Source: Gemmatimonadota bacterium (GTDB taxonomy: Bacteria > Gemmatimonadota > Gemmatimonadetes > Gemmatimonadales > Gemmatimonadaceae). Taken from it: a stretch of DNA of 64,000 nt. The first letter of the stretch is position 1. Each line of letters begins with the position of its first letter. The position numbers and the translations under genes are program-made. Under the pieces are notes generated by a model, which had not been told where the DNA came from, searched no databases, and saw nothing but the letters and a program-made list of their open reading frames with translations. Below are positions 1 through 64,000 of the stretch, in pieces. The stretch covers positions 1 through 64,000 of the forward strand of contig JAJPIS010000021.1 in assembly GCA_021324635.1 (NCBI GenBank). The letters are read 5' to 3'.

Positions 1-213
1 CGAGCGGAGCTCATCGCGGCGCTGGAGCGCGAGATGCAGGAGGCGGCGGCCGCGCTCGACTTCGAGACCGCCGCTCGGCTCCGCGATGAGCTGTTCGACA
101 TCCGGGCGCAGAGTGGCGGACCGGGGCGCGTGCCCGGGGCGGCGACGGCGGGCGGGGTGGGCGGGGCGGGCGGGGCGGGCCGGCGGGCGGCGTCCGGCGC
201 GAGCACCGAGTAG
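1..213 (+). CDS. uvrB: UvrB, C-terminal end (5' truncated by window)
   Basis: This is the tail of an open frame that enters from the left edge and stops at TAG 211-213, leaving 70 residues. Residues 3-37 form a UVR motif (ELIAALEREMQEAAAALDFE, then TAARLRDEL). That helical hairpin ends UvrB and binds UvrC during nucleotide excision repair. The last 30 residues are a Gly/Ala-rich low-complexity tail. UVR motifs also occur in UvrC and ClpC/McsA, but a motif right at the C-terminus is typical of UvrB. The helicase body lies outside the window, so the assignment rests on this motif only. Confidence 0.75.
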   Translation, partial: RAELIAALEREMQEAAAALDFETAARLRDELFDIRAQSGGPGRVPGAATAGGVGGAGGAGRRAASGASTE

Positions 214-220
214 TACCGGG

Positions 221-245
221 TCGCGACGGGTCGCGACGGGTCGCG
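221..245 (+). repeat. Two and a half copies of a 10-bp direct repeat
   Basis: The decamer TCGCGACGGG occurs at 221-230 and 231-240, followed by half a copy. It fills the gap between the uvrB stop and the tsaE start, and its end touches the proposed GTG start. No function is evident. It may simply be replication slippage in GC-rich spacer. Confidence 0.5.
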
Positions 246-715
246 TGACCGGTACGCCCGCCCACGTGGGGTCGCACATCATCCCGCCGCGGGCCGGGCG
301 GAGTCACATCGTCCTCTCGCTGGACGAGCTGCTCGCATGGGGTGAGGCGATGGGGCGGGCCGCGAGCCCGCCGCTCCTGGTCGCCCTCTCCGGTCCGCTC
401 GGGGCCGGGAAGACCGTGCTGATACAGGCCATCTGCCGCGGGTACGGTGTCACCGAGCCGGTGACCAGCCCCACCTTTGCGCTCGTGCACGAGTACGCGG
501 CGGCGCGGTCGCCCGTGTTTCACCTGGATCTGTATCGGCTCACGGGGCCGGAGGAGTTGCCGCCGCTCGGGTGGGATGACATCGTGGCTGCCAGGGCGCT
601 CGTGTTGATCGAGTGGCCCGAGCGCGCGGGCAATGCCCTGCCCCCTGCCCACGTGCCGATCGAGCTCCGGTACGTGCCCGGCGATCCGATGCGCCGCTAC
701 CTCCTGGCCGGGTGA
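245..715 (+). CDS. tsaE: tRNA t6A37 biosynthesis ATPase TsaE
   Basis: The 156-residue product matches the usual size of TsaE, the P-loop ATPase of the TsaB-TsaD-TsaE complex that makes N6-threonylcarbamoyladenosine on ANN-decoding tRNAs. The Walker A loop GPLGAGKT is at residues 50-57. It is followed by the family-typical run SPTFALVHEY and HLDLYRL, and by a LIEWPER motif near residue 130. GTG 245 was chosen because it gives the normal family length; an in-frame ATG at 86 would lie inside the uvrB tail. The stop overlaps the GTG start of tsaB in a GTGA junction, so the two are probably translationally coupled. Confidence 0.93.
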   Translation: MTGTPAHVGSHIIPPRAGRSHIVLSLDELLAWGEAMGRAASPPLLVALSGPLGAGKTVLIQAICRGYGVTEPVTSPTFALVHEYAAARSPVFHLDLYRLTGPEELPPLGWDDIVAARALVLIEWPERAGNALPPAHVPIELRYVPGDPMRRYLLAG

Positions 716-1494
716 CCGGGACCGCCCCCGTCCCTGAACGGCCGCACCCCACCGCCGCTCTCCCGGCGGAGCGCGATGGCGCGCCCGTGCCCTGGCTCGT
801 GCTCGACGCCTCGACCGTTCGCGCGACCGTGGCCGTGGTGGCGGCGGGGTCGGTGATCGCCCACGAGGCGGTCGCGATGCGCGGCGCCCGCGAGGAGCGG
901 CTGATGCCTGCCGCCGCCGCGGCGCTGAGCGCCGCCGGACTCCGCGTGCCGGACCTGGGACGCGTCGTCTGCGGCGCCGGGCCGGGAAGCTTCACCAGCC
1001 TGCGGATCGCCGCCGCACTCGGCAAGGGGTTCGTGACCGGCGCTCCGTCCGGGCCGCGCCTCGCCGCCGTCTCCTCGCTCCTGCTCATGGTCGGCGCGGC
1101 GGCCGATCGCCTGCCGCCAGGGCTCTACGCGCCGACCCTGGACGCCCTGCGCGGAGAGCGGTACGTGGCGCTGGTCGCGTTGGAGGGGCCGGAGATGAAC
1201 GCCGGCGCGTCCCACCTGGTGCGACCCTCGTGCGGGGGGACGCAGGCCCGGGCGGCCCTCCGACGCGGGTGGGAGCGGATCCTCGCGTCGGACCTCTCCG
1301 GCTGGGCTGCGGCGCAGGGAGCGACGGTGCTCGGCCCGGACTGCGGTGTGGAGGCGTGGCCGGATGCCGCGGGCGCGATCGCCACGTCGGCGGGGATCGT
1401 GGACGTCGATCCGATCGGGTGGCAGCCCGATTATGGTCGGCTGGCCGAGGCCGAAGCGCGGCGGGCGGCCGCGGCGGCGCGCGAGGCGCCATGA
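712..1494 (+). CDS. tsaB: tRNA t6A37 biosynthesis protein TsaB
   Basis: This encodes 260 residues of the ASKHA-fold protein that pairs with TsaD in t6A synthesis. It contains the hallmark CGAGPGSFTSLRIA near residues 87-100 and an N-terminal LVLDAST strand, both diagnostic of TsaB. TsaB lacks catalytic activity itself and acts as scaffold for TsaD and TsaE. GTG 712 overlaps the tsaE stop and gives a 20-residue leader before the first beta strand. The end overlaps nothing, but rimI starts 2 nt later. tsaD and tsaC are not in this window. The tsaE-tsaB-rimI order is common in bacteria. Confidence 0.92.
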   Translation: MTGTAPVPERPHPTAALPAERDGAPVPWLVLDASTVRATVAVVAAGSVIAHEAVAMRGAREERLMPAAAAALSAAGLRVPDLGRVVCGAGPGSFTSLRIAAALGKGFVTGAPSGPRLAAVSSLLLMVGAAADRLPPGLYAPTLDALRGERYVALVALEGPEMNAGASHLVRPSCGGTQARAALRRGWERILASDLSGWAAAQGATVLGPDCGVEAWPDAAGAIATSAGIVDVDPIGWQPDYGRLAEAEARRAAAAAREAP

Positions 1495-1495
1495 G

Positions 1496-2056
1496 ATGCC
1501 CGGCTCCGCCCGCGAGCTGAGCTTGCGGCCGGCCCGTCCCGGCGACCTGGACGCGATCGTTGCGATCGAACGAGTCGCCTTCACGGACCCGCCCTGGTCG
1601 CGGGCGTCGTTCGCGTCGCTGGTCGATGATCCGCGGGTGGTGTTCCTGGTGGCGACCGACCGGCCGGCAGGCGGGGAGGCGGTGGCGGGGGCGGGGGCGC
1701 CGGGTGGCGTGCTGGGATACGTCGTCGCCTGGGTCGTGGTCGACGAAGCCGAGATCGCGAACCTCGCCGTCGCACCGGAGCGTCGCCGGACCGGGATCGG
1801 TCGCCGCCTGTTGGAGGCGGCCGTGACCTCGGCGGTGCTCGGCGGTGCGCGGGTGCTCTACCTGGAAGTCCGGGAGTCCAACACCGCGGCCCGCGCGCTG
1901 TACGGGGCGCGGGGGTTCGTGCTGGCGGGACGGCGCTCCGACTATTACCGGAACCCTGTCGAGGACGCGCTGGTGCTGCGACTGGACCTGCGCGCCGCGG
2001 CCAGTCCGCCGGAGCGCGTCCGGACGCGCCGGGTGGATGGCGGCGCATCGACGTGA
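1496..2056 (+). CDS. rimI: Ribosomal protein S18 alanine N-acetyltransferase (GNAT)
   Basis: This 186-residue protein has a GNAT fold. The acetyl-CoA pyrophosphate loop RRTGIG is at residues 97-102, inside a typical motif A that begins ANLAVAPERR. The C-terminal motif B includes ESNTAARALYGARGF and the YYRNPVEDALVL run seen in RimI. RimI acetylates the N-terminal alanine of ribosomal protein S18, and its gene commonly follows tsaB. ATG 1496 sits just after the tsaB stop and gives the standard start a few residues before the first GNAT strand. A roughly 20-residue Gly/Ala-rich loop near residue 60 is longer than in E. coli RimI. Confidence 0.9.
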   Translation: MPGSARELSLRPARPGDLDAIVAIERVAFTDPPWSRASFASLVDDPRVVFLVATDRPAGGEAVAGAGAPGGVLGYVVAWVVVDEAEIANLAVAPERRRTGIGRRLLEAAVTSAVLGGARVLYLEVRESNTAARALYGARGFVLAGRRSDYYRNPVEDALVLRLDLRAAASPPERVRTRRVDGGAST

Positions 2057-2126
2057 TGGGCCCGACCGTCCTCCCGCGACTACATTTCGCCATCATACGT
2101 GACTGGACCCCGGGCCGGGAGGGCAG

Positions 2127-2651
2127 GTGAGTCGAAGCCTCAACAAAGCATCGCTGATTGGCAACGTCGGGCAGGACCCCGAGATCCGCACGACGTCCAA
2201 CGGCAGCAAGGTCGCGACCTTCTCGCTTGCGACGAGCCGGTCCTGGAACGGCCCTTCGGGTGACAAGCAGGAGAAGACCGAGTGGCACAGATGCGTCGTG
2301 TGGAACGCCCAGCGCGGCTCCGGCCTCGCCGACGTCGTCGAGCGCTACGTGCACAAGGGGGAGAAGCTCTTCGTGGAGGGGCGGATCGAGTATCGGCAGT
2401 ATCAGGACAAGGAAGGGCAGACGCGGTACGTGACCGAGATCAACGTGCGTGATCTGCTGCTCCTCGGGAGTCGGGGTGGTGCGGCCGACGCGGATGCCGG
2501 TGCCGGCGCCGCGCGGAGCCGCCCGGCCCCGGCGCGCACGGCCACCGCGGCCCGCGGGCCGTCCGGGAGCACGCCGGCCGGGGGCGCCGGCGAGGAGTTC
2601 GAGGACTTCCCGGCCGCGCTCGAGGAGGAGGACGACGACCTGCCGTTCTGA
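2127..2651 (+). CDS. ssb: Single-stranded DNA-binding protein
   Basis: This encodes a 174-residue SSB. Residues 1-115 form the OB fold, with the family pattern SLNKASLIGNVGQDPEIR, WHRCVVWN and GEKLFVEGRIEYRQYQD. A Gly/Ala/Pro-rich linker follows, and the protein ends in the acidic partner-docking tip EEEDDDLPF that recruits repair and replication proteins. The start is GTG 2127, with GGAGG only about 4 nt upstream, a close but usable spacing. A TACATTTC box at 2081-2088 could be a -10 element, but no clear -35 accompanies it. A strong hairpin follows the stop, so ssb probably ends the first transcription unit. Confidence 0.96.
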   Translation: MSRSLNKASLIGNVGQDPEIRTTSNGSKVATFSLATSRSWNGPSGDKQEKTEWHRCVVWNAQRGSGLADVVERYVHKGEKLFVEGRIEYRQYQDKEGQTRYVTEINVRDLLLLGSRGGAADADAGAGAARSRPAPARTATAARGPSGSTPAGGAGEEFEDFPAALEEEDDDLPF

Positions 2652-2676
2652 GCGGGCGGGTGTCGCGGAGCGTGGA

Positions 2677-2703
2677 GAGGGCCAGCCCGGCGGGCTGGCC
2701 CTC
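2677..2703 (+). terminator. Hairpin terminator after ssb
   Basis: A perfect 12-bp inverted repeat has arms 2677-2688 and 2692-2703 and a GGC loop. It lies 25 nt after the ssb stop. There is no U-tract, which is usual in very GC-rich genomes. It could also act as an mRNA-stabilising structure. Confidence 0.65.
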
Positions 2704-2906
2704 CGTGCATCGGTCGCCCGCGGGCCCAGCGCGGGGGCACGATCGGCAGGACGCGGGGGGTGTAGCCGGCGAACTCGTCCGTATCGTCCGTCAGGCCTGC
2801 GTCGTCTCATCACGACAGCGGTCCCGGGCTTCGCCCGGGCACGACGCACTTGCTTTCGCGGCCGGCCCTTGCGGGCCAGGCGGCCACGCCCGTGAGGGTT
2901 CCAACG

Positions 2907-4409
2907 ATGAAGGCAATGGTCCTGGTGGGGATGGTCACGTTCGCCGGCTGGGCCGCCGCGCAAGACGCGCCGGGGACCGCCACCGGCGCGCCCGCGGCCC
3001 AGGCGACCCCGGTCGTGGCGGTTGCCGCCGCGCCGGCGCCCGAGAGCTCGCTGAACGGCCCTCCGCCTGCCGCCACCATCACGCACCGCGTCCAGCCCGG
3101 CGAGACGCTCTGGGCGATCGCCGTCACGTACCTGGGCGACGGCGCGCTCTGGCCCCAGCTCTACCGGCTCAACAAGCGAACGATCAAGGACCCGCACTGG
3201 GTGCCGGCGGGCACGGTCCTGCGGATCCCCAACGGCGGCCCCGCACTGGCCGACAACACCGGGGTCTCCTCCTCCCCGGCGACATCGCCGTCCCCATCCC
3301 CCGCCACGCCTGACGAGCCGGCAAGGCCGCCGGAGACTGGGGCCGCGCTCGCGGCCGCGCCGACGGCGCCCGCGATCGGTGGGTCGGGCGTCACCGCGAG
3401 CCCCGCCCAACCCGACGGTCCGGTCAAGTCGGCGCAGGCCGACCCGGTGAGCACGCCCGCTGCTCCGTCGACCGTCGCCGCCGCCGACCCGGCCGCCCAC
3501 GACGGGGCGGCACGCACCCCGGACGCGACCGTCGCAGGCACGCGCGAGACGCCGGCCGCGGTGTCGGCCGATTCGGCCGCCGCGCTGGATGAGGAAGCCG
3601 ACGCGAGCCGCAGCGGAAGCCCGACGCTGTTCAGCCGTGCCCCGGAACGGGCCATGAGCGCCGCACTGACCTCGCCGATGCGCGCGATGTCGCGAACGGC
3701 GCCCGAGCGTGGTCCCATCCATCCGGGCGAGCACAATGGCGCGCCGTACATCGATCGCGACGGCGGGCCGAAGCATGCGGGGTCGGTCGTCGGCGTCGCC
3801 GACGTGTCGAACGTGATTCAGGCGGCCGATCGCGAGCATTTCGCGCTCGACGAGGATGTCTATATCACGCTGCCGCTCGGGAGCGCGCCCGAAGTCGGGC
3901 AGCGGCTCCTGGTGTACGCCCTCGGCCAGTCGCTGGGGGAGCGCGGACAGATCGTCGTGCCCACCGGGATCCTCACGGTGCGGGTCCCCGGGTCCGGTAC
4001 GGTCGCGACCACTGCGCGCATCACGGAGCTGTTCGGGGAAGTTCGACTCGGGCAGGGCGTGCTCGCGCTCGACCACGCCGTGCTGCCGACCGGGCAACCG
4101 ACGGCGGTGCAGAACGGACTCCAGACGCGCGTCCTCTGGGTCGAGAACAACCAGGTGCTGCCGACGATCGGGCACTACGTGGTGCTCGACGCGTCGGCGC
4201 GGCAGGGCCTCCGCATCGGCGACCAGGTCACGCTGTACCGCGCACGCGAGCGGCTCCCCGAGAGCACGATCACGCTCCCCGAGGCCGACATTGCGATCGC
4301 CACGGTCGTTCGGGTGAATAGCTTCGGGGCGACCGCGCTGGTGCTGCGGCAGGACCAGCCGGCGATCGAGGCAGGTGTACCGGCGCGCGTGACGGGCCAC
4401 GCGCAGTGA
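2907..4409 (+). CDS. LysM-domain exported protein
   Basis: The 500-residue product begins with a signal peptide of about 19 residues (MKAMVLVGMVTFAGWAAAQ), so it is exported. A LysM peptidoglycan-binding domain spans roughly residues 53-103 and begins HRVQPGETLWAIAVTYLGDG. Residues 110-270 are a Pro/Ala/Ser/Thr-rich linker. The last 220 residues form a conserved-looking beta-rich domain (DEDVYITLPLG, GQRLLVYALG, GLRIGDQVTLYRA) that I cannot name. ATG 2907 was chosen because the signal peptide starts there; an in-frame TTG at 2850 would put 19 unrelated residues in front of it. It is monocistronic, flanked by hairpins. It probably acts at the cell wall; no catalytic residues are visible. Confidence 0.8.
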   Translation: MKAMVLVGMVTFAGWAAAQDAPGTATGAPAAQATPVVAVAAAPAPESSLNGPPPAATITHRVQPGETLWAIAVTYLGDGALWPQLYRLNKRTIKDPHWVPAGTVLRIPNGGPALADNTGVSSSPATSPSPSPATPDEPARPPETGAALAAAPTAPAIGGSGVTASPAQPDGPVKSAQADPVSTPAAPSTVAAADPAAHDGAARTPDATVAGTRETPAAVSADSAAALDEEADASRSGSPTLFSRAPERAMSAALTSPMRAMSRTAPERGPIHPGEHNGAPYIDRDGGPKHAGSVVGVADVSNVIQAADREHFALDEDVYITLPLGSAPEVGQRLLVYALGQSLGERGQIVVPTGILTVRVPGSGTVATTARITELFGEVRLGQGVLALDHAVLPTGQPTAVQNGLQTRVLWVENNQVLPTIGHYVVLDASARQGLRIGDQVTLYRARERLPESTITLPEADIAIATVVRVNSFGATALVLRQDQPAIEAGVPARVTGHAQ

Positions 4410-4442
4410 GGCGCGCACGCGGCGGAACGCCCCGCTGACGCT

Positions 4443-4481
4443 GTGACCGCGCCCACCCGATTGTCGGGTGGGCGCGGTCAC
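4443..4481 (+). terminator. Long perfect hairpin terminator
   Basis: An 18-bp perfect inverted repeat has arms 4443-4460 and 4464-4481 and a TTG loop, 33 nt after the LysM gene. The strength and position suggest a transcription terminator. A second, smaller hairpin (arms GGCACGG 4531-4537 and CCGTGCC 4543-4549) lies further on in the same gap. Confidence 0.75.
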
Positions 4482-4603
4482 GAGTGCTCGGGCCATTCGG
4501 CCGGCCCGGCGCCGTCCCGCCCCGCCGGGGGGCACGGCGTCCCCGTGCCGGTCGGCGCGCGAGGTGTCCCGCCGTCGGTCTCGCGGGTTAGATTCAAGGG
4601 CTG

Positions 4604-5410
4604 ATGGTTGCGTTCGCCCTCCTCCTCGCCGTCACCTGCTACGCCGGCGCGGCGGCGTTGGCCGTCACGCCGCTCGCACGGCCGATCGGGCCGCCGGTGC
4701 AGGGGGTCGTGACGGCCCTCACCGTCGGCGTGCTCGCGCACGTCGTCGCGCTCGCGATCGCGGGCTACGCGGCCGGCGAGCTCCCGATCGCCGGGCTCGG
4801 CGCCGCTCTGTCCGTCGCCGGGCTGGCACTCGGGACCGCGCTCCTGCTCGCCGAATCACTGGCTCGCGACGTCACGCTGAGCCTGATCGGCGGACCGCTC
4901 GCCGCCGGCGTGACGGCCGCGGCCGTGCTCCTGGGATCGCGGCCGGCCGGGCAGCCGCGTGGCGCGCAGGGGCTCTGGCTCGCCTCGCACGTCGCCGTGA
5001 GCTTCGTCGGGATCGCCGCCCTCGCCACTGCCGCCGCTGCCGGAGCGCTCTATCTCGTCGAGCGGCGCGAGCTCAAGTCCAGGAACTTCGGCTCGGTCTT
5101 CCGCTCCTTCCCGCCCCTCGAGACGCTCGACCGCGTCAATCATCTCGGCGCCCTGGCGGCGTGGGTCGCGCTCACCCTCGGCATAGTCCTGGCCGGAAGC
5201 TATTCGGTCGCGTACGGGCAGTTGGAGGGACCACAGGTCATCTGGGGCGGTGTCGCGTGGCTCGCGGCGGGGGCTCTGGCGCTCGGACGTCAACTCGGCG
5301 GGTGGCGTGCGCGGCGCGCCGCGGTCGCCGCGACGGTGGCGTTCGTCCTCGTCGTGGCCTCCTACCTTGCGACGCGCGCACTGGCCTCGCGGCCCGGTCA
5401 CTTCCTGTGA
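4604..5410 (+). CDS. CcsA/HemX-type integral membrane protein (cytochrome c assembly family)
   Basis: This 268-residue protein is almost entirely hydrophobic, with about eight predicted membrane segments. The central run WLASHVAVSFVGIAALATAA, followed by GALYLVERRELK, is characteristic of the HemX/CcsA haem-handling family. A second conserved section is LETLDRVNHLGALAAWVALT. In Firmicutes hemX lies directly before hemA and affects HemA levels, and the same order here (this gene, precorrin-2 dehydrogenase, hemA) supports that sub-family. CcsA proper works in cytochrome c maturation, and I cannot separate the two roles from sequence alone. The start is ATG 4604. A TAGATTC box at 4589-4595 may be a -10 element very close to the start. 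Confidence 0.78.
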   Translation: MVAFALLLAVTCYAGAAALAVTPLARPIGPPVQGVVTALTVGVLAHVVALAIAGYAAGELPIAGLGAALSVAGLALGTALLLAESLARDVTLSLIGGPLAAGVTAAAVLLGSRPAGQPRGAQGLWLASHVAVSFVGIAALATAAAAGALYLVERRELKSRNFGSVFRSFPPLETLDRVNHLGALAAWVALTLGIVLAGSYSVAYGQLEGPQVIWGGVAWLAAGALALGRQLGGWRARRAAVAATVAFVLVVASYLATRALASRPGHFL

Positions 5411-5474
5411 CCGCTGTCCCGGGCGCGGTCGAGCGTGGCCGCGGCACTGCCGCGGCCGCAGCGATCGCGAGCCC

Positions 5475-6128
5475 GTGAGCGCCTACCCGCTGATGCTCGA
5501 CGGGTCCTGCCTCGACGCGCTCGTCGTCGGCGGCGGAGTGGTCGCGCACCGCAAGGCGATGGCGCTACTGGAATCCGGCGCCCGGGTGCGACTCGTGGCA
5601 TCGCACATCGCGCCCCCGATCCGCCGCCTCGCGAGTGCGCACGATCGCCTCACGCTCGAGGAGCGTCCGTACCGGCCGGGGGGGGCCGACATTGGCGCAG
5701 CCACCCTGGTCATTGCAGCGACCGACGTTCGGGCCGTCAACGCCGCCGTGGCCCGCGACGCTCGCGACCTGGGCCGCCTCGTCAACGTCGCCGACCGCCC
5801 GGAGGACGGCACCTGCGTCACCGCCGCCGTGCACCGCGCGGGCGACCTCGTGGTCGGCGTGTCGGCTGGCGGCGTGCCCGCGGCGGCGGCTCGGGTGCGC
5901 GACGCCATCGCGCTCCGGCTCGACGGCCGCTACGCGGACGTCCTGGCCGCACTCGGCGCGCTCCGCCGGCGGCTGCTCGACGCCGGCGATGCCAGTGCGT
6001 GGCACGCGGCCGCGGACCAGTTGGTGGGGGCCGACTTCGTGGCCGACGTCGAGGGCGGGACGTTGCCGGCGCGGATCGCGGCCTGGCCGACGGGCGCGGC
6101 TCAGCGACCGGAGCGCGCATGGCGCTGA
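5475..6128 (+). CDS. Precorrin-2 dehydrogenase / sirohydrochlorin ferrochelatase (Met8/CysG N-domain type)
   Basis: The 217-residue product matches the free-standing siroheme synthase N-domain. A Rossmann NAD site DALVVGGGVVAHRKAMALLE occupies residues 14-33. It is followed by IAATDVRAVNAAVARDAR and LVNVADRPEDGTCVTAAVHR, which match the family. The enzyme oxidises precorrin-2 to sirohydrochlorin and often inserts iron to give siroheme. No uroporphyrinogen methyltransferase domain is attached. GTG 5475 is the first start near the Rossmann strand. The 3' end overlaps hemA by 10 nt, which argues for one transcript with hemA and coordinated tetrapyrrole supply. Confidence 0.88.
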   Translation: MSAYPLMLDGSCLDALVVGGGVVAHRKAMALLESGARVRLVASHIAPPIRRLASAHDRLTLEERPYRPGGADIGAATLVIAATDVRAVNAAVARDARDLGRLVNVADRPEDGTCVTAAVHRAGDLVVGVSAGGVPAAAARVRDAIALRLDGRYADVLAALGALRRRLLDAGDASAWHAAADQLVGADFVADVEGGTLPARIAAWPTGAAQRPERAWR

Positions 6129-7447
6129 TCGTCTCGGGCATCAGTCACCGCACCGCTCCGATCGAGACGCGCGAGCGGTGCGCGTACGGCGTGCGCGAGA
6201 TCGGACCGACGCTGGCGGCCGTCTGCGAGGCGGCGCGCGCCCGTGAAGGCGTGCTGCTCTCCACGTGCAACCGGACGGAGTTCTACCTCGTCGAGGGAGA
6301 GCCCGGCGAGCCCGATGCGGTGGCGGGCGTGTGGACGACCTTGTCGGCGCGGCTCGGGTCGGACGCGACGCCGTTCGGGTATGTCCGTCGCGATCGGGAC
6401 GCCGTGCGGCACCTCATGCGCGTGGCGGCGGGGCTCGATTCGATGGTGCTCGGCGAGGCCCAGATTCACGGCCAGGTGCGCGACGCCTGGGAGCTGAGCC
6501 GCGGTCACTCCGGCCCGGTGCTCAACCGATTGTTCCAGACGGCGCTCTCGGTCGCCGGTCGGGTGCGGACCGAGACCGCCGTCGGCCGCGGCGCGGCCTC
6601 CGTCAGCTCGGCCGCCGTGCTGCTGGCGAAGAAGATCTTCGGGTCGCTCCAGGGACGACGCGCGATGGTGCTCGGCGCGGGCGAGATGGCGTCGCTGGCG
6701 CTCCAGTGCCTGCTCGACGAAGGGGTGCGCGCGGCGCTGGTCGCGAACCGGACCTACGAGCACGCCGACGCGCTCGCCCGGCGGCACGGCGCGACCGCGA
6801 TGCGGTACGAGGACTGCTGGTCGCAGCTGGGCTCCGTCGATCTGCTCATCTGCTCGACCGCGGCGCCGCACGTGGTCGTGACGCGCGAGCAGGTCGCGCA
6901 GGCGGTGGCCCAGCGGGGGGACCGGCCGCTCTGCATTCTCGACATCGCGCTGCCGCGCGATGTCGACCCGACCGTCGGCCGACTCGACAACGTCTTCCTC
7001 TACGACCTCGACGATCTGCGGGCCGTGGTGTCGGCGAACCTGGAGCTCCGCCGCGCCGAGCTGCCGACCGCCGAGCACGTGATCGACGGCGAGGTGGAGC
7101 GGTACTGGGAGTGGCTGGCGGGGCTGGCGGCCGTCCCGGTCGTCGCCGGGTTCCGCGCGGCGATGGAGCGGTTGCGGGCCGAGGAGCTCACCCACGCGCT
7201 GCGGCGCATGGGCGACCTGTCACCGGACCAGCGCGCGGCGCTCGAGCACTTTTCGCGAGCCCTCATGAACAAGTTCCTCCACGAGCCGTCCGTCCGGTTG
7301 CGCGCCGCCGCCGCGAACGGGCGGGGGCTCGCGATCGTCGACGCGGCGCGCTACCTCTTTGCGCTGCACGACACGCCCGTGCCCACATCCCCGGCCGTCG
7401 ATGACCGGACGACCGACACCGAGATCGCGAACGGAGAGCGACGCTGA
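6119..7447 (+). CDS. hemA: Glutamyl-tRNA reductase
   Basis: The 442-residue protein catalyses NADPH reduction of glutamyl-tRNA to glutamate-1-semialdehyde, the first committed step of C5 tetrapyrrole synthesis. The catalytic cysteine is Cys50 in the motif STCNRTE, the same position as in E. coli. LGEAQIHGQV near residues 111-120 and the NADP-binding VLGAGEMASLALQ at 184-196 are also family hallmarks. The helical dimerisation domain occupies the C-terminus. ATG 6119 overlaps the preceding gene. The stop shares one base with the next start (TGATG), so translation of the epimerase is likely coupled. Confidence 0.96.
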   Translation: MALIVSGISHRTAPIETRERCAYGVREIGPTLAAVCEAARAREGVLLSTCNRTEFYLVEGEPGEPDAVAGVWTTLSARLGSDATPFGYVRRDRDAVRHLMRVAAGLDSMVLGEAQIHGQVRDAWELSRGHSGPVLNRLFQTALSVAGRVRTETAVGRGAASVSSAAVLLAKKIFGSLQGRRAMVLGAGEMASLALQCLLDEGVRAALVANRTYEHADALARRHGATAMRYEDCWSQLGSVDLLICSTAAPHVVVTREQVAQAVAQRGDRPLCILDIALPRDVDPTVGRLDNVFLYDLDDLRAVVSANLELRRAELPTAEHVIDGEVERYWEWLAGLAAVPVVAGFRAAMERLRAEELTHALRRMGDLSPDQRAALEHFSRALMNKFLHEPSVRLRAAAANGRGLAIVDAARYLFALHDTPVPTSPAVDDRTTDTEIANGERR

Positions 7448-8448
7448 TGGCGCATCGTGTACTGGTGACCGGCGGGGCGGGATTCATTGGCTCCCATGTA
7501 GCCGACGCGTTCCTCGCCGACGGCCACAGCGTGACGGTGCTCGACGATCTCTCGCGGGGGCGGCGGGACAACGTGCCGGCCGGGGCGAGCTTCGTGCGCG
7601 CCGACATCACTACTGCCGAGGCCGCTACGGTCGTGCGCGAGGGGCGATTCGACGTCATCGCCCACCTGGCGGCGCAGATCGACGTGCGGCGGAGCGTGGC
7701 CGACCCGGCGTTCGACGCCGGCGTCAACATCGTCGGCGCGCTGCGTATGCTCGAGGCCGTTCGTGCCTCCGGAGCGCCGACGCGCGTCATCTTCGCGTCG
7801 ACGGGTGGGGCGCTGTACGGTGATTTCGCGACCCCGCCGAACGCCGAGACCGTACCGAAGGATCCGGAATCGCCGTATGGGATCGCCAAGCTCAGCGTGG
7901 AGTATTACCTCGCGTACTACGCCCGGCTGCACGGGCTCGATACCGTCGCGCTGCGGTATGCGAACGTGTATGGGCCTCGGCAGGATCCCCATGGCGAGGC
8001 GGGCGTGGTCGCGATCTTCTGCGCCCGCATCCTCGAGGGGCGGCCGGTGACCATCTTCGGCGACGGGCACCAGACGCGCGACTATGTGTTCGTGAAGGAC
8101 GTGGCGCGCGCCAACCTGCTGGCGGCGCGCGCGGCGTTACCGGCACCGGGCCGGCTCGACGGCCGCGCGTTCAACATCGGGACGGGCGTCGAGACCTCGG
8201 TGGTCGACCTCGCCAGGACCCTCGGCACGGCCGCGGGCCGCCCGGTCTCGGTCGAGCAGGCGCCGGCACGGACCGGCGAACAGCTGCGGTCGGCGGTCGT
8301 CGTCGACAAGGCGGCCAAGGTCCTCGGCTGGCAGCCCCGGGTCACGCTCGAGCAAGGGCTCCGCGACACCTATCACTGGTTCGCGGAGCAACACGCCACT
8401 GCACGAACACCGGCGACGTCCGGGACAGGGAGGGTCGGCACCAGATGA
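7447..8448 (+). CDS. NAD-dependent nucleotide-sugar epimerase/dehydratase (GalE-like extended SDR)
   Basis: The 333-residue protein is an extended short-chain dehydrogenase. The NAD motif TGGAGFIG lies at residues 8-15. The catalytic set is Ser118/Thr119 and Tyr144-x3-Lys148 in SPYGIAK, and a GDGHQTRDYVFVKDVA motif follows at about 200-215, as in UDP-glucose 4-epimerases. The most likely substrate is a UDP-hexose, but epimerase and dehydratase relatives cannot be told apart here. It sits between hemA and tolQ, overlapping both by 1-4 nt. This is an unusual setting for a sugar enzyme and may reflect a need for envelope glycan precursors. Confidence 0.85.
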   Translation: MAHRVLVTGGAGFIGSHVADAFLADGHSVTVLDDLSRGRRDNVPAGASFVRADITTAEAATVVREGRFDVIAHLAAQIDVRRSVADPAFDAGVNIVGALRMLEAVRASGAPTRVIFASTGGALYGDFATPPNAETVPKDPESPYGIAKLSVEYYLAYYARLHGLDTVALRYANVYGPRQDPHGEAGVVAIFCARILEGRPVTIFGDGHQTRDYVFVKDVARANLLAARAALPAPGRLDGRAFNIGTGVETSVVDLARTLGTAAGRPVSVEQAPARTGEQLRSAVVVDKAAKVLGWQPRVTLEQGLRDTYHWFAEQHATARTPATSGTGRVGTR

Positions 8449-9194
8449 CACTCGAAGTGCTCGCGCAAGTTGCGACCGCAGTCCCGAACTCGCCCTGGGG
8501 GCTGGTGATCAGCGCCACGCCCGTGACCAAGGGAGTGGTGGCGCTCCTGGCGGCGCTGTCGCTCTTCAGTTGGACGGTGATGCTCGCGAAGTGGGCGGAG
8601 TTCCGCGCCGTACGCCGCCGGTCGGGGCGCTTCCTGGCCAAGTTCGAGCAGGTCGAGCGGTTCGACCAGGCGCTCAATGTCGCTGCGCGCGAGAACCCCA
8701 ACCCCTATACGCGTGTCCTTCGCCGGGCGTCCGAGTTTCTGGCCCAGGGCGAGACCGGGTACGGTGGCGGGCGGGGCGGGATGTCGGGCGCCGGCCGGAT
8801 CGCGACCGCGGCACCCGAGCTCACGGCCGCGCAGGTCGAGGCGCTCCGATTGATCATGGACGCGGAGACGAATGCGGAGCGGGACCGCCTCGCGCACTTC
8901 ATCCCGTCGCTCGCGACGATCGGGTCGGTGAGCCCGCTCATCGGGCTGCTCGGGACGGTGCTGGGCGTGATCGACGCGTTCATCGGGATCGCGACCCGCG
9001 GATCGGGGAACATCGGTGCCGTCGCGCCCGGTGTCGCCGAGGCGCTGATCGCCACCGCCGCGGCGCTCTCGGTCGCCATTCCGGCCGCCTTCGGGTACAA
9101 CATCTTCGCCAATCAGCTGAACCGGTTCGAGAGTGAGATCGAGGGGTTCGGCACATCGGTCGTCGCCCTGATCGTGCGCGACCGAGGGGCCTGA
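8445..9194 (+). CDS. tolQ: TolQ/ExbB-type proton channel subunit
   Basis: The 249-residue inner-membrane protein has three membrane segments, at about 29-48, 157-183 and 197-220. The second holds the family signature GSVSPLIGLLGTVLGVIDAF. TolQ and TolR form the proton-driven motor that energises TolA and the Tol-Pal system for outer-membrane constriction at division. A Gly-rich stretch at about 102-117 lengthens the cytoplasmic loop. ATG 8445 overlaps the preceding stop by 4 nt. The tol gene order that follows makes TolQ more likely than ExbB. Confidence 0.93.
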   Translation: MTLEVLAQVATAVPNSPWGLVISATPVTKGVVALLAALSLFSWTVMLAKWAEFRAVRRRSGRFLAKFEQVERFDQALNVAARENPNPYTRVLRRASEFLAQGETGYGGGRGGMSGAGRIATAAPELTAAQVEALRLIMDAETNAERDRLAHFIPSLATIGSVSPLIGLLGTVLGVIDAFIGIATRGSGNIGAVAPGVAEALIATAAALSVAIPAAFGYNIFANQLNRFESEIEGFGTSVVALIVRDRGA

Positions 9195-9200
9195 GTCCGG

Positions 9201-9614
9201 ATGGCGCATCGCCGCCGCGGGGGGCGGACCCCGCTCAACGCCGAGATCAACGTCGTCAGCCTCATCGATGTGATGATGCTGCTGATGGTGATCTTCATGA
9301 TCACGGCGCCCATCATGCAGGGCGGCGTCGACGTCGCCCTGCCCAAGGCCGCGGTCAAGGCGCTCGAGCCCAAGAGCGGGCTCGTGGTCACGATCAACTC
9401 CAAGGGTGAGATCTACGTCGACCAGACGCGGCTCACGTACGGCGAGTTCCGCGCGAGCTTCGCCGCGCTCTCGGCGCGACGCGCCCGCGACGGGGTCTAT
9501 CTGCGGGCCGACCAGACCGTCCCCTATGGCACGGTGGTCCAGGTGCTGGCCGTGATGCGGGGCGCGGGGGCGCCCAACGTCGGACTCGTCGCCGAGCCGG
9601 AGGACATCAAGTAG
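9201..9614 (+). CDS. tolR: TolR/ExbD-type motor subunit
   Basis: This 137-residue protein has a short cytoplasmic N-terminus, one membrane helix at about residues 17-37 and a periplasmic domain. Asp23 in NVVSLIDVMMLLMVIFMIT is the proton-carrying acid conserved in TolR and ExbD. The periplasmic part ends with the typical PYGTVVQVLAVMRGAGAPNVGLV. It begins 6 nt after tolQ and shares a base with the next start. It works with TolQ to convert proton flow into movement of the TolA/TonB-like partner. Confidence 0.93.
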   Translation: MAHRRRGGRTPLNAEINVVSLIDVMMLLMVIFMITAPIMQGGVDVALPKAAVKALEPKSGLVVTINSKGEIYVDQTRLTYGEFRASFAALSARRARDGVYLRADQTVPYGTVVQVLAVMRGAGAPNVGLVAEPEDIK

Positions 9615-10315
9615 TGGCGGCGCGGGCGCCGCGACTTGCGGGGCCGTTCGGCGTCTCGGCCATGCTGCACGCCGGCCTCGCGGCCGCCATCATCGCGCTG
9701 TCGACCCGCGCGAGCGTCGCGCTCCCGCCGATCTACAAGGTCGATCTCGTGGGTGCGCCGGCCGCGGCGGCGCCCGCCGCCGGCGTCGTCACCCCGACCC
9801 CCACGCCGCCCACGCCCAGACCGGTGCCCCCGCCGCCGGCACACGAGACGCCGGTCGCGCCGAAGCCGGTGCCGGCGCCGCGCGCCCCCGTGCGGGCGCC
9901 CCCGCCCAAGGCCACCCCGAACCCGCCGACGGCGAAGCCGGCCCCCGCCACGGCCGCCCCGCCGCAGGCCGCCTCGCGCGGTGGGGGAACGGGCACCGAC
10001 GTCGCGAACGTGCATACCGAAGGCATCGACTTCCCGTACCCCGGCTACCTGAACAACATCGTCCGTCAGGTGGCGCTCAATTTCCGTCCCGACGATCCGT
10101 CGGCCAACCTGCGGGCCGAAGTCGCGTTTCTGATCCGGCGGGACGGGACAGTCCTCGGGTTCCGCTTCATCCAGCGATCTGGCGACTACGCCTTCGATCT
10201 CGAGGCCCAGGGGGCGATCGAGAAGGCGGCCCCCAATTTCGGCCCGCTGCCGGACGGCTTCCACGATGACGTGCTCCCCGTCGTCTTCAGCTTCGACCCG
10301 AGGTTACTCCACTGA
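9614..10315 (+). CDS. TolA/TonB-type energy transducer
   Basis: This 233-residue protein has an N-terminal membrane anchor (residues about 14-34, SAMLHAGLAAAIIAL). A long Pro/Ala-rich stretch (about 50-125) could span the periplasm, and a C-terminal TonB-like domain follows (about 135-233, with VALNFRPDD, EVAFLIRRDG and GFRFIQRSGDYAFD). The linker is proline-rich as in TonB, not the Ala/Lys/Glu helix of E. coli TolA. Its place between tolR and tolB nevertheless makes it the functional TolA. GTG 9614 overlaps the tolR stop codon by one base. Confidence 0.85.
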   Translation: MAARAPRLAGPFGVSAMLHAGLAAAIIALSTRASVALPPIYKVDLVGAPAAAAPAAGVVTPTPTPPTPRPVPPPPAHETPVAPKPVPAPRAPVRAPPPKATPNPPTAKPAPATAAPPQAASRGGGTGTDVANVHTEGIDFPYPGYLNNIVRQVALNFRPDDPSANLRAEVAFLIRRDGTVLGFRFIQRSGDYAFDLEAQGAIEKAAPNFGPLPDGFHDDVLPVVFSFDPRLLH

Positions 10316-10326
10316 CCAGACCCGTC

Positions 10327-11646
10327 GTGCGATCCGCCCGCTGGGCGAGCGCCATCGTATCGGCCGCCGTGCTGTCGCTGCTGCCGTTGCTGCTGCTGTT
10401 ACTGCTGCCTGCCCGCTCGACTGCCCAGGACACCGCCCGCGGTGTTCGGATCGGCCTCACCTACACGCCCGGCACGAAGCCCGGTGTGCTCGTCCTCCCC
10501 GTCGCCGGCCCGGGCGGCGATTCCATCCGGGCGATCATCCAGCGGGACCTGGGCTACGGGGACCGCCTCGAAGTCATCGGCACGCTCGATCCGGGCGTCG
10601 CCGAGGCCGGCGTGAACTACGCCCTGGCCGAGAAGCTCGGGGCGCAGGTGGTCGTCCAGCCGATCGTCTCCGGCGCGGCGCTGCACATCATCGTCCACAA
10701 CGTGCAGCAGCGGCGAGTGGCCCAGGTCCAGGACTTCGCGTTGCCGGCCGCGCTCAACGCCCCGGAGTGGCGGATGGCCGTCCACGGCGCGTCGGACGAG
10801 ATCGAGCGCTGGATCACCGGGGTCCGCGGCGTGGCGCAGACGAGGATCGCGTACGTGCGCGACGGGGCAATCTTCGTCATCGACGCCGACGGCGCCAACG
10901 CGCGCCCGATCACGCCGCGCGGAGCGGACCCGCTCTCGCCGGCCTGGCACCCGACCGGGCACTACCTGGCGTACAGCGTGTTCACGACGCGCGGAACCCA
11001 GATCGTCGTCCAGGACCTCACGACCGGGACGACACACGCGCTGACCGCCACTCCCACGGGCCTCAACACCACCCCGGCCTTCTCGCCCGATGGCAACACG
11101 ATCGCCTACTCGCACGGCGACGAGAACGGGACCGACATCTATCTCGCGGCGTCGCTCGCGTCCGACCCGGCGCGCCGGGTGACCGTGGGACATGGGACCG
11201 ACAACACGCAGCCGGTCTTCAGTCCGGACGGCCACCAGATCGCCTTCACCTCGGGTCGCTCGGGGCACCCGGAAGTGTATATTACCGACGTCGATGGCAC
11301 GGACGCTCAACTGCTGACGCCGTATGAGTTCGGGGATGACACGTATCGGTCGAGTCCGGACTGGTCGCCGGACGGGCGGCTCATCGCCTACCAGGCGCGC
11401 GTGAGCGGCCAGTTTCAGATCATGACCATCAATCTGCGGGACCGGTCGACGCGGCAGCTCACGAGCGATGGGATCAACGAGGATCCGGCGTGGGCGCCGG
11501 ATGGCCGGCACATCGTGTTCACCTCGACGCGGACCGGCGTCCGCGAGCTGTTCATCATCGATGCCGAGTCGGGCCGCACTCGGCAACTGACGTTTGGGAG
11601 CCCGGCGCGGCTCGCCGCGTGGTCGCGACCGCTCGCCGCCCGTTGA
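10327..11646 (+). CDS. tolB: Tol-Pal system periplasmic beta-propeller TolB
   Basis: This 439-residue protein has a leucine-rich signal peptide over residues 1-34. An N-terminal alpha/beta domain (about 40-165) precedes a six-bladed propeller. The propeller is built of repeated SPDG-type strands: TPAFSPDGNTIAYS, QPVFSPDGHQIAFTSGRSG, SPDWSPDGRLIAYQA and DPAWAPDGRHIVFTS. TolB binds Pal and outer-membrane partners. GTG 10327 is used; it follows the previous stop by 11 nt and begins the signal peptide. Length and repeat number agree with the family. Confidence 0.94.
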   Translation: MRSARWASAIVSAAVLSLLPLLLLLLLPARSTAQDTARGVRIGLTYTPGTKPGVLVLPVAGPGGDSIRAIIQRDLGYGDRLEVIGTLDPGVAEAGVNYALAEKLGAQVVVQPIVSGAALHIIVHNVQQRRVAQVQDFALPAALNAPEWRMAVHGASDEIERWITGVRGVAQTRIAYVRDGAIFVIDADGANARPITPRGADPLSPAWHPTGHYLAYSVFTTRGTQIVVQDLTTGTTHALTATPTGLNTTPAFSPDGNTIAYSHGDENGTDIYLAASLASDPARRVTVGHGTDNTQPVFSPDGHQIAFTSGRSGHPEVYITDVDGTDAQLLTPYEFGDDTYRSSPDWSPDGRLIAYQARVSGQFQIMTINLRDRSTRQLTSDGINEDPAWAPDGRHIVFTSTRTGVRELFIIDAESGRTRQLTFGSPARLAAWSRPLAAR

Positions 11647-11680
11647 CGCTCGGCCTCCTTCCCTTCTCCTGGAGAACGTC

Positions 11681-12289
11681 GTGACCAACCGCCGGATCCC
11701 CCGTGGTGCCACCGTCGGCGCCACCCTGCTCGTCGCGGCCGTCATCACCGCGGCGTGCTCTCACAAGCCGCCCGCCCCACCGCCGGCCCCGGCTCAGACC
11801 GCGAGCGCACCGCCGGCCGTCGACAGCAGCCGGATCCGGGATTCGCTCGCGAACGCGAAGCGGATCGCCGACAGCCTCGCCGCCGAGCGGGATCGCGAGG
11901 GCGCGGCCGTGGCAGCCGCGCGGAATACGCTGCTGGCGAAGATCTACTTCGACTTCGACAAGTCCGACCTCACCGATCAGGACCGGGCGACGCTCGACGC
12001 CAAGCTCCCGATCCTCCAGGCGAACCCGGGCCTTCGGATCCGCATCGAGGGCAACACGGACAAGCGTGGCTCCGATGAGTACAACCTGGCGCTCGGCCAG
12101 CGTCGCGCGGCGGCCGCCAAGCGCTACCTGACGGAGCACGGCGTGGACGCGGGACGGCTCGACCTGATCAGCTACGGGTCGGAGCGACCGGTCGCCGAGG
12201 GCGACACCGAGGACGCCTACGCGCAGAACCGGCGGGACGAGTTCGTGATCGTCGCCGGCGGCGACAACATCAAGGTGGCCGCGCGGTGA
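11681..12289 (+). CDS. pal: Peptidoglycan-associated lipoprotein Pal
   Basis: This encodes 202 residues. The N-terminus is a lipoprotein signal ending at Cys26 (VITAAC), followed by a Pro/Ala-rich tether. The OmpA-C peptidoglycan-binding domain spans about residues 85-195. It contains KIYFDFDKSDLTDQ, IEGNTDKRGSDEYNLALGQR and the closing QNRRDEFVI, all typical of Pal. Pal links the outer membrane to peptidoglycan and to TolB. The GTG 11681 start has GGAG about 9 nt upstream. The stop overlaps the ATG of the next gene by one base. Confidence 0.95.
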   Translation: MTNRRIPRGATVGATLLVAAVITAACSHKPPAPPPAPAQTASAPPAVDSSRIRDSLANAKRIADSLAAERDREGAAVAAARNTLLAKIYFDFDKSDLTDQDRATLDAKLPILQANPGLRIRIEGNTDKRGSDEYNLALGQRRAAAAKRYLTEHGVDAGRLDLISYGSERPVAEGDTEDAYAQNRRDEFVIVAGGDNIKVAAR

Positions 12290-13161
12290 TGCCGTCCATG
12301 GCACGTCAGCGCCTGCGGTGGATCGCACCGCTCGGGGCGCTCGCCACCGGAGCGTGCTTCGCGACGCGCCAGGATGTCCGACTGCTCCAGACCAACCTCG
12401 CCCAGGTGCAGATGCAGAGCCAGCAGGCGGACTCCGCGCGCCGGGTGGAGCTGGACCGCGTCATCGCGCAGCTCGCCGGGGTCGACGACTCCCTGCGGCT
12501 CCTGAGTGCACGGACGCAGCGGTGGCAGGGGGATGTGCGGGGCGATCTCTACTCGCTGGGACAGCAACTGATTCAGATCCAGGAGCTGACGGGACAGAGT
12601 CAGGCCCGCCTCCAGGAGATCCGGGCGCGCCTCGAAGCGCAGCGCCAGATGGCGACCGTGCCGGGGCCGGCGGGCGGAGTGGGGGGCGGGGCCGGCGGTG
12701 CGGCGACCGGCGCGGCCGGCGGCACGGCGGCGGGCGGCGGCGCGGGGACCTCCGGATCGAGCGATACGAGCCGCGCGAGCACGCAGCCAGGGCCCAATCA
12801 GCTCTTCGAGCTGGCACTCGACCAGCTCCGGCGGGGTAGTACGGGCGCGGCGCGGGCGGGCTTCCAGGACCTGCTCCGGCAGTACCCGGGCTCGGACGTG
12901 GCCCCGGACGCCGAGTTCTATCTGGCGGACACCTTCGCGCGCGAAGGGAACAACGCATCGGCGGATTCGATCTACCAGCAGGTGGTCTCGCAGTACCCGG
13001 CGTCGCCGCGGGCGGCCACGGCGCTGTACCGCCACGGCCTGGTATTGGAGGGAGCAGGGAAGACCCAGCAGGCTCGCGCGACGTTCGATCAGGTCGTGCA
13101 GAAGTATCCGCGCAGCGACGAAGCGATCCTCGCCAAGGACCAGCTGCGCGAACTGAAGTAG
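12289..13161 (+). CDS. cpoB: Tol-Pal system coiled-coil/TPR protein CpoB (YbgF)
   Basis: The 290-residue product has a probable lipobox (LATGAC, Cys23). A coiled coil covers about residues 25-120, and a Gly/Ala-rich linker follows. The C-terminal TPR domain (about 165-285) holds paired repeats such as AGFQDLLRQYPGSDVAPDAE and SIYQQVVSQYPASPRAATAL. CpoB links Tol-Pal function to peptidoglycan synthesis at the septum. A lipid anchor is unlike soluble E. coli CpoB. ATG 12289 overlaps the pal stop; GTG 12286 and ATG 12298 are alternatives. Confidence 0.9.
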   Translation: MPSMARQRLRWIAPLGALATGACFATRQDVRLLQTNLAQVQMQSQQADSARRVELDRVIAQLAGVDDSLRLLSARTQRWQGDVRGDLYSLGQQLIQIQELTGQSQARLQEIRARLEAQRQMATVPGPAGGVGGGAGGAATGAAGGTAAGGGAGTSGSSDTSRASTQPGPNQLFELALDQLRRGSTGAARAGFQDLLRQYPGSDVAPDAEFYLADTFAREGNNASADSIYQQVVSQYPASPRAATALYRHGLVLEGAGKTQQARATFDQVVQKYPRSDEAILAKDQLRELK

Positions 13162-13176
13162 GCCCGGCGCGACGCT

Positions 13177-13211
13177 CCGGCGGTCCCTGCACCGGCGGCG
13201 GCGACCGCCGG
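13177..13211 (+). terminator. Possible hairpin between cpoB and tatC
   Basis: Arms CCGGCGGTC (13177-13185) and GACCGCCGG (13203-13211) form a perfect 9-bp stem with a 17-nt loop, starting 16 nt after the cpoB stop. This is a candidate end of the tol-pal transcript. The long loop and lack of a U-tract keep confidence low. Confidence 0.35.
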
Positions 13212-13276
13212 TCTCGACGGGGCCGACAACCCGGCCTCGTTCCACTCGAGCTCTTCGCGCCGGACCGGGGCGTCCT

Positions 13277-14065
13277 ATGACCGGAAAGCCGCAGAACGCG
13301 GAAATGCCATTTCTCGATCACCTCGAGGAGCTGCGATGGAGGCTCATCAAGGCGCTCGGGGCGCTCGCGATCACGGTCATTCTGTCCTTCGTGGGACTGA
13401 CCCAGATCGATCTCATCGGCATCCTCGCCAGGCCCATCCTCCCACTGCTCCACGGGCACAAGCTGATCTTCACCCATCCCACCGACTCGTTTTCCATCTA
13501 CATGACGATGTCGCTGACCCTGGGGCTGATCGCGGCGCTTCCCGTGATCGTCTACCAGGCGTGGGCCTTCCTCTCGCCAGCGCTCTATCGACACGAGAAG
13601 CAGGTCGTCGCACCGGTCGCCCTCGGGGCCGGGCTCCTCTTCCTCGCCGGCGTCTCGGTGGCCTACTTCGGCGTGATGCCGCTGGCGCTCAAGTGGCTGC
13701 TCGACTTCCAGACGGCGTCGATGGAGCCGCTGATCAGCGGGCTCGAGTACTTCGATTTCCTGTTCTCGATGTCGCTCGCGTTCGGTCTCTGCTTCGAGTT
13801 GCCCATCGTCGTGCTGGCCCTCACGGCGCTCGGCATCGTGACGCCGATGTTCCTGCGCAAGTACCGGCGCCACTCGGCCGTGCTCTGCACCTTCATCGGC
13901 GCGTTCCTGACCCCGGGTGACCTGATCTGGACGACGATCGCGATGGCGGTGCCGCTCTATCTCCTGTACGAGCTCAGCATCCTGCTCTCGACCATCATGT
14001 ATCGGCGCCGCCTGGCGGCCAGCGGACCCACGGTGCCGGACGCGGGGTATCGGGCCCCGGCGTGA
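13277..14065 (+). CDS. tatC: Sec-independent protein translocase TatC
   Basis: The 262-residue protein has six predicted membrane helices. It has the conserved N-terminal FLDHLEELRWRL (residues 12-23) that helps read the twin-arginine signal, and also PVIVYQAWAFLSPALYRHEK and LSMAFGLCFELP-like segments. It is the signal-peptide receptor of the Tat system that exports folded proteins. The matching tatA gene lies about 14 kb further on instead of beside it. ATG 13277 starts 115 bp after cpoB. The stop overlaps lptD. Confidence 0.95.
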   Translation: MTGKPQNAEMPFLDHLEELRWRLIKALGALAITVILSFVGLTQIDLIGILARPILPLLHGHKLIFTHPTDSFSIYMTMSLTLGLIAALPVIVYQAWAFLSPALYRHEKQVVAPVALGAGLLFLAGVSVAYFGVMPLALKWLLDFQTASMEPLISGLEYFDFLFSMSLAFGLCFELPIVVLALTALGIVTPMFLRKYRRHSAVLCTFIGAFLTPGDLIWTTIAMAVPLYLLYELSILLSTIMYRRRLAASGPTVPDAGYRAPA

Positions 14066-17000
14066 CGCGGCTCGTGCCGGCGCGCGCGATCCTCCTCGGC
14101 GTTGCGGCGCTTCTCGTGGGAGGGGCGGCGACGGCGGCGCACGCCCAGGGGGGCGTCGGCGGGGTCGTTCGACCCACGACGCCCGGGCAGGTCCTGACGC
14201 CGCGAGAGCGCGCGCAACTGGACTCGATTCGCCGGGAACGCGCCCGCCGGGACTCGGCGGCGCTCGACTCGGCGCGCAAGACGCTGGTCACATGGGAGGA
14301 GCCCGACTCGGTCGCCGAAGCGCTCATGCAGCGCGAGGGCTACCAGGTGACCCGCTACCAGGGACAGGGGGCGATGTACAACGCCCAATCCCACGCGCTC
14401 ACCCTGCATGGCAACGAGGAGCACGAACGGGCGGCGGTCAACCAGGACCAGACGCTGGTGGTCGGGGACACGATCGTCTATCAGGACTCCTCACGGATCG
14501 TCACCGCGCGCGGCGATACGGTCACCATCCGGGATCCGACACGGAACCAGGACGACATCGTGTCGATCGGGCAGGTCACCTACGATGTGACGACACACGA
14601 GGCGATCACGACCAACGTCCGGACCGTGTTCCCGAGTGGCGGCAACCGATGGATCATCGGCGCCGACGCCGGGGCGTACGTCGGCGACACGACCAAGAGC
14701 CACGCCGCGAATCCGTCGAACACATTCTACGGCCTCGACGGCGCGATCACGACGTGCGACGACAGCTTCCCACACTATCACTTCACGGTCAGGGAGCTCA
14801 AGTTCGTCACCAAGCACGTCCTGGTCGGCCGGCCGGCCGTGCTGTACATCGCCGACGTCCCGGTGATGTGGCTGCCGTTCGTGGTGCAGGACCTCCGGAC
14901 AGGACGGCGCAGCGGCATCCTGACGCCGCGCTTCGGGATCAGTGAGCTGGTCCGGAACAGCCCGTCCTACCGGCGCCACATCGAGAACGTCGGCTATTAC
15001 CTGGCGCTCAATGACTACACCGACCTGACCGCCTGGCTCGACTGGCGGAGCAGCGCACGGGCCACGCCGACCGACCCGGGTTGGTCTCGCTACAACGGAG
15101 TCTTCCGCTATCGGTGGCTCGACCGGTTCGTCAACGGAAGCCTCGGCCTCTCGTATCAGTCGCTGAGCAACGGGCAGACGAACACCGCCATCTCGTGGCA
15201 GCATCAGCAGGATTTCTCGCTGACGTCGCACCTCAACATGGACATCAACTACGAGACGAGCACCGCGATCCAGCAAACCACGTACTTCAACCCGTACGCG
15301 GTGCTGGCCGTGATCTCCTCGCAGCTCAACTACCAGCAGGCGCTCGGCCCGATGAACTTCAGCCTCGGCGGCACCCAGAAGCAGTACCCAGGCCGCTCGG
15401 AGCTCGACCGCACGTTCCCGACCTTTGCGCTCTCATCGAAGCCGATGTCGGTCGGCCACTGGCTGACCTGGACGCCGGCGTTCTCGGTCACGAACACGCA
15501 GAGTCTCAACGTCGACGAGTTCGGCAACTTCGCCTACCGCTATGCCCCGGGCGCGTTCGGCACCATCGACAGCACGCAGGTCAAGCGGAACCAGCGGGCG
15601 ACGAGCGGGACCTTCGACACGCCGCTCAAGATCTTCGGCTTCACCTGGCGCAACTCGTTCCGCTACTCGGACCAACAGAACAATTTCCCCGAGCAGGATC
15701 TGGTGTACACGCCGGCCGTGATCGGCGGGCGCGACACGGCAGTCGCGACGCGGCGCATCTTCTCGGAGACGTACAACACGAGCCTCGACTGGGAGACCGG
15801 GATCGACCTCCCCAGCCTGTTCCAGGGCACATGGAACATGGTGCCGAGTGTGTCGATCCAGAATGCCGATCCCGGCGCCGCGTTCCTGATCCGCACTCAG
15901 TTCACCGGCGCCAGCTTTGTCTCGCAGCCCAAGCGGCCGACGTTCGGGCTCTCCGTGTCGCCGACGCTGTACGGCCTGTTCCCGGGCTTCGGCGGCGCGT
16001 CGCGCTTCCGCCACTCGATCACGCCGGTGATCACCTTCAGCTACGCGCCGGCGGCGGCCATCTCCAACGCCTTCTACCAAGCGGCGGGCCAGTCGCCGAT
16101 CGGCTCCCTGGCCGGGCTTCGTCAGGAGGCGGTGTCGCTGTCGCTCTCGCAGAACATCGAGGCGAAGCTCAAGGTCAGGCCCGATGAGGATCCCGACAAG
16201 GCGAAGAAGGTCAAGATCCTGTCGCTCAACTTCGACCCGATCTCCTACGACTTCGTGCGGGCGCAGGTGACGCATCGCACGCTCAGCGGCTTCACCAACG
16301 GCTCCTGGGGCTACAACCTGCGCTCGGACCTCATTCCGGGGTTCGACTTCCGCCAGACGTACTCGCTGTTCCAGGGCGACCCGCTGAGCGACACGGCCGT
16401 GTTCAAGCCGTTCTGGCAGCAGGTGAGTGCCTCCCTGCAACTGAATCGGAACTCGGGGATCGTGGCCGCCATGGCGCGACTGCTGGGACTCGCGCCCCCA
16501 ACCAAGAACCCGGACCTCGACAGCCTGCAGGCATTGCGGGGTCGCGACCCCTTTCTCGCGCAGCAGCTCGCCGCGGGGAACGTCGTCACCGGGCAGCCCG
16601 GCATCGCCCCCTACGCGATCCCCGGCGCGGGACAGGGATGGCAGGCGACGCTGACGTTCAGCGCCTACCGGCAGCGGCCGCCGGTCGGGAATCTCTCGAA
16701 CGTGATCCAGTACAACCCGGCGATCGTCTGTGCCCCGTATCAGAACGTGAACCCGATCTACTACAACCAGTGCGTTCTGGCGAAGCGCACATCGACGCCC
16801 GACACCAACTTCAACGCCACCACGGCGGCCGCGCCGTTCGTCATCGTGCCGCCCACCACGACCCTCCAGGCTTCGACCAGCTTCAACATCACGCCCAAAT
16901 GGGCGGCGCAGTGGCAGACGACCTATGACTTCCGGGCCAAGAACTTCGCCAGCCAGATCGTGACGCTCCAGCGCGACCTGCACGACTGGCGCGCCATCTT

Positions 17001-17139
17001 CGCCTTCACGCAGTCGCCCACCGGGAGCTTCGCCTTCAGCTTCTTCGTCGCGCTCAAAGCCGAGCCGGCCCTGAAATTCAACTACGACAAGCAGACGTAT
17101 CGCGCGCCGGGTCAGGAGGCGACCGGCCAGACCTATTAG
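14062..17139 (+). CDS. lptD: LptD-type outer-membrane LPS assembly protein
   Basis: This 1025-residue protein has a signal peptide over about residues 1-28. An OstA/LptA-like jellyroll covers about 75-270 (DTIVYQDSSRIVTARGDTVT, VSIGQVTYDV), and a long beta-barrel domain follows. The diagnostic LptD stretch is VLYIADVPVMWLPFVVQDLR, then RRSGILTPRFG near residues 265-300. It would form the final LPS channel in the outer membrane. Only three cysteines are visible (232, 890 and 904), not the four that form the two disulfides of E. coli LptD. GTG 14062 overlaps the tatC stop. The protein is larger than the E. coli form (784 aa). Confidence 0.85.
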   Translation: MTRLVPARAILLGVAALLVGGAATAAHAQGGVGGVVRPTTPGQVLTPRERAQLDSIRRERARRDSAALDSARKTLVTWEEPDSVAEALMQREGYQVTRYQGQGAMYNAQSHALTLHGNEEHERAAVNQDQTLVVGDTIVYQDSSRIVTARGDTVTIRDPTRNQDDIVSIGQVTYDVTTHEAITTNVRTVFPSGGNRWIIGADAGAYVGDTTKSHAANPSNTFYGLDGAITTCDDSFPHYHFTVRELKFVTKHVLVGRPAVLYIADVPVMWLPFVVQDLRTGRRSGILTPRFGISELVRNSPSYRRHIENVGYYLALNDYTDLTAWLDWRSSARATPTDPGWSRYNGVFRYRWLDRFVNGSLGLSYQSLSNGQTNTAISWQHQQDFSLTSHLNMDINYETSTAIQQTTYFNPYAVLAVISSQLNYQQALGPMNFSLGGTQKQYPGRSELDRTFPTFALSSKPMSVGHWLTWTPAFSVTNTQSLNVDEFGNFAYRYAPGAFGTIDSTQVKRNQRATSGTFDTPLKIFGFTWRNSFRYSDQQNNFPEQDLVYTPAVIGGRDTAVATRRIFSETYNTSLDWETGIDLPSLFQGTWNMVPSVSIQNADPGAAFLIRTQFTGASFVSQPKRPTFGLSVSPTLYGLFPGFGGASRFRHSITPVITFSYAPAAAISNAFYQAAGQSPIGSLAGLRQEAVSLSLSQNIEAKLKVRPDEDPDKAKKVKILSLNFDPISYDFVRAQVTHRTLSGFTNGSWGYNLRSDLIPGFDFRQTYSLFQGDPLSDTAVFKPFWQQVSASLQLNRNSGIVAAMARLLGLAPPTKNPDLDSLQALRGRDPFLAQQLAAGNVVTGQPGIAPYAIPGAGQGWQATLTFSAYRQRPPVGNLSNVIQYNPAIVCAPYQNVNPIYYNQCVLAKRTSTPDTNFNATTAAAPFVIVPPTTTLQASTSFNITPKWAAQWQTTYDFRAKNFASQIVTLQRDLHDWRAIFAFTQSPTGSFAFSFFVALKAEPALKFNYDKQTYRAPGQEATGQTY

Positions 17140-17287
17140 GGTCACCCGAGCGTCCCCTCGTGAGGACATCCGAGGCGGCCGACCGCTGCCAACCTCTGGC
17201 GGGACACGTAGTTACGAGCCGCTAACGGCTGGTCCGGCCGATGCGTAGTACCGGCAGGGACGCACTCCCTCACGATCAGGGGACCTC

Positions 17288-18070
17288 ATGCTGAACCGAC
17301 GCTGGACGCTCGCGGCCGCGGCCCTCGCCGCGTCGAGTGCCGCGTGTAGCAACAACACCGGTCCGGTCCAAACGGGCGTCCGGCTCGCGAACCCGGACAG
17401 CCTCACGTACGTGCTGCTCCCGGGCGTGCCCGGTCAGACGAGTGGGGTGATGCTGGCGTGGGCGCCGGCTCCGGATCAGAACGTCACCGGGTACGTGATC
17501 TACGGCCGCGCGTCGGCGAGCGGGGCCTGGAACACGCTCGCCTCGACGGGCGCCACCGTGTACTTCGATCCGGGCACGCCGCTGGCCGAGTACTACGTCG
17601 CGTCGGAGGATCAGGTCGGCGATGTCAGCAGCGGCACGCCCGCGGTCGCCGTGGACACGGCGTCCCCGTTCGGGCCCCCCGATAGCCTCGCCGCGATCGG
17701 GATCAACACGGGAGTCAAGCTCCATTGGTCCGCCGACGCGCGGCTCAGCAACCCTGGGCTGTTCGCGTACTACCGGGTCTTCTCCGAGCCGGCATCGGGC
17801 TCGGGTGGGTCCGCCGCCTGTCCGAACGGGGCGGCGGGCTTCGCGCTCGAGGGCACGACGGTCTCCGAGGATTTCGTCGTCGCCGGCCTGACGAACGGCT
17901 CGACGTGGTGTTACGGCGTCAGCACGGTCTCCGTGCTGGGGCAGGAGAGCCTGCTCACGCCGTGGATCATCGTCTCGCCCAACGCCGGTGGCGGGAACTT
18001 CGACATCACGACCGATCCCAGGGCGACGGTCGTCATGCATCGCGCACGACTCCGGCGCTCGCCGGCTTGA
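17288..18070 (+). CDS. Lipoprotein with fibronectin-III-like domains
   Basis: The 260-residue product has a lipoprotein signal ending ASSAACSNN (Cys20). Two regions look like fibronectin type III folds. Residues about 35-115 include VMLAWAPAPDQNVTGYVIYG, and residues about 130-225 include GVKLHWSADARLSN and GSTWCYGVSTVSVLGQES. No catalytic motif is visible, so it is probably an anchored binding or scaffold protein. ATG 17288 has AGGGGA a few bases upstream. It lies 31 bp before hutH and may share its transcript, although no link to histidine use is obvious. Confidence 0.75.
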   Translation: MLNRRWTLAAAALAASSAACSNNTGPVQTGVRLANPDSLTYVLLPGVPGQTSGVMLAWAPAPDQNVTGYVIYGRASASGAWNTLASTGATVYFDPGTPLAEYYVASEDQVGDVSSGTPAVAVDTASPFGPPDSLAAIGINTGVKLHWSADARLSNPGLFAYYRVFSEPASGSGGSAACPNGAAGFALEGTTVSEDFVVAGLTNGSTWCYGVSTVSVLGQESLLTPWIIVSPNAGGGNFDITTDPRATVVMHRARLRRSPA

Positions 18071-18101
18071 ATCCCATCCTGCGGAGGCCGACATTGTCTG
18101 G

Positions 18102-19715
18102 ATGGGTGAGCCTGTCGTCCTCGATGGCGAATCGCTGACGGTCGAGCAGGTCGCGGCGGTCGCGGCCGGCGCACCGGTCGCGCTGGCGGCCGACGCCCGG
18201 TCGCGCATGCGACGGACACGAGGGATCGTCGACCGTATTGTCGCCGGTGGGGACGTCGTCTACGGCGTGACGACCGGATTCGGCAAGCTCTCCGACGTCG
18301 CGATCTCGCGCGATCACCTGCGCGAGCTTCAGGTCAACCTCGTCCGGAGCCACTCGGCGGGGGTCGGCGCCCCCCTGCCCGAGCGAGAGGTGCGCGCGAT
18401 GATGGCGCTGCGGGCAAACGTGCTGGCGAAGGGATACTCGGGGTGCCGCCCCGAGTTGGTCGACCTTCTCGTCGGGATGCTCAACGCCGGGCTCCATCCC
18501 CCGGTGCCCGAGCAGGGCAGTGTGGGAGCGAGCGGCGACCTCGCGCCCCTCGCGCACCTCGGCCGATCCCTCATCGGCGAGGGGGAGCTGTCCCGCGACG
18601 GGCGCACAGGGCCAGCCGCGGCGATGCTTCGCGGAGCTGGGCTGACGCCGGTCGTGCTCGAGCCCAAGGAGGGGCTCGCCCTCATCAACGGCACGCAGGC
18701 CCACACGGCCGTCGCCGCCCTCGCCATCGTGGAGGCACGGCGACTCTGGCACGTCGCGCACATCGCCGGAGCGATGGCGCTGGAGGCGCTGCTCGGAACG
18801 CCGGTCGCCTTCGACGCCCGGATCCAGCGCGCCCGGGGGCAGGTCGGTCAGGAGGAATCCGCGGCGCTGCTGCGGGGGCTGCTCGCCGACAGCGAGATTC
18901 GCGAGTCGCACCGGGTCGGCGATCCGCGGGTCCAGGATGCCTACGGGCTCCGCTGCATTCCGCAGGTGTACGGGCCGGCGCGCGATGCGCTTCGCTTCGC
19001 GGAAGGGCTCGTCGGCCGCGAGCTGAACGCGGCGACCGACAACCCGCTGGTCTTCGACGACGGCACCCTACTGAGCGGCGGCAACTTCCACGGACAGGTC
19101 GGCGCCCTCGCGCTCGACGTGCTCGCGATCGCGGTCACCAACCTGGCGACGATGAGCGAGCGACGCACGGATCGCCTCGTGCACCCGGACCTCAATCAGG
19201 GGCTGCCGCCGTTCCTGGCGCGTGACGCGGGCGTGCACTCCGGGTTCATGATGGCCCAGGTCACCGCGGCGGCGCTCGCCTCCGAATGCAAGCTGCTGGC
19301 ACACCCGGCGAGTGTCGACACGATCCCGACCGACGGCGGCAAGGAAGACGTCGTGCCGATGGCGATGGCCGCGGCGTGGAAGCTGCGACGGGTCCTCCAG
19401 AATGCGCGCTATGTGCTCGCCATCGAGCTGATGTGCGGGGCGCAGGGGATCGACTACCGTGCACCGCTGCGGCCCGGACGCGGTGTCGCGCACGCACACC
19501 GGCTGGTGCGGGAGCTCGTGCCGCCGCTCGCCGGAGACCGCGTCCTGAGCACGGACATCGAGCGACTGGCCGCCGGGATTGCCGACGGCCGGTTCGATGC
19601 GGTGACCGGCGATCCGGCGGCGCCGGCCGATCGCACTCCGCCCCATCGTGCGGGCGACGGCGCCAGCCGCCCGGCGACCCCCCGTCAACCGACTGAACGC
19701 ACGAGCGACGCATGA
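18102..19715 (+). CDS. hutH: Histidine ammonia-lyase
   Basis: The 537-residue enzyme deaminates histidine to urocanate. The self-forming MIO cofactor triad is Ala143-Ser144-Gly145 in [15 protein letters not shown], the expected position. Other family motifs are [34 protein letters not shown] and [11 protein letters not shown] 18102 follows a GGAGG at 18083-18087. The C-terminus has about 25 extra polar residues ([13 protein letters not shown] and on) compared with a usual 510-residue HutH. The last bases overlap hutU (ATGA), so the two are coupled. Confidence 0.96.
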
Positions 19716-21427
19716 GCCCACCGTCCGAGACGCTCGTTTCCCCGGCCGCCCCCCACGCTGCTCCCCAGGCCCGTCCCCGGCGCGTGAGCGCGCCCCGCGG
19801 CACCGAGCGCTCCTGTCGTGGCTGGCAGCAGGAAGCCGCGCTGCGCATGCTGATGAACAACCTCGACCCCGCCGTCGCCGAGCGTCCCGACGACCTGGTC
19901 GTCTACGGTGGCACCGGTCGGGCGGCGCGGAGCTGGGAGGCGTTCGATGCGATCGTCGCCGTCCTCCGGCGGCTGGGGGACGACGAGACCTTGCTCGTGC
20001 AGAGCGGAAAGCCGGTGGGGGTCTTTCGCACGCACGCGGGTGCGCCGCGTGTGCTCATCGCCAACAGTAACCTCGTGCCCCGCTGGGCCACCTGGGACGA
20101 GTTCCGGCGCCTCGAGCGGATGGGCCTCACGATGTACGGCCAGATGACGGCCGGCTCGTGGATCTACATCGGCTCGCAGGGGATCCTGCAGGGCACGTAC
20201 GAGACGTTCGCCGCGGTTGCCCTGCGGCACTTCGGGGGCTCGCTCGCCGGCCGGCTCGTCGTCACCGCCGGCCTCGGCGGGATGGGCGGCGCGCAGCCGC
20301 TCGCGGCGACGATGAACGGTGGCGTCCTGCTCGGCGTCGAGGTGGATCCGGCACGCATCGAGAAGCGCCTCGAGACCCGGTATTGCGACCGGATGACGGA
20401 CGATATCGACCAGGCGCTGGCGTGGGCGGCGGCCGCGCAGCAGGCGCGCACCGCGCTGTCGATCGGGCTCGTGGGCAACGCCGCCGAGGTCGTGCCGACG
20501 CTCGTGCGCCGCGGGATCACACCCGACGTGCTCACCGACCAGACGAGCGCGCACGATATGCTGAACGGGTACGTGCCGGCGGGGCTCACGCTCGCCGACG
20601 CGGCCGCCCTACGGCGAGACGATCCGGCCGGCTACGTCGCGCGGTCGACGGCGTCGGCGGCGGCGCACGTGCGCGCGATGCTCGAACTCCGGCGCCGTGG
20701 CGCGGTCACCTTCGACTACGGCAACAACCTGCGCACGGTGGCCTTCGACGCCGGAGTCGCCGACGCGTTCACGATCCCGGGCTTCGTGCCGGAGTACATC
20801 CGGCCGCTGTTCTGTCAGGGGAAGGGGCCATTCCGGTGGGTGGCGCTCTCCGGCGATCCGGACGACATCTATCGCACGGATGCGCTGGCGCTCGAGCTCT
20901 TTCCCCACGACGACGCGCTCCGCCGCTGGCTCACGATGGCGCGCGAGCGGGTGCAGTTCCAGGGCTTGCCGGCGCGCATCTGCTGGCTCGGACAGGGGGA
21001 GCGGGCACGGTTCGGGGTCGCGATGAACGACCTGGTCGCACGCGGCGAGCTGTCGGCACCGATCGTGATCGGGAGGGACCATCTCGATACGGGGAGCGTG
21101 GCGTCGCCGTTCCGCGAGACGGAAGGGATGCGCGACGGCAGCGACGCGATCGCCGATTGGCCGATCCTCAACGCGCTCCTCAACGTGGCGAGCGGGGCGT
21201 CCTGGGTCTCGGTGCACCATGGCGGCGGCGTCGGGATCGGTAACTCGCTGCACGCCGGGCAAGTGATTGTCGCCGACGGGTCGGCCGAGATGCGCGAGCG
21301 GCTGGCGCGCGTACTGACGAACGATCCGGGGATCGGGATCGCCCGCCACGCCGACGCCGGATACGAGGAGGCGCGCACGACGGCGCGGGCGCAGAGGCTC
21401 GACCTTCCCATGATCGATCGCGACTGA
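19712..21427 (+). CDS. hutU: Urocanate hydratase
   Basis: The 571-residue enzyme converts urocanate to imidazolonepropionate using tightly bound NAD. The core begins [17 protein letters not shown]. The NAD site lies in [20 protein letters not shown], and the active-site cysteine lies in [26 protein letters not shown] and [20 protein letters not shown] are also diagnostic. A Pro/Ala-rich N-terminal tail of about 25 residues precedes the normal start region. ATG 19712 overlaps the hutH stop. It is followed after 16 nt by a radical SAM gene, not by another hut gene. Confidence 0.96.
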
Positions 21428-21443
21428 ACCGGTCTCGCCCCCG

Positions 21444-22415
21444 GTGCTCTCCGCGAGGTTCGCGCCCTGGCATGTGCCGCTGTTCATCGCGAAGTACGCG
21501 TATCTGACCGCGCGGCAGCGGCCGATCCTCGTGCACTTCGAGGTGACGCAGCGGTGCAACGCGCGGTGCGGGTTCTGTGATTTCTGGCGCACGGACCCGG
21601 CGGCGCGACACAGCGAGGTGGACAGCTTCGCCGCGGCCGCACGCTACTTCAACCCGCTCATGATCACGTTCACCGGCGGCGAGCCGACGCTGCGGCGTGA
21701 CCTGGAGGACCTCGTGCGGGGGGTCGCGGCGGCGGTCCGGGTGAGGTACATCACGATCATCACCCACGGTGGCACCCTGACGCCGGCGCGCGCCTGGTCG
21801 CTCTGGGAGGCGGGCGTCAACCAGTTCAATGTCTCCCTCGACTACCTCGACGGCCGGCACGATCGGGCGCGGGGCATCCCGGGACTCACCGCGCGGATCT
21901 TCGGGACCGTCGAGGCGATGCGCGCGCGTGGCATCGACAGCATCCGCTTCAACACCGTGATCCGCGACGACAACCTGGATCAACTGCTGCCCATCGTCCA
22001 CCGGGCCGCGGAGCTCGGATGCGGCGTGAACTTCAGCCTCTATACCGACTCCAAGAACGGCAACCGCGGCCCGCTGGTCGCGCCCGAGCGCCTGCCGGCG
22101 CTCGAGGATGCCGTCGCGGCGCTCCTCGCCTACAAGCGGCGTCGGCGCGGCGTGATCACGAGCTCGGATCACTACCTCCGCGCCATTCCCCGCTACGCCC
22201 GCGGCGAGCTGGAGGGTCCGTGTCGGAGTGGAGTCCGCACGATCCATCTCGATCCGACGGGACACGTGAAGCGATGCCCGGATTTCCCGACGGACTTTCA
22301 CTGGACCGCCTTCCGCCGCTACGAGCCGATCGCCTGCGACGCTTGCTTCTACGCCTGCCGTGGGGAGGCCCAGGCGCCGCTGCAGTGGTCGCGCGTCCGC
22401 GACGTCATTGCGTGA
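21444..22415 (+). CDS. Radical SAM protein with SPASM-like C-terminal cysteines
   Basis: The 323-residue product carries the radical SAM cluster motif CNARCGFC (Cys38, Cys42, Cys45) and the SAM-contacting TGGEP at about 77-81. Near the C-terminus, Cys260, Cys278, Cys298, Cys301 and Cys305 (the last three in CDACFYAC) form a pattern like the SPASM/twitch domains that hold extra iron-sulfur clusters. Such enzymes often modify peptides or proteins, or act as HpnH-like lipid enzymes. The substrate cannot be read from the sequence. GTG 21444 lies 16 nt after hutU, and the gene ends 37 nt before hutI, so it sits inside the hut operon. No precursor-peptide gene was found next to it. Confidence 0.85.
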   Translation: MLSARFAPWHVPLFIAKYAYLTARQRPILVHFEVTQRCNARCGFCDFWRTDPAARHSEVDSFAAAARYFNPLMITFTGGEPTLRRDLEDLVRGVAAAVRVRYITIITHGGTLTPARAWSLWEAGVNQFNVSLDYLDGRHDRARGIPGLTARIFGTVEAMRARGIDSIRFNTVIRDDNLDQLLPIVHRAAELGCGVNFSLYTDSKNGNRGPLVAPERLPALEDAVAALLAYKRRRRGVITSSDHYLRAIPRYARGELEGPCRSGVRTIHLDPTGHVKRCPDFPTDFHWTAFRRYEPIACDACFYACRGEAQAPLQWSRVRDVIA

Positions 22416-22452
22416 GGCGAGCGGCGGCGGACGCCCGTGTGCCTCGCCCGTG

Positions 22453-23718
22453 ATGCGGCTCTTCGTCGGGGCGGGCCAGGTGGTCACCTGTGCCGGCCCG
22501 GGGCGTGCGCGGCGGGGGAGCGAGATGCGCGACCTCGCCATCCGGACCGACGCCGCGGTGGCGGTCGAGGGCGAGCGGATCGCCGCGGTCGGCCCGCGAG
22601 CGGCGCTCGAGCGCCGCTACCCCGACGCGGACCGGGTCGAGTGCGGCGGCGGGGTCCTCATGCCGGGACTCGTGGACTCGCACACGCACGCGATCTTCGG
22701 CCGGCCGCGCTACGAGGAGCAGGAGCAGCGCGCCGCCGGCGCTGACTACCTCGCGATCGCCGCGGCCGGCGGTGGCATCCACGCATCGGTGCGCGATCTG
22801 CGCCGGCGCTCGGGCGACGAGCTCCTGGCGCTCGCCCGGCCCCGGCTCGCCCGTCTGGCGGCGTACGGGACGACGACGGTGGAGATCAAGTCCGGCTACG
22901 GGCTCACCATCGAGGACGAGCTCAAGGCGCTGCGTGTCATCGCCGGGCTCGCGGCCACGACGCCCCTGCGGCTCGTGCCGACCTGGCTCGGCGCGCACGA
23001 GATTCCGCTCGAGTACCGCTCGGCCCCCGGAGGACGGCAGGCGTACATGGACCTCCTCGTGGGCGAGATGCTGCCGGCCGTCGTCGCCGGGCGCCTCGCC
23101 TGCTTCGCCGACGTCTTCTGCGAGCCGGGGGTCTTCACGGTCGAGGAGACTCGCCGAGTGCTCGAGGCGGCGCGCGCGGCCGGGTTGGCGTTGAAGATGC
23201 ACGCCGACGAGCTGGCGCCGGCCGGCGGCGCGGAGCTCGCGGCCGGGCTGGGGGCCACATCGGCGGATCATCTGGCGGCGATCTCCGCCTCCGGGATCGC
23301 GGCGCTCGCCGCCGCACCGACCGTGGCGACCCTCCTGCCGGGGACGATGCTGTTCCTCGGTAAGGCGGCCCAGGCCCCCGCCCGCGCCCTCATCGACGCC
23401 GGGGCGGCCGTGGCGCTGGCGACAGACTTCAATCCGGGGACTTCCCCGACGGTCAACTTTCCGCTCATCCTGACCCTGGGGGTGAGTCAACTGCGGCTCT
23501 CGGCCGCCGAGGCGGTGATGGCCGCGACGGTCAACGGTGCGGCGGCATTGGGGTTGGCCGACCGCGTCGGACAGCTGGCTCCGGGCTTCTCGGCGGACCT
23601 CGCGCTGTTCGACATCGAGGACATCCGCGAGCTGCCGTACTGGTATGGGGATCGGCGGTGCCGCGCGACGTGGTCGCGGGGCAAAGCTTGTCACCCATTT
23701 GACTTACCGGTACCTTGA
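22453..23718 (+). CDS. hutI: Imidazolonepropionase
   Basis: The 421-residue amidohydrolase opens imidazolonepropionate to formiminoglutamate. Metal-site motifs are DSHTHAIFG near residue 75 and LKMHADELAPAGGAEL near 240, with ATDFNPGTSP near 320. VEIKSGYGLTIEDELKALR and VPTWLGAHEIP are signature sequences of HutI. ATG 22453 is used; GTG 22450 is an in-frame alternative. No hutF, hutG or hut regulator gene follows, so the fate of formiminoglutamate is not encoded in this window. Confidence 0.95.
   Translation: MRLFVGAGQVVTCAGPGRARRGSEMRDLAIRTDAAVAVEGERIAAVGPRAALERRYPDADRVECGGGVLMPGLVDSHTHAIFGRPRYEEQEQRAAGADYLAIAAAGGGIHASVRDLRRRSGDELLALARPRLARLAAYGTTTVEIKSGYGLTIEDELKALRVIAGLAATTPLRLVPTWLGAHEIPLEYRSAPGGRQAYMDLLVGEMLPAVVAGRLACFADVFCEPGVFTVEETRRVLEAARAAGLALKMHADELAPAGGAELAAGLGATSADHLAAISASGIAALAAAPTVATLLPGTMLFLGKAAQAPARALIDAGAAVALATDFNPGTSPTVNFPLILTLGVSQLRLSAAEAVMAATVNGAAALGLADRVGQLAPGFSADLALFDIEDIRELPYWYGDRRCRATWSRGKACHPFDLPVP
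23688..23716 (+). promoter_or_regulatory. Candidate promoter for the large TPR gene
   Basis: TTGTCA at 23688-23693 and TACCTT at 23711-23716 are separated by 17 bp. The pair lies in the last codons of hutI and would leave a leader of about 130 nt before the TPR gene start at 23852. The -10 matches TATAAT weakly, so this is a suggestion only. Confidence 0.3.
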
Positions 23719-23851
23719 ACAGTCTCCTGTGCAGCGGGGCGCCGAGCCTGACGGCGGCCGTCCCGCGCCCCGTGCGTGCGACCGGCCGTGCGGTGCCTGT
23801 GGGGGCGCTGCGCCGGCGCTCCCCCGAGACGACCGCCGCCTCCCTGCCCTG

Positions 23852-26836
23852 ATGTCGAACCCAGCGAAGCTCAAGAAGAAAGCCGCCGAGTTCGAGCAGA
23901 AGAAGCAGTTCGACAAAGCGCTTCAGCTCTACATCCAGATCCTGGAGGAGAGCGACGGCGGCGAGGACGAGGGCGACGTCGCCCTGTACAACCGCGTGGG
24001 CGACCTCCTGATGCGTCAGGGCAACGTCGCCGAGGCGATGACGTACTACGAGAAGGCGGTCGATCTCTACGCCGAGAGCGGCTTCTTCAACAACGCCATC
24101 GCCCTCTGCAACAAGATCCTCCGCCAGTCGCCGGGTCGAAACTCGGTCTACTACAAGCTGGGGAAGATCAGCGCGAAGAAGGGCTTCATCAGCGACGCGA
24201 AGCAGAACTTCCTCGAGTACGCCGCACGCATGCAGGCGGCCGGGCAGCTCGACGAGGCCTTCCGGGCGCTCAAGGAGTTCGCGGACCTCTGCCCGGACCA
24301 GGACGACATCCGGCTGATGCTCGCCGATCAGCTGTCGAAGAAGGACCGTAAGGGCGAGGCACTGGAGCAACTCCAGCTGTTGTACGAGAAATTCGAGGCC
24401 GAGGGTCGCGGGGCCGAGATGCGGGCGACCGTGGACCGGATGCGGGCGATCGATCCGACGGCCGAGCCCAAGGCGGGCGAGGGGCCGCGCCGGCGGAAAA
24501 CGACCGGTCTGGTGTTCATCGACCTCTCGGACGACGGGGCGGCGAAGCCTGCCGCCGGGCCGGCGGTCAAGCCCCGCCCGGGCGCTCCGCCGGCGCCGGC
24601 GCCGGGGCGCGGGGCAGCGCACGGCGCCCGCGGTCCTGCGGGACCGCCGGCCCGCCCCAGCGTGGCGGTGCCCCCGCCGCCCGTCGCGCACGCGCCCCCC
24701 GTGGCGGAGCTGGAGCCCGAGCGCGTGGGGCTCGAGACTCCGAGCGACGACAGCGCTCGACGCCCGAGCGGCCCGAACGCCGGGGCGGAGCCGGACACCG
24801 GCCCGGGCGGCGAGAGTGCGGTCGTGGCCGGGAACGACACTGTCGAGGGGCTCGACCGATTCGAGCCGCACGAGGCCTCATCGTCCGCCGGGACGGTGCA
24901 CGGTTTCGAGACGTCGGCGGTGCTCGACGTGTCGGCGGACGAGGGTCGGGGGGAGAGCGGCGCGCCCAATGCCGAGCATGGGCTCCCGGGGGTCGCCCCG
25001 CTGAGCGGCCCACAGTTCGGGGCCCTGCGCCTCGCGACACCGCTCGAGCTCCAGGCGATCGAGGCGCCGGCGCACGATCTCGCTCTGCCCGGCGAGCTGC
25101 CGCCGCTCGTGGACCCTGCGCTCGCCAGCCCATCGCTCGCCGAGCTGTCGACTGACGATGCCGGGAGCATGCTCTCGTTGGGCGGCGAGATGGAGCTGAT
25201 CATCCCCGACGTGGATGCCGACCTCGGACACGGTGCCGGCGTCCTCTCCCCGCTGCCGGATGAGGACGACCGGCTGTCCGACCTCCCCATCCTGGACGTC
25301 GACATCCTCTCGCACGGCGGCCGGCGGCATCCGGCGCCGTTCGCCGTCGAGGATGAGTCAGACGAAGGTGCGCCGCTCGCCGGGGAGCCGGCGGCCCCCG
25401 GGGCGGACGAGACCGGGGACGAGGCTGGGGACGAAGCCGGGGACGAGGCCGGGGACGAGGCGGAGGCTGCGGATACCCTGCTCCCACTGGTGGGTGGCGC
25501 GGAGCTGCTCGCCGTGCCCGAGGACGAGTCGACCGACGGTGAGGGGGGCGACGCGGAGGGCGATGACCTGTCGGGCGAGCCGCCGATCGCGGGGCACATG
25601 GTCGGCTGGGCCGCCGGCCCCACAGCGCATTCCCCCATCGACTCGGCGGACGATCTCGACGCGTTACGGGCACGGGTGATCGCGGAGCCGGAGAACTGGG
25701 AGCTTCGCCGGCGACTGGCCGAGGCACTGCTCGACGCAGGCGACCACGCCGGCGGGCTTCAGGCGCTCGAGGCGACGATGATCGGGCTCGAACGGGCCCA
25801 CGACCTGGAAGGCGCACGCGCGGTCGCTGATGAGATCATCCGACTGAACCCGAACTCGGTCCGCTACCACCAGAAGCGCGTCGAGTACGCCTTTCGCAGC
25901 AACGACCGGGTGCACCTCCCGGACTCGTATCTGGAGCTGGCGGACGCGCTCTTCCGCGCCGGACAGACCGACAAGGCGCGCGCCGTCTACCATCGCGTCC
26001 TCGAGCTGGCTCCGAGCGACCCCCGAGCGCAGGCCGCCCTGAGCACGTTCGGCGATATCAGTGACCCGGCCCCGCCCGAGGCAGCGCCGCCGGTCGCCGC
26101 GCCGCCGGCAGTGCCGGCACAGGCGGCGCGGCCACAGGCCGTCCTGCCGCAGGTCGGGCCGCCCCAGGGTGTGCCGCCAGACCTCGCCCCTGCCCCCGCC
26201 CCGTCACCGCCGGCCGCCCCCCGACCCGACGCAGCCGGCCGGCCCCGGGCGGCGCCGGCTCGCCCGTCCGCGCCCGCCGTGGCGGCTCCGGCCGAGGCCT
26301 CGGACGACGGCTATGTGAACCTCGGGGAGTGGCTTCGCGACGAGGAGCAGCCGCGGTCGACCCGGATGGTGGTCGAGCAGGAGCAGCCCACGGGGGACGA
26401 GGCGGCCGATTTCGCCGACATGCTGCGGAAGTTCAAGCAGGGAATCGCCGAGAATGTGGGCGAGGAAGACCATGACAGCCATTACGATCTGGGCGTCGCG
26501 TACAAGGAGATGGGACTCGTCGACGAGGCGATCGCCGAGTTTCAGAAGGCCCTGCGCGGGCCCCATCACCGGCCGCGGGCCTACGAGGCGTTGGGGCAGT
26601 GCTTCCTCGAGAAGGAGCAGTACCGCGTCGCCGCGACGATCCTGAGCCGGGCGCTGACCGAGCCGGGGGTCACGGATGACCAACTGGTGGGCGTGCTCTA
26701 TCTTCTTGGCTATGCTTCCGAGGCTCTCACGCAGTGGGATGCCGCAGTGGCCTACTATCAACGCGTATTTGCCGTGGATATCGAATTCCGTGATGCGGCG
26801 CAGCGGCTCGCGATGCTCGAGCGGGCGCCTCGGTGA
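23852..26836 (+). CDS. Large TPR-repeat protein with acidic and proline-rich linkers
   Basis: The 994-residue protein has no signal peptide and is probably cytoplasmic. TPR helices cover about residues 1-200 (NPAKLKKKAAEFEQKKQFDK, AMTYYEKAVDLYAESGFFNN), 600-740 and 870-990 (SHYDLGVAYKEMGLVDEAIA). They are separated by a Pro/Ala linker and a long acidic section containing four GDEA repeats. It starts at ATG 23852, without a clear ribosome site. It overlaps the polyprenyl synthase gene by 4 nt. The architecture suggests a protein-protein scaffold; the partner is unknown. It has the same general layout as the TPR protein at 30646-32613. Confidence 0.8.
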   Translation: MSNPAKLKKKAAEFEQKKQFDKALQLYIQILEESDGGEDEGDVALYNRVGDLLMRQGNVAEAMTYYEKAVDLYAESGFFNNAIALCNKILRQSPGRNSVYYKLGKISAKKGFISDAKQNFLEYAARMQAAGQLDEAFRALKEFADLCPDQDDIRLMLADQLSKKDRKGEALEQLQLLYEKFEAEGRGAEMRATVDRMRAIDPTAEPKAGEGPRRRKTTGLVFIDLSDDGAAKPAAGPAVKPRPGAPPAPAPGRGAAHGARGPAGPPARPSVAVPPPPVAHAPPVAELEPERVGLETPSDDSARRPSGPNAGAEPDTGPGGESAVVAGNDTVEGLDRFEPHEASSSAGTVHGFETSAVLDVSADEGRGESGAPNAEHGLPGVAPLSGPQFGALRLATPLELQAIEAPAHDLALPGELPPLVDPALASPSLAELSTDDAGSMLSLGGEMELIIPDVDADLGHGAGVLSPLPDEDDRLSDLPILDVDILSHGGRRHPAPFAVEDESDEGAPLAGEPAAPGADETGDEAGDEAGDEAGDEAEAADTLLPLVGGAELLAVPEDESTDGEGGDAEGDDLSGEPPIAGHMVGWAAGPTAHSPIDSADDLDALRARVIAEPENWELRRRLAEALLDAGDHAGGLQALEATMIGLERAHDLEGARAVADEIIRLNPNSVRYHQKRVEYAFRSNDRVHLPDSYLELADALFRAGQTDKARAVYHRVLELAPSDPRAQAALSTFGDISDPAPPEAAPPVAAPPAVPAQAARPQAVLPQVGPPQGVPPDLAPAPAPSPPAAPRPDAAGRPRAAPARPSAPAVAAPAEASDDGYVNLGEWLRDEEQPRSTRMVVEQEQPTGDEAADFADMLRKFKQGIAENVGEEDHDSHYDLGVAYKEMGLVDEAIAEFQKALRGPHHRPRAYEALGQCFLEKEQYRVAATILSRALTEPGVTDDQLVGVLYLLGYASEALTQWDAAVAYYQRVFAVDIEFRDAAQRLAMLERAPR
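25415..25462 (+). repeat. In-frame 12-bp tandem repeat, four copies
   Basis: Four near-identical units of GGGGACGAGGCT type lie at 25415-25426, 25427-25438, 25439-25450 and 25451-25462. They encode GDEAGDEAGDEAGDEA in the acidic linker of the TPR protein. Changes in copy number would stay in frame. Confidence 0.85.
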
Positions 26837-27879
26837 CGATGCGCGCACCTCTCCCAGCCGCCGGCGATGGCGCCCGCGCGCAGCTGCGGCGCGCCACGAG
26901 CCGGCACGTGCCGTCGCTATCGGCCATCCAGGCGCCGGTGCTCGGCGATCTCGAGCGCGTCCGCCAGGAGCTCTGGCGGATCGTCGATGACGACTCGCCG
27001 CTGATCGGGGGCGTCAACCGGCACCTCATGGGGATGAAGGGGAAGCTGTTCCGGCCGACGCTCGTGCTCCTGTCGAACGCCGTTGCCGGTCGGCCCGCTC
27101 CGCTCGCGACGACGCTCGCTGCCGTGCTCGAGCTCATGCACGTGGCGACCCTCGTGCACGACGATGCGGTCGACCACTCGGTGCTCCGGCGAGGCATGCC
27201 GACGCTGAACGCGGTCTTCAGCAGTCAGATCTCGGTCATTGCCGGGGACTTCCTCTACCTGCGGGCGCTGCGCGAGCTCGCGCGGTTGGGCGACCTGGAC
27301 GCCCTGCGCGTGCTCACGGACGCCTCGGTGCAGATGACGCGGGGCGAGCTGCTCCAGCTCACCAGCGGGGATCCGCTCGAGTTCACCGAACGCGACTACG
27401 AGGCGCTGATCGAGGCGAAGACCGGGTCGCTGTTCTGGGCCGCGTGTACGCTCGGCGCGCTCTGTGGCGCACCCGAGCATCGACCGGCGCTGTCCCGCTA
27501 TGGCCTGCGCCTCGGGATGGCGTTCCAGGTGGTCGACGATCTGCTCGACTACACGGCGGACCAGGAGGAGACAGGGAAGCCGAGCGGGCTCGATCTCCGG
27601 GAGCGGAAGATGACGTTGCCGCTCATTGCCGCATTGCGGACCATGGACTCGGCGGCGCGTGGCCGCGTCGAGTCCTTTTTCGCCGCCGAGACGAGCACGG
27701 ACGGCGACATCCAGGAGATCATCGCGCTGGCGGAGGCCCACGGCGGGCTCGCGTACGCCCGGCATCGGAGCGAGACGCTCGCCCAGGAGGCGGAGGAGGC
27801 GCTCGCCGAACTGCCGCCGACGCCCGCCCGAGGTGCGCTCTACGACGCGCTGACGTACGTGCTGGAGCGCCGCTCATGA
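26833..27879 (+). CDS. Polyprenyl diphosphate synthase (trans, long chain)
   Basis: The 348-residue enzyme elongates isoprenoid diphosphates head to tail. The two aspartate-rich motifs are DDAVD (110-114, in TLVHDDAVDHSVLRRG) and DDLLD (235-239, in FQVVDDLLDY). They coordinate magnesium and the diphosphates. GMKGKLFRPTLVLL near 67-80 is also typical. Small residues before the first motif suggest a long product, such as the octaprenyl or heptaprenyl tail of a quinone. Chain length cannot be fixed from sequence. GTG 26833 overlaps the TPR stop; ATG 26839 is an alternative. Confidence 0.92.
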   Translation: MTMRAPLPAAGDGARAQLRRATSRHVPSLSAIQAPVLGDLERVRQELWRIVDDDSPLIGGVNRHLMGMKGKLFRPTLVLLSNAVAGRPAPLATTLAAVLELMHVATLVHDDAVDHSVLRRGMPTLNAVFSSQISVIAGDFLYLRALRELARLGDLDALRVLTDASVQMTRGELLQLTSGDPLEFTERDYEALIEAKTGSLFWAACTLGALCGAPEHRPALSRYGLRLGMAFQVVDDLLDYTADQEETGKPSGLDLRERKMTLPLIAALRTMDSAARGRVESFFAAETSTDGDIQEIIALAEAHGGLAYARHRSETLAQEAEEALAELPPTPARGALYDALTYVLERRS

Positions 27880-27946
27880 GCGTCGTCGGACACGCCCCGG
27901 GCGCCGGGGACCGACGGGCGTCGGCCGCCGGTCCGGATCGGCGCTG

Positions 27947-28228
27947 ATGCCGCCGCGAGGGTCATCGAGGCACCGGCCGCTGTTCCACGCGGTGGTACTC
28001 GCGTGTGGGTTCATCGTCGGCGGGTTCATGACGCAGTTCGCCCGACGCTTCCTGCCGGCCGGCGCGGTGAAGGAGTTCCTCACGACGGGCGTCACGCCGA
28101 CGTTCGGCCCGTTTCAGCTCGATCTCGTTATCTTACGATTTGGCCTCGGCCCGCTCGCGCTCGATGTGTGTCTGTTGAGCCTCGTGGGAGTGCTCGTTGC
28201 GTACCTGATCGCGCGCTCACTTTTCTGA
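27947..28228 (+). CDS. Small membrane protein, DUF4321-like
   Basis: The 93-residue product has two membrane helices, at about residues 13-30 (HAVVLACGFIVGGFMTQFAR) and 66-92. Between them is a short loop with TPTFGPFQLDLVILRFGLGP. The pattern of two helices around a PxxLDL-FGxxLxxxL segment resembles DUF4321, a small family of unknown role. The assignment is by pattern and not proven. ATG 27947 follows the polyprenyl synthase by 67 bp, and tatA comes 45 bp later. Confidence 0.65.
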   Translation: MPPRGSSRHRPLFHAVVLACGFIVGGFMTQFARRFLPAGAVKEFLTTGVTPTFGPFQLDLVILRFGLGPLALDVCLLSLVGVLVAYLIARSLF

Positions 28229-28273
28229 TCCGGGGCCGGACCGGTCCTCGGCCGTCCAACGGGAGGCGCTCCC

Positions 28274-28558
28274 ATGTTTGGTGAGATCGGCTTCGAGAAG
28301 CTCCTACTCATCGTTTTCATCGTCGTGCTGCTGTTCGGCGCGCGGAAGATTCCCGAGCTCGCGGGGTCGATGGGGAAGGGCATTCGCGAGTTCAAGCGAA
28401 ACCTGGCGGATCCGGACCGCGCCGCACGCGGGACGTCGGCGCTGCGCGATGCGCCGGAAACCGATCGGATGACCCCCCCGACGACGCGTCAGGACTTCTC
28501 GACGCCGGCCGTCCGGGACGACCCGTCGCGACAGGATCCGAAGCGCCTGCTCGGCTGA
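28274..28558 (+). CDS. tatA: Twin-arginine translocase subunit TatA/TatE
   Basis: The 94-residue protein has one N-terminal membrane helix (about 7-22, KLLLIVFIVVLLFG). The conserved FGARKIPELAGSMGKGIREFK amphipathic helix follows at 22-42, then a polar tail. These are the hallmarks of TatA, which forms the Tat translocation pore with TatC (13277-14065). A strong GGGAGG at 28260-28265 serves ATG 28274. The gene is convergent with the minus-strand PpiD-type gene, with 30 bp between them. Confidence 0.93.
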   Translation: MFGEIGFEKLLLIVFIVVLLFGARKIPELAGSMGKGIREFKRNLADPDRAARGTSALRDAPETDRMTPPTTRQDFSTPAVRDDPSRQDPKRLLG

Positions 28559-28588
28559 TCGACGCGGCGACGCCGGTCGACGGGGCGC

Positions 28589-30406
28589 CTACGTCGTGGC
28601 GCGGCGGGCGGCGGCCTCGACCACCTTGCGATTGTCGGTGATCTTGGCCACCTCGCGGAGATCGGTCAGGAACTCCTCGACGCGCTGGCGCTGAAGGTCG
28701 CGGACGACCGTCTGGCGTTGCGTGGCCTTCTGCTTGAGCCAGGCGGCGCTATCGGCCGGGACTCGCCGGTCCACGTGGAGGACGTATACGCTGCTCGCCG
28801 CCTCGACCGGCAGGCTCACGGCGCCGACCGGCAGGGCAAACGCCGCCCCGACGACCTCGTTCATGCGACCGATCTCCGGCACGTAACTCGTCGGTGTGAA
28901 CGGCGGCGACGTCGTCACCGTGAGCTTCGCCGCCTTGGCCGCCTCCGAGAGCGAGGTCGCGGCCGCCTTGGACGCGAACTCCCGCGCCGGACCGGCCGCG
29001 ATCGCGTCGAGCGCCTTCTCCTGGGCCACGAGTCGTCGGAGCGTCGCCCTGTCCTGCTCGAACGAGGGAAGCCCGCCCGGCGTGAGGGAGTCGAGGCGCG
29101 CGAGGTAGTAGCCGTCGGGCGCGTCGAACAACTCGCTCGTCTCGCCCGGCGTGGCGCCGCCCAAGGCCCACGTGCCGACGCTCGGGATCTGCCGGCCGTC
29201 CGCAAAGAGTGGCACGCCCTCGGTCACATGGGCGGAGATCGGCGTGAGGTGCAGCTCCGTGGCCGCCCGGTCGAATTGCGCCGGCACCTCCGCCTGGGCC
29301 GCCGCCCGCTCGAGGGAGTCGGCCCGTGCGTTCACCCGCTCGGCCGACGAGTCGCTCTGCTGGATGCGCAGCAGGATGTGACTGAAGAGCGCCGAGTCCC
29401 CCTGCCGCTGGTCCATCTTGATCAGGTGATAGCCGAACGGCGTGAGCACGGGACGAGAGACCTCGCCCGGCTTGAGCGCCCAGGCTGCCGCCTCGAACTC
29501 GGGAACGAAGCGGCCGCGCTTTCCCCAGCCGAGCGACCCGCCGTTGACGGCCGAAGCCGAGTCGGACGACTCGCGTTTGGCCGCGTCGGTGAAGCTCGCG
29601 CCCTTCTCGATCGAGTCACGGAGCGCGACGGCGTGCGCCAGTGTCGCGGCGCTGTCGGCGTGCGAGATCACGCGGGGGATGACGAGCAGCGAGACGACGG
29701 CCTGCCCCTTTCGCGTCAGCTCCTCCCGATGCTTGTCGTAGTAGGCGCGAAGCTCGGCGTCGGTCACCGAGGCGGCGGCCAGGCGCGCCGAGTCCGGGGC
29801 GAAGCGCACGTACGAGATCTGCGCCGTGTCGTGTGTGTCGTGCCACAGGTTCCAGAGGAGCTGGTCGGTCACGTACACGCCCGAGGCCACCTGCTCGTAG
29901 AGCTTTTCCCGGGGGATGTCCTGTCGGTAGAGCGCCTCGAGGCCGTTCAGCATCCCGTTTTGCTTGGCCATCGGGCTCGTCAGGAACCGCAGGTACTTCT
30001 GCTGGTCGAACCGTCCGTCCGTCTGGAGCTGCGGCGCGCTCATGAGCTCGGGCGGCGGACTCGTGCGCGCGGCCTCGATCACCTCGGCGTCGGAGACCCC
30101 GATATGCCGGCGGGCCAGCTCCTGGTCGAGCAGGATGTTGGCGACGAGCTCATCGAACGTCCGATCCTCGAGCTGCTTCTGCTCATCGAGCGTCAGCGGA
30201 CGTCCCAGGCGCTGGTTCGCTTCGGCCGACCGCTGCGACAGGACGCGCTGCCATTCCGCGACCGGGATATCCCTGCCGTTGACCGTCGCAATCGATGAGG
30301 TGGCCGTCGGGCGACCCCCGGACAGGCCGGAGGTCTGGTAGACGAGAAAGCCGAGAATGAAGAACGCCGCGATGATGACCCAGATGTACTTGGCAGCGCT
30401 CCGCAT
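28589..30406 (-). CDS. PpiD-type membrane-anchored peptidyl-prolyl isomerase/chaperone
   Basis: The 605-residue product begins with a membrane anchor (about residues 5-25, AKYIWVIIAAFFILGFLVYQ). A SurA-N-like chaperone region covers about 40-200, a parvulin domain about 230-345 (VNGGSLGWGKRGRFVPEFEA, LTPFGYHLIKMDQR), and a second parvulin-like remnant follows before the C-terminus. PpiD helps newly exported proteins fold in the periplasm. The start was set at 30406 because the anchor begins there; the frame extends another 35 codons upstream with no conserved content. It is the only minus-strand gene in the window. Confidence 0.88.
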   Translation of the reverse strand: MRSAAKYIWVIIAAFFILGFLVYQTSGLSGGRPTATSSIATVNGRDIPVAEWQRVLSQRSAEANQRLGRPLTLDEQKQLEDRTFDELVANILLDQELARRHIGVSDAEVIEAARTSPPPELMSAPQLQTDGRFDQQKYLRFLTSPMAKQNGMLNGLEALYRQDIPREKLYEQVASGVYVTDQLLWNLWHDTHDTAQISYVRFAPDSARLAAASVTDAELRAYYDKHREELTRKGQAVVSLLVIPRVISHADSAATLAHAVALRDSIEKGASFTDAAKRESSDSASAVNGGSLGWGKRGRFVPEFEAAAWALKPGEVSRPVLTPFGYHLIKMDQRQGDSALFSHILLRIQQSDSSAERVNARADSLERAAAQAEVPAQFDRAATELHLTPISAHVTEGVPLFADGRQIPSVGTWALGGATPGETSELFDAPDGYYLARLDSLTPGGLPSFEQDRATLRRLVAQEKALDAIAAGPAREFASKAAATSLSEAAKAAKLTVTTSPPFTPTSYVPEIGRMNEVVGAAFALPVGAVSLPVEAASSVYVLHVDRRVPADSAAWLKQKATQRQTVVRDLQRQRVEEFLTDLREVAKITDNRKVVEAAARRATT

Positions 30407-30569
30407 CGTTTGCAACACAGCGCGGACTCCTTCGACAGTCGCTTTGGATGGACCGCGGCCCGCCAGATCGCTTCCTGGAGCCGCGACGGGGCGCCGATGC
30501 GCCGCGCGCAAGCTACCGGCCGCGAAGGGCTAAGGTCAAGAGACCGCGACACTTCTGCTGTCACGTCGA

Positions 30570-30599
30570 TTGACGTCGATCGTCCTCGAACAGTATCTT
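30570..30599 (+). promoter_or_regulatory. Candidate promoter in the divergent ppiD/TPR gap
   Basis: TTGACG (30570-30575) and TATCTT (30594-30599) are 18 bp apart, in the only divergent intergenic region of the window (30407-30645). The transcript would reach the TPR gene start at 30646, which has GAGGG at 30635-30639. This is the best -35/-10 pair seen in the window. No promoter for the leftward gene was clear. Confidence 0.5.
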
Positions 30600-30645
30600 C
30601 CCCCGTCCGCGGCCGCCCGGTGCGCGGCGCACCCGAGGGCACTCG

Positions 30646-32613
30646 ATGGCCAGCTCCCCCCGGATTGAGGAACTCGAAAAGAAGTTCAACGAGAATCCCC
30701 GCCGCTATTTCGCGCCCCTCGCGAACGAGTATCGCAAAGCGGGGGATCTCGAGCAGGCGATCTCGATCTGTCGGACCTACGTGCCCCAGCAACCCGCGCA
30801 CATGAGCGGGCATATCGTGTTCGGACAGGCCCTCTTCGAGACCGGCGAGCACGATGAAGCCCGGGGCGTGTTCGAGGCCGCGCTGGCCCTGGATCCCGAG
30901 AACCTGATCGCGCTCCGCCATCTGGGTGACATCGCCGCGTCGCGTGGCGAGACAGTGGCGGCGCGAAGCTGGTACCAGCGGGTCCTCGACGCGGACCCCC
31001 GCAACGACGAAGTGACGGCACTCCTGGCGTCGCTCGACGCAGCCGACGGCACGAACGGCCGGGCCGGCGTGTCCGACCAGGCGGGGATGAGCTGGGCCGA
31101 CCTCAACCCCGAGCGCACGCTCGAGTTGCCCCCCGAACTCCTCGCGACCGGAGCGGGCGCGGCGGAGTCCAACGGCGCGGCAACCGGTGCCGATGCCAGC
31201 GCAGGTGGCGGCGACACCCCACCGGCACCGAGCGCCCCGCTCATCGGCGCGTTGGACCAGATCCCACCGCCACCGCCGCCGGCGATGCTGGGCGACGACT
31301 GGCCACATCTCGCGCCCGCGGCGACCGCACGGGAGTCCGTCCCGGCGGCGGAGCCGCCGCCCAGGGAGCGGAGCGCGACTTCAGTCATGGACGCGTCGGC
31401 CCACGAGAGCGGTGGGACCCTCGACGTCGTGAGCGGCACCGCGGGGGTCGACATGATGGAGCTCTCCCCGCCGGTGCCGGGGGGCGCCACGGACGCGGGA
31501 GCCGGAGCGGCCCCGCCGTTTTCGGGCGTCATGCCCCCGCCGCTCGACCCGACCCCGGCCGCGTTCGTCACCGAGACGATGGCGGAGCTGTACCTCCAGC
31601 AGGGCTTTCACGACGAGGCGCTGAACGTCTATCGGCAGTTGGCGGCGCAGCACCCGGCGGATACGATGCTGCGGGAGCGCATCGACCAGCTCGAGCGGAG
31701 CATGCGGTCGGGGCTCGGCGGCTCGGACTCCGTGACGTCCGGCGCCCAGCCGGGAGACCGTGCCCCGTCGACGCACTCGATCCGGGCCTTCTTCGGTGAG
31801 CTGGCCACCCGCCGGCCCGCGCCCAGGACGAGCGAGTCCGAGCTGCCGAGCGCCCCGCCTCCGCCGAGCGACCCACTCGCCGAGCGGTTCGCGAGTGGCG
31901 AGACGGCGGCCGACGGGGATCATCCGATGGTCGCCGATCGCGACCCGCTGATCAGCCGGGACGATGCCATCGATGGCGTCCAGGGCGGGCACATGCCGCC
32001 GTGGGTGGTCACGGGGGGCATGGAGGGTGGGGGCGAGGAGGTACCGCCGGAGACCGGATGGAGCACGGCACGGGACATCGCGCCGGACATGGCATCGGAC
32101 CCTGCGCCGGCCGGGCCACCGCGCATCGAGCCGCCCGCGATCCCCCTGGCCGCCGACTCGCGTGAGCCCGGTGGGGATTGGGGGTCGGGATCGGAGGGTG
32201 AGGCGAGCGGCGACGGCGGGTCCACGGGCACGGTCGCCGAGCGGCAGCCGATGCAAACGGGGTCGGTCGACATCCTCTTCTCCGAGCCGCCCGCCCCGGA
32301 GTCCGAGCACGCGGCAGCGACGCTCTCGAGCGCGTTCGGAGGGCCGACGCACGTCGCGGCCGCCCAGCCGCCGCTGGCACCCGCGCGGCCGCCGAAGCCC
32401 CCGGCGGAGCTCTCGCTCGATCAGATCTTCGGCGAGTCGGCCACGGCGGAGCCGTCGCGCCGAGAGCCCGGCGCCTTCTCCTTCGATCAGTTTTTCCGCG
32501 ACGGCACCACCAGTCCGGGCGGGTCACCGTCCGACGGCGGGGCGGAGTCGCTCGAGAGCGCCAGCGACGCGGAGCAGTTCAGCAGTTGGCTCGCCGGACT
32601 GAAGAAGAAATGA
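30646..32613 (+). CDS. TPR-repeat protein with disordered tail and repeated short motif
   Basis: The 655-residue protein has TPR repeats at about 15-125 (FAPLANEYRKAGDLEQAISI, HIVFGQALFETGEHDEARGV). A further TPR is near 310-350 (VTETMAELYLQQGFHDEALN). The rest is Pro/Gly/acidic and probably disordered. The last 110 residues repeat a short motif: SVDILF, SLDQIF and SFDQFF. The end is SWLAGLKKK. No signal peptide is seen, so it is likely a cytoplasmic scaffold. The start ATG 30646 has a clear GAGGG. The stop overlaps aroQ (ATGA), an odd partner for a scaffold gene. Confidence 0.8.
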   Translation: MASSPRIEELEKKFNENPRRYFAPLANEYRKAGDLEQAISICRTYVPQQPAHMSGHIVFGQALFETGEHDEARGVFEAALALDPENLIALRHLGDIAASRGETVAARSWYQRVLDADPRNDEVTALLASLDAADGTNGRAGVSDQAGMSWADLNPERTLELPPELLATGAGAAESNGAATGADASAGGGDTPPAPSAPLIGALDQIPPPPPPAMLGDDWPHLAPAATARESVPAAEPPPRERSATSVMDASAHESGGTLDVVSGTAGVDMMELSPPVPGGATDAGAGAAPPFSGVMPPPLDPTPAAFVTETMAELYLQQGFHDEALNVYRQLAAQHPADTMLRERIDQLERSMRSGLGGSDSVTSGAQPGDRAPSTHSIRAFFGELATRRPAPRTSESELPSAPPPPSDPLAERFASGETAADGDHPMVADRDPLISRDDAIDGVQGGHMPPWVVTGGMEGGGEEVPPETGWSTARDIAPDMASDPAPAGPPRIEPPAIPLAADSREPGGDWGSGSEGEASGDGGSTGTVAERQPMQTGSVDILFSEPPAPESEHAAATLSSAFGGPTHVAAAQPPLAPARPPKPPAELSLDQIFGESATAEPSRREPGAFSFDQFFRDGTTSPGGSPSDGGAESLESASDAEQFSSWLAGLKKK

Positions 32614-33107
32614 GGATCGCGGTCCTCAACGGACCGAATCTCAACCTGCTCGGCACCCGGGAGCCCGCGCTCTACGGCAGCGCGACACTCGCCGACATCG
32701 AGCAGCGCCTCCGCGCGCTGGGGCAGGAGATCGGGGCCGAGCTGTCCTTCGTGCAACGAAACGGCGAGGGCGAGCTGATCGACGCCATTCACGCACTCCG
32801 GGGTTCGGCGGCCGGGGCGATCGTCAACGCGGGAGCGTACAGCCACTCGAGCCTCGCCATTCGCGACGCGCTGGCCGCCGTGGGGCTCCCGTTCGTCGAA
32901 GTACACCTGACGAACATCTACGCGCGCGAGCCGGAGCGTCGCCACTCCATGCTCGCGCCCGCCGCGCGGGCGGTCGTGTGTGGGTTCGGCGCTGCGGGGT
33001 ACGAGCTGGCGCTGCGCGGGCTGGTGGATCTGCTCTCGGGCGCGAGCGGACCGGCGGCCCGCCCCGCACGCGCACCGGCGGCCGGCGCGCGCAGCGGCCG
33101 TGGCTGA
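32610..33107 (+). CDS. aroQ: Type II 3-dehydroquinate dehydratase
   Basis: The 165-residue enzyme dehydrates 3-dehydroquinate in the shikimate pathway. It has the signature start RIAVLNGPNLNLLGTREPALYG, quoted here in part: NLNLLGTREPALYG holds the active-site Arg and Tyr. It also has VNAGAYSHSSLAIRDAL and EVHLTNIYAREPERRHS, which supply Asn, His and Arg of the active site. ATG 32610 overlaps the TPR gene by 4 nt. A 20-residue Ala/Pro tail extends past the family end. The aroQ-pepP-accB-accC order resembles that of Bacillus, but efp is missing. Confidence 0.95.
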   Translation: MRIAVLNGPNLNLLGTREPALYGSATLADIEQRLRALGQEIGAELSFVQRNGEGELIDAIHALRGSAAGAIVNAGAYSHSSLAIRDALAAVGLPFVEVHLTNIYAREPERRHSMLAPAARAVVCGFGAAGYELALRGLVDLLSGASGPAARPARAPAAGARSGRG

Positions 33108-34221
33108 CCGGCGGCCCGCGCGCATCGCGGCGCTCGCCGACGTCATCGCGAGGGCCGGGCTCGACGGCCTGCTGCTCACGAGTGCGCCGAACATCCGCTA
33201 CATCACGGGGTTTTCGGGATCGAGCGGACTCGCGTTCGTGAGCGTGCGCGGCGAGGCGCTGGTGGTGACCGACTTCCGGTACCAGACGCAGGCGGCCGAC
33301 GAGGTCGGGGACCTCGCGCGCGTGATCATCGAGTCGCAGAGCCTGTGGAGCGCGCTCTGGCAGCACCTCCCGTCGCTCGCGTACGTCGAGGTGGTCGGCT
33401 TCGAGTCGGCGCACCTCCTGCACCGGGATTTCCAGCGCCTGCTGGACGGGGCCGGCCCGGCCGCGGTCGGCGGGAGCGGGGCCACCCGGTGGCAGTGGCG
33501 TCCGACGGTCGATCTGGTGGAAGGATTGCGGGAGCGGAAGGACGCGGACGAGCTGGCGCGGATCAGGGACGCCGCGGACGTGGCCGGCCGGGCCCTCGCA
33601 CGAACCCTCGCCGACGTCCGGGCCGGCCAGACGGAGCTGGCGATCGCCGGGATGCTGGAGCGCGCGCTCCGGGAGGAGGGGTCGGAGGCGTTCCCGTTCC
33701 CGACGATCGTCGCTTCGGGGCCGCGCTCGGCGCTGCCGCACGCCGCCACCTCGCGCCGCGCGGTGGCTCGTGGCGACTTCCTCCTGCTGGATTTCGGGGC
33801 ATCGGTCGGCGGCTACTGCTCCGACGTGACCCGCACGGTGACCATCGGACCGCCCGACGGGGAGCAGCGCGAGGTGTACGAGGTGGTCCGGGGCGCCAAC
33901 GAGCTGGCGACGGCGCAGGTTCGGGCCGGGATGCGGGGCAGGGATGCCGACGCCGTCGCGCGTGAGTACATTGATCGCCGCGGCTACGGGGAGGCGTTCG
34001 GGCACAGCCTGGGGCATGGGCTGGGGCTCGAGGTGCACGAGGCTCCGCGCCTCTCACGGACCGCCGACGCCGTGCTCGCCGCGGGGGCTGTCGTGACGAT
34101 CGAACCGGGGATCTACCGCCCTGGCTGGGGCGGCGTTCGCATCGAGGATGACGTGCACCTGGACGCGACGGGCACCGACGTGCTGACCCGCTTTCCGCGG
34201 GACCTGTTGGTCATCGACTGA
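33100..34221 (+). CDS. pepP: Xaa-Pro aminopeptidase / Xaa-Pro dipeptidase (M24 family)
   Basis: The 373-residue protein has a creatinase-like N-domain (about 1-135) with LLLTSAPNIRYITGFSGSSG, and a pita-bread catalytic domain. Metal ligands are recognisable in LLLDFGA (Asp), YCSDVTRTV (Asp), FGHSLGHGLGLEVHEAP (His), VTIEPGIY (Glu) and GVRIEDDVHL (Glu). It removes residues preceding proline from peptides. GTG 33100 overlaps aroQ by 8 nt and gives the usual distance to the first strand. Aminopeptidase and dipeptidase forms cannot be told apart by motif. Confidence 0.92.
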   Translation: MADRRPARIAALADVIARAGLDGLLLTSAPNIRYITGFSGSSGLAFVSVRGEALVVTDFRYQTQAADEVGDLARVIIESQSLWSALWQHLPSLAYVEVVGFESAHLLHRDFQRLLDGAGPAAVGGSGATRWQWRPTVDLVEGLRERKDADELARIRDAADVAGRALARTLADVRAGQTELAIAGMLERALREEGSEAFPFPTIVASGPRSALPHAATSRRAVARGDFLLLDFGASVGGYCSDVTRTVTIGPPDGEQREVYEVVRGANELATAQVRAGMRGRDADAVAREYIDRRGYGEAFGHSLGHGLGLEVHEAPRLSRTADAVLAAGAVVTIEPGIYRPGWGGVRIEDDVHLDATGTDVLTRFPRDLLVID

Positions 34222-34228
34222 TCGCCGT

Positions 34229-34255
34229 GCGGCGGTCCGGACGGACGTCCGCCGC
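34229..34255 (+). terminator. Possible hairpin after pepP
   Basis: GCGGCGG (34229-34235) can pair with CCGCCGC (34249-34255) around a 13-nt loop, starting 7 nt after the pepP stop. It may terminate the aroQ-pepP transcript. There is no U-tract. Confidence 0.35.
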
Positions 34256-34266
34256 GGGGCGGCTCG

Positions 34267-34285
34267 GGGTCACCTGACGTGACCC
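34267..34285 (+). promoter_or_regulatory. Palindrome upstream of accB, candidate operator
   Basis: GGGTCAC (34267-34273) and GTGACCC (34279-34285) form a perfect 7-5-7 inverted repeat whose end lies 22 nt before the accB start. Its size suits a dimeric repressor site for fatty acid synthesis genes, but it matches no operator I recognise. It may instead be a weak terminator. Confidence 0.4.
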
Positions 34286-34307
34286 GACGGCACCCTCCTC
34301 CATCTTT

Positions 34308-34859
34308 ATGATCGATCTCCGGTACGTCAAAAAACTGATCGAGATCCTCGACGGATCGACCGTCGATTCGATCGAGATTTCGACCGACAAGGGGATGAAG
34401 ATCCGCATCTCCAAGTCGCCGACCCAGCGCGGAGCCGTGCCGGTGGCCACACCGGTCCCGATGCCGGCACTCATGCCGGCCGTGCCGCGCCTCACCCCCG
34501 GCGAGGGGGTGTCGGCCTATCCGGACGCGGCCGGAGGGGGTGGGGCAGGAGGGGGCGGGGGTGGCGGAGCCGGGGGGGCGGGTGGCGGTGAGGCCAGAGC
34601 GGAGGCCAGGCCGAAGCTGCTGGAGGTCAAGTCGCCGATGGTCGGGACGTTCTATGCCGCGGCCGAGCCGGGCGCCAAGCCCTTCGTGTCCGACGGGACC
34701 CGCATCGCCAAGGGGCAGATCGTCTGCATCATCGAGGCAATGAAGATCATGAACGAGATCGAGTCCGAGTTCAGCGGAACGGTGCGAGAGGTTCTCGTGC
34801 AGGACGCCCACCCGGTCGAGTACGGGCAGGTGTTGTTCCGGATCGAGCCGAACGGGTAG
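34308..34859 (+). CDS. accB: Acetyl-CoA carboxylase biotin carboxyl carrier protein
   Basis: The 183-residue protein carries the biotin of acetyl-CoA carboxylase. The N-terminal part (MIDLRYVKKLIEILDGSTVD) is typical AccB. A linker at about 75-95 is nearly all glycine. The C-terminal biotinyl domain contains LLEVKSPMVGTFY and the acceptor Lys146 in EAMKIMNEIE. The linker should let biotin swing between AccC and the transferase subunits, which are not in this window. ATG 34308 has no strong ribosome site. accC follows only after an intervening pilT. Confidence 0.95.
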   Translation: MIDLRYVKKLIEILDGSTVDSIEISTDKGMKIRISKSPTQRGAVPVATPVPMPALMPAVPRLTPGEGVSAYPDAAGGGGAGGGGGGGAGGAGGGEARAEARPKLLEVKSPMVGTFYAAAEPGAKPFVSDGTRIAKGQIVCIIEAMKIMNEIESEFSGTVREVLVQDAHPVEYGQVLFRIEPNG

Positions 34860-34892
34860 GGTGCCGGCGACCGGCGGGAGAGAGCAGCAACC

Positions 34893-36281
34893 ATGTCAGA
34901 GACGATCACCGGATCACCCTCGAGCAGCGTCCTGAGCGCGGCCGGCAACGACCACGAGGCCCGGGTCCCGCAGCCCGTCGTCACGGCGGCCGCGCCGACG
35001 ACGAGTGCCCCCGCGGCACCCCAGACGGCCACGACGCCAGCGGGCACGGCGGGCACGGCGGGCGCGGCCGCCGCGGCGCCGTTCAACTTCAAGGCGATCC
35101 TCCAGGAGATGGTCCGGCAGAACGCCTCCGACCTTCACCTCAAGGTCGGCCGGCCACCGACATTGCGGGTTCAGGGTGAGCTCACGCCACTCGCACACGC
35201 CGCGATGCGTCCCGAGGACCTGAAGTTCCTGGCCGAGCAGGTCATGTCGCCGCGCCAGGTGAAGGAGTTCGCCGAGCACAAGGAGGCGGATTTCGCGATC
35301 GGTGTGCCGGGCATCGGCCGCTTCCGCGTCAACGTGTATCAGCAGCGCGGGACGATCGCCTACGCCCTGCGCTCGATTCCGTATCAGACGAGCACGATCG
35401 AGGAGCTGAACCTTCCCAAGGTGATCGAGGCGATCTCGCTCCGGCCGCGCGGGCTCGTGCTCGTCACCGGGATCACCGGCTCGGGCAAGTCGACCGCGCT
35501 GGCCGCGATGATCCAGTACATCAACGAGCAGCGGCACGCGAACGTGATCACGATCGAGGATCCGATCGAGTTCCTGCATCGCGACATCAACTGTCACATC
35601 AACCAGCGCGAAGTTGGCACCGACACCGGCAGCTTCGCCCAGGCGCTGCGCCGCGTGCTCCGGCAGGACCCGGACGTGATCCTGCTCGGCGAGATCCGGG
35701 ATCTCGACACGCTCGACACGGCACTCAAGGCGGCCGACACCGGACACCTCGTGTTCTCGACCCTGCACACGACCGACGCGACGCAGACCATCAACCGCGT
35801 GCTCTCCTTCTACCCGCCGCACCAGCAGGCCGAGGTGCGGTTCTCGTTGTCGACGGCCCTCGCGGCCGTGGTCTCGCTCCGACTCGTTCCGCGCAAGGAC
35901 AAGCCGGGGCGGGTTCCGGCCTGCGAGGTGCTGATCAACACGGCGGCGGTCCGCGACAACATCCGCGATATGACCAAGTCGCTCAACATCCCGGAGCTCA
36001 TCAAGGAGGGCACGCTCCAGTACGGGATGCAGAGCTTCGACCAGTCGTTGATGCAGTGGTACACGAAGGGCGTGATCTCGTACGAGAACGCGATCTTCTA
36101 CGCCACGAACCCGAGCGAGTTCGCCCTCCGGGTGCAGGGGGTCGCGGGGTCGAGTGATACGTCCTGGGATGCCTTCCAGGCCGACACGAATGCGCAGCGG
36201 CGTTTGCGCGGGCAGCGGGTGGCGCGGCGTCTAGCGCGCCGAGGGCCTCGCGCGGCTGCGGCCCACCCCTCCGGGCCTTAG
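34893..36281 (+). CDS. pilT: Type IV pilus retraction ATPase PilT
   Basis: The 462-residue hexameric ATPase starts with about 60 low-complexity residues. A PAS-like N-domain follows (about 65-170, LQEMVRQNASDLHLKVGRPP). The Walker A GITGSGKS is at 193-200. ITIEDPIEFLH, LRRVLRQDPDVILLGEIRD (Walker B) and FSTLHTTDATQTINR (His box) then follow. These are the PilT/PilU signatures for pilus retraction and twitching. It sits between accB and accC, with 33 and 9 nt gaps. No other pilus gene is nearby. Confidence 0.93.
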   Translation: MSETITGSPSSSVLSAAGNDHEARVPQPVVTAAAPTTSAPAAPQTATTPAGTAGTAGAAAAAPFNFKAILQEMVRQNASDLHLKVGRPPTLRVQGELTPLAHAAMRPEDLKFLAEQVMSPRQVKEFAEHKEADFAIGVPGIGRFRVNVYQQRGTIAYALRSIPYQTSTIEELNLPKVIEAISLRPRGLVLVTGITGSGKSTALAAMIQYINEQRHANVITIEDPIEFLHRDINCHINQREVGTDTGSFAQALRRVLRQDPDVILLGEIRDLDTLDTALKAADTGHLVFSTLHTTDATQTINRVLSFYPPHQQAEVRFSLSTALAAVVSLRLVPRKDKPGRVPACEVLINTAAVRDNIRDMTKSLNIPELIKEGTLQYGMQSFDQSLMQWYTKGVISYENAIFYATNPSEFALRVQGVAGSSDTSWDAFQADTNAQRRLRGQRVARRLARRGPRAAAAHPSGP

Positions 36282-36284
36282 TTT
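36279..36284 (+). promoter_or_regulatory. Possible -10 element giving a leaderless accC transcript
   Basis: TAGTTT lies 6 nt before GTG 36291, so a start site about 7 nt downstream would fall on the start codon itself. There is no ribosome-binding site between them. The TAG is also the stop codon of pilT. No convincing -35 box was found. Confidence 0.25.
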
Positions 36285-36290
36285 CCCTTC

Positions 36291-37661
36291 GTGTTCAACA
36301 AGGTCCTCATCGCCAACCGCGGCGAGATCGCGCTGCGGGTCATCCGGGCGTGTCGGGAGCTGGGGCTCCAGACGGTCGCCGTCTACTCGGAAGCCGACCG
36401 CGACTCGTTGCACGTGCGCTTTGCCGACGACGACGTCTGCATCGGCCCTCCCCCGTCGCGTGACTCCTATCTCAACATCCCGCGCCTGATCGCGGCCGCC
36501 GAGATCACTGGCGCGGACGCGATCCACCCGGGGTACGGCTTCCTCGCCGAGAACGCGGAGTTCGCCGAGACCTGTGCCGCGTCGAACGTGGTCTTCATTG
36601 GCCCGACGGCGGCCCAGATCCGCGTCATGGGCGACAAGGCGGCCGCCCGGAACGCGATGGCTGCTGCCGGTGTGCCGATCATTCCCGGCAGCCCCGGTCC
36701 GGTCGACGATGCCGACGAGGCCCTGACGCTCGCGCGGGAGATCGGCTTCCCGGTCATCATCAAGGCCGCGGCCGGCGGCGGCGGCAAAGGGATGCGGGTG
36801 GCACGGGACCCGGAGGATTTCGGCCGGTCCTTCCAGCTCGCGCGGTCGGAGGCGCTGTCGGCGTTCGGGAACGGTGAAGTGTACGTCGAGAAGTACCTCG
36901 CCCGCCCCCGTCACGTCGAGTTCCAGATCCTGGGCGACACGCACGGGACGGTGATCCACCTGGGTGAGCGCGACTGCTCCGTGCAGCGGCGACACCAGAA
37001 GCTGATCGAGGAAGCGCCGAGCCCGGCGGTCGACCGCGAGCTGCGGGCGCGGATGGGTGAGGCGGCGGTGCGGGGCGCGTCGTCGATCGGCTACACCGGT
37101 GCCGGCACGATCGAGATGCTGCTCGATACCGATGGCTCGTTCTACTTCATGGAGATGAACACGCGGATCCAGGTCGAGCATCCGGTGACCGAGATGTTGA
37201 CCGGCGTCGACCTGGTGAAGGAGCAGATCCGCGTGGCGGCCGGGGAGCGGCTCTCGGTGCGGGGGCTACCGGCGCCGCGGGGCCACGTCATCGAGTGTCG
37301 CGTCAACGCCGAGGACCCGGCGCGGAACTTTCAACCGTGCCCGGGCAAGATCGCCGTCTTTCACCCGCCCGGCGGGCCCGGTGTGCGGCTCGACACGCAC
37401 GTCTACGCGGGGTATACGGTCCCGCCGTACTACGATTCCCTGCTCGCGAAGCTGATCTGCGAGGGGCGCACCCGCGAGGAGGCGCTCCGCCGGATGCAGA
37501 TCGCCCTCGAGAGCTTCATCATCGAAGGCATCCCGACGACGATCCCGTTCCTCGCGCGGGTGATGGCCAACCCGCGCTTCATGGCCGGTGAGGTCGACAC
37601 CAAGTTCCTCGAGCGCGAGCCCGAGCTGATGAAGGAGCCCGTTCCGGCCGCGGTGGCGTAG
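36291..37661 (+). CDS. accC: Acetyl-CoA carboxylase biotin carboxylase subunit
   Basis: The 456-residue ATP-grasp enzyme carboxylates AccB-bound biotin. It opens with the family signature [23 protein letters not shown]-binding motifs include [16 protein letters not shown] and [12 protein letters not shown], and the catalytic region holds [19 protein letters not shown] and [12 protein letters not shown] 36291 is the first codon of the signature. The usual ribosome site is missing. It is the expected partner of accB despite the inserted pilT. Confidence 0.96.
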
Positions 37662-37696
37662 CCGGCGGCGGTCGGACCACGGAGAGAGGGGGTGTC

Positions 37697-38449
37697 GTGC
37701 GCGCGGATGTCGTCGTGGGAGCAGTGCAGCCGGGAAGCGGGGGAGCCGAGGTCGCCGGGCGGGTCGTGGCCGTCATCGACGTGTTGCGCGCGTCGACCTC
37801 GATCGCGGTGGCGCTCGCGCACGGTGCCAAGGCGATCATCCCGTTCGAGAGCGCCGAGGAAGCGGTCCTCCGCTCGAAGGCGTTCGAGCGCGCCGACGTG
37901 CGGCTGGCGGGGGAGCGGCGGATGCGCGCGATCCCGGGCTTCGACTTGGGAAACTCGCCGGCGGAGTTCACGCGCGACGCCGTCGAGGGGAAGACGATTC
38001 TCTTCACGACCACCAACGGCACGGCGGCCCTCCTGTCCGTGCAGGGCGCCCGCGACGTCGTGATCGCGTCGTTCGTGAACTTCTCGCCGGTCGTCGCGAT
38101 GTTGCGGGCGGCCCTGCGCGGCGGGACCGACGTCACGATCATCTGCGCCGGGCGCGAGCGGCAGCTCGCGCTCGAGGACGTGGCCTGCGCGGGACGCTAC
38201 GTGCGCGCGATCGTCGAGCCGCTGCCGGGCGTGGTCGTCAACGATGCGGGGCGCGCGTGCATGGTCCTCGATCAGCGGTACGGAGCCCACCTGAACGAGC
38301 TGTTCGCGGACGCCGAGCACGGGCAGGCGCTCGCGGCCGCGGGCTTCGCCGCGGACCTCGACTGGTGCGCGGCGATCGACTCGTACCCGGTGGTGCCGAT
38401 CTACCAGGAACGCCAGATCACCAAGTTGGGACCGGAGCGGGAGCGCTGA
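37697..38449 (+). CDS. 2-phosphosulfolactate phosphatase family protein (ComB)
   Basis: The 250-residue product matches ComB, a magnesium-dependent phosphatase first known from coenzyme M synthesis. The main motifs are VAVIDVLRASTSIAVALAHG near residues 23-42 and LFTTTNGTAALLSVQ near 105-120. The family is widespread in bacteria that make no coenzyme M, where its substrate is uncertain, so the name indicates family and not reaction. A strong purine tract, GGAGAGAGGGGG (37681-37692), precedes GTG 37697. ftsK starts 4 bp after its stop. Confidence 0.85.
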   Translation: MRADVVVGAVQPGSGGAEVAGRVVAVIDVLRASTSIAVALAHGAKAIIPFESAEEAVLRSKAFERADVRLAGERRMRAIPGFDLGNSPAEFTRDAVEGKTILFTTTNGTAALLSVQGARDVVIASFVNFSPVVAMLRAALRGGTDVTIICAGRERQLALEDVACAGRYVRAIVEPLPGVVVNDAGRACMVLDQRYGAHLNELFADAEHGQALAAAGFAADLDWCAAIDSYPVVPIYQERQITKLGPERER

Positions 38450-38452
38450 CCG

Positions 38453-40840
38453 GTGGGTGGGTCCGAGACGCGCACGTCGCTGCCACCTCACGTCAAGCGC
38501 GAGCTGACGGGATCCGCGCTGCTCCTGTTCGCGGTCTTCCTGGCTGGCGCGCTCGCTGCCGCGCCCCGCGGCGCGCTCGGCCCCGGTGCGTCCAGCACCG
38601 GCTGCGCGGCCGCTGGCGGGATCTTCGGACCGGTCGGCTCCTGCCTGCGTGCGTCGCTGTTCTTCACCCTCGGGGTGCCGGCGGCCGTGCTGCTGCCGCT
38701 CCTGCCGGCCGTGCACGCGCTCCGACTCTTCGGCCGGCTGCGCGCAGCCGCCGACCGATCGTGGCTGGTCTTTCTCGCCGGACTCGTCCTCCTCGTGCCC
38801 ATCGGCGCGGCGCTCGCCACCGGCGGGCGGCGAGAGATCAGCGGGCTCGCCGGCATGTGGGGAAGCCTGGCGGCCTTCTATCTCGTCGTCGCGTTCGGCA
38901 CCGTCGGGGCCTGGATCATCTTCGCGCTCGGTGTGAGTGCCCTGACGGTGGCGACCCTGGCCTGGAACCCGCTGCGGGTCGTGGTGGGGCCGGGGCCGCG
39001 CGCGGCGCGCCCGGGCACGAGCGAGCGTCGCGGCGCCGCGGACCCGCAGCCGTCGGACGCCGCCGGCCGCGGGCTACCGGCCGTCGCGCTCGCGCCGAGC
39101 GCGGCGGAGATGCCGGCCGTGACTCCCGCGGACGCCGGCGCGCGCGCCGAGGGCGGGCCGGACGGCGACCCGGCCGAGGGCAGGGGTCGCCGCAAGCGGA
39201 AGCGGCTGGGGAGTCTGGCCGACCTGCTGGCGGGTGACGCCGAGCGGGACGCCGACGGCCCCGCGCACGAGACGCACGCGGTCGACGCCGCGGCGGCGGT
39301 GCTCCCGCCGGTCGACCTGCTGACGCCGCCCCCGCCGCGCAACGTCGACGTCGGGCGCCGCGAGCTGGACGCGATGGGCGTGAAGCTGCTCGACGCGCTT
39401 CGCACCTTCCGGGTCGAGGGGGACCTGGTCGGGCGGACGACCGGGCCAGTGGTGACGCAGTTCGAGATCGCGCCCGCGGCCGGTGTCAAAGTCCGGCAGA
39501 TCGCGACCCTGGCCAACGACCTGGCGCTGGCGATGCGGGCGCCGAGCATCCGCATCGTGGCGCCGATCCCCGGCAAGGGGGCGGTCGGCGTCGAGGTCCC
39601 GAATCCGACTGCCGAAGTGGTGACCTTCCGCGAGCTGGTGGAATCCCGCGAGTTTCAGAGCGCGCGGGCGGCGCTCCCCATCGCGCTCGGGAAGGACCTC
39701 GAGGGGCGGCCCGTGGTCGCCGATCTCGCCAAGATGCCGCACCTGCTGATCGCCGGCGCGACCGGGTCGGGGAAATCGGTCTGCGTCAACACGCTCATCA
39801 CGAGCCTCGTCTATCGGCACACGCCCGAGACACTCCGGTTCCTGATGGTCGACCCGAAGATGGTCGAGCTCTCGGTGTACAACGAGCTGCCCCATCTCCG
39901 GCACAAAGTCATCACCGACAACCGCGACGCCGCGACGGTCCTCAAATGGGCGGTGATGCAGATGCAGGAGCGCTACGAGCTCCTGGCGGCGAACGGCTGT
40001 CGCAATGTCCAGGAGTTCAATCAGCGGCTGCGCGACGGGGCCACCCTCCAGACCGCCGCCCAACCCGACGTGGCATTCGAGGAACGGACGTACCGGGGCG
40101 GCGTGCTGCCGTACATCGTCGTCGTGATCGACGAGCTCGCGGACCTCATGATGACGGTGCAGGGGGAGATCGAGACCCCGCTGGCGATGCTGGCGCAGAA
40201 GGCGCGCGCGATCGGCATCCACCTGATCCTGGCGACGCAGCGCCCGAGCGTGAACGTCATCACCGGACTGATCAAGGCCAACTTTCCGAGCCGGATCGGG
40301 TTCCGGGTGGCGTCGCAGGTCGACAGTCGCACGATCCTCGACGGCATCGGCGCCGAGTCACTCCTCGGGAACGGCGACATGCTCTTCATCCCGCCCGGGA
40401 AGTCGGAACCGGCGCGCCTTCAGGGCGCCTACATCACGGGCGAGGACACCGAGCGGCTGATCAGGTGGTATGGGGCGCAGCGCGAGGCCTGGCGGCTCGA
40501 GCAAGCCGCCGCCGCGGCTGCCGTGCCGGAGGAGGACGTGCTCGAGCAGGTGCGCCGGCGTGAGGCCGAGCAGGCCGAGGCCGGGGGCGACGGCGAGGAG
40601 GGGGGCCGTCCCGGGGAGCGCGACCTCCTCTTCCGCGAGGCCGCGGAAGTGGTCATCCACCACCAGCAGGGCTCGACCTCGCTGCTCCAGCGGCGGCTCA
40701 AAGTCGGCTACGGCCGCGCCGCGCGCATCATCGATCAGCTCCAGGCGGCCGGCGTGCTCGGGCCGCAGGACGGCTCGAAGCCCCGCGACGTGCTCGTCGG
40801 GCTCGAGGACCTCCCGCGCATCTGCGGTCGCGGCGCGTGA
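38453..40840 (+). CDS. ftsK: DNA translocase FtsK/SpoIIIE
   Basis: The 795-residue protein has about four N-terminal membrane helices (20-180) and a Pro/Ala-rich linker. The motor includes Walker A GATGSGKS at about 435-442, in LLIAGATGSGKSVCVN. Walker B lies in VVVIDELADLMM, and ILATQRPSVNVITGLIKANF is typical. A C-terminal winged-helix gamma domain (about 720-790, LLQRRLKVGYGRAARIIDQL) would read KOPS-like sites. FtsK segregates chromosomes at the septum. GTG 38453 lies 4 bp after the comB stop. A tandem repeat begins 20 bp after its stop. Confidence 0.95.
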   Translation: MGGSETRTSLPPHVKRELTGSALLLFAVFLAGALAAAPRGALGPGASSTGCAAAGGIFGPVGSCLRASLFFTLGVPAAVLLPLLPAVHALRLFGRLRAAADRSWLVFLAGLVLLVPIGAALATGGRREISGLAGMWGSLAAFYLVVAFGTVGAWIIFALGVSALTVATLAWNPLRVVVGPGPRAARPGTSERRGAADPQPSDAAGRGLPAVALAPSAAEMPAVTPADAGARAEGGPDGDPAEGRGRRKRKRLGSLADLLAGDAERDADGPAHETHAVDAAAAVLPPVDLLTPPPPRNVDVGRRELDAMGVKLLDALRTFRVEGDLVGRTTGPVVTQFEIAPAAGVKVRQIATLANDLALAMRAPSIRIVAPIPGKGAVGVEVPNPTAEVVTFRELVESREFQSARAALPIALGKDLEGRPVVADLAKMPHLLIAGATGSGKSVCVNTLITSLVYRHTPETLRFLMVDPKMVELSVYNELPHLRHKVITDNRDAATVLKWAVMQMQERYELLAANGCRNVQEFNQRLRDGATLQTAAQPDVAFEERTYRGGVLPYIVVVIDELADLMMTVQGEIETPLAMLAQKARAIGIHLILATQRPSVNVITGLIKANFPSRIGFRVASQVDSRTILDGIGAESLLGNGDMLFIPPGKSEPARLQGAYITGEDTERLIRWYGAQREAWRLEQAAAAAAVPEEDVLEQVRRREAEQAEAGGDGEEGGRPGERDLLFREAAEVVIHHQQGSTSLLQRRLKVGYGRAARIIDQLQAAGVLGPQDGSKPRDVLVGLEDLPRICGRGA

Positions 40841-40860
40841 GCGCGGGGTGGGCCCGCGGG

Positions 40861-40915
40861 GAGCGCCCGGTGAGCGCCCGGTGAGCGCCCGGTGAGCGCC
40901 CGGTGAGCGCCCGGT
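40861..40915 (+). repeat. Five perfect copies of an 11-bp tandem repeat
   Basis: GAGCGCCCGGT is repeated five times without change (40861-40915). Degenerate copies lie before (40839-40849) and after (40916-40926). Each unit supplies a GTG in a GGTGAGCG context, and the unit length rotates the reading frame. The array lies between ftsK and the GTG start of the methyltransferase at 40925. It is also bounded by a 12-bp direct repeat, GGCGCGTGAGCG, at 40832-40843 and 40920-40931. Confidence 0.9.
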
Positions 40916-40924
40916 GAGCGGCGC

Positions 40925-41854
40925 GTGAGCGACGGGCTCGGCGCGGCATCGAGGGGGATCGCCCGCACCGTGCCGGGCCCCGCGCGGGCGGGGATCAGGG
41001 CTCTCTGGTGTCGCGTGCAGGTCGCCCGCGCCCGGCGCCGGTGGAGCGAGGCACCCCCCTCGGGTCCGCTCGACGCCAGCCGGATCGAACCCCTGGCCCG
41101 GCGCTACCCCGTCCGCGAGTCCGCCTATGGCTACTCGCCGGATGCGCTGGCGGCGCGGGGTCACGAGCGCGCCGCGCAGCTGGCGCCGTACGCTCGGAGC
41201 GGGCGGGCGATCCTGGAGATCGGATCCGCCGACGGGATGACGGCCTGCGCGCTCGCGGCCGGGGGATGTCGGGTGACGGCGGTCGACATCGATACCAGTC
41301 GCACCGACGCACGGGCGCGTGCGGCCGGAGTCACGGTGCGGGAGATGGACGCGACCAGACTTCAGCTCCCTGACGCGTCGTTCGATCTCGTGTACAGCTT
41401 CAACGTCTTCGAGCACCTCCCCGACCCGGCCGCGACCTTCGACGAGATCGTGCGGGTGCTGCGCCCGGGTGGCGTTCTCTCGATCGCGTTCGGCGCGCTC
41501 CGCTGGTCGCCGCACGGCGCTCACCTCTACAAGCAGATCGGCATCCCGTACGTGACCGTGCTGTTCGAGGAGGCGGACGTCCTCGAGTACCTCCGCCGCC
41601 GGGGCCGGCCGGTCGCCCCACCCTGGGTGAACGACTACTCGATCGAGCGTTTCCGGGCAGTCTTCCGGCGGCACGCGGCGGCGGTCCCGGTGGTGCGGTA
41701 CCGGGAGACTCGCAACCGGTGGCACGCCGCGCTCATCGCCGAGCACGCCGGCACCTTCAGGCGCCGCGCACCGTCCTTCGAGTCGCTGCTCGTCGACTCG
41801 GTGCACGTCGTCGCTCGCAAGCGACCGGAGGGAGCCCCGGCGGCGCGGGGCTGA
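40925..41854 (+). CDS. Class I SAM-dependent methyltransferase
   Basis: The 309-residue protein has motif I ILEIGSADGMTACALAAGG near residue 95-113 and an acidic post-I strand (VTAVDID). DLVYSFNVFEHLPDPAATF and EIVRVLRPGGVLSIAFG supply motifs II and III. These define a Methyltransf_11-type small-molecule methyltransferase. The substrate is unknown. GTG 40925 lies at the end of the tandem repeat, so start choice among the repeat GTGs is uncertain. The first 45 residues are basic and low in conservation. Confidence 0.85.
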   Translation: MSDGLGAASRGIARTVPGPARAGIRALWCRVQVARARRRWSEAPPSGPLDASRIEPLARRYPVRESAYGYSPDALAARGHERAAQLAPYARSGRAILEIGSADGMTACALAAGGCRVTAVDIDTSRTDARARAAGVTVREMDATRLQLPDASFDLVYSFNVFEHLPDPAATFDEIVRVLRPGGVLSIAFGALRWSPHGAHLYKQIGIPYVTVLFEEADVLEYLRRRGRPVAPPWVNDYSIERFRAVFRRHAAAVPVVRYRETRNRWHAALIAEHAGTFRRRAPSFESLLVDSVHVVARKRPEGAPAARG

Positions 41855-41951
41855 CCGGGGCCGCCGCCCCGTGTCGCTCGACGCGTCTGGCCGCTCGATC
41901 TGGCGTGGCGGCGATGCGGTGAACCGCGGTCTCGTGGCTAGGCTGGCGTGC

Positions 41952-42326
41952 GTGACCACGGGCGCGCAGGAGCTGGGCGTCTTCGGGGAGCGGATGGCCG
42001 AACGGTGGCTCGTCCGGGCCGGGTGGCGGGTGCTGGCGCGGCGGTTCCGAGTCGGGCACCGGGACATCGACCTCATCGTCCGGCGGGATCGGACGATCGC
42101 CTTTGTGGAGGTCAAGACCCGGAGCGGCCTGGGGTTCGGCGAGCCGGTCACCGCGGTCGACCGGCGGAAGCGGCGTCACCTCTACCGGGCGGCCGTGATC
42201 TGGGTCGACCGCTTCGGCGTGCCCGGGGCAGAGTACCGGTTCGACGTGATCGGGGTCGGGTTGCGAGCCGGCCTCATCCGTATAAGTCATGTCGAGAACG
42301 CCTTCCAGGCCGACGCGTCGCGTTGA
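41952..42326 (+). CDS. YraN family putative endonuclease-fold protein (UPF0102)
   Basis: The 124-residue product has the restriction-endonuclease-like core of YraN: RRFRVGHRDIDLIVRRD, then TIAFVEVKTRSGLGFGEP with the acidic and E-x-K residues. It is followed by AVDRRKRRHLYRAA and RFDVIGV. The cellular role is not established; a nuclease active site is plausible from the fold. GTG 41952 gives the normal family length. An in-frame GTG at 41871 would add 27 unconserved residues. It lies 63 bp before recA. Confidence 0.85.
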   Translation: MTTGAQELGVFGERMAERWLVRAGWRVLARRFRVGHRDIDLIVRRDRTIAFVEVKTRSGLGFGEPVTAVDRRKRRHLYRAAVIWVDRFGVPGAEYRFDVIGVGLRAGLIRISHVENAFQADASR

Positions 42327-42367
42327 TTTGATGCTGCCGGCTTCGTATTTTGTTCGGGTACTATATT
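42323..42367 (+). promoter_or_regulatory. AT-rich promoter region of recA
   Basis: This is the most AT-rich patch of the area. TTGATT (42323-42328) and TATTTT (42346-42351) are 17 bp apart. TATATT (42362-42367) is a second -10 candidate nearer the gene. No LexA-type box of either the E. coli or the GAAC-N4-GTTC form is evident, so SOS control cannot be read here. Confidence 0.4.
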
Positions 42368-42389
42368 CCACGCTTAACAGGGGCGGGTA

Positions 42390-43448
42390 ATGGCCGTTTC
42401 GACCGTGCAAGACGACCGCAAGAAGGCGCTCAATCTCGCGATCGCGCAGATCGAGAAGAGCTGCGGCAAGGGCTCCATCATGAAGATGGGCCCCGACGCC
42501 CCGCGTGTGCGCGTCGAGTCGATCTCGACGGGGGCGATCAACCTCGATGCGGCGATCGGCGTGGGCGGGATCCCGCGCGGCCGCATCACCGAGGTGTACG
42601 GACCCGAGTCGAGCGGGAAGACGACGCTCTGCCTGCACGTCGTCGCCAACGCGCAGCGGGCCGGTGGTGTGGCGGCCTACATCGATGCCGAGCATGCCCT
42701 CGACACCGAGTACGCGAAGAAGCTCGGGGTCGACGTCGAGAATCTCCTGATCTCGCAGCCCGACACGGGGGAGCAGGCGCTCGAGATCTGCGAGATCCTG
42801 GTGCGCTCCGGCGCGGTCGACGTGGTGGTGATCGACTCGGTGGCCGCGTTGGTGCCGAAAGCCGAGATCGAAGGGGAGATGGGCGACTCCCATGTCGGGC
42901 TCCAGGCGCGTCTCATGAGTCAGGCGCTCCGGAAGCTGACCGGCGCCATCGCCCGGTCCAAGACGGCCGTGGTCTTCATCAACCAGCTACGCGAGAAGAT
43001 CGGCGTCATGTTCGGCAATCCCGAGACGACGACGGGAGGGAAGGCGCTCAAGTTCTACGCCTCCGTTCGTCTCGACATCCGCCGGATCGGGCCCGTGAAG
43101 GAGAAGGAGGATGTGATCGGCTCGCACGTGCGGGTCAAGGTCGTGAAGAACAAGGTCGCGCCCCCCTTCAAGCAGGCCGAGTTCGACATCATGTACGCCG
43201 AGGGGATCAGCCATACCTCGCTCCTGGTCGATATCGGCGCGGAGAGCGGCATCATCGAAAAGTCGGGCGCCTGGTACAGCTACGGGTCGCAGCGCATCGG
43301 GCAGGGCCGTGAGAACGCGAAGATGTTCCTGCGGGACAATCCGACGTTGCGGGCGGAGGTGGAGGACAAGGTCAAGGCGGTGCTCGGCATGCGGAGCGAT
43401 ACCGGTGCTGGTGCCGACGGGGCCGAGGTGGCGGGGGAGGAACTCTAG
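42390..43448 (+). CDS. recA: Recombinase RecA
   Basis: The 352-residue protein is full length. Walker A GPESSGKT is at 71-78. [20 protein letters not shown] supplies Walker B, and loop regions follow in [20 protein letters not shown]. The C-terminal domain ends in an acidic tail, [13 protein letters not shown]. RecA drives homologous recombination and the SOS response. ATG 42390 is preceded by GGGGCGGG. recX follows after 165 bp of spacer, in which I recognise no further element. Confidence 0.98.
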
Positions 43449-43613
43449 GGCGCCGATCGATCGCACGACCTGGGTGCCTGCGGCTGCCGGCCGACATGGT
43501 GGGGCCGGGCGGAAGCGATGTGCGTCGGGCGGGGCCCGGATCCCCGTGCCGCGCGCCGCGCGACCGTCCGGTCCTGTCGCATCCGGGCCAGCGGCGAGCA
43601 CGAAGCGGCATCC

Positions 43614-44120
43614 ATGAGTGACCGTCGGCGGCCCGCGCGAGGGGACCCGTACGAACGGGCGCTCCTCATGCTGGGGGCTCGGGCGTACGCGACGCGGGAG
43701 CTGCGGCAGCGGCTCGTCCGGCGCGGGTTCCCGGAACCGGATGTCGACGCGGCGATTGCGCGGCTGACCGCCGTCGGACTGCTCGACGATGCCGCCTACG
43801 CGCGACAACTGACGCGGTCACGGATCGTCGGCGGGCGGGCGGCACCGCGGCGCGTGCGTCTGGAGCTCGCGCGGCGCGGCGTCGACCGCGCGACCGCCGA
43901 TGCCGCCGTCGATGCCGTGGTGGAGGACGAGGCGGTCGATCCCGCGGCCGCGCTGGAGGCGCTGGCCCGCCGACGCGCGGTCACGCTGGCGCGGCTCGAC
44001 CCCGCCACTCGACGCCGACGGCTCTACGCGTACCTCGCGCGCCGCGGGTACGACGCCGACGACATCCAGGCCGTGCTCCGGCGCATCGATGCCGACGCCG
44101 CCGGGGGGAGCGGGGACTAG
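43614..44120 (+). CDS. recX: RecA regulator RecX
   Basis: The 168-residue protein is built of the three-helix RecX repeats. Examples are ERALLMLGARAYATRELRQR, FPEPDVDAAIARLTAVGLLD and AAYARQLTRSRI. A final repeat ends LYAYLARRGYDADDIQAVLR. RecX binds RecA filaments and limits their activity. ATG 43614 begins the conserved part; the frame is open further upstream but without conserved content. The position after recA confirms the call. Confidence 0.92.
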   Translation: MSDRRRPARGDPYERALLMLGARAYATRELRQRLVRRGFPEPDVDAAIARLTAVGLLDDAAYARQLTRSRIVGGRAAPRRVRLELARRGVDRATADAAVDAVVEDEAVDPAAALEALARRRAVTLARLDPATRRRRLYAYLARRGYDADDIQAVLRRIDADAAGGSGD

Positions 44121-44135
44121 CCCCTCCGGTCGCTG

Positions 44136-44141
44136 TATATT
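44136..44141 (+). promoter_or_regulatory. TATATT -10 box directly before alaS
   Basis: TATATT ends 6 nt before ATG 44148. Initiation at the normal distance would start the mRNA on the start codon, giving a leaderless alaS transcript. No ribosome-binding site is present. No good -35 was seen. Confidence 0.35.
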
Positions 44142-44147
44142 CGACAG

Positions 44148-47033
44148 ATGCTGCCCGCGATGACGGCCGACGAGGTCCGGGGTCGGTTTCTCCGCTTCTT
44201 CGAGCGCCATGGCCACGCCATCCGCCCGAGCTCGTCGCTCGTGCCGGCCGACGACCCGACGTTGCTCTTCACCAACGCCGGCATGGTCCAGTTCAAGCGC
44301 ATCTTCCTCGGGCTCGAGTCACCGGCGTTCGGCCGGCGGGCGACGACCGCGCAGAAGTGCGTGCGGGCCGGTGGCAAGCACAACGACCTCGAGCAGGTCG
44401 GCCATACGGCCCGGCATCACACGTTCTTCGAGATGCTCGGCAACTTCTCCTTCGGCGATTACTTCAAGCGGGAGGCGATCCGACTCGCCTGGCAGCTCGT
44501 GACGGAGGAGCTGGGCATCCCGCGCGCGCATCTGCGCGTCACGGTGTTCCGGACCGACGACGAAGCGCGGGCGCTCTGGCGGGAGATCGCGGGCCTCCCG
44601 GACTCGCGGATCTACGGCCTCGGCGAGGCGGACAACTTCTGGCAGATGGCGGATACCGGCCCGTGCGGGCCGTGCAGCGAGATCTACGTCGACCTCGCGC
44701 ACCTGGCGCGCGACTGGTCCTTCCCCGAGGGCGCGAGCGGCGAGTGGACGGACGTGCGCCGGACCGAGTTCTCGGAGGCGGCGTTCGTCGGGGGCGCCGA
44801 AGCGGGCCGCTTCCTGGAGATCTGGAACCTCGTCTTCATGCAGTTCGACCGGCAGCCGGACGGTGAGCTCCGACCCCTGCCCAAACCGTCGGTCGACACG
44901 GGCGCGGGGCTCGAGCGGATCGCCGCTGTGATGCAGGGAGTCACGAACAACTTTCACACCGACCTGTTCAAGCCGCTGCTGGACACGGTCGCGCGCGTCG
45001 TCGGCCGGCCCTATCGCCCGGGCGGCGCGGCGGAGCCGGTCCGGCAGGACGCGACGGTTGCTGTGGCGGCTCCGGGTGGAGGCGGACATCCGCGCGGCGT
45101 GCAGCGACGGTACGTGGACGACCCGGCGTCCTTTCGCGTGCTGGCCGACCACGCCCGGGCCGTCGCCTTTCTGCTCGCCGATGGGGTCTTTCCGTCGAAT
45201 GAAGGCCGCGGATACGTGCTCCGCCGGATCCTCCGCCGAGCGGTCCGGCACGCCTGGCTGCTCGGGCGTAGCGAGCCGACGCTCGTTCATGTGGTCGAGT
45301 CGGTGATCGAGACGATGCGCGAGGCGTACCCGGAGCTGGCCCTGCGCCGGAAGCATCTGGTCGAGACGACGCGTCAGGAGGAGGAGCGGTTCCTCAGCAC
45401 GATCGCCGACGGGATGGCCCGCCTCGACGAGCTTGCCCCGGTCGGCGGCACCGTCGACGGCTCGCCCGCGATCCGCGGGACGATCAGCGGCGAGGACGCC
45501 TTCCGCCTCTACGACACGTACGGGTTCCCGATCGACCTCACGGAGCTGATCGCCCGCGAGCGCGGCTATACGGTCGATACGGCGGAATTCGAGCGGGCGC
45601 TCGACGGGCAGCGAACGCAGTCCAAGACGGAGCGACGGACGCGGCGCCTGGCCGTCGGCGGCGACGAGCTGGCGGACCCCGAAGGGTGGGAGTACCAGGA
45701 CGACGCGTGGCGCAGCGCCGGCCGGGACCGCTTCCGCTTCGTCGGATACGATCGGCTCGAGGTGCCCGCTCGCGTCGTCGCCATGCGCCGACTCGAGCAT
45801 GGACGACTGGCGATCCTGCTCGACGAGCGGCCGTTCTACGTCGAGTCCGGCGGGCAGATCTCCGACCGCGGGGAAGTCATCGGCGACGGATGGCGACTCG
45901 AGGTCGAGGACGTGCGCAAGCTCGAAGGGGCGGACGGGCGCGTCGCGATCATGGGCCGGGCCGAGGGCGAGTTCCGGTGGGGGCCGGTCCTGGCGCGGGT
46001 CCCGCGCGACATCCGACTCGATACCGAGCGCAATCACACCGCGACGCACCTCCTCCACGCGGCGCTGCGGCGCGTCCTGGGGGAGCATGTGCATCAGCGC
46101 GGATCGCTCGTCGCGCCGGATCGGCTCCGCTTCGATTTCAGCCATCCGGCACCGCTCACGCCGTCCGAGGTCGGTGCGATCGAGGAGCTGGTCAATCGCG
46201 AGATCGCGCGCGCCGTGCCGGTCACCTGGAGCGAGCAGCCGTATGCGGCCGCGGTCGCGAGCGGCGCGATGGCTCTCTTCGGGGAGAAGTACGGCGATGT
46301 CGTGCGGGTCGTCAGCGTCCCCGAGTTCTCGATGGAGTTGTGCGGCGGCACTCACGTCCGCAACACGAGCGAGATCCTCCAGCTCAAGGTCGTCACCGAG
46401 ACGGGCGTCGGTGGGGGCGCGCGGCGGATCGAAGCCGTGACCGGGCGCGGCGCCTATGCGCGCACGCGCGCCTACGAGGGAGCCATCGACCGCATCGCCG
46501 ACGCGCTCCGCGCGCCCGCCGACCCGATGGCGGTCGCGACCCGGGTGGAGCAGCTCGTCTCCGAGCGGCGTCTGCTCGAGAGGCGGCTCACCGAGGTGCT
46601 CCGCGGAGGCGCGGGTGGCGGCGCCGGCGGAGCGGCCACCGGCGGGCAGGTCGGGGCGCTCGTCGAGCAGGCGCATGCGCTGGATGGGACGCGGGTCGTG
46701 GCGGCGCGGGTCGAGGCGCCGGACCTGGCAACGCTCCAGGCGCTCGGCGACGCGCTCCGCGAGCGGCTCGGCTCGGGCGTCGGGGTCCTCGCGGCAGCGC
46801 TCGAGAATGGCAAGAGCACCCTGCTGGTCGTGGTCACCGATGACCTGCGGAGCCGCGGCGTACGTGCCGACGCGATCGTCCGGGATCTGGCGGCGGCGGT
46901 CGGCGGTCGTGGGGGCGGGAAGCCGCACATGGCGCAGGCCGGGCTGCCCGACGAGTCACGGATCGCGCCGGCCCTCGAGGCGGTGATCCCGACCGTGCGG
47001 CCGCTCCTCGACGCGCCGCCGGGTGAGCGGTGA
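44148..47033 (+). CDS. alaS: Alanyl-tRNA synthetase
   Basis: The 961-residue enzyme has all AlaRS parts. The class II core contains FTNAGMVQFKRIFLG and HHTFFEMLGNFSFGDYFKRE. The helical tRNA domain contains FPSNEGRGYVLRRILRRAVR. The editing domain has NHTATHLLHAALRRVLGEHV and the zinc motif CGGTHV, and the C-Ala domain comes last (LPDESRIAPALE). The protein is longer than the E. coli enzyme (876 aa). About 25 extra residues (RPGGAAEPVRQDATVAVAAP and on) lie near residue 285-325, at the edge of the catalytic core. Extra glycine-rich sequence lies near 820. ATG 44148 is used. Confidence 0.96.
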   Translation: MLPAMTADEVRGRFLRFFERHGHAIRPSSSLVPADDPTLLFTNAGMVQFKRIFLGLESPAFGRRATTAQKCVRAGGKHNDLEQVGHTARHHTFFEMLGNFSFGDYFKREAIRLAWQLVTEELGIPRAHLRVTVFRTDDEARALWREIAGLPDSRIYGLGEADNFWQMADTGPCGPCSEIYVDLAHLARDWSFPEGASGEWTDVRRTEFSEAAFVGGAEAGRFLEIWNLVFMQFDRQPDGELRPLPKPSVDTGAGLERIAAVMQGVTNNFHTDLFKPLLDTVARVVGRPYRPGGAAEPVRQDATVAVAAPGGGGHPRGVQRRYVDDPASFRVLADHARAVAFLLADGVFPSNEGRGYVLRRILRRAVRHAWLLGRSEPTLVHVVESVIETMREAYPELALRRKHLVETTRQEEERFLSTIADGMARLDELAPVGGTVDGSPAIRGTISGEDAFRLYDTYGFPIDLTELIARERGYTVDTAEFERALDGQRTQSKTERRTRRLAVGGDELADPEGWEYQDDAWRSAGRDRFRFVGYDRLEVPARVVAMRRLEHGRLAILLDERPFYVESGGQISDRGEVIGDGWRLEVEDVRKLEGADGRVAIMGRAEGEFRWGPVLARVPRDIRLDTERNHTATHLLHAALRRVLGEHVHQRGSLVAPDRLRFDFSHPAPLTPSEVGAIEELVNREIARAVPVTWSEQPYAAAVASGAMALFGEKYGDVVRVVSVPEFSMELCGGTHVRNTSEILQLKVVTETGVGGGARRIEAVTGRGAYARTRAYEGAIDRIADALRAPADPMAVATRVEQLVSERRLLERRLTEVLRGGAGGGAGGAATGGQVGALVEQAHALDGTRVVAARVEAPDLATLQALGDALRERLGSGVGVLAAALENGKSTLLVVVTDDLRSRGVRADAIVRDLAAAVGGRGGGKPHMAQAGLPDESRIAPALEAVIPTVRPLLDAPPGER

Positions 47034-47428
47034 CGGAGACGAGCGATCGACCGCATCCGGTCGGGACAGCGGCGCACGACGCGGCGGGGGTCGAGGCGGG
47101 TCTGGCGCGCCGCGTCGACGCCGCCCTCCGCGCCGTGGGAGCCGATCCGGCGGCCGGCGCGCGTGCCGATGGCGCGGCCCCGGCGGTCGACGCACAGACC
47201 TACCTCGCGGCGGCCGCACATGTCTTCGCCGATGTGCTGCGCGCCGACTGCTCGGCACGCACGAGCGCGATCGATCTCCTGGTCGTCGACGCGCTCGTGA
47301 CGTACGCCTTCGAGCGGGCGGCCGACGACCCGGCGACGGTCGAGGAGTATGCGGCGCGTGCGATGGCGACCCTGGCGGGGATGGCGGCCCCGCCGACGGC
47401 GCCCACGACCGCCGCGTCGGATCCGTGA
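47030..47428 (+). CDS. Hypothetical protein between alaS and the PHP phosphatase
   Basis: The 132-residue product has GTG 47030 overlapping the alaS stop by 4 nt. The first 50 residues are Ala/Asp-rich and probably disordered. Residues about 55-120 should be helical (YLAAAAHVFADVLRADCSAR, IDLLVVDALVTYAFERAADD). I recognise no family, signal peptide or membrane segment. Overlap with alaS and the same codon style as its neighbours argue that it is a real gene. Confidence 0.6.
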   Translation: MTETSDRPHPVGTAAHDAAGVEAGLARRVDAALRAVGADPAAGARADGAAPAVDAQTYLAAAAHVFADVLRADCSARTSAIDLLVVDALVTYAFERAADDPATVEEYAARAMATLAGMAAPPTAPTTAASDP

Positions 47429-47474
47429 TCGCGCCGAGACGGGGCGGTGGCGCTCGGCGGGCCGCCGCACCGGC

Positions 47475-48239
47475 ATGATCGACCTCCACACGCATCTCCT
47501 CCCCGGCGTCGACGACGGGTCCCCACGGCTCGACGTCTCTCTCGATGTGCTGCGCCGCTTTGCCGCCGATGGCGTCGAGGTGGTCGTCTGCACGCCACAC
47601 CTGCGGGCGTCGGTGGCGGCGGACGCGCCCGATGCCCGGCACGCGGCGATCTTCGCTGCGCTCGAGGAGGCGGTGGCGGGCGCGCCGACGCTCCGGCGGG
47701 GCTGGGAGATCATGCTGGACGCGCCCGGGGTCGATCTCAGCGCGCCCCTGCTCGCGCTCGGCGGCTCGTCGGCAGTGCTGGTCGAGTTTCCCCGCACGGG
47801 GGTACCGATCCATGCCACCGAAGAGCTCGCGCGGCTGCGCGGCACGGGCATCGTCCCGGTGCTGGCGCATCCGGAGCGGTACTGGGGCTGCTCGCCCGCG
47901 CAGGTCCGCGCCTGGCGACAGGCCGGGGCCGTGATGCAGGTCGACGCGATCGCGCTCCTCGCGGGCGGCCAGATGGGTGAGCTGGCCCACGCCCTGCTCG
48001 AGGAGGGCCTCGCGGATTGCCTGGCCAGCGACAATCACGGGGACACCCGCTCGCTGGGTGCCGTCCGGGACTGGCTCGCCGAACAGGGGGCCGAGGAGCA
48101 CGCGATCCTGCTCACCGAGATCAACCCGCGGCGGGTGCTGGAGGGCGCGCCCGTCCTGCCGGTGCCGCCGGTACGGGTGAAGCGGGGGTTGCTCCGGCGC
48201 TTCCGCGAGCTGGTCTACGGTCGGCGGTACGGGCGATGA
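47475..48239 (+). CDS. CpsB/YwqE-type PHP-domain protein-tyrosine phosphatase
   Basis: The 254-residue product has PHP metal motifs: HTHLLPGVDDG (His5, His7), VVVCTPHLRAS, VPVLAHPERYWG and LASDNHGDTR. This combination marks the CpsB/CapC/YwqE phosphatases, which dephosphorylate tyrosine kinases that control capsule or exopolysaccharide export. A polysaccharide cluster begins about 7 kb downstream, at 55339, but no tyrosine kinase gene is in the window. ATG 47475 begins directly at the first metal motif. The stop overlaps the asparaginase start (ATGA). Confidence 0.88.
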   Translation: MIDLHTHLLPGVDDGSPRLDVSLDVLRRFAADGVEVVVCTPHLRASVAADAPDARHAAIFAALEEAVAGAPTLRRGWEIMLDAPGVDLSAPLLALGGSSAVLVEFPRTGVPIHATEELARLRGTGIVPVLAHPERYWGCSPAQVRAWRQAGAVMQVDAIALLAGGQMGELAHALLEEGLADCLASDNHGDTRSLGAVRDWLAEQGAEEHAILLTEINPRRVLEGAPVLPVPPVRVKRGLLRRFRELVYGRRYGR

Positions 48240-49015
48240 TCGTCATCGTCTTCACCGGCGGCACGATCTCCATGCGGCGCGACGCCGCATCCGGAGGACC
48301 GGTCCCGACGATGGGCGCGGCGCATCTCCTGGCGACCGTCCCCGGCATCGAGGCCATTGCGCCGCTCGAGGTAGACGACTGGGCGACGATGCCGGCCTCG
48401 CATCTGACGGTCGACCAGCTCTGGACCCTCCGGACGCGGATCGCCCACCATGTCGCGCGGCCGGAGGTCGACGGCGTCGTCGTGGCGCAGGGGACCGATA
48501 CGCTGGAGGAGGTCGCGTACCTGACGGCGCGCTCGATCGGCACCGCCGTGCCGATCGTCTTCACCGGCGCGATGCGCACGGCCGACGATGCGGGCTGGGA
48601 CGGTCCGGTCAACCTGCGAGACGCCGTGCGAGTCGCCGCCAGCCCCGGTGCCCGCGGACGCGGGGTGGTGGTCGCCTTCGCCAGCCGGATCTACTCGGCG
48701 TGGGACGTGACCAAGGTCGACACCAGACTGCCGGACGCGTTCGGCAGCCCGGGGCTGGGGCCGATCGGAGAGGTGGATGGGGACCGGGTCGTCTGGCACC
48801 GGACGCCGGTACCCGAGCGCGTGATCGCGACGGCCGCCCTCGCCTCGCCGGTCGACATCGTCTACGCCTACGTCGGCGTCGATGGACGGCTGATCGATGC
48901 GGCGCGCGCTGAGGGTGTCGGGCTCGTGGTCGCGGCACTCGGCCGGGGAAATACCAACCCGCCGGTCTTCGGTGCGATCCGCCGCTGGCTCGATGCCGGG
49001 AAACCGGTGGTGTGA
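48236..49015 (+). pseudogene. L-asparaginase, N-terminal part, cut by a frameshift
   Basis: This 259-residue frame carries the catalytic region of L-asparaginase: VFTGGTISM with Thr10, VVVAQGTDTLEE with Thr87 and Asp88, and FTGAMRTADDAGWDGPVNLR. It stops after DAGKPVV at TGA 49013-49015. That is about 60 residues short, just before the C-terminal domain's TSR motif. The missing part is encoded at once in the next frame (49012-49200). The GTGGTGTGACC at 49007-49017 looks like GTGGTGGTGACC with one G lost. It may be a real mutation, a sequencing error or a split gene. Confidence 0.85.
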
Positions 49016-49200
49016 CCTCGCGCGTGCCGCGCGGCCGTGTCGGCCCGACCTACGGCTTCCCCGGCGGCGGGCGGTGGCTCCAGGAGGCGGGCGCGATCTT
49101 CGCCGGATCGCACCGGCCGGCCCAGGCGCGGATCGACCTGATGCTGGCCCTGGGTGCGGGACTGGCTGGCCAGGAGCTGGCCGCCATCTTCGAGCCGTAA
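49012..49200 (+). pseudogene. L-asparaginase, C-terminal part, displaced into another frame
   Basis: The 62-residue frame TSRVPRGRVGPTYGFPGGGR and what follows (AGSHRPAQARIDLMLALG) matches the C-terminus of asparaginases, which usually continues from the GKPVVV segment. Its GTG overlaps the upstream stop by four bases (GTGTGA), so it could in principle be translated by restart as a separate chain. It ends at TAA, one base before the CCA-enzyme start. Confidence 0.8.
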
Positions 49201-49201
49201 C

Positions 49202-50626
49202 ATGCCGGACAGCCGGGGGGTCGGCGGGGAGGGGCGCGTCGGGAGCCAGGACACGCCGGGGAGGCGGGCGGCCGATCCGAGCGCCGACGTCGCGGCGGCG
49301 ATGCGGCCACCCCGTGCGGTGCTCGACATCGCCCGCCGACTCGAGGCGGCCGGCCACGAGACGTGGTGTGTCGGCGGTGCCATCCGCGACACGCTGCTCG
49401 GCCATCCGCACACCGACTGGGACCTGGCCACGGCCGCCACCCCCGAGCAGGTGCAGCGGCTGTTCGGCCGGCGCACCGTTCCGGTCGGTGTCGCCCACGG
49501 GACCGTGGGCGTGCTCGACCCGCGCGGAACGATGCACGAGGTGACGACGTTTCGCCGGGATGTGCGGACCGACGGCCGGCACGCGGACGTGGAGTTCGGC
49601 GCATCACTCGATGAGGACCTCGCCCGGCGCGACTTCACGATCAACGCGATGGCGTACTCGCCAAGCCGGGGCGTGCTGCACGATCCGTTTGGTGGGCAGC
49701 GCGACATCGCGCGGCGCGTGATCCGGGCCGTGGGCCAGCCGGCCGACCGTATGCGGGAGGACCGATTGCGCGCGCTCCGGGCGCTCCGATTCGCCGCACG
49801 GTTCGAGTTCGAGATCGAGGTCGAGACGTGGCGCGCGATCGTCGGCAGTGCGCCGTTCCTCACCCGACTGTCGCCCGAGCGCGTCCGGGAGGAGCTGGCC
49901 AAGACGATGGAGCAGGTGGCGCGGCCCTCGCTCGCGCTCGGTCGGTGGCGCGACAGCGGCGCGATCGCGGTGCTCGTGCCGGTGCTGGCCGACATCGATG
50001 CGACGACGCTCACGACCCTGGACTGCCTTCCGGCTCCGGCACGGACCGAGGGGATGGGGCCGCGGGCGATCGCCCGCGCGGACGCCCGCCGGGCGGCGAG
50101 GCTCGCCGCGCTCTTCGTGGGGCGTCGCGGGGACCGGGTGCGGCGCGCGCTCCGCGACCTGCGGTTCTCCAACGCCGAAACGGAATGGATCGGTGGCATC
50201 GGCGACGGCTGGAACCGCGTCGTCGGCACGATCGAGCGGTCGCTCGTGAGCGGAGCGGTGCCGAGCGATGCCGACGTCCGGCGATGGGTCGCGGCCGCGG
50301 GGCCGACACGGATCGCCACCGTGCTGCGGGTCGCCGCCGCGCGATGGGCCGCGACGCGGGCCGCCAGAGGGGACGCCGGGGCGCCCACCGCGCGCGATGT
50401 GCGGGCCCTCTACCGCCGCACGGTCCGCAGCGCGTATCGGGATGCCCTCCGGGTCGGCGACCTGGCGATCGACGGCGACGATCTGATCGCGGCGGGGATC
50501 GCGCCCGGGCCGCGGATCGGTGAGATTCTGAAGTGGCTCGTCACGGCCGTGATCGCGGACCCCACGCTCAACGATCGCGATCGACTGCTCGCGCTGGCGC
50601 AGGACTGGCGCCCCGAGGCGCGGTGA
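49202..50626 (+). CDS. CCA tRNA nucleotidyltransferase / poly(A) polymerase family
   Basis: The 474-residue enzyme has the class II nucleotidyltransferase head. VGGAIRDTLLGHPHTDWDLA is near residues 58-77, with DWD 72-74 binding metals. DLARRDFTINAMAYSP and REDRLRALRALRFAARFEFE then follow, as in CCA-adding enzymes. Such enzymes add or repair the 3' CCA of tRNA. No HD domain is evident. ATG 49202 is used, one base after the preceding frame. The first 35 residues are not conserved. A poly(A) polymerase role cannot be excluded. Confidence 0.9.
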   Translation: MPDSRGVGGEGRVGSQDTPGRRAADPSADVAAAMRPPRAVLDIARRLEAAGHETWCVGGAIRDTLLGHPHTDWDLATAATPEQVQRLFGRRTVPVGVAHGTVGVLDPRGTMHEVTTFRRDVRTDGRHADVEFGASLDEDLARRDFTINAMAYSPSRGVLHDPFGGQRDIARRVIRAVGQPADRMREDRLRALRALRFAARFEFEIEVETWRAIVGSAPFLTRLSPERVREELAKTMEQVARPSLALGRWRDSGAIAVLVPVLADIDATTLTTLDCLPAPARTEGMGPRAIARADARRAARLAALFVGRRGDRVRRALRDLRFSNAETEWIGGIGDGWNRVVGTIERSLVSGAVPSDADVRRWVAAAGPTRIATVLRVAAARWAATRAARGDAGAPTARDVRALYRRTVRSAYRDALRVGDLAIDGDDLIAAGIAPGPRIGEILKWLVTAVIADPTLNDRDRLLALAQDWRPEAR

Positions 50627-50683
50627 GCCGCTGTGCGCCGCGCAGCGCGGTGAGGGACTCCGAGGACGGGGGAGGGGAGCGAC

Positions 50684-51214
50684 GTGTCGTTCTTTCGCGG
50701 CCGCCAGCCGGAGACATCCATCTGGCGCCGGTTCCGGTCGGGGCTCGACGGCTTCACCTTCGTGCAGGACACCGATCATTACGCGGCGCACATCGTCACC
50801 AGCGCCGAGCGGGCCGTCGACCTCTTTCGAGCGTTGCTGGATCACCTGGGACCGGCCGTCGACGTCGCGGTCGAGGACCGGCGGGGCAAGCGAAGCTGGA
50901 CCGGGGAGCAAGTGGCGCGCGCCGATGTGCAGGACGCCATCGGGCGCCTCCAGACATCGCTCGCGGCCGCCGGCGGGGTCGAGATCGCCGTGTACACGGC
51001 CCAAGATCAGGTGACGCTCGACGCCCAGCTCGAGCTCTTCATCTACGCGCGCAGCGACCGCTGGCTCTACCTCCTGCTCGGCCTGGGTCTCGAGGAGCGC
51101 ACGACGCTGCCGACGCGCAGTTGGCGGGTGTCACGCCACGACTTCGAGCCGGCGCCGGAGCTGAGCGACGCGTTGGAGGCGGCGGCGACCCGGCTGTCCC
51201 TCCGTCCGGGATGA
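50684..51214 (+). CDS. Hypothetical protein downstream of the CCA enzyme
   Basis: The 176-residue product has GTG 50684 with a GGGAGGGGAG run about 10 nt upstream, so translation is well supported. It has no signal peptide or membrane helix of usual length. One hydrophobic stretch, RSDRWLYLLLGLGLEERT, is near residue 125. Alternating segments such as EIAVYTAQDQVTLDAQLELF suggest an alpha/beta fold. I do not recognise the family. It lies 16 bp before the ZIP transporter gene. Confidence 0.7.
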   Translation: MSFFRGRQPETSIWRRFRSGLDGFTFVQDTDHYAAHIVTSAERAVDLFRALLDHLGPAVDVAVEDRRGKRSWTGEQVARADVQDAIGRLQTSLAAAGGVEIAVYTAQDQVTLDAQLELFIYARSDRWLYLLLGLGLEERTTLPTRSWRVSRHDFEPAPELSDALEAAATRLSLRPG

Positions 51215-51230
51215 GGCGCCAGGCGGCGGC

Positions 51231-51965
51231 GTGGATCATCCGGCAGTAGTGGCCGGCGCCGTCGCTGCCGGCGCGAACCTGCTGGGCGCGGTTCTCGTCA
51301 CCGGACGTACGCGGTGGAGTCGCGCGGCCCTCTCGGTCGTCGTCGCGTTTGCCGCCGGATTCATGCTCGCCGTCGCAATCGTCGATCTGCTGCCCGAGGC
51401 GATCCGCGCCGGCGGGCGCGCGGGCGCCGGTGGCGCGTCGGCGGCAGCGGTCGCCCTCGGAGCGTACCTGGTGGTGTACCTCGCGCAGCATGTCACGGGC
51501 GGGCACGGACACCTGCACCACGGGGGGAGCGAGATCACCGCCGCGGCCTCGACGTCGGCCGTGGCCGGCCTGCTGCTGCACGCCTTCTTCGATGGGATCG
51601 CGATCGCGAGCGCATTCGGCGCCAGCGCGCGGCTCGGCGTGCTCGTCTTCGTGGCCATCCTGATGCACAAGGTGCCCGAAGGGCTGGCGGTCTCCAGCCT
51701 CGAGTTGGCAGCCGGTGCCAGTCGGGCCCGGGCGACCAGCGCGGCGGCCGCGCTCGGCGCCTCGACGCTCCTCGGCGTGGCCGCGACCGGCGTCGCCGAG
51801 TGGCTCACGGCCAACGGCCTGGCGCTGGCGGCCGGGGTGACGCTGTACGTGGCGGCGTCGAACCTGGTGCCGGAGCTCCAGGAGGGCGCGGACTGGGCGC
51901 GGCCGGCGGCACTCGTGTCCGGCGCCGCCCTCTACTTCGTGGCGCGAGCGGCGGTGGGGGTATAG
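51231..51965 (+). CDS. ZIP family metal transporter
   Basis: The 244-residue protein has about seven or eight membrane helices. The metal-path motifs are LLLHAFFDGIAIASAFGA and ILMHKVPEGLAVSSLELA in the central helices, which are the ZIP signature. A His-rich loop, GGHGHLHHGG, lies near residue 90. ZIP proteins carry zinc or other divalent metals into the cytosol. The exact metal is not readable. GTG 51231 starts 16 bp after the previous gene, and rarA begins 5 bp after its stop. Confidence 0.9.
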   Translation: MDHPAVVAGAVAAGANLLGAVLVTGRTRWSRAALSVVVAFAAGFMLAVAIVDLLPEAIRAGGRAGAGGASAAAVALGAYLVVYLAQHVTGGHGHLHHGGSEITAAASTSAVAGLLLHAFFDGIAIASAFGASARLGVLVFVAILMHKVPEGLAVSSLELAAGASRARATSAAAALGASTLLGVAATGVAEWLTANGLALAAGVTLYVAASNLVPELQEGADWARPAALVSGAALYFVARAAVGV

Positions 51966-51970
51966 GGACG

Positions 51971-53488
51971 ATGGCAGCGGCGGGGACAAGCGGCGCGGGA
52001 GGCGGGGAGCGCCGCCGGCCGGCGCGCGCGGCCGGACTCTGGGACCGGCAGGCCGAACCGCTCGCCGCCCGGATGCGTCCGCGCACGCTCGACGAGCTGG
52101 CCGGGCAGCAGCGATTGCTCGGGCCGGGCACCGCCCTGCGCGCCGAGATCGAGAGTGGCCAGGTGGCGTCGATGCTCTTCTGGGGGCCGCCGGGCAGCGG
52201 CAAGACGACGATCGGCCGCCTCGTGGCTCACTACACGGATCGCGAGTTCGTGCCGTTCTCGGCCGTCACCGAGGGGGTGCCGCGCGTCCGGGCGATCGTC
52301 GCCGAAGCCGACGAGCGACTCGCGGCCGGCCGCGGAACGGTCCTGTTCGTCGATGAGATCCACCGCTTCAACCGCGCGCAACAGGACGCCTTCCTGCCCT
52401 TTGTCGAGAGTGGCACGATCACCCTCATCGGCGCGACGACCGAGAATCCGTCGTTCGAGATCACGGGCGCGCTGCTCTCGCGCCTCCGGGTCTTCGTCCT
52501 GGAGCCGTTGTCATCGGCCGACCTCGAGCTGGTCGTGCGGCGAGCGTTGGCGGATCCCGACCGCGGGCTCGGGCAGTTGGCCCTGTCGCTCGAGCCGGAC
52601 GCGCTCGGCCTCATCGTGACGCAGGCCGATGGCGACGCCCGGCGCGCGCTCACGGCGCTCGAGGCCGCGGCAGCGACCGTCGTCCGGCAGGGCGAGACGA
52701 CGATCTCGGCCGCCACGGTGCGCAACGCCCTTCAGGCGCGCACTCTGCGCTACGACAAGTCGGGCGAGGAGCACTACAACCTGATCTCGGCATATCACAA
52801 GGCGCTCCGCGGCAGCGATGCGCAGGGGGCGCTGTACTGGCTGGCACGCATGATCGAAAGCGGTGAGGATCCGATGTACGTCGCCCGCCGGACCGTGCGG
52901 TTCGCGGCGGAAGACATCGGTCTGGCCGATCCCGACGCGCTGCGTGTGGCGCTCGCGGCGCGCGATGCGTACCACTTCCTCGGCTCGCCGGAAGGGGAGC
53001 TCGCGATCGCCGAGGCGGCGGTCTATCTGGCGACCGCCCCGAAGTCCAATTCCGTCTATCGCGCGTGGAGCGCCGCGCTCGAGCTCGCGCGTGCGACGCC
53101 GGCTGCGCCGGTGCCGATGCACCTCCGGAACGCGCCGACGCGGCTCATGAAGGAGCTGGGCTACGGCCGCGGCTATCAATATGCGCACGCCGTTCCGGAA
53201 GCGTACATTCCCCAGGAGTATCTCCCGGAGGATGCCGCCGGCCGCATCCTGTACGAGCCCGGACCGTTCGGGTTCGAGAAGGAGATCGCCAAGCGTCTCG
53301 CATGGTGGGACGACCTGCGGCAGCGCCTGGAGGGTGGCGAGCGCGTGGGGCCTCCCGTCGGTGGGCCGGACGAGGGGAACGAGGCGCCGGGATCACCCGA
53401 GCGGGAGCGGCGGCGCGGTCCGGATGCGGGTGAGAGCGGCCGAGCGAGTGAACAGGGCGGCGCGGAGGACAGGGATGCAGATGCCTGA
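51971..53488 (+). CDS. rarA: Replication-associated recombination protein A (RarA/MgsA AAA ATPase)
   Basis: The 505-residue clamp-loader-like AAA+ ATPase has Walker A GPPGSGKT at 72-79, Walker B VLFVDEIHRFNRAQQDAFLP, and the sensor region LIGATTENPSFEITGALLSR. The tetramer domain includes YHFLGSPEGELAIAEAAVYL and KSNSVYRAWSAALE. It acts at stalled forks with SSB. The last 60 residues form a charged, low-complexity tail beyond the family end. ATG 51971 starts with a Gly/Ala-rich lead. The 3' end overlaps the next gene by 14 nt. Confidence 0.94.
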   Translation: MAAAGTSGAGGGERRRPARAAGLWDRQAEPLAARMRPRTLDELAGQQRLLGPGTALRAEIESGQVASMLFWGPPGSGKTTIGRLVAHYTDREFVPFSAVTEGVPRVRAIVAEADERLAAGRGTVLFVDEIHRFNRAQQDAFLPFVESGTITLIGATTENPSFEITGALLSRLRVFVLEPLSSADLELVVRRALADPDRGLGQLALSLEPDALGLIVTQADGDARRALTALEAAAATVVRQGETTISAATVRNALQARTLRYDKSGEEHYNLISAYHKALRGSDAQGALYWLARMIESGEDPMYVARRTVRFAAEDIGLADPDALRVALAARDAYHFLGSPEGELAIAEAAVYLATAPKSNSVYRAWSAALELARATPAAPVPMHLRNAPTRLMKELGYGRGYQYAHAVPEAYIPQEYLPEDAAGRILYEPGPFGFEKEIAKRLAWWDDLRQRLEGGERVGPPVGGPDEGNEAPGSPERERRRGPDAGESGRASEQGGAEDRDADA

Positions 53489-54008
53489 CGGTAGCGCTCG
53501 AGCGTTGTGGCGTGGCCCGCGACCGGGTCGCGGCGTCTGGACGGCGGTGCTGCTGGGGCTCACGATGGTCGTCGGGGCGGCCGCATGTCGCACGACCGCG
53601 GAGGAAGTGGCCTTTCGCGAGCCGATGGTCACCCTGAGAGACGTCCGGCTGCGCGGGGTGGGGCTCAACGGCGGCTCGATCGACATCGTGGTCAACGTCA
53701 CGAACCTCAACCACTTTCCCCTCGCCGTGCGGGCACTCACCTATCAGTTGGCGGTGGACAGCGTCCGGTTTGGCCAGGGCTCGACCGACCAGGCGTTCAC
53801 CGTGCCGCCCCGCGACTCGGCGAACGCGACCCTGCCGTTGACCTTCTCGTATGCGGGGATCGGCCAGGCCGGGCGCGACCTGATGGGGACCGGCACCGTC
53901 ACCTACCACGTGCTCGGGTCGATCACCGTGAACACGGACGTCGGGGAGTTCACCCGCCCCTTCGACCGGACGGCGCGCCTGGCATCGCTCAACATCGGAA
54001 CCCACTGA
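53475..54008 (+). CDS. Lipoprotein with LEA type-2/WHy-like domain
   Basis: The 177-residue product has an N-terminal signal and lipobox (VVGAAAC, about residue 38). The remaining part looks like a WHy or LEA14 domain: MVTLRDVRLRGVGLNGGSID, VNVTNLNHFPLAVRALTYQL and TYHVLGSITVNT. Such domains occur in stress- and desiccation-related proteins and in bacterial envelope lipoproteins, where the role is unclear. ATG 53475 overlaps rarA by 14 nt. Its stop region contains the GAGGG that may serve hflX. Confidence 0.82.
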   Translation: MQMPDGSARALWRGPRPGRGVWTAVLLGLTMVVGAAACRTTAEEVAFREPMVTLRDVRLRGVGLNGGSIDIVVNVTNLNHFPLAVRALTYQLAVDSVRFGQGSTDQAFTVPPRDSANATLPLTFSYAGIGQAGRDLMGTGTVTYHVLGSITVNTDVGEFTRPFDRTARLASLNIGTH

Positions 54009-54018
54009 GGGCGACCAT

Positions 54019-55338
54019 ATCTCGCGTGCAACGATCTCGCTGACCCCGCCGACCGAGCGGGCGGTCCTCGTCGGGGCGCCGCTCAAGCGGACGACGGAGC
54101 GGCACCAGATCGAGGAACATCTGGGGGAATTGGCCCGCCTCGCGGACACGGCGGGCGCGACCGTCGTCGGTGAGGTCACGCAACGCCTCGAGCGGCCGCA
54201 CCCGGCGACCTACCTCGGCAAGGGAAAGATCGAGGAGCTCCGCCAGCGGGTCGAAGGGGACGATGCGAGCGTCGTGATCTTCGACGACGAGCTGACACCG
54301 GCGCAGGGAAAGAACATCGAGGACGCGACGGGGCGACGGGTGATCGACCGCGCGGAGCTGATTCTCGACATCTTCGCGACCCGCGCCCGGACGAGCGAAG
54401 CGCGGCTCCAGGTGGAGTTGGCCCAACTCGAGTACATGCTGCCCCGCCTGACCCGCATGTGGGCGCACCTGGGCCGCGAACGGGGTGGCATCGGCATGCG
54501 AGGACCGGGCGAGACCCAGCTCGAGACCGACCGCCGGCTGATCGGCCGCCGGATCAAGCTCCTGCGAGACCGGCTGGTCGAAGTGGGACGGGCGCGGGCC
54601 GTCCAGCGACATGGCCGCCAGGGCGCCTTTCGCGTGGCGCTCGTCGGATACACCAACGCGGGTAAATCGTCCATTCTGCGCGGGCTCTCCGGGGCCGGCG
54701 ACATCGTGGTCGAGGACCGGCTGTTCGCGACGTTGGATCCGCTGACGCGGGACATCGACGTCGGGGGGGCAGGCGGGGGCGGGCGGATCCTCCTCACCGA
54801 CACCGTCGGATTCATCCGGAAGCTCCCGCACCACCTCGTCGCATCGTTCCGCGCCACCCTCGAGGAAGTCACGGAGGCCGATCTGCTGCTGCACGTCATC
54901 GACGCGAGTCATCCGGCGTGGGACGAACAGCGGGCCGTGGTCGAGGACGTGCTCGACGAGCTGGGTGCGTCCCGTCGGCCCCTGCGCCATGTGTTCAACA
55001 AGATCGATCGACTCTCCCCCGTGGATGTGGACGCGTTGCGCGAGCGGGCCGCGAATCTGATGCCGGACGCCGTCTTCGCGTCGGCGATCACGACGGATGG
55101 CCTCGCGCCCCTGCGCGCGGCGCTGCTGGCGTCCCGCCGCGCCCTGCGGCCGCTCGCGACCGTTCGACTCCCGGCCGCGGCCGGCAAGCTGCTCGCGACG
55201 CTGCACCGGGAAGGCGAGGTCGCCGCGGTGTTCAGCGAAGGGGCGACGCTCGTCGTCCGGGCCCGCATCGACGACGCCCTGGTCGCGCGGCTGCGCCAGC
55301 ACGGGGCGACGGTGGTGATGGACACTGGCAGGGTGTAA
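54019..55338 (+). CDS. hflX: GTPase HflX with an unusual start
   Basis: The frame encodes a complete HflX, a ribosome-splitting GTPase. The N-terminal ribosome-binding domain starts about residue 12 (ERAVLVGAPLKRT), and RGGIGMRGPGETQLETDRRL follows. G1 is GYTNAGKS at about 210-217, and G3 is in LLTDTVGFIRKLPHHLVASF. A G4 NKID occurs in HVFNKIDRLSP. The first ATG, GTG or TTG in frame is TTG 54130, which would remove about 37 residues including conserved ones. The open frame starts after TGA near 53932 and has no standard start before 54130. I chose ATC 54019 because GAGGG (54007-54011) sits 7 nt upstream. Confidence 0.85.
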   Translation: MSRATISLTPPTERAVLVGAPLKRTTERHQIEEHLGELARLADTAGATVVGEVTQRLERPHPATYLGKGKIEELRQRVEGDDASVVIFDDELTPAQGKNIEDATGRRVIDRAELILDIFATRARTSEARLQVELAQLEYMLPRLTRMWAHLGRERGGIGMRGPGETQLETDRRLIGRRIKLLRDRLVEVGRARAVQRHGRQGAFRVALVGYTNAGKSSILRGLSGAGDIVVEDRLFATLDPLTRDIDVGGAGGGGRILLTDTVGFIRKLPHHLVASFRATLEEVTEADLLLHVIDASHPAWDEQRAVVEDVLDELGASRRPLRHVFNKIDRLSPVDVDALRERAANLMPDAVFASAITTDGLAPLRAALLASRRALRPLATVRLPAAAGKLLATLHREGEVAAVFSEGATLVVRARIDDALVARLRQHGATVVMDTGRV

Positions 55339-57066
55339 ATGACCGGCGCGACCGGCCTGCCGACCCTGCTGTCCAGCACGTCCGGGAGCGCGGGGAACGC
55401 CCTCCGCGCGACGGTCGCGGTCTACGCCGCCGCATTCGCCCTCGCGACCATCTCGTCCCTGATCTTCACCTACGCGGTCCGCGCACGGGCGCAGGGCGCC
55501 GGCCTCTTCGACCGCAGCGACGCTCGCAAGCTGCACGAGCGCGACGTGCCGCGCGTCGGCGGCGTCGGGATCGTGCTGGCGGTCGTGGTGGCCGGCGCCA
55601 TCATCATCGGACTGTTCGGCCCGCGCCAGATGACGGCCGGCACGCGCGGACTCCTCGTCGTCCTCGCCGGCGGCCTCGCGATTCACCTGGTCGGTCTCTA
55701 CGACGACCTGTATCAGCTCGCGGCCCGATGGAAGCTGCTGACGCAGGTCGTGATCGCCATCCTCGTGTTCGCGGCCGGCGTGCGGATGACGACGCTGTCC
55801 CTGCCGTTCCTGCGGATCATCGAGCTGGGGCCAGTAGCGGGGCTCGTGCTGACGGTGGTCTGGTTCGTCGGAATCACCAACGCCTTCAACCTGATCGACG
55901 GGCTGGATGGCCTCGCGGCCGGGGCGGCGCTGTTCGCCCTGACGACCATGTTCGTCGTGGCGATCGTGAACGGCCGCTATGGGGCGGCGCTCGCGACGCT
56001 CACGCTCGCCGGCGCCGTGCTCGGGTTTCTGTACTACAACTTCTACCCGGCGACGATCTTTCTCGGCGACTCCGGCAGCCTGTTCCTCGGCTTCATGCTC
56101 GCCGGGATCGGTGTCCTGAGTGCGCAGAAGTCGCCGACCGTGGTCGCGGTCGCGATCCCTGTGGTATCGCTCGGCCTCCCCGTGCTCGACACCGCGCTGG
56201 CGATCGTCCGCCGGTTCCTGCGTCGGCAGCCGATCTTCGCCGCCGATCGCGGGCACATTCACCACCGCCTGCTCGGCCGCGGGTACTCGCCGCGCACGGT
56301 CGTGATGGTGCTCTACGGCGCCTGTGCGCTGCTCGCGCTCGCCGGGATGCTCCTGGTCAACGACGGTGGGCAGGTCGCTCTCGTGCTGGTCACGATCGGG
56401 CTCGGTGTCGGGTTCACGATCCAGCGGCTGCGGATCTACGAGCTGGAGGAGTTCGGCCGACTGCTGAAGCGCGGGGTGCGCCAGCGCCACTCGATCGCCC
56501 GCGGCGTGCGCCTCCGCGAAGCCAGCGCCCGGCTCTCTGGGCTCGGTGAGCTGTCCGCGGTGTTCGCGTCGTTGGGAGAGGTGTTCGCGGCCGACGGATG
56601 CCGGCGCGCCGAGGTCCGCCTGGCAGTGCAATTCCTGGGAGCCCGGCGCGCCGGCGTCGCGCTGCCGGTCCCCCCGGCCCGCCCCGCGCGGCGCGCGGAC
56701 GACGAGGTGGTCGTCTGGGCCTGGGAGCCGGCCGAGGATCTCGAGGAGCGGAGTTCCTGGTGGCACGTGTCGGTCCCGCTGCTCGACGGACACGGCGCAC
56801 GGTTCGGCTCCCTTCTCTTCTGGCAGACGCGTGAGGCGATCGACGCGCCGTTCCTCCACTTCCATCTCGTGGCCGGCGAGCTTCGTGAGCGGGTCGAGGC
56901 CAAGCTGCTCGCGCTCTGGCCGGTCGATGGAGCGGCGGGGGCCGAGGATGATGTCGCGGACTCGGGACCTGCCGGCGCGCGAGGTGCGACGGGGGCGGGC
57001 GGCGGGCGTGTCGGTGCGAGGGGGTGGATGCCCGGCGGATCGGGGTCCGCGGTCCCGGCGACCTGA
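55339..57066 (+). CDS. Polyprenyl-phosphate sugar-1-phosphate transferase (WecA/MraY family) with C-terminal extension
   Basis: The 575-residue protein has about ten membrane helices over residues 25-360. The family catalytic motifs are GLYDDLYQL (Asp122-Asp123), NAFNLIDGLDGLAAG (181-195), FLGDSGSLFLG (241-251) and GHIHHRLL (305-312). It would transfer a sugar phosphate from a UDP-sugar to undecaprenyl phosphate to start a glycan. Residues about 365-560 form a soluble extension. It contains FGRLLKRGVRQRHSIARGVR, and it ends with strands that look GAF-like. The substrate is not readable. ATG 55339 directly follows hflX. It heads the polysaccharide cluster. Confidence 0.9.
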   Translation: MTGATGLPTLLSSTSGSAGNALRATVAVYAAAFALATISSLIFTYAVRARAQGAGLFDRSDARKLHERDVPRVGGVGIVLAVVVAGAIIIGLFGPRQMTAGTRGLLVVLAGGLAIHLVGLYDDLYQLAARWKLLTQVVIAILVFAAGVRMTTLSLPFLRIIELGPVAGLVLTVVWFVGITNAFNLIDGLDGLAAGAALFALTTMFVVAIVNGRYGAALATLTLAGAVLGFLYYNFYPATIFLGDSGSLFLGFMLAGIGVLSAQKSPTVVAVAIPVVSLGLPVLDTALAIVRRFLRRQPIFAADRGHIHHRLLGRGYSPRTVVMVLYGACALLALAGMLLVNDGGQVALVLVTIGLGVGFTIQRLRIYELEEFGRLLKRGVRQRHSIARGVRLREASARLSGLGELSAVFASLGEVFAADGCRRAEVRLAVQFLGARRAGVALPVPPARPARRADDEVVVWAWEPAEDLEERSSWWHVSVPLLDGHGARFGSLLFWQTREAIDAPFLHFHLVAGELRERVEAKLLALWPVDGAAGAEDDVADSGPAGARGATGAGGGRVGARGWMPGGSGSAVPAT

Positions 57067-57067
57067 G

Positions 57068-57985
57068 ATGGCGCTCGCGCTCGAGTCCGCCGCCGCACCG
57101 GTCGTGGACGGACTCCGCCCGCCGACCGAGGCCCGTGGTCCGCACGACGCGGGAGCGGCCGTCGACCGGCCGGCGCTCGTCATCACCGCCGGCGGTCGGC
57201 TGCCGCGCATCGGGTGGCGCGAGCTCAGGGACTATCGGACGCTCCTGTATTTCCTGGTCTGGCGCGATCTCCGGGTGCGGTACACGCAAACGGTTCTTGG
57301 CGTGGGGTGGGCCGTGCTTCAGCCGGTCCTTGGCACGGTCGTGTTCACGCTCATCTTCGGTCGGATCGTGCACGTGCCGACGGACGGCGTGCCGTACGCC
57401 GCATTCGCGCTCGCCGCGCTCGTGCCGTGGACGTACGTGTCGGCGTCGGTGTCGGCGGCCGGAACGAGCCTCCTCAACAGCTCGACGCTGATCACCAAGG
57501 TCTACTTCCCGCGCCTGACGATCCCGCTCGCCCCGGTGGTCGGCAGCGGCGTGGATCTCACGATCGGGTTGGCGCTGCTCGCCGGTGCGCTTCCCCTGCT
57601 CGGCGTCGTGCCCGGCGCTGTCGCGGTCGTCGCCGTCCCCGCGTCGATCGTCGCCTTCGCGGTCACCGCCGCCGGCGTCGGATGCTGGACGGCCGCGCTG
57701 AGCGTCCAGTTTCGCGATGTGAAGCATCTGCTGCCATTCGCCACGACGATGTGGATGTACGCGTCACCGATCGTCTACCCGGCGAGTCGCGTCCCGGCGC
57801 GGTTCGCGATCTGGTACGGGCTCAACCCGCTCGCGGGCACGATCGAGGGGTTCCGGGCGGCGCTGACCGGACGACCCGTCGCCTGGGAGGCGTGGCTCGA
57901 GTCCGCGGCCGTCGGGGTCCTCCTGTTCGTCACCGGTGCCCTCTACTTCCGGCGAACCGAGCGGGTGTTCGCGGATGTCGTCTGA
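57068..57985 (+). CDS. ABC-2 type polysaccharide export permease (Wzm/TagG)
   Basis: The 305-residue protein has a hydrophilic N-terminus of about 50 residues, then RTLLYFLVWRDLRVRYTQTV and six membrane helices. The pattern NSSTLITKVYFPRLTIPL and AALSVQFRDVKHLLPF is typical of O-antigen or teichoic acid exporters. With the ATPase that follows it would flip a lipid-linked glycan. ATG 57068 lies 1 nt after the preceding stop. Confidence 0.92.
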   Translation: MALALESAAAPVVDGLRPPTEARGPHDAGAAVDRPALVITAGGRLPRIGWRELRDYRTLLYFLVWRDLRVRYTQTVLGVGWAVLQPVLGTVVFTLIFGRIVHVPTDGVPYAAFALAALVPWTYVSASVSAAGTSLLNSSTLITKVYFPRLTIPLAPVVGSGVDLTIGLALLAGALPLLGVVPGAVAVVAVPASIVAFAVTAAGVGCWTAALSVQFRDVKHLLPFATTMWMYASPIVYPASRVPARFAIWYGLNPLAGTIEGFRAALTGRPVAWEAWLESAAVGVLLFVTGALYFRRTERVFADVV

Positions 57986-58000
57986 CGTGGACGCGCCGCG

Positions 58001-59305
58001 GTGAGCGCGTGGGCGGTCGAGGCCACGGGCCTCGGGAAACGGTACCGCATCGGCAGCCGCTCGGCACGGGCGGACTCCCTCCGCGACCTGGTCGGCAACG
58101 CCCTGCGAGCTCCCGTCGCGAACTTCCGCCGGGTCCGGCGGCTGACCGAGTTCGCCGACTCCGGCGACGCGGCGGACGTCGTCTGGGCGCTGCGGGACGT
58201 CTCCTTTCGGGTGGCGCACGGTGAGGTCCTCGGCATCGTCGGCCGGAATGGCGCGGGGAAGAGCACGCTGCTCAAGGTGCTCTCGCGCATCACGGAACCG
58301 ACCACCGGTCGCGCCGTCCTTCGCGGGCGCGTCGGCTCGCTGCTCGAGGTCGGCACGGGCTTCCACCCGGATCTGACCGGCCGCGAGAATGTCTTTCTCA
58401 ACGGCGCGATCCTCGGCATGGACCGGCGCCACGTCGACCGATCCTTCGACGCCATCGTCGCCTTCGCCGGCGTCGAGCGATTCATCGACACGCCCGTCAA
58501 GCGATACTCGAGCGGGATGTACCTGCGCCTGGCGTTCGCCGTGGCCGCGCATCTCGAGCCGGAGATCCTGATCGTCGACGAGGTGCTGGCGGTCGGCGAT
58601 GCGCAGTTCCAGAAGAAGTGTCTCGGAAAGATGCGGACGGTGAGTGAGGAAGGGCGGACGGTGATCTTCGTCAGCCACAACCTCGCGGCGGTGCGGACGC
58701 TCTGCACGCGGGCGCTCCTGATCGACGGTGGCCGGATCACGGTCGACGAGGCGGCGGCGGCCGTCGTGGCGCGGTACTCGGCCGCGATGAGCGAGCAGGT
58801 GCTGGCGCGGAGCTGGCCGGATCCGGATACGGCGCCGCAGAACGGGGCGTTCCGGCTGGACCGGGTGGCCGTCGTGTCGGCGGACCACGGTCCGCTGGAT
58901 GAGATCACGACCGACACCCCGTTCCGGATCGACATCGATTTCACGACCAAGCGCGCGGGCGTTCCCGCCGGGCTCACGGTGTATCTGTTCGACGCCGAGA
59001 ACGCCTGCGTGCTCACGAGCGTCAACAACCGCGAGCCGCACTGGTACGGCAAGCCGATGCCGGCCGGGCGATTCCGGGCGTCCTGTCATGTGCCGGGCCG
59101 CCTCTTCAACGCCGGCATCTTCTCGATCTCGATCAACATGTTCGGCGCGAGCTTCACCGACAACCACCAGATCAACGACGTGCTTCGCCTGGAGATCGCC
59201 GACGGGTCCGCGCTTCGCAACGACTACTTCGGGCCCTTCTTTGGTCCCATGCGCCCCGATTGGCGGTGGACCACTGTGCCCCGGGAGGCCCCGGATGGCC
59301 GCTGA
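58001..59305 (+). CDS. ABC polysaccharide exporter ATPase (Wzt) with C-terminal sugar-binding domain
   Basis: The 434-residue subunit has Walker A GRNGAGKST at 81-89, the C-loop YSSGM at 169-173 and Walker B ILIVDEVLAVGD at 189-200. The Wzt-type VGSLLEVGTGFHPDLTGREN at 111-130 is also present. Residues about 265-430 form a beta-rich domain of Wzt-C type, which in E. coli recognises the modified glycan end. Its presence suggests that export requires a terminal cap. GTG 58001 is used. The end overlaps the GT2 gene by 11 nt. Confidence 0.92.
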   Translation: MSAWAVEATGLGKRYRIGSRSARADSLRDLVGNALRAPVANFRRVRRLTEFADSGDAADVVWALRDVSFRVAHGEVLGIVGRNGAGKSTLLKVLSRITEPTTGRAVLRGRVGSLLEVGTGFHPDLTGRENVFLNGAILGMDRRHVDRSFDAIVAFAGVERFIDTPVKRYSSGMYLRLAFAVAAHLEPEILIVDEVLAVGDAQFQKKCLGKMRTVSEEGRTVIFVSHNLAAVRTLCTRALLIDGGRITVDEAAAAVVARYSAAMSEQVLARSWPDPDTAPQNGAFRLDRVAVVSADHGPLDEITTDTPFRIDIDFTTKRAGVPAGLTVYLFDAENACVLTSVNNREPHWYGKPMPAGRFRASCHVPGRLFNAGIFSISINMFGASFTDNHQINDVLRLEIADGSALRNDYFGPFFGPMRPDWRWTTVPREAPDGR

Positions 59306-60320
59306 GGCCACTGCGCTCACCTGTGCGGTCATCGTGCTCAACTGGAACGGGCGGGCCCATCTGGAGGCGCTGCTGCCGAGTCTCTACGCGGCGCGCGCGC
59401 GGTGGGAGGCCGGACGCGCCGGGCGCACGCTGCCGATCGTCATCGTGGACAATCGGAGCACCGCAGGCGACGTCGACTGGCTGCACGCCCACCACCCCGA
59501 CGTCGAAGTCGTGATCGCCCGGGCGAACGATTTTCTCTTTTCACTCAACCCGGCCGTCGCCGCTCGCACCGAGGATGTGGTCGTCATCCTCAACAACGAC
59601 ATGCGTGTCGACCCGGACTTCCTCGAGCCGCTGGTGACGCACTTCGCGGACCCCGCAGTCTTCGCGGTCGCGGCCGACGTCATGAACTGGGAAGGCACGG
59701 AACGGCAGCTCGGGCGGCGACTCGTGCGCTTCGAGCGCTTCTGGTGCTACCACTGGTTCGATCGGGCCGTCGACGCGACGTGCTATACCGCCGAGGCCGG
59801 CGGCGGGTGCTCGGCGTACCGCCGGGCGTATTTCACCGCTCTGGGCGGGTTCGATCCGCTCTACCGGCCGGCGTACTGGGAGGACTTCGACCTGACCTAC
59901 CGCGCCTGGATGCGCGGGTGGCCGTCGATGCTCGAGCCACGGAGCACCATCTATCACCGGGGCAGCGCGACCATGACGACCACCATTCCCGAGGGTCGCC
60001 TCGGCCGCATCATGGCCCGCAACCAGTTCCTCTTCATCGTGAGCAATGTGGGAGACTGGCGATTCCTCGTCGGCATGCTCGCGTTCTGGCCCTATCGCCT
60101 GCTTCTCCATGCGTCGCGCGGCAACTGGTCGCTCGTCCTGGGCCAGCTCGCATCCGTGCCACGCCTGGCGGCCGCCCTCCGCCGCCGGGGGCGCCGAAAC
60201 CCGGTGTTGACCTCGGCCGGTATCGCTCGCGCGGTTCGTCGGAGCGTCGGCGGAGCGGGACACACGGAGCACGCCGGTGACGTGTTGGCGGGCTCGGCGC
60301 CCGTCGGGGTGGGCGCATGA
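59295..60320 (+). CDS. GT2-family glycosyltransferase
   Basis: The 341-residue protein has a GT-A fold. CAVIVLNWNGRAHLEALLPS opens it, IVIVDNRSTAGDV follows at about 48-60, and the metal-associated acid run is LNNDMRVDPDF at 99-109. YWEDFDLTYRAWMRGW supplies the ED motif. It probably adds a sugar to the growing glycan, and the donor is unknown. A hydrophobic segment near 260-285 may hold it at the membrane. ATG 59295 overlaps the Wzt-type gene, and its end overlaps the next gene by 4 nt. Confidence 0.9.
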   Translation: MAAEATALTCAVIVLNWNGRAHLEALLPSLYAARARWEAGRAGRTLPIVIVDNRSTAGDVDWLHAHHPDVEVVIARANDFLFSLNPAVAARTEDVVVILNNDMRVDPDFLEPLVTHFADPAVFAVAADVMNWEGTERQLGRRLVRFERFWCYHWFDRAVDATCYTAEAGGGCSAYRRAYFTALGGFDPLYRPAYWEDFDLTYRAWMRGWPSMLEPRSTIYHRGSATMTTTIPEGRLGRIMARNQFLFIVSNVGDWRFLVGMLAFWPYRLLLHASRGNWSLVLGQLASVPRLAAALRRRGRRNPVLTSAGIARAVRRSVGGAGHTEHAGDVLAGSAPVGVGA

Positions 60321-61303
60321 CCGCCATCCGCGATCGGACGATCCTCATTACCGGCGGCACGGGCTCCTTCGGGAACCGGGTGGCGACGCATCTGGCGTCG
60401 CTCAACCCGAAGCGCATCATCGTGTACAGCCGAGACGAGAAGAAGCAGTGGGAGATGCAGCATCGGTTCCCCGACTTCGACTATGTCATCGGTGACGTGC
60501 GCGACCCCGCCCGCCTCGCGGATGTCATGCGCGGCGTCGACCTGGTCTTCCACGCGGCGGCGCTGAAGCAGGTGCCCTCGTGTGAGGCGTACCCGTACGA
60601 GGCCTTTCAGACGAACACGATCGGGTCGCAGAATGTGTGCGATGCGGCGCTCCGCGCCGGTGTGGGAACCGTCGTCGCCCTGAGCACCGACAAGGCGGTC
60701 AAGCCCGTCAACGCGATGGGGATGTCGAAGGCCATGATGGAGAAGATCGTCTGCTCCAAGAACCAGATGCCGCTGGAGACCCGGTTCTGCTGCGTCCGCT
60801 ACGGCAATGTCATGGGGAGTCGTGGGTCGGTGATCCCGCTCTTCCGCAAGCAGATCGAGGCCGGCGGCCCCGTGACGCTCACCGTGGGTCAGATGACCCG
60901 GTTCCTCATGACCCTGGACGAGTCGGTCGACCTCGTCGTGCACGCCATGACGCACGCGACCGGTGGCGAGGTGTTCGTGCGCAAGGCGCCGGCGGCGACG
61001 GTGGCGGACCTGGCGCGGGCGCTGATCGTGAAGTACGGGGGCGGCGCCGAGATCCCGGTGCGCACGATCGGCATCCGCCCGGGGGAGAAGGTCGACGAGG
61101 TGCTCGTGAACGAGTACGAGATCCAGCGGGCGCTCGAGACGGACGACTACTTCACGATCTACCCGGAGTACCGGGTGCCCGCGGTGACCTGTCGATATCC
61201 GGTCGGCTACGAGTACACGTCGGCGAACACTCGGCGGGTCAGCGGGCCGGAGGAGATCGGCGCGCTGCTGGATCGCGTCGGCCTGGTCGAGTACTACATC
61301 TGA
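60317..61303 (+). CDS. UDP-GlcNAc 4,6-dehydratase/5-epimerase type SDR (CapE/FnlA/WbjB)
   Basis: The 328-residue enzyme has the NADP motif ITGGTGSFGN at 11-20 and the catalytic run LSTDKAVKPVNAMGMSK at 122-138. The expected catalytic Tyr is replaced by Met134 (Met-x3-Lys138). A Met at this position is the mark I know for the CapE/FnlA clade. ALKQVPSCEAYPYEAFQTN also fits. This family converts UDP-GlcNAc to a 6-deoxy-4-keto sugar, the first step to N-acetylfucosamine. ATG 60317 overlaps the GT2 gene by 4 nt. The RmlD-like gene follows after 3 bp. Confidence 0.9.
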   Translation: MTAIRDRTILITGGTGSFGNRVATHLASLNPKRIIVYSRDEKKQWEMQHRFPDFDYVIGDVRDPARLADVMRGVDLVFHAAALKQVPSCEAYPYEAFQTNTIGSQNVCDAALRAGVGTVVALSTDKAVKPVNAMGMSKAMMEKIVCSKNQMPLETRFCCVRYGNVMGSRGSVIPLFRKQIEAGGPVTLTVGQMTRFLMTLDESVDLVVHAMTHATGGEVFVRKAPAATVADLARALIVKYGGGAEIPVRTIGIRPGEKVDEVLVNEYEIQRALETDDYFTIYPEYRVPAVTCRYPVGYEYTSANTRRVSGPEEIGALLDRVGLVEYYI

Positions 61304-61306
61304 CCG

Positions 61307-62170
61307 ATGAGTGGTACCGCGGGAGGGCGCCTGGGCGGCGGCGTGGCCGCGGCGCGCCGCATGTTCGTGCTCGGCCATCGCGGGATGCTGGGCCATGTGG
61401 TGGCGCGGTACGCCGCCGAGATGGGATGGACGGTTCTGACCAGCGAGGCGCGCTACGAGGGACGGGCACGTGACCCGCTGATCGAGGACGTGCGCGCGTC
61501 GGGGGCGACGGCGGTCATCAACTGCCTCGGCCTCACGAAGCAGCGGAGCGACGACCGGGCGGCCCTCATGATGACGAATGCCGTGTTCCCGGTGCAGTTG
61601 GCGATGCGCCTCGACGCGACCCAATACCTGGTGCACGCCAGCACCGACTGCGTGTTCGCGGGAACCCGCGGGCAATACCGCATCGACGACCGGTGCGACG
61701 CCGCCGATGCTTACGGGCTGTCCAAGGCCCTCGGAGAGGGGATCGCCCGGGTGCCCAACGTCACCGTCCTTCGGGTCTCGGTCGTCGGCCCGGACCAGGC
61801 GGGCGGGCGCGGGCTGCTGGCGTGGTTCCTCCGTCAGCCCAGGGACCGCCCGATTCCCGGATATGTCAACCACCGCTGGAATGGGGTGACGACGCTCGAG
61901 TGGGCCACCATCGCTGTCGGGTACGCGGCGGCCTTCGCCGCCGGCTGGCCGGTCCCGCGCCTGACGCAACCCGGGACCGAGTCGGGCTCGAAGTTCGACC
62001 TGCTCTGTGCGTTTCGTGATGCGCTGGCGCGCGATCGCTGCGTCGCGGCCACACAGGGGTCGGAGGCGGTCGACCGCACGCTCGTTCCCACGGACCGGCG
62101 CGCGCCGATCCGCGAGCAGTTGGCCCGCCTCGCGGCCTGGTACCCAATCGACCCCGGGTCGCACTCGTGA
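61307..62170 (+). CDS. RmlD-like sugar-nucleotide reductase (extended SDR)
   Basis: The 287-residue protein has the NAD-site FVLGHRGMLGHVV at about 20-32. The RmlD-like STDCVFAGTRG lies near 120, and YGLSKALGEGIA gives the Tyr-x3-Lys pair. Its neighbour suggests reduction of a 4-keto-6-deoxy UDP-sugar, as in the FnlB or CapF step, but the usual cupin end of CapF is absent. The first 18 residues are Gly-rich; ATG 61361 is an alternative start. It overlaps the next gene by 4 nt. Confidence 0.8.
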   Translation: MSGTAGGRLGGGVAAARRMFVLGHRGMLGHVVARYAAEMGWTVLTSEARYEGRARDPLIEDVRASGATAVINCLGLTKQRSDDRAALMMTNAVFPVQLAMRLDATQYLVHASTDCVFAGTRGQYRIDDRCDAADAYGLSKALGEGIARVPNVTVLRVSVVGPDQAGGRGLLAWFLRQPRDRPIPGYVNHRWNGVTTLEWATIAVGYAAAFAAGWPVPRLTQPGTESGSKFDLLCAFRDALARDRCVAATQGSEAVDRTLVPTDRRAPIREQLARLAAWYPIDPGSHS

Positions 62171-64000
62171 CATCGGTGCTTTCCGGCCCGCTGGCACCGG
62201 CGGGGATCGCCGGTCCCGCCCGATCCGGTCGACACGACCCCGCACCCCCCCGGGGACGCATCGTCATCCTCACCGAGGACTCGAAGCCGGCGCTCGGCGG
62301 CATCGCCGAGTACCTGCACCGGTTGGCACTCGCGACGATGCCGTACCACGACGTCCTCGTCGTGACGAGCGTGACCGGCGCGGACGCCCTCAACGCCACG
62401 CTTCCGTACCCGCACCGCGAGGTGACCTGGTTTCGGGCCCAGGAGCGGCGCGGTGGCGACGCAGTTCCGCCGGTACGCTACCTCAACACGCTGATCTGGC
62501 ACCTCCAGCGGCCCCGTCGGGTTCGCGCCCTGCTCGCCGACATCCACGCGGCCCGGCCCGACTCCCGGTACGTGCTCGGCCGACTGAGCCCGGTGACGTT
62601 CCCGTGGTGCGCGGGGTGTGACGCGCTCGGACTGCCCTACGCGGCGATCGGGTATGGGCTCGAGCTGATCGAGCGGTTGCCCGCACGGCTCGCGCGCCAG
62701 CGCGCGGCCCACGTCCGGCGGGCCGCGCAGTGGTTCGCGGTCAGCCAAGATACACGTCGTCGCCTCATCGAGCTGGGCGTGCCGGCGGCAGGCGTGTCCC
62801 TGCTGACGCCGGGCGCCGGTCCGCCGGCGCCGGTCGGCGCCGACGCGGGGTGCGTCGTGCGTACTCGGCTCGGGCTGGGCGGCCGGCCATTCCTGTTCTC
62901 GCTCGGGCTGCTGCGCCGGCGGAAAGGGATCGATCTGGCGATTGCCGCGCTCGCCGCGCTCCGGGATCGACACCCGGACCTGCTCCTCGTCGTGGCCGGC
63001 GACGGTCCGGAGGGGCCGGCGCTCCGCGCGCTCGCCCAGCGGTTGCAGGTCGCGGATCGGGTCATCTTCACCGGGGAGATCGACGAGGCGACGAAGGCGG
63101 CGCTCTTCGCCGAGTGCCAGGTGTTCGTCCTGCCGACGCGCGACGAGCCAGGAGATGTGGAGGGGTTCGGCATCGTCTTTCTCGAGGCCGCCCTGCACGG
63201 GAAGCCGGTGGTCGGGGGGAACACCGGCGGCGTCCCGGATGCAGTGGCCGATGGTGTCACTGGCCTCCTTGTCGACACGCACGACGCGACGGCGCTCACG
63301 GCGGCGCTGGCGCGGCTCCTGTCCGATCCGGCGTTGCAGGCGACGCTCGGTCACAACGGGCGCGAGCGCGCGCGGACCGAGTTCCGATGGGAGATCCGAG
63401 GCCGCGCGTTCGCGACACGGATGGTGCCGGGAGTCGACCCACCGCCCGACGGTCCGAGTGAGTCGCCCGATCGCGTCTCGCCGCCCCGCGCGCCGGGACG
63501 GATCGCCCGCACGCGGGGTGCAGCCTCGAGAGTGCGCCAGCGCGTGGCGCACGGCGGATCGGTGCTGGCGGCACTCGCCCGCCAGGGTCGGCTTGGCGCG
63601 TACCTGGCCGGCCACCCTGCGCCGGCCGACCCCGGTGCGGCCGTGCAGGCAATGCTCGGATGGCTGCGGCTCGCGTTCGCCGCCGGGCGCGACGGCGGTG
63701 CGGCGGCCCGCTACGATCTCGCGCGTGGGTGGGCGGCGCCGTATCCGGAGGTCACGGGGTACCTGATCCCGACGCTCCTGCACTTCGCCACCGACGAGGG
63801 CGAAGCTGACCTGATCCCGCTCGCCCGCCGCGCGGGCGAATGGTTGGCGCGGACCCGGCTGCCGCGCGGCGCGATCTGCCGGAAGCAATGGCGCCCCGGG
63901 AACAGCGACCCCAGTGTCTTCAACACCGCCCAGGTGATCGACGGGTGGTGCTCGCTGCACGCCCTCGGTGCCCCGCACCCGACCACCGCACCCGACTGGG
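62167..64000 (+). CDS. GT4 glycosyltransferase fused to a probable alpha-toroid domain (3' truncated by window)
   Basis: The frame runs open from GTG 62167 to the window edge, at least 611 residues. Residues about 35-430 are a GT-B enzyme of family GT4. FSLGLLRRRKGIDLAIAALA opens the donor domain, VVAGDGPEGPAL follows, and the E-x7-E region is VEGFGIVFLEA near 330-341. A low-complexity link (about 430-480) leads to a second domain. There YPEVTGYLIPTLLHFAT (about 526) and VFNTAQVIDGWCSLHAL resemble the alpha-helical toroid of six-hairpin glycosidase or epimerase-like proteins. The domain is cut, so its identity is uncertain. Confidence 0.8.
   Translation, partial: MTSVLSGPLAPAGIAGPARSGRHDPAPPRGRIVILTEDSKPALGGIAEYLHRLALATMPYHDVLVVTSVTGADALNATLPYPHREVTWFRAQERRGGDAVPPVRYLNTLIWHLQRPRRVRALLADIHAARPDSRYVLGRLSPVTFPWCAGCDALGLPYAAIGYGLELIERLPARLARQRAAHVRRAAQWFAVSQDTRRRLIELGVPAAGVSLLTPGAGPPAPVGADAGCVVRTRLGLGGRPFLFSLGLLRRRKGIDLAIAALAALRDRHPDLLLVVAGDGPEGPALRALAQRLQVADRVIFTGEIDEATKAALFAECQVFVLPTRDEPGDVEGFGIVFLEAALHGKPVVGGNTGGVPDAVADGVTGLLVDTHDATALTAALARLLSDPALQATLGHNGRERARTEFRWEIRGRAFATRMVPGVDPPPDGPSESPDRVSPPRAPGRIARTRGAASRVRQRVAHGGSVLAALARQGRLGAYLAGHPAPADPGAAVQAMLGWLRLAFAAGRDGGAAARYDLARGWAAPYPEVTGYLIPTLLHFATDEGEADLIPLARRAGEWLARTRLPRGAICRKQWRPGNSDPSVFNTAQVIDGWCSLHALGAPHPTTAPDW

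Follow-up and report, generated by a model that had tools for sequence, protein, structure and literature searches.

Radical SAM enzymes use an iron-sulfur cluster to cleave SAM, after which a hydrogen atom is abstracted from the substrate (PMC9012708). An auxiliary cluster can then accept an electron, as proposed for BtrN, or bind the substrate as a ligand, as in MoaA (PMC9012708). The SPASM motif consists of seven cysteines in the arrangement CX9-15GX4C-gap-CX2CX5CX3C-gap-C, which bind two auxiliary clusters (PMC6231123), and the term twitch is used here for a truncated SPASM domain that has the first cysteines of the motif and one auxiliary cluster. BlsE, which turns out to be the closest solved structure to the protein described below, is a decarboxylase acting on cytosylglucuronate (PMC3715490). 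Here, we follow up a radical SAM gene found in the hut operon for histidine degradation of a Gemmatimonadaceae genome, within a stretch of 64,000 nucleotides that we call the window. Almost every genome of the family keeps this uncharacterised enzyme, which is housed in the hut operon and probably not dependent on it.

The gene occupies positions 21444..22415 of the forward strand, on which the hut genes and the outer landmarks given below also lie. It opens with GTG and encodes 323 amino acids, as judged from the open reading frame and its Pfam match. Upstream, hutH (histidine ammonia-lyase, 18102..19715 from its likely start, in a reading frame opening at 17988; TIGR01225, 645.9 bits against a cut-off of 539) overlaps hutU (urocanate hydratase, 19712..21427; TIGR01228, 950.9 bits, cut-off 375) by 4 nt. 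The radical SAM gene begins after a gap of 16 nt and is followed, 37 nt further on, by hutI (imidazolonepropionase, 22453..23718, with a likely ATG at 22453; TIGR01224, 412.4 bits, cut-off 298). Reading frames, Pfam and NCBIfam thus agree with the preliminary description, which had placed a radical SAM gene between hutU and hutI with exactly these gaps. Outer landmarks are an upstream gene at 14062..17139, used in the tblastn comparisons, which we take to be lptD-like from reading its translation, and, downstream, a TPR-repeat reading frame (23537..26836, Pfam TPR models, true start downstream of hutI) and a polyprenyl diphosphate synthase gene (26833..27879; PF00348, 5.7e-65). Scanning the locus for promoters returned none, and the terminator scan gave little above chance; the operon position probably provides the radical SAM gene only with transcription, by read-through from the genes upstream. 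A further reading frame of 260 amino acids (17288-18070) separates the lptD-like gene from hutH; conserved in several genera as well as in sister families, it has no Pfam match, and its label fn3 was given by look only.

The encoded protein belongs to the radical SAM superfamily, with a Radical_SAM core above the curated Pfam cut-off (PF04055; 3.5e-23, 83 bits against 29.5) and a CxxxCxxC motif in the form C38-x3-C42-x2-C45. The Pfam scan detected no other domain. An auxiliary region at codons 260-305 (22221..22358) was compared with the published SPASM and twitch motifs and reads C260-X12-G273-X4-C278-gap-C298-X2-C301-X3-C305. Its five cysteines and the three of the core motif are each conserved in at least 98% of 78 orthologues, so that the extra cysteines of the preliminary description were correctly located. 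The label SPASM-like, also given there, holds for the first part of the motif; the remaining cysteines are missing, and a full SPASM protein was rejected. The cysteine spacing fits a twitch domain and the predicted fold matches MoaA, SkfB and BtrN, features that fit an uncharacterised twitch-like radical SAM protein with one putative auxiliary cluster.

Profile searches gave no closer assignment, as no NCBIfam model reached its cut-off with this protein. The top model was TIGR03961 (PTO1314 family), with 83.1 bits over residues 21-275 against a cut-off of 306.05, and a divergent orthologue scored 87.9 bits against the same value. The protein therefore falls outside the PTO1314 family, whose model is itself a hypothetical equivalog with no stated function. 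HpnH (adenosyl-hopene transferase, TIGR03470), a candidate raised earlier, aligned to residues 10-193, a stretch that takes in the N-terminal helix ahead of the core, but was dropped at 41.8 bits against a cut-off of 225.05. BlsE (TIGR04466) reached 48.1 bits against a cut-off of 400. MoaA, PqqE, AhbD and other SPASM/twitch enzymes have the radical SAM core and the auxiliary-cluster region in common with the protein, which nevertheless lies far under their family cut-offs and does not contain the full seven-cysteine motif. The same genome has separate genes that, from their sequences, we take to be HpnH-like (on another contig, L119), MoaA-like (L120) and PqqE-like (L118). A plasmid search with the protein returned weak MoaA- or PqqE-type matches only.

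The AlphaFold2 model of the protein (mean pLDDT 89.1, pTM 0.89) has its best solved match in BlsE (PDB 7vob; Z 24.2, rmsd 2.9 over 274 residues, 20% identity). The two proteins are similar in length and domain layout, but sequence identity is only about 20% and nucleoside-antibiotic genes were not seen near 21444-22415. The next matches are SkfB, SuiB, MoaA and viperin-type enzymes with Z of 19-22, and since several enzymes score in this range, the predicted fold leaves the reaction unfixed.

The distribution of the gene was followed through 298 genomes of the phylum Gemmatimonadota, 103 from Gemmatimonadaceae (the window's own genome included) and 195 from other families. Orthologues with 56-81% identity occur in 100 of the 103 and in none of the 195, where matches reach 24-34% identity only. 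Three Gemmatimonadaceae genomes are exceptions: in G031 and G258 the locus is cut by contig ends, and in G102 lptD-hutH-hutU-hutI-TPR is intact and has no radical SAM gene. By comparison of coordinates, hutU is adjacent to the gene in 85 of the 100 orthologue-bearing genomes, and three more (G170, G174 and G248; L169-L174) have contig breaks with the usual order on both sides. The survey of related hut operons proposed at the outset thus revealed the same insertion, seen directly or fitting, in 88 of 100 genomes. The gene stays at this locus; the contrary outcome, absence from the hut operons of relatives and a place in a clear pathway elsewhere, was not obtained. One contig labelled Vicinamibacterales carries a 71% identical match that probably stems from faulty binning.

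The sister families f2 and f3 reveal the order of events. Their locus reads tatC-lptD-(fn3)-hutH-hutU-hutI-TPR-polyprenyl synthase, in which the aligned parts of hutU and hutI lie only about 10-140 nt apart and a radical SAM gene is absent (L126, L128, L129, L144 and L145; L127 and L132 agree, with hutH undetected). Because these families have the hut operon in the same locus and not the gene, the operon is the older of the two, and insertion of the radical SAM gene between hutU and hutI took place in the ancestor of Gemmatimonadaceae. The reverse scenario, with the radical SAM gene as old resident and hut as newcomer, is overturned by the same loci.

What happened afterwards is more informative about function than the insertion itself. 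The radical SAM gene has no adjoining hutU in 12 of the 100 genomes, which come from genera g4, g5, g18, g21, g23 and g28. Ten loci have lptD directly before it (G021, G023, G190, G244, G134, G281, G180, G068, G243 and G278), and there the TPR gene follows wherever the contig continues. In G199 (g23), hutH is the only local hut gene left. G228, a genome 88% complete in 750 contigs, showed no local hut genes, and hutU was found nowhere else in it. Other members of g4 and g21 keep the usual order, which makes these changes look separate and recent. Several of the 12 genomes have a divergent hut cluster elsewhere, with a different gene order and with hutU at 58-67% and hutI at 41-48% identity, which suggests repeated replacement by transfer. 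Such clusters with other gene orders, in place of the native one, are seen at L140, L142, L175, L176 and L177. Two hut clusters examined in g5, with hutU at 74-77%, may instead be native genes that moved. Searching the hut clusters elsewhere in these genomes with the query detected no radical SAM gene.

Throughout these rearrangements the radical SAM gene survives the loss or replacement of its hut neighbours under purifying selection. Pairs of hut-less congeners give dN/dS values of 0.025-0.072 in g4, g5 and g18 and of 0.167 in g23, and hut-linked pairs give 0.035-0.154; the ratios are rough because dS is high and near saturation in several pairs. Every cluster cysteine is kept in the hut-less congeners. 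A gene whose role lay solely in the local hut operon should decay in such lineages, and its retention makes a radical step built into the hut pathway, as the preliminary description had contemplated, unlikely. The presence of the gene does not track hut in either direction, as hut occurs without the gene (sister families, G102) and the gene without local hutU (12 genomes). This settles a tempting false lead. Tight, family-wide conservation in an operon was no sign here of a common pathway, since the host operon was repeatedly lost and replaced and its guest remained.

Taken together, we consider it probable that the gene encodes a twitch-like radical SAM enzyme specific to Gemmatimonadaceae, which entered between hutU and hutI in the family's ancestor and serves a separate function that does not depend on histidine breakdown. 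Among the three roles put forward earlier, an unrelated job carried along is accordingly favoured over the handling of a hut product or the maturation of a hut enzyme, on the evidence of the sister-family operons, the 12 genomes without adjacent hutU and G102. Hut-independence has to be read against the about 88% of Gemmatimonadaceae that keep the gene exactly between hutU and hutI, and against the finding that nearly all genomes without local hut genes have hutU elsewhere, which leaves room for action in trans.

For such an enzyme we favour the oxidation of a C-H bond in some small molecule, independently of hut. By analogy with the superfamily, the CxxxCxxC motif would bind the radical SAM [4Fe-4S] cluster, and SAM would be reductively cleaved to a 5'-deoxyadenosyl radical that takes a hydrogen atom from the substrate. 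A single auxiliary Fe-S cluster, with C260, C278, C298 and C301 as candidate ligands, could then accept the electron of the substrate radical or position the substrate, as proposed for BtrN and MoaA, respectively; C305 is a further conserved cysteine beside these candidates. Its substrate may well be small, perhaps a lipid or the precursor of one, and is less likely to be a peptide, since the protein has no RRE domain, there is usually no space for a precursor peptide, and relatives from other clades, as distinct from orthologues, lie beside lipid-type genes.

A narrower form of this explanation, in which the enzyme modifies lipids as part of a wider lipid-linked group, is a tentative lead. 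In a maximum-likelihood tree the Gemmatimonadaceae proteins group together (94/99) on a long stem and fall outside a well-supported clade, in which further radical SAM proteins of Gemmatimonadota are joined by those of a second phylum. Members of this related clade in the other phylum occur in operons with genes for a CDP-alcohol phosphatidyltransferase, a VTT-domain membrane protein and a DAGK-type lipid kinase, and in Gemmatimonadota they are often found beside VTT genes. Another distant relative, in G097, adjoins a Tes-like gene and shares the CxxCxxxCRGE ending. The locus in Gemmatimonadaceae itself includes lptD and a polyprenyl synthase gene. Against this, the tree puts the Gemmatimonadaceae proteins outside the lipid-linked clade and supports no sister group more than weakly, the insertion is younger than its neighbours lptD and polyprenyl synthase, and most Gemmatimonadaceae have no Tes-like genes. 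As the tree ties the family firmly to neither lipid-linked group and the neighbours predate the insertion, we regard the lipid idea as a lead. Tes as a partner was rejected, with Tes-like genes (E <= 1e-30) in only 4 Gemmatimonadaceae genomes of the sample.

A direct role in histidine catabolism also has to be weighed: the enzyme might oxidise or decarboxylate urocanate, imidazolonepropionate or a toxic by-product, or repair or mature a hut enzyme. The place of the gene between hutU and hutI in most Gemmatimonadaceae, the presence of hutU somewhere in most genomes that have the gene, and the decarboxylase activity of BlsE (PMC3715490) all speak for it. We nevertheless judge this role unlikely, since the gene is absent from the operon that sister families have at this location and from the complete operon of G102, and hutU, in 267 of the 298 phylum genomes, is spread far beyond Gemmatimonadaceae. 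Purifying selection on the gene after local hut loss or replacement, and the failure of the query to detect a radical SAM gene in the hut clusters elsewhere in those genomes, point the same way.

We give much the same low probability to a SPASM/twitch maturase of the RiPP type, which would modify a peptide or protein encoded elsewhere. SkfB, SuiB, CteB and anSME are among the structural neighbours, and many NCBIfam peptide maturase models match the core below threshold. However, a protein of 323 amino acids cannot accommodate an RRE domain at its N-terminus, where the model has one helix ahead of the core; Radical_SAM is the sole Pfam domain, and gaps to neighbouring genes seldom offer enough space for a precursor gene. 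Least probable of all is a family-wide enzyme with radical chemistry on an imidazole that derives from histidine, be it urocanate, imidazolonepropionate or a damaged form of these. Operating alongside the hut enzymes or in trans, it would make histidine breakdown in Gemmatimonadaceae feed a side product.

Literature searches found no paper on PTO1314, or on 8WM2 with radical SAM, none joining Gemmatimonadaceae, radical SAM and histidine, and none on radical SAM with DedA and CDP-alcohol phosphatidyltransferase. Judged by title and abstract, the two papers in which radical SAM, urocanate hydratase and hutU occur together look incidental.

Several observations on individual loci can be added. 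A conserved operon at L158, L159 and L160 (G411, G454 and G494) encodes a CDP-alcohol phosphatidyltransferase, a radical SAM protein, a VTT-domain protein and a DAGK-type lipid kinase. It resembles an uncharacterised lipid pathway that includes a radical step, and we know of no function for it. In another phylum, G305 has a hutU gene that is followed, some 170 nt later, by a radical SAM gene whose product is 29% identical to the protein encoded at 21444..22415 (L162:6391-9078). The pair was rejected as a second instance of the arrangement, as the protein belongs to another clade and the other distant-homologue loci examined, that of its near relative L197 included, have no hutU nearby; we treat the adjacency as chance. 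A radical SAM gene accompanied by hutH alone, without local hutU or hutI, occurs in G199 and on two contigs of G176 (L090:9943-11442; L095; L097). G176 has three radical SAM loci (L095, L096 and L097) on three contigs, with 68-70% identity to the window protein, a three-copy state that may reflect assembly contamination.
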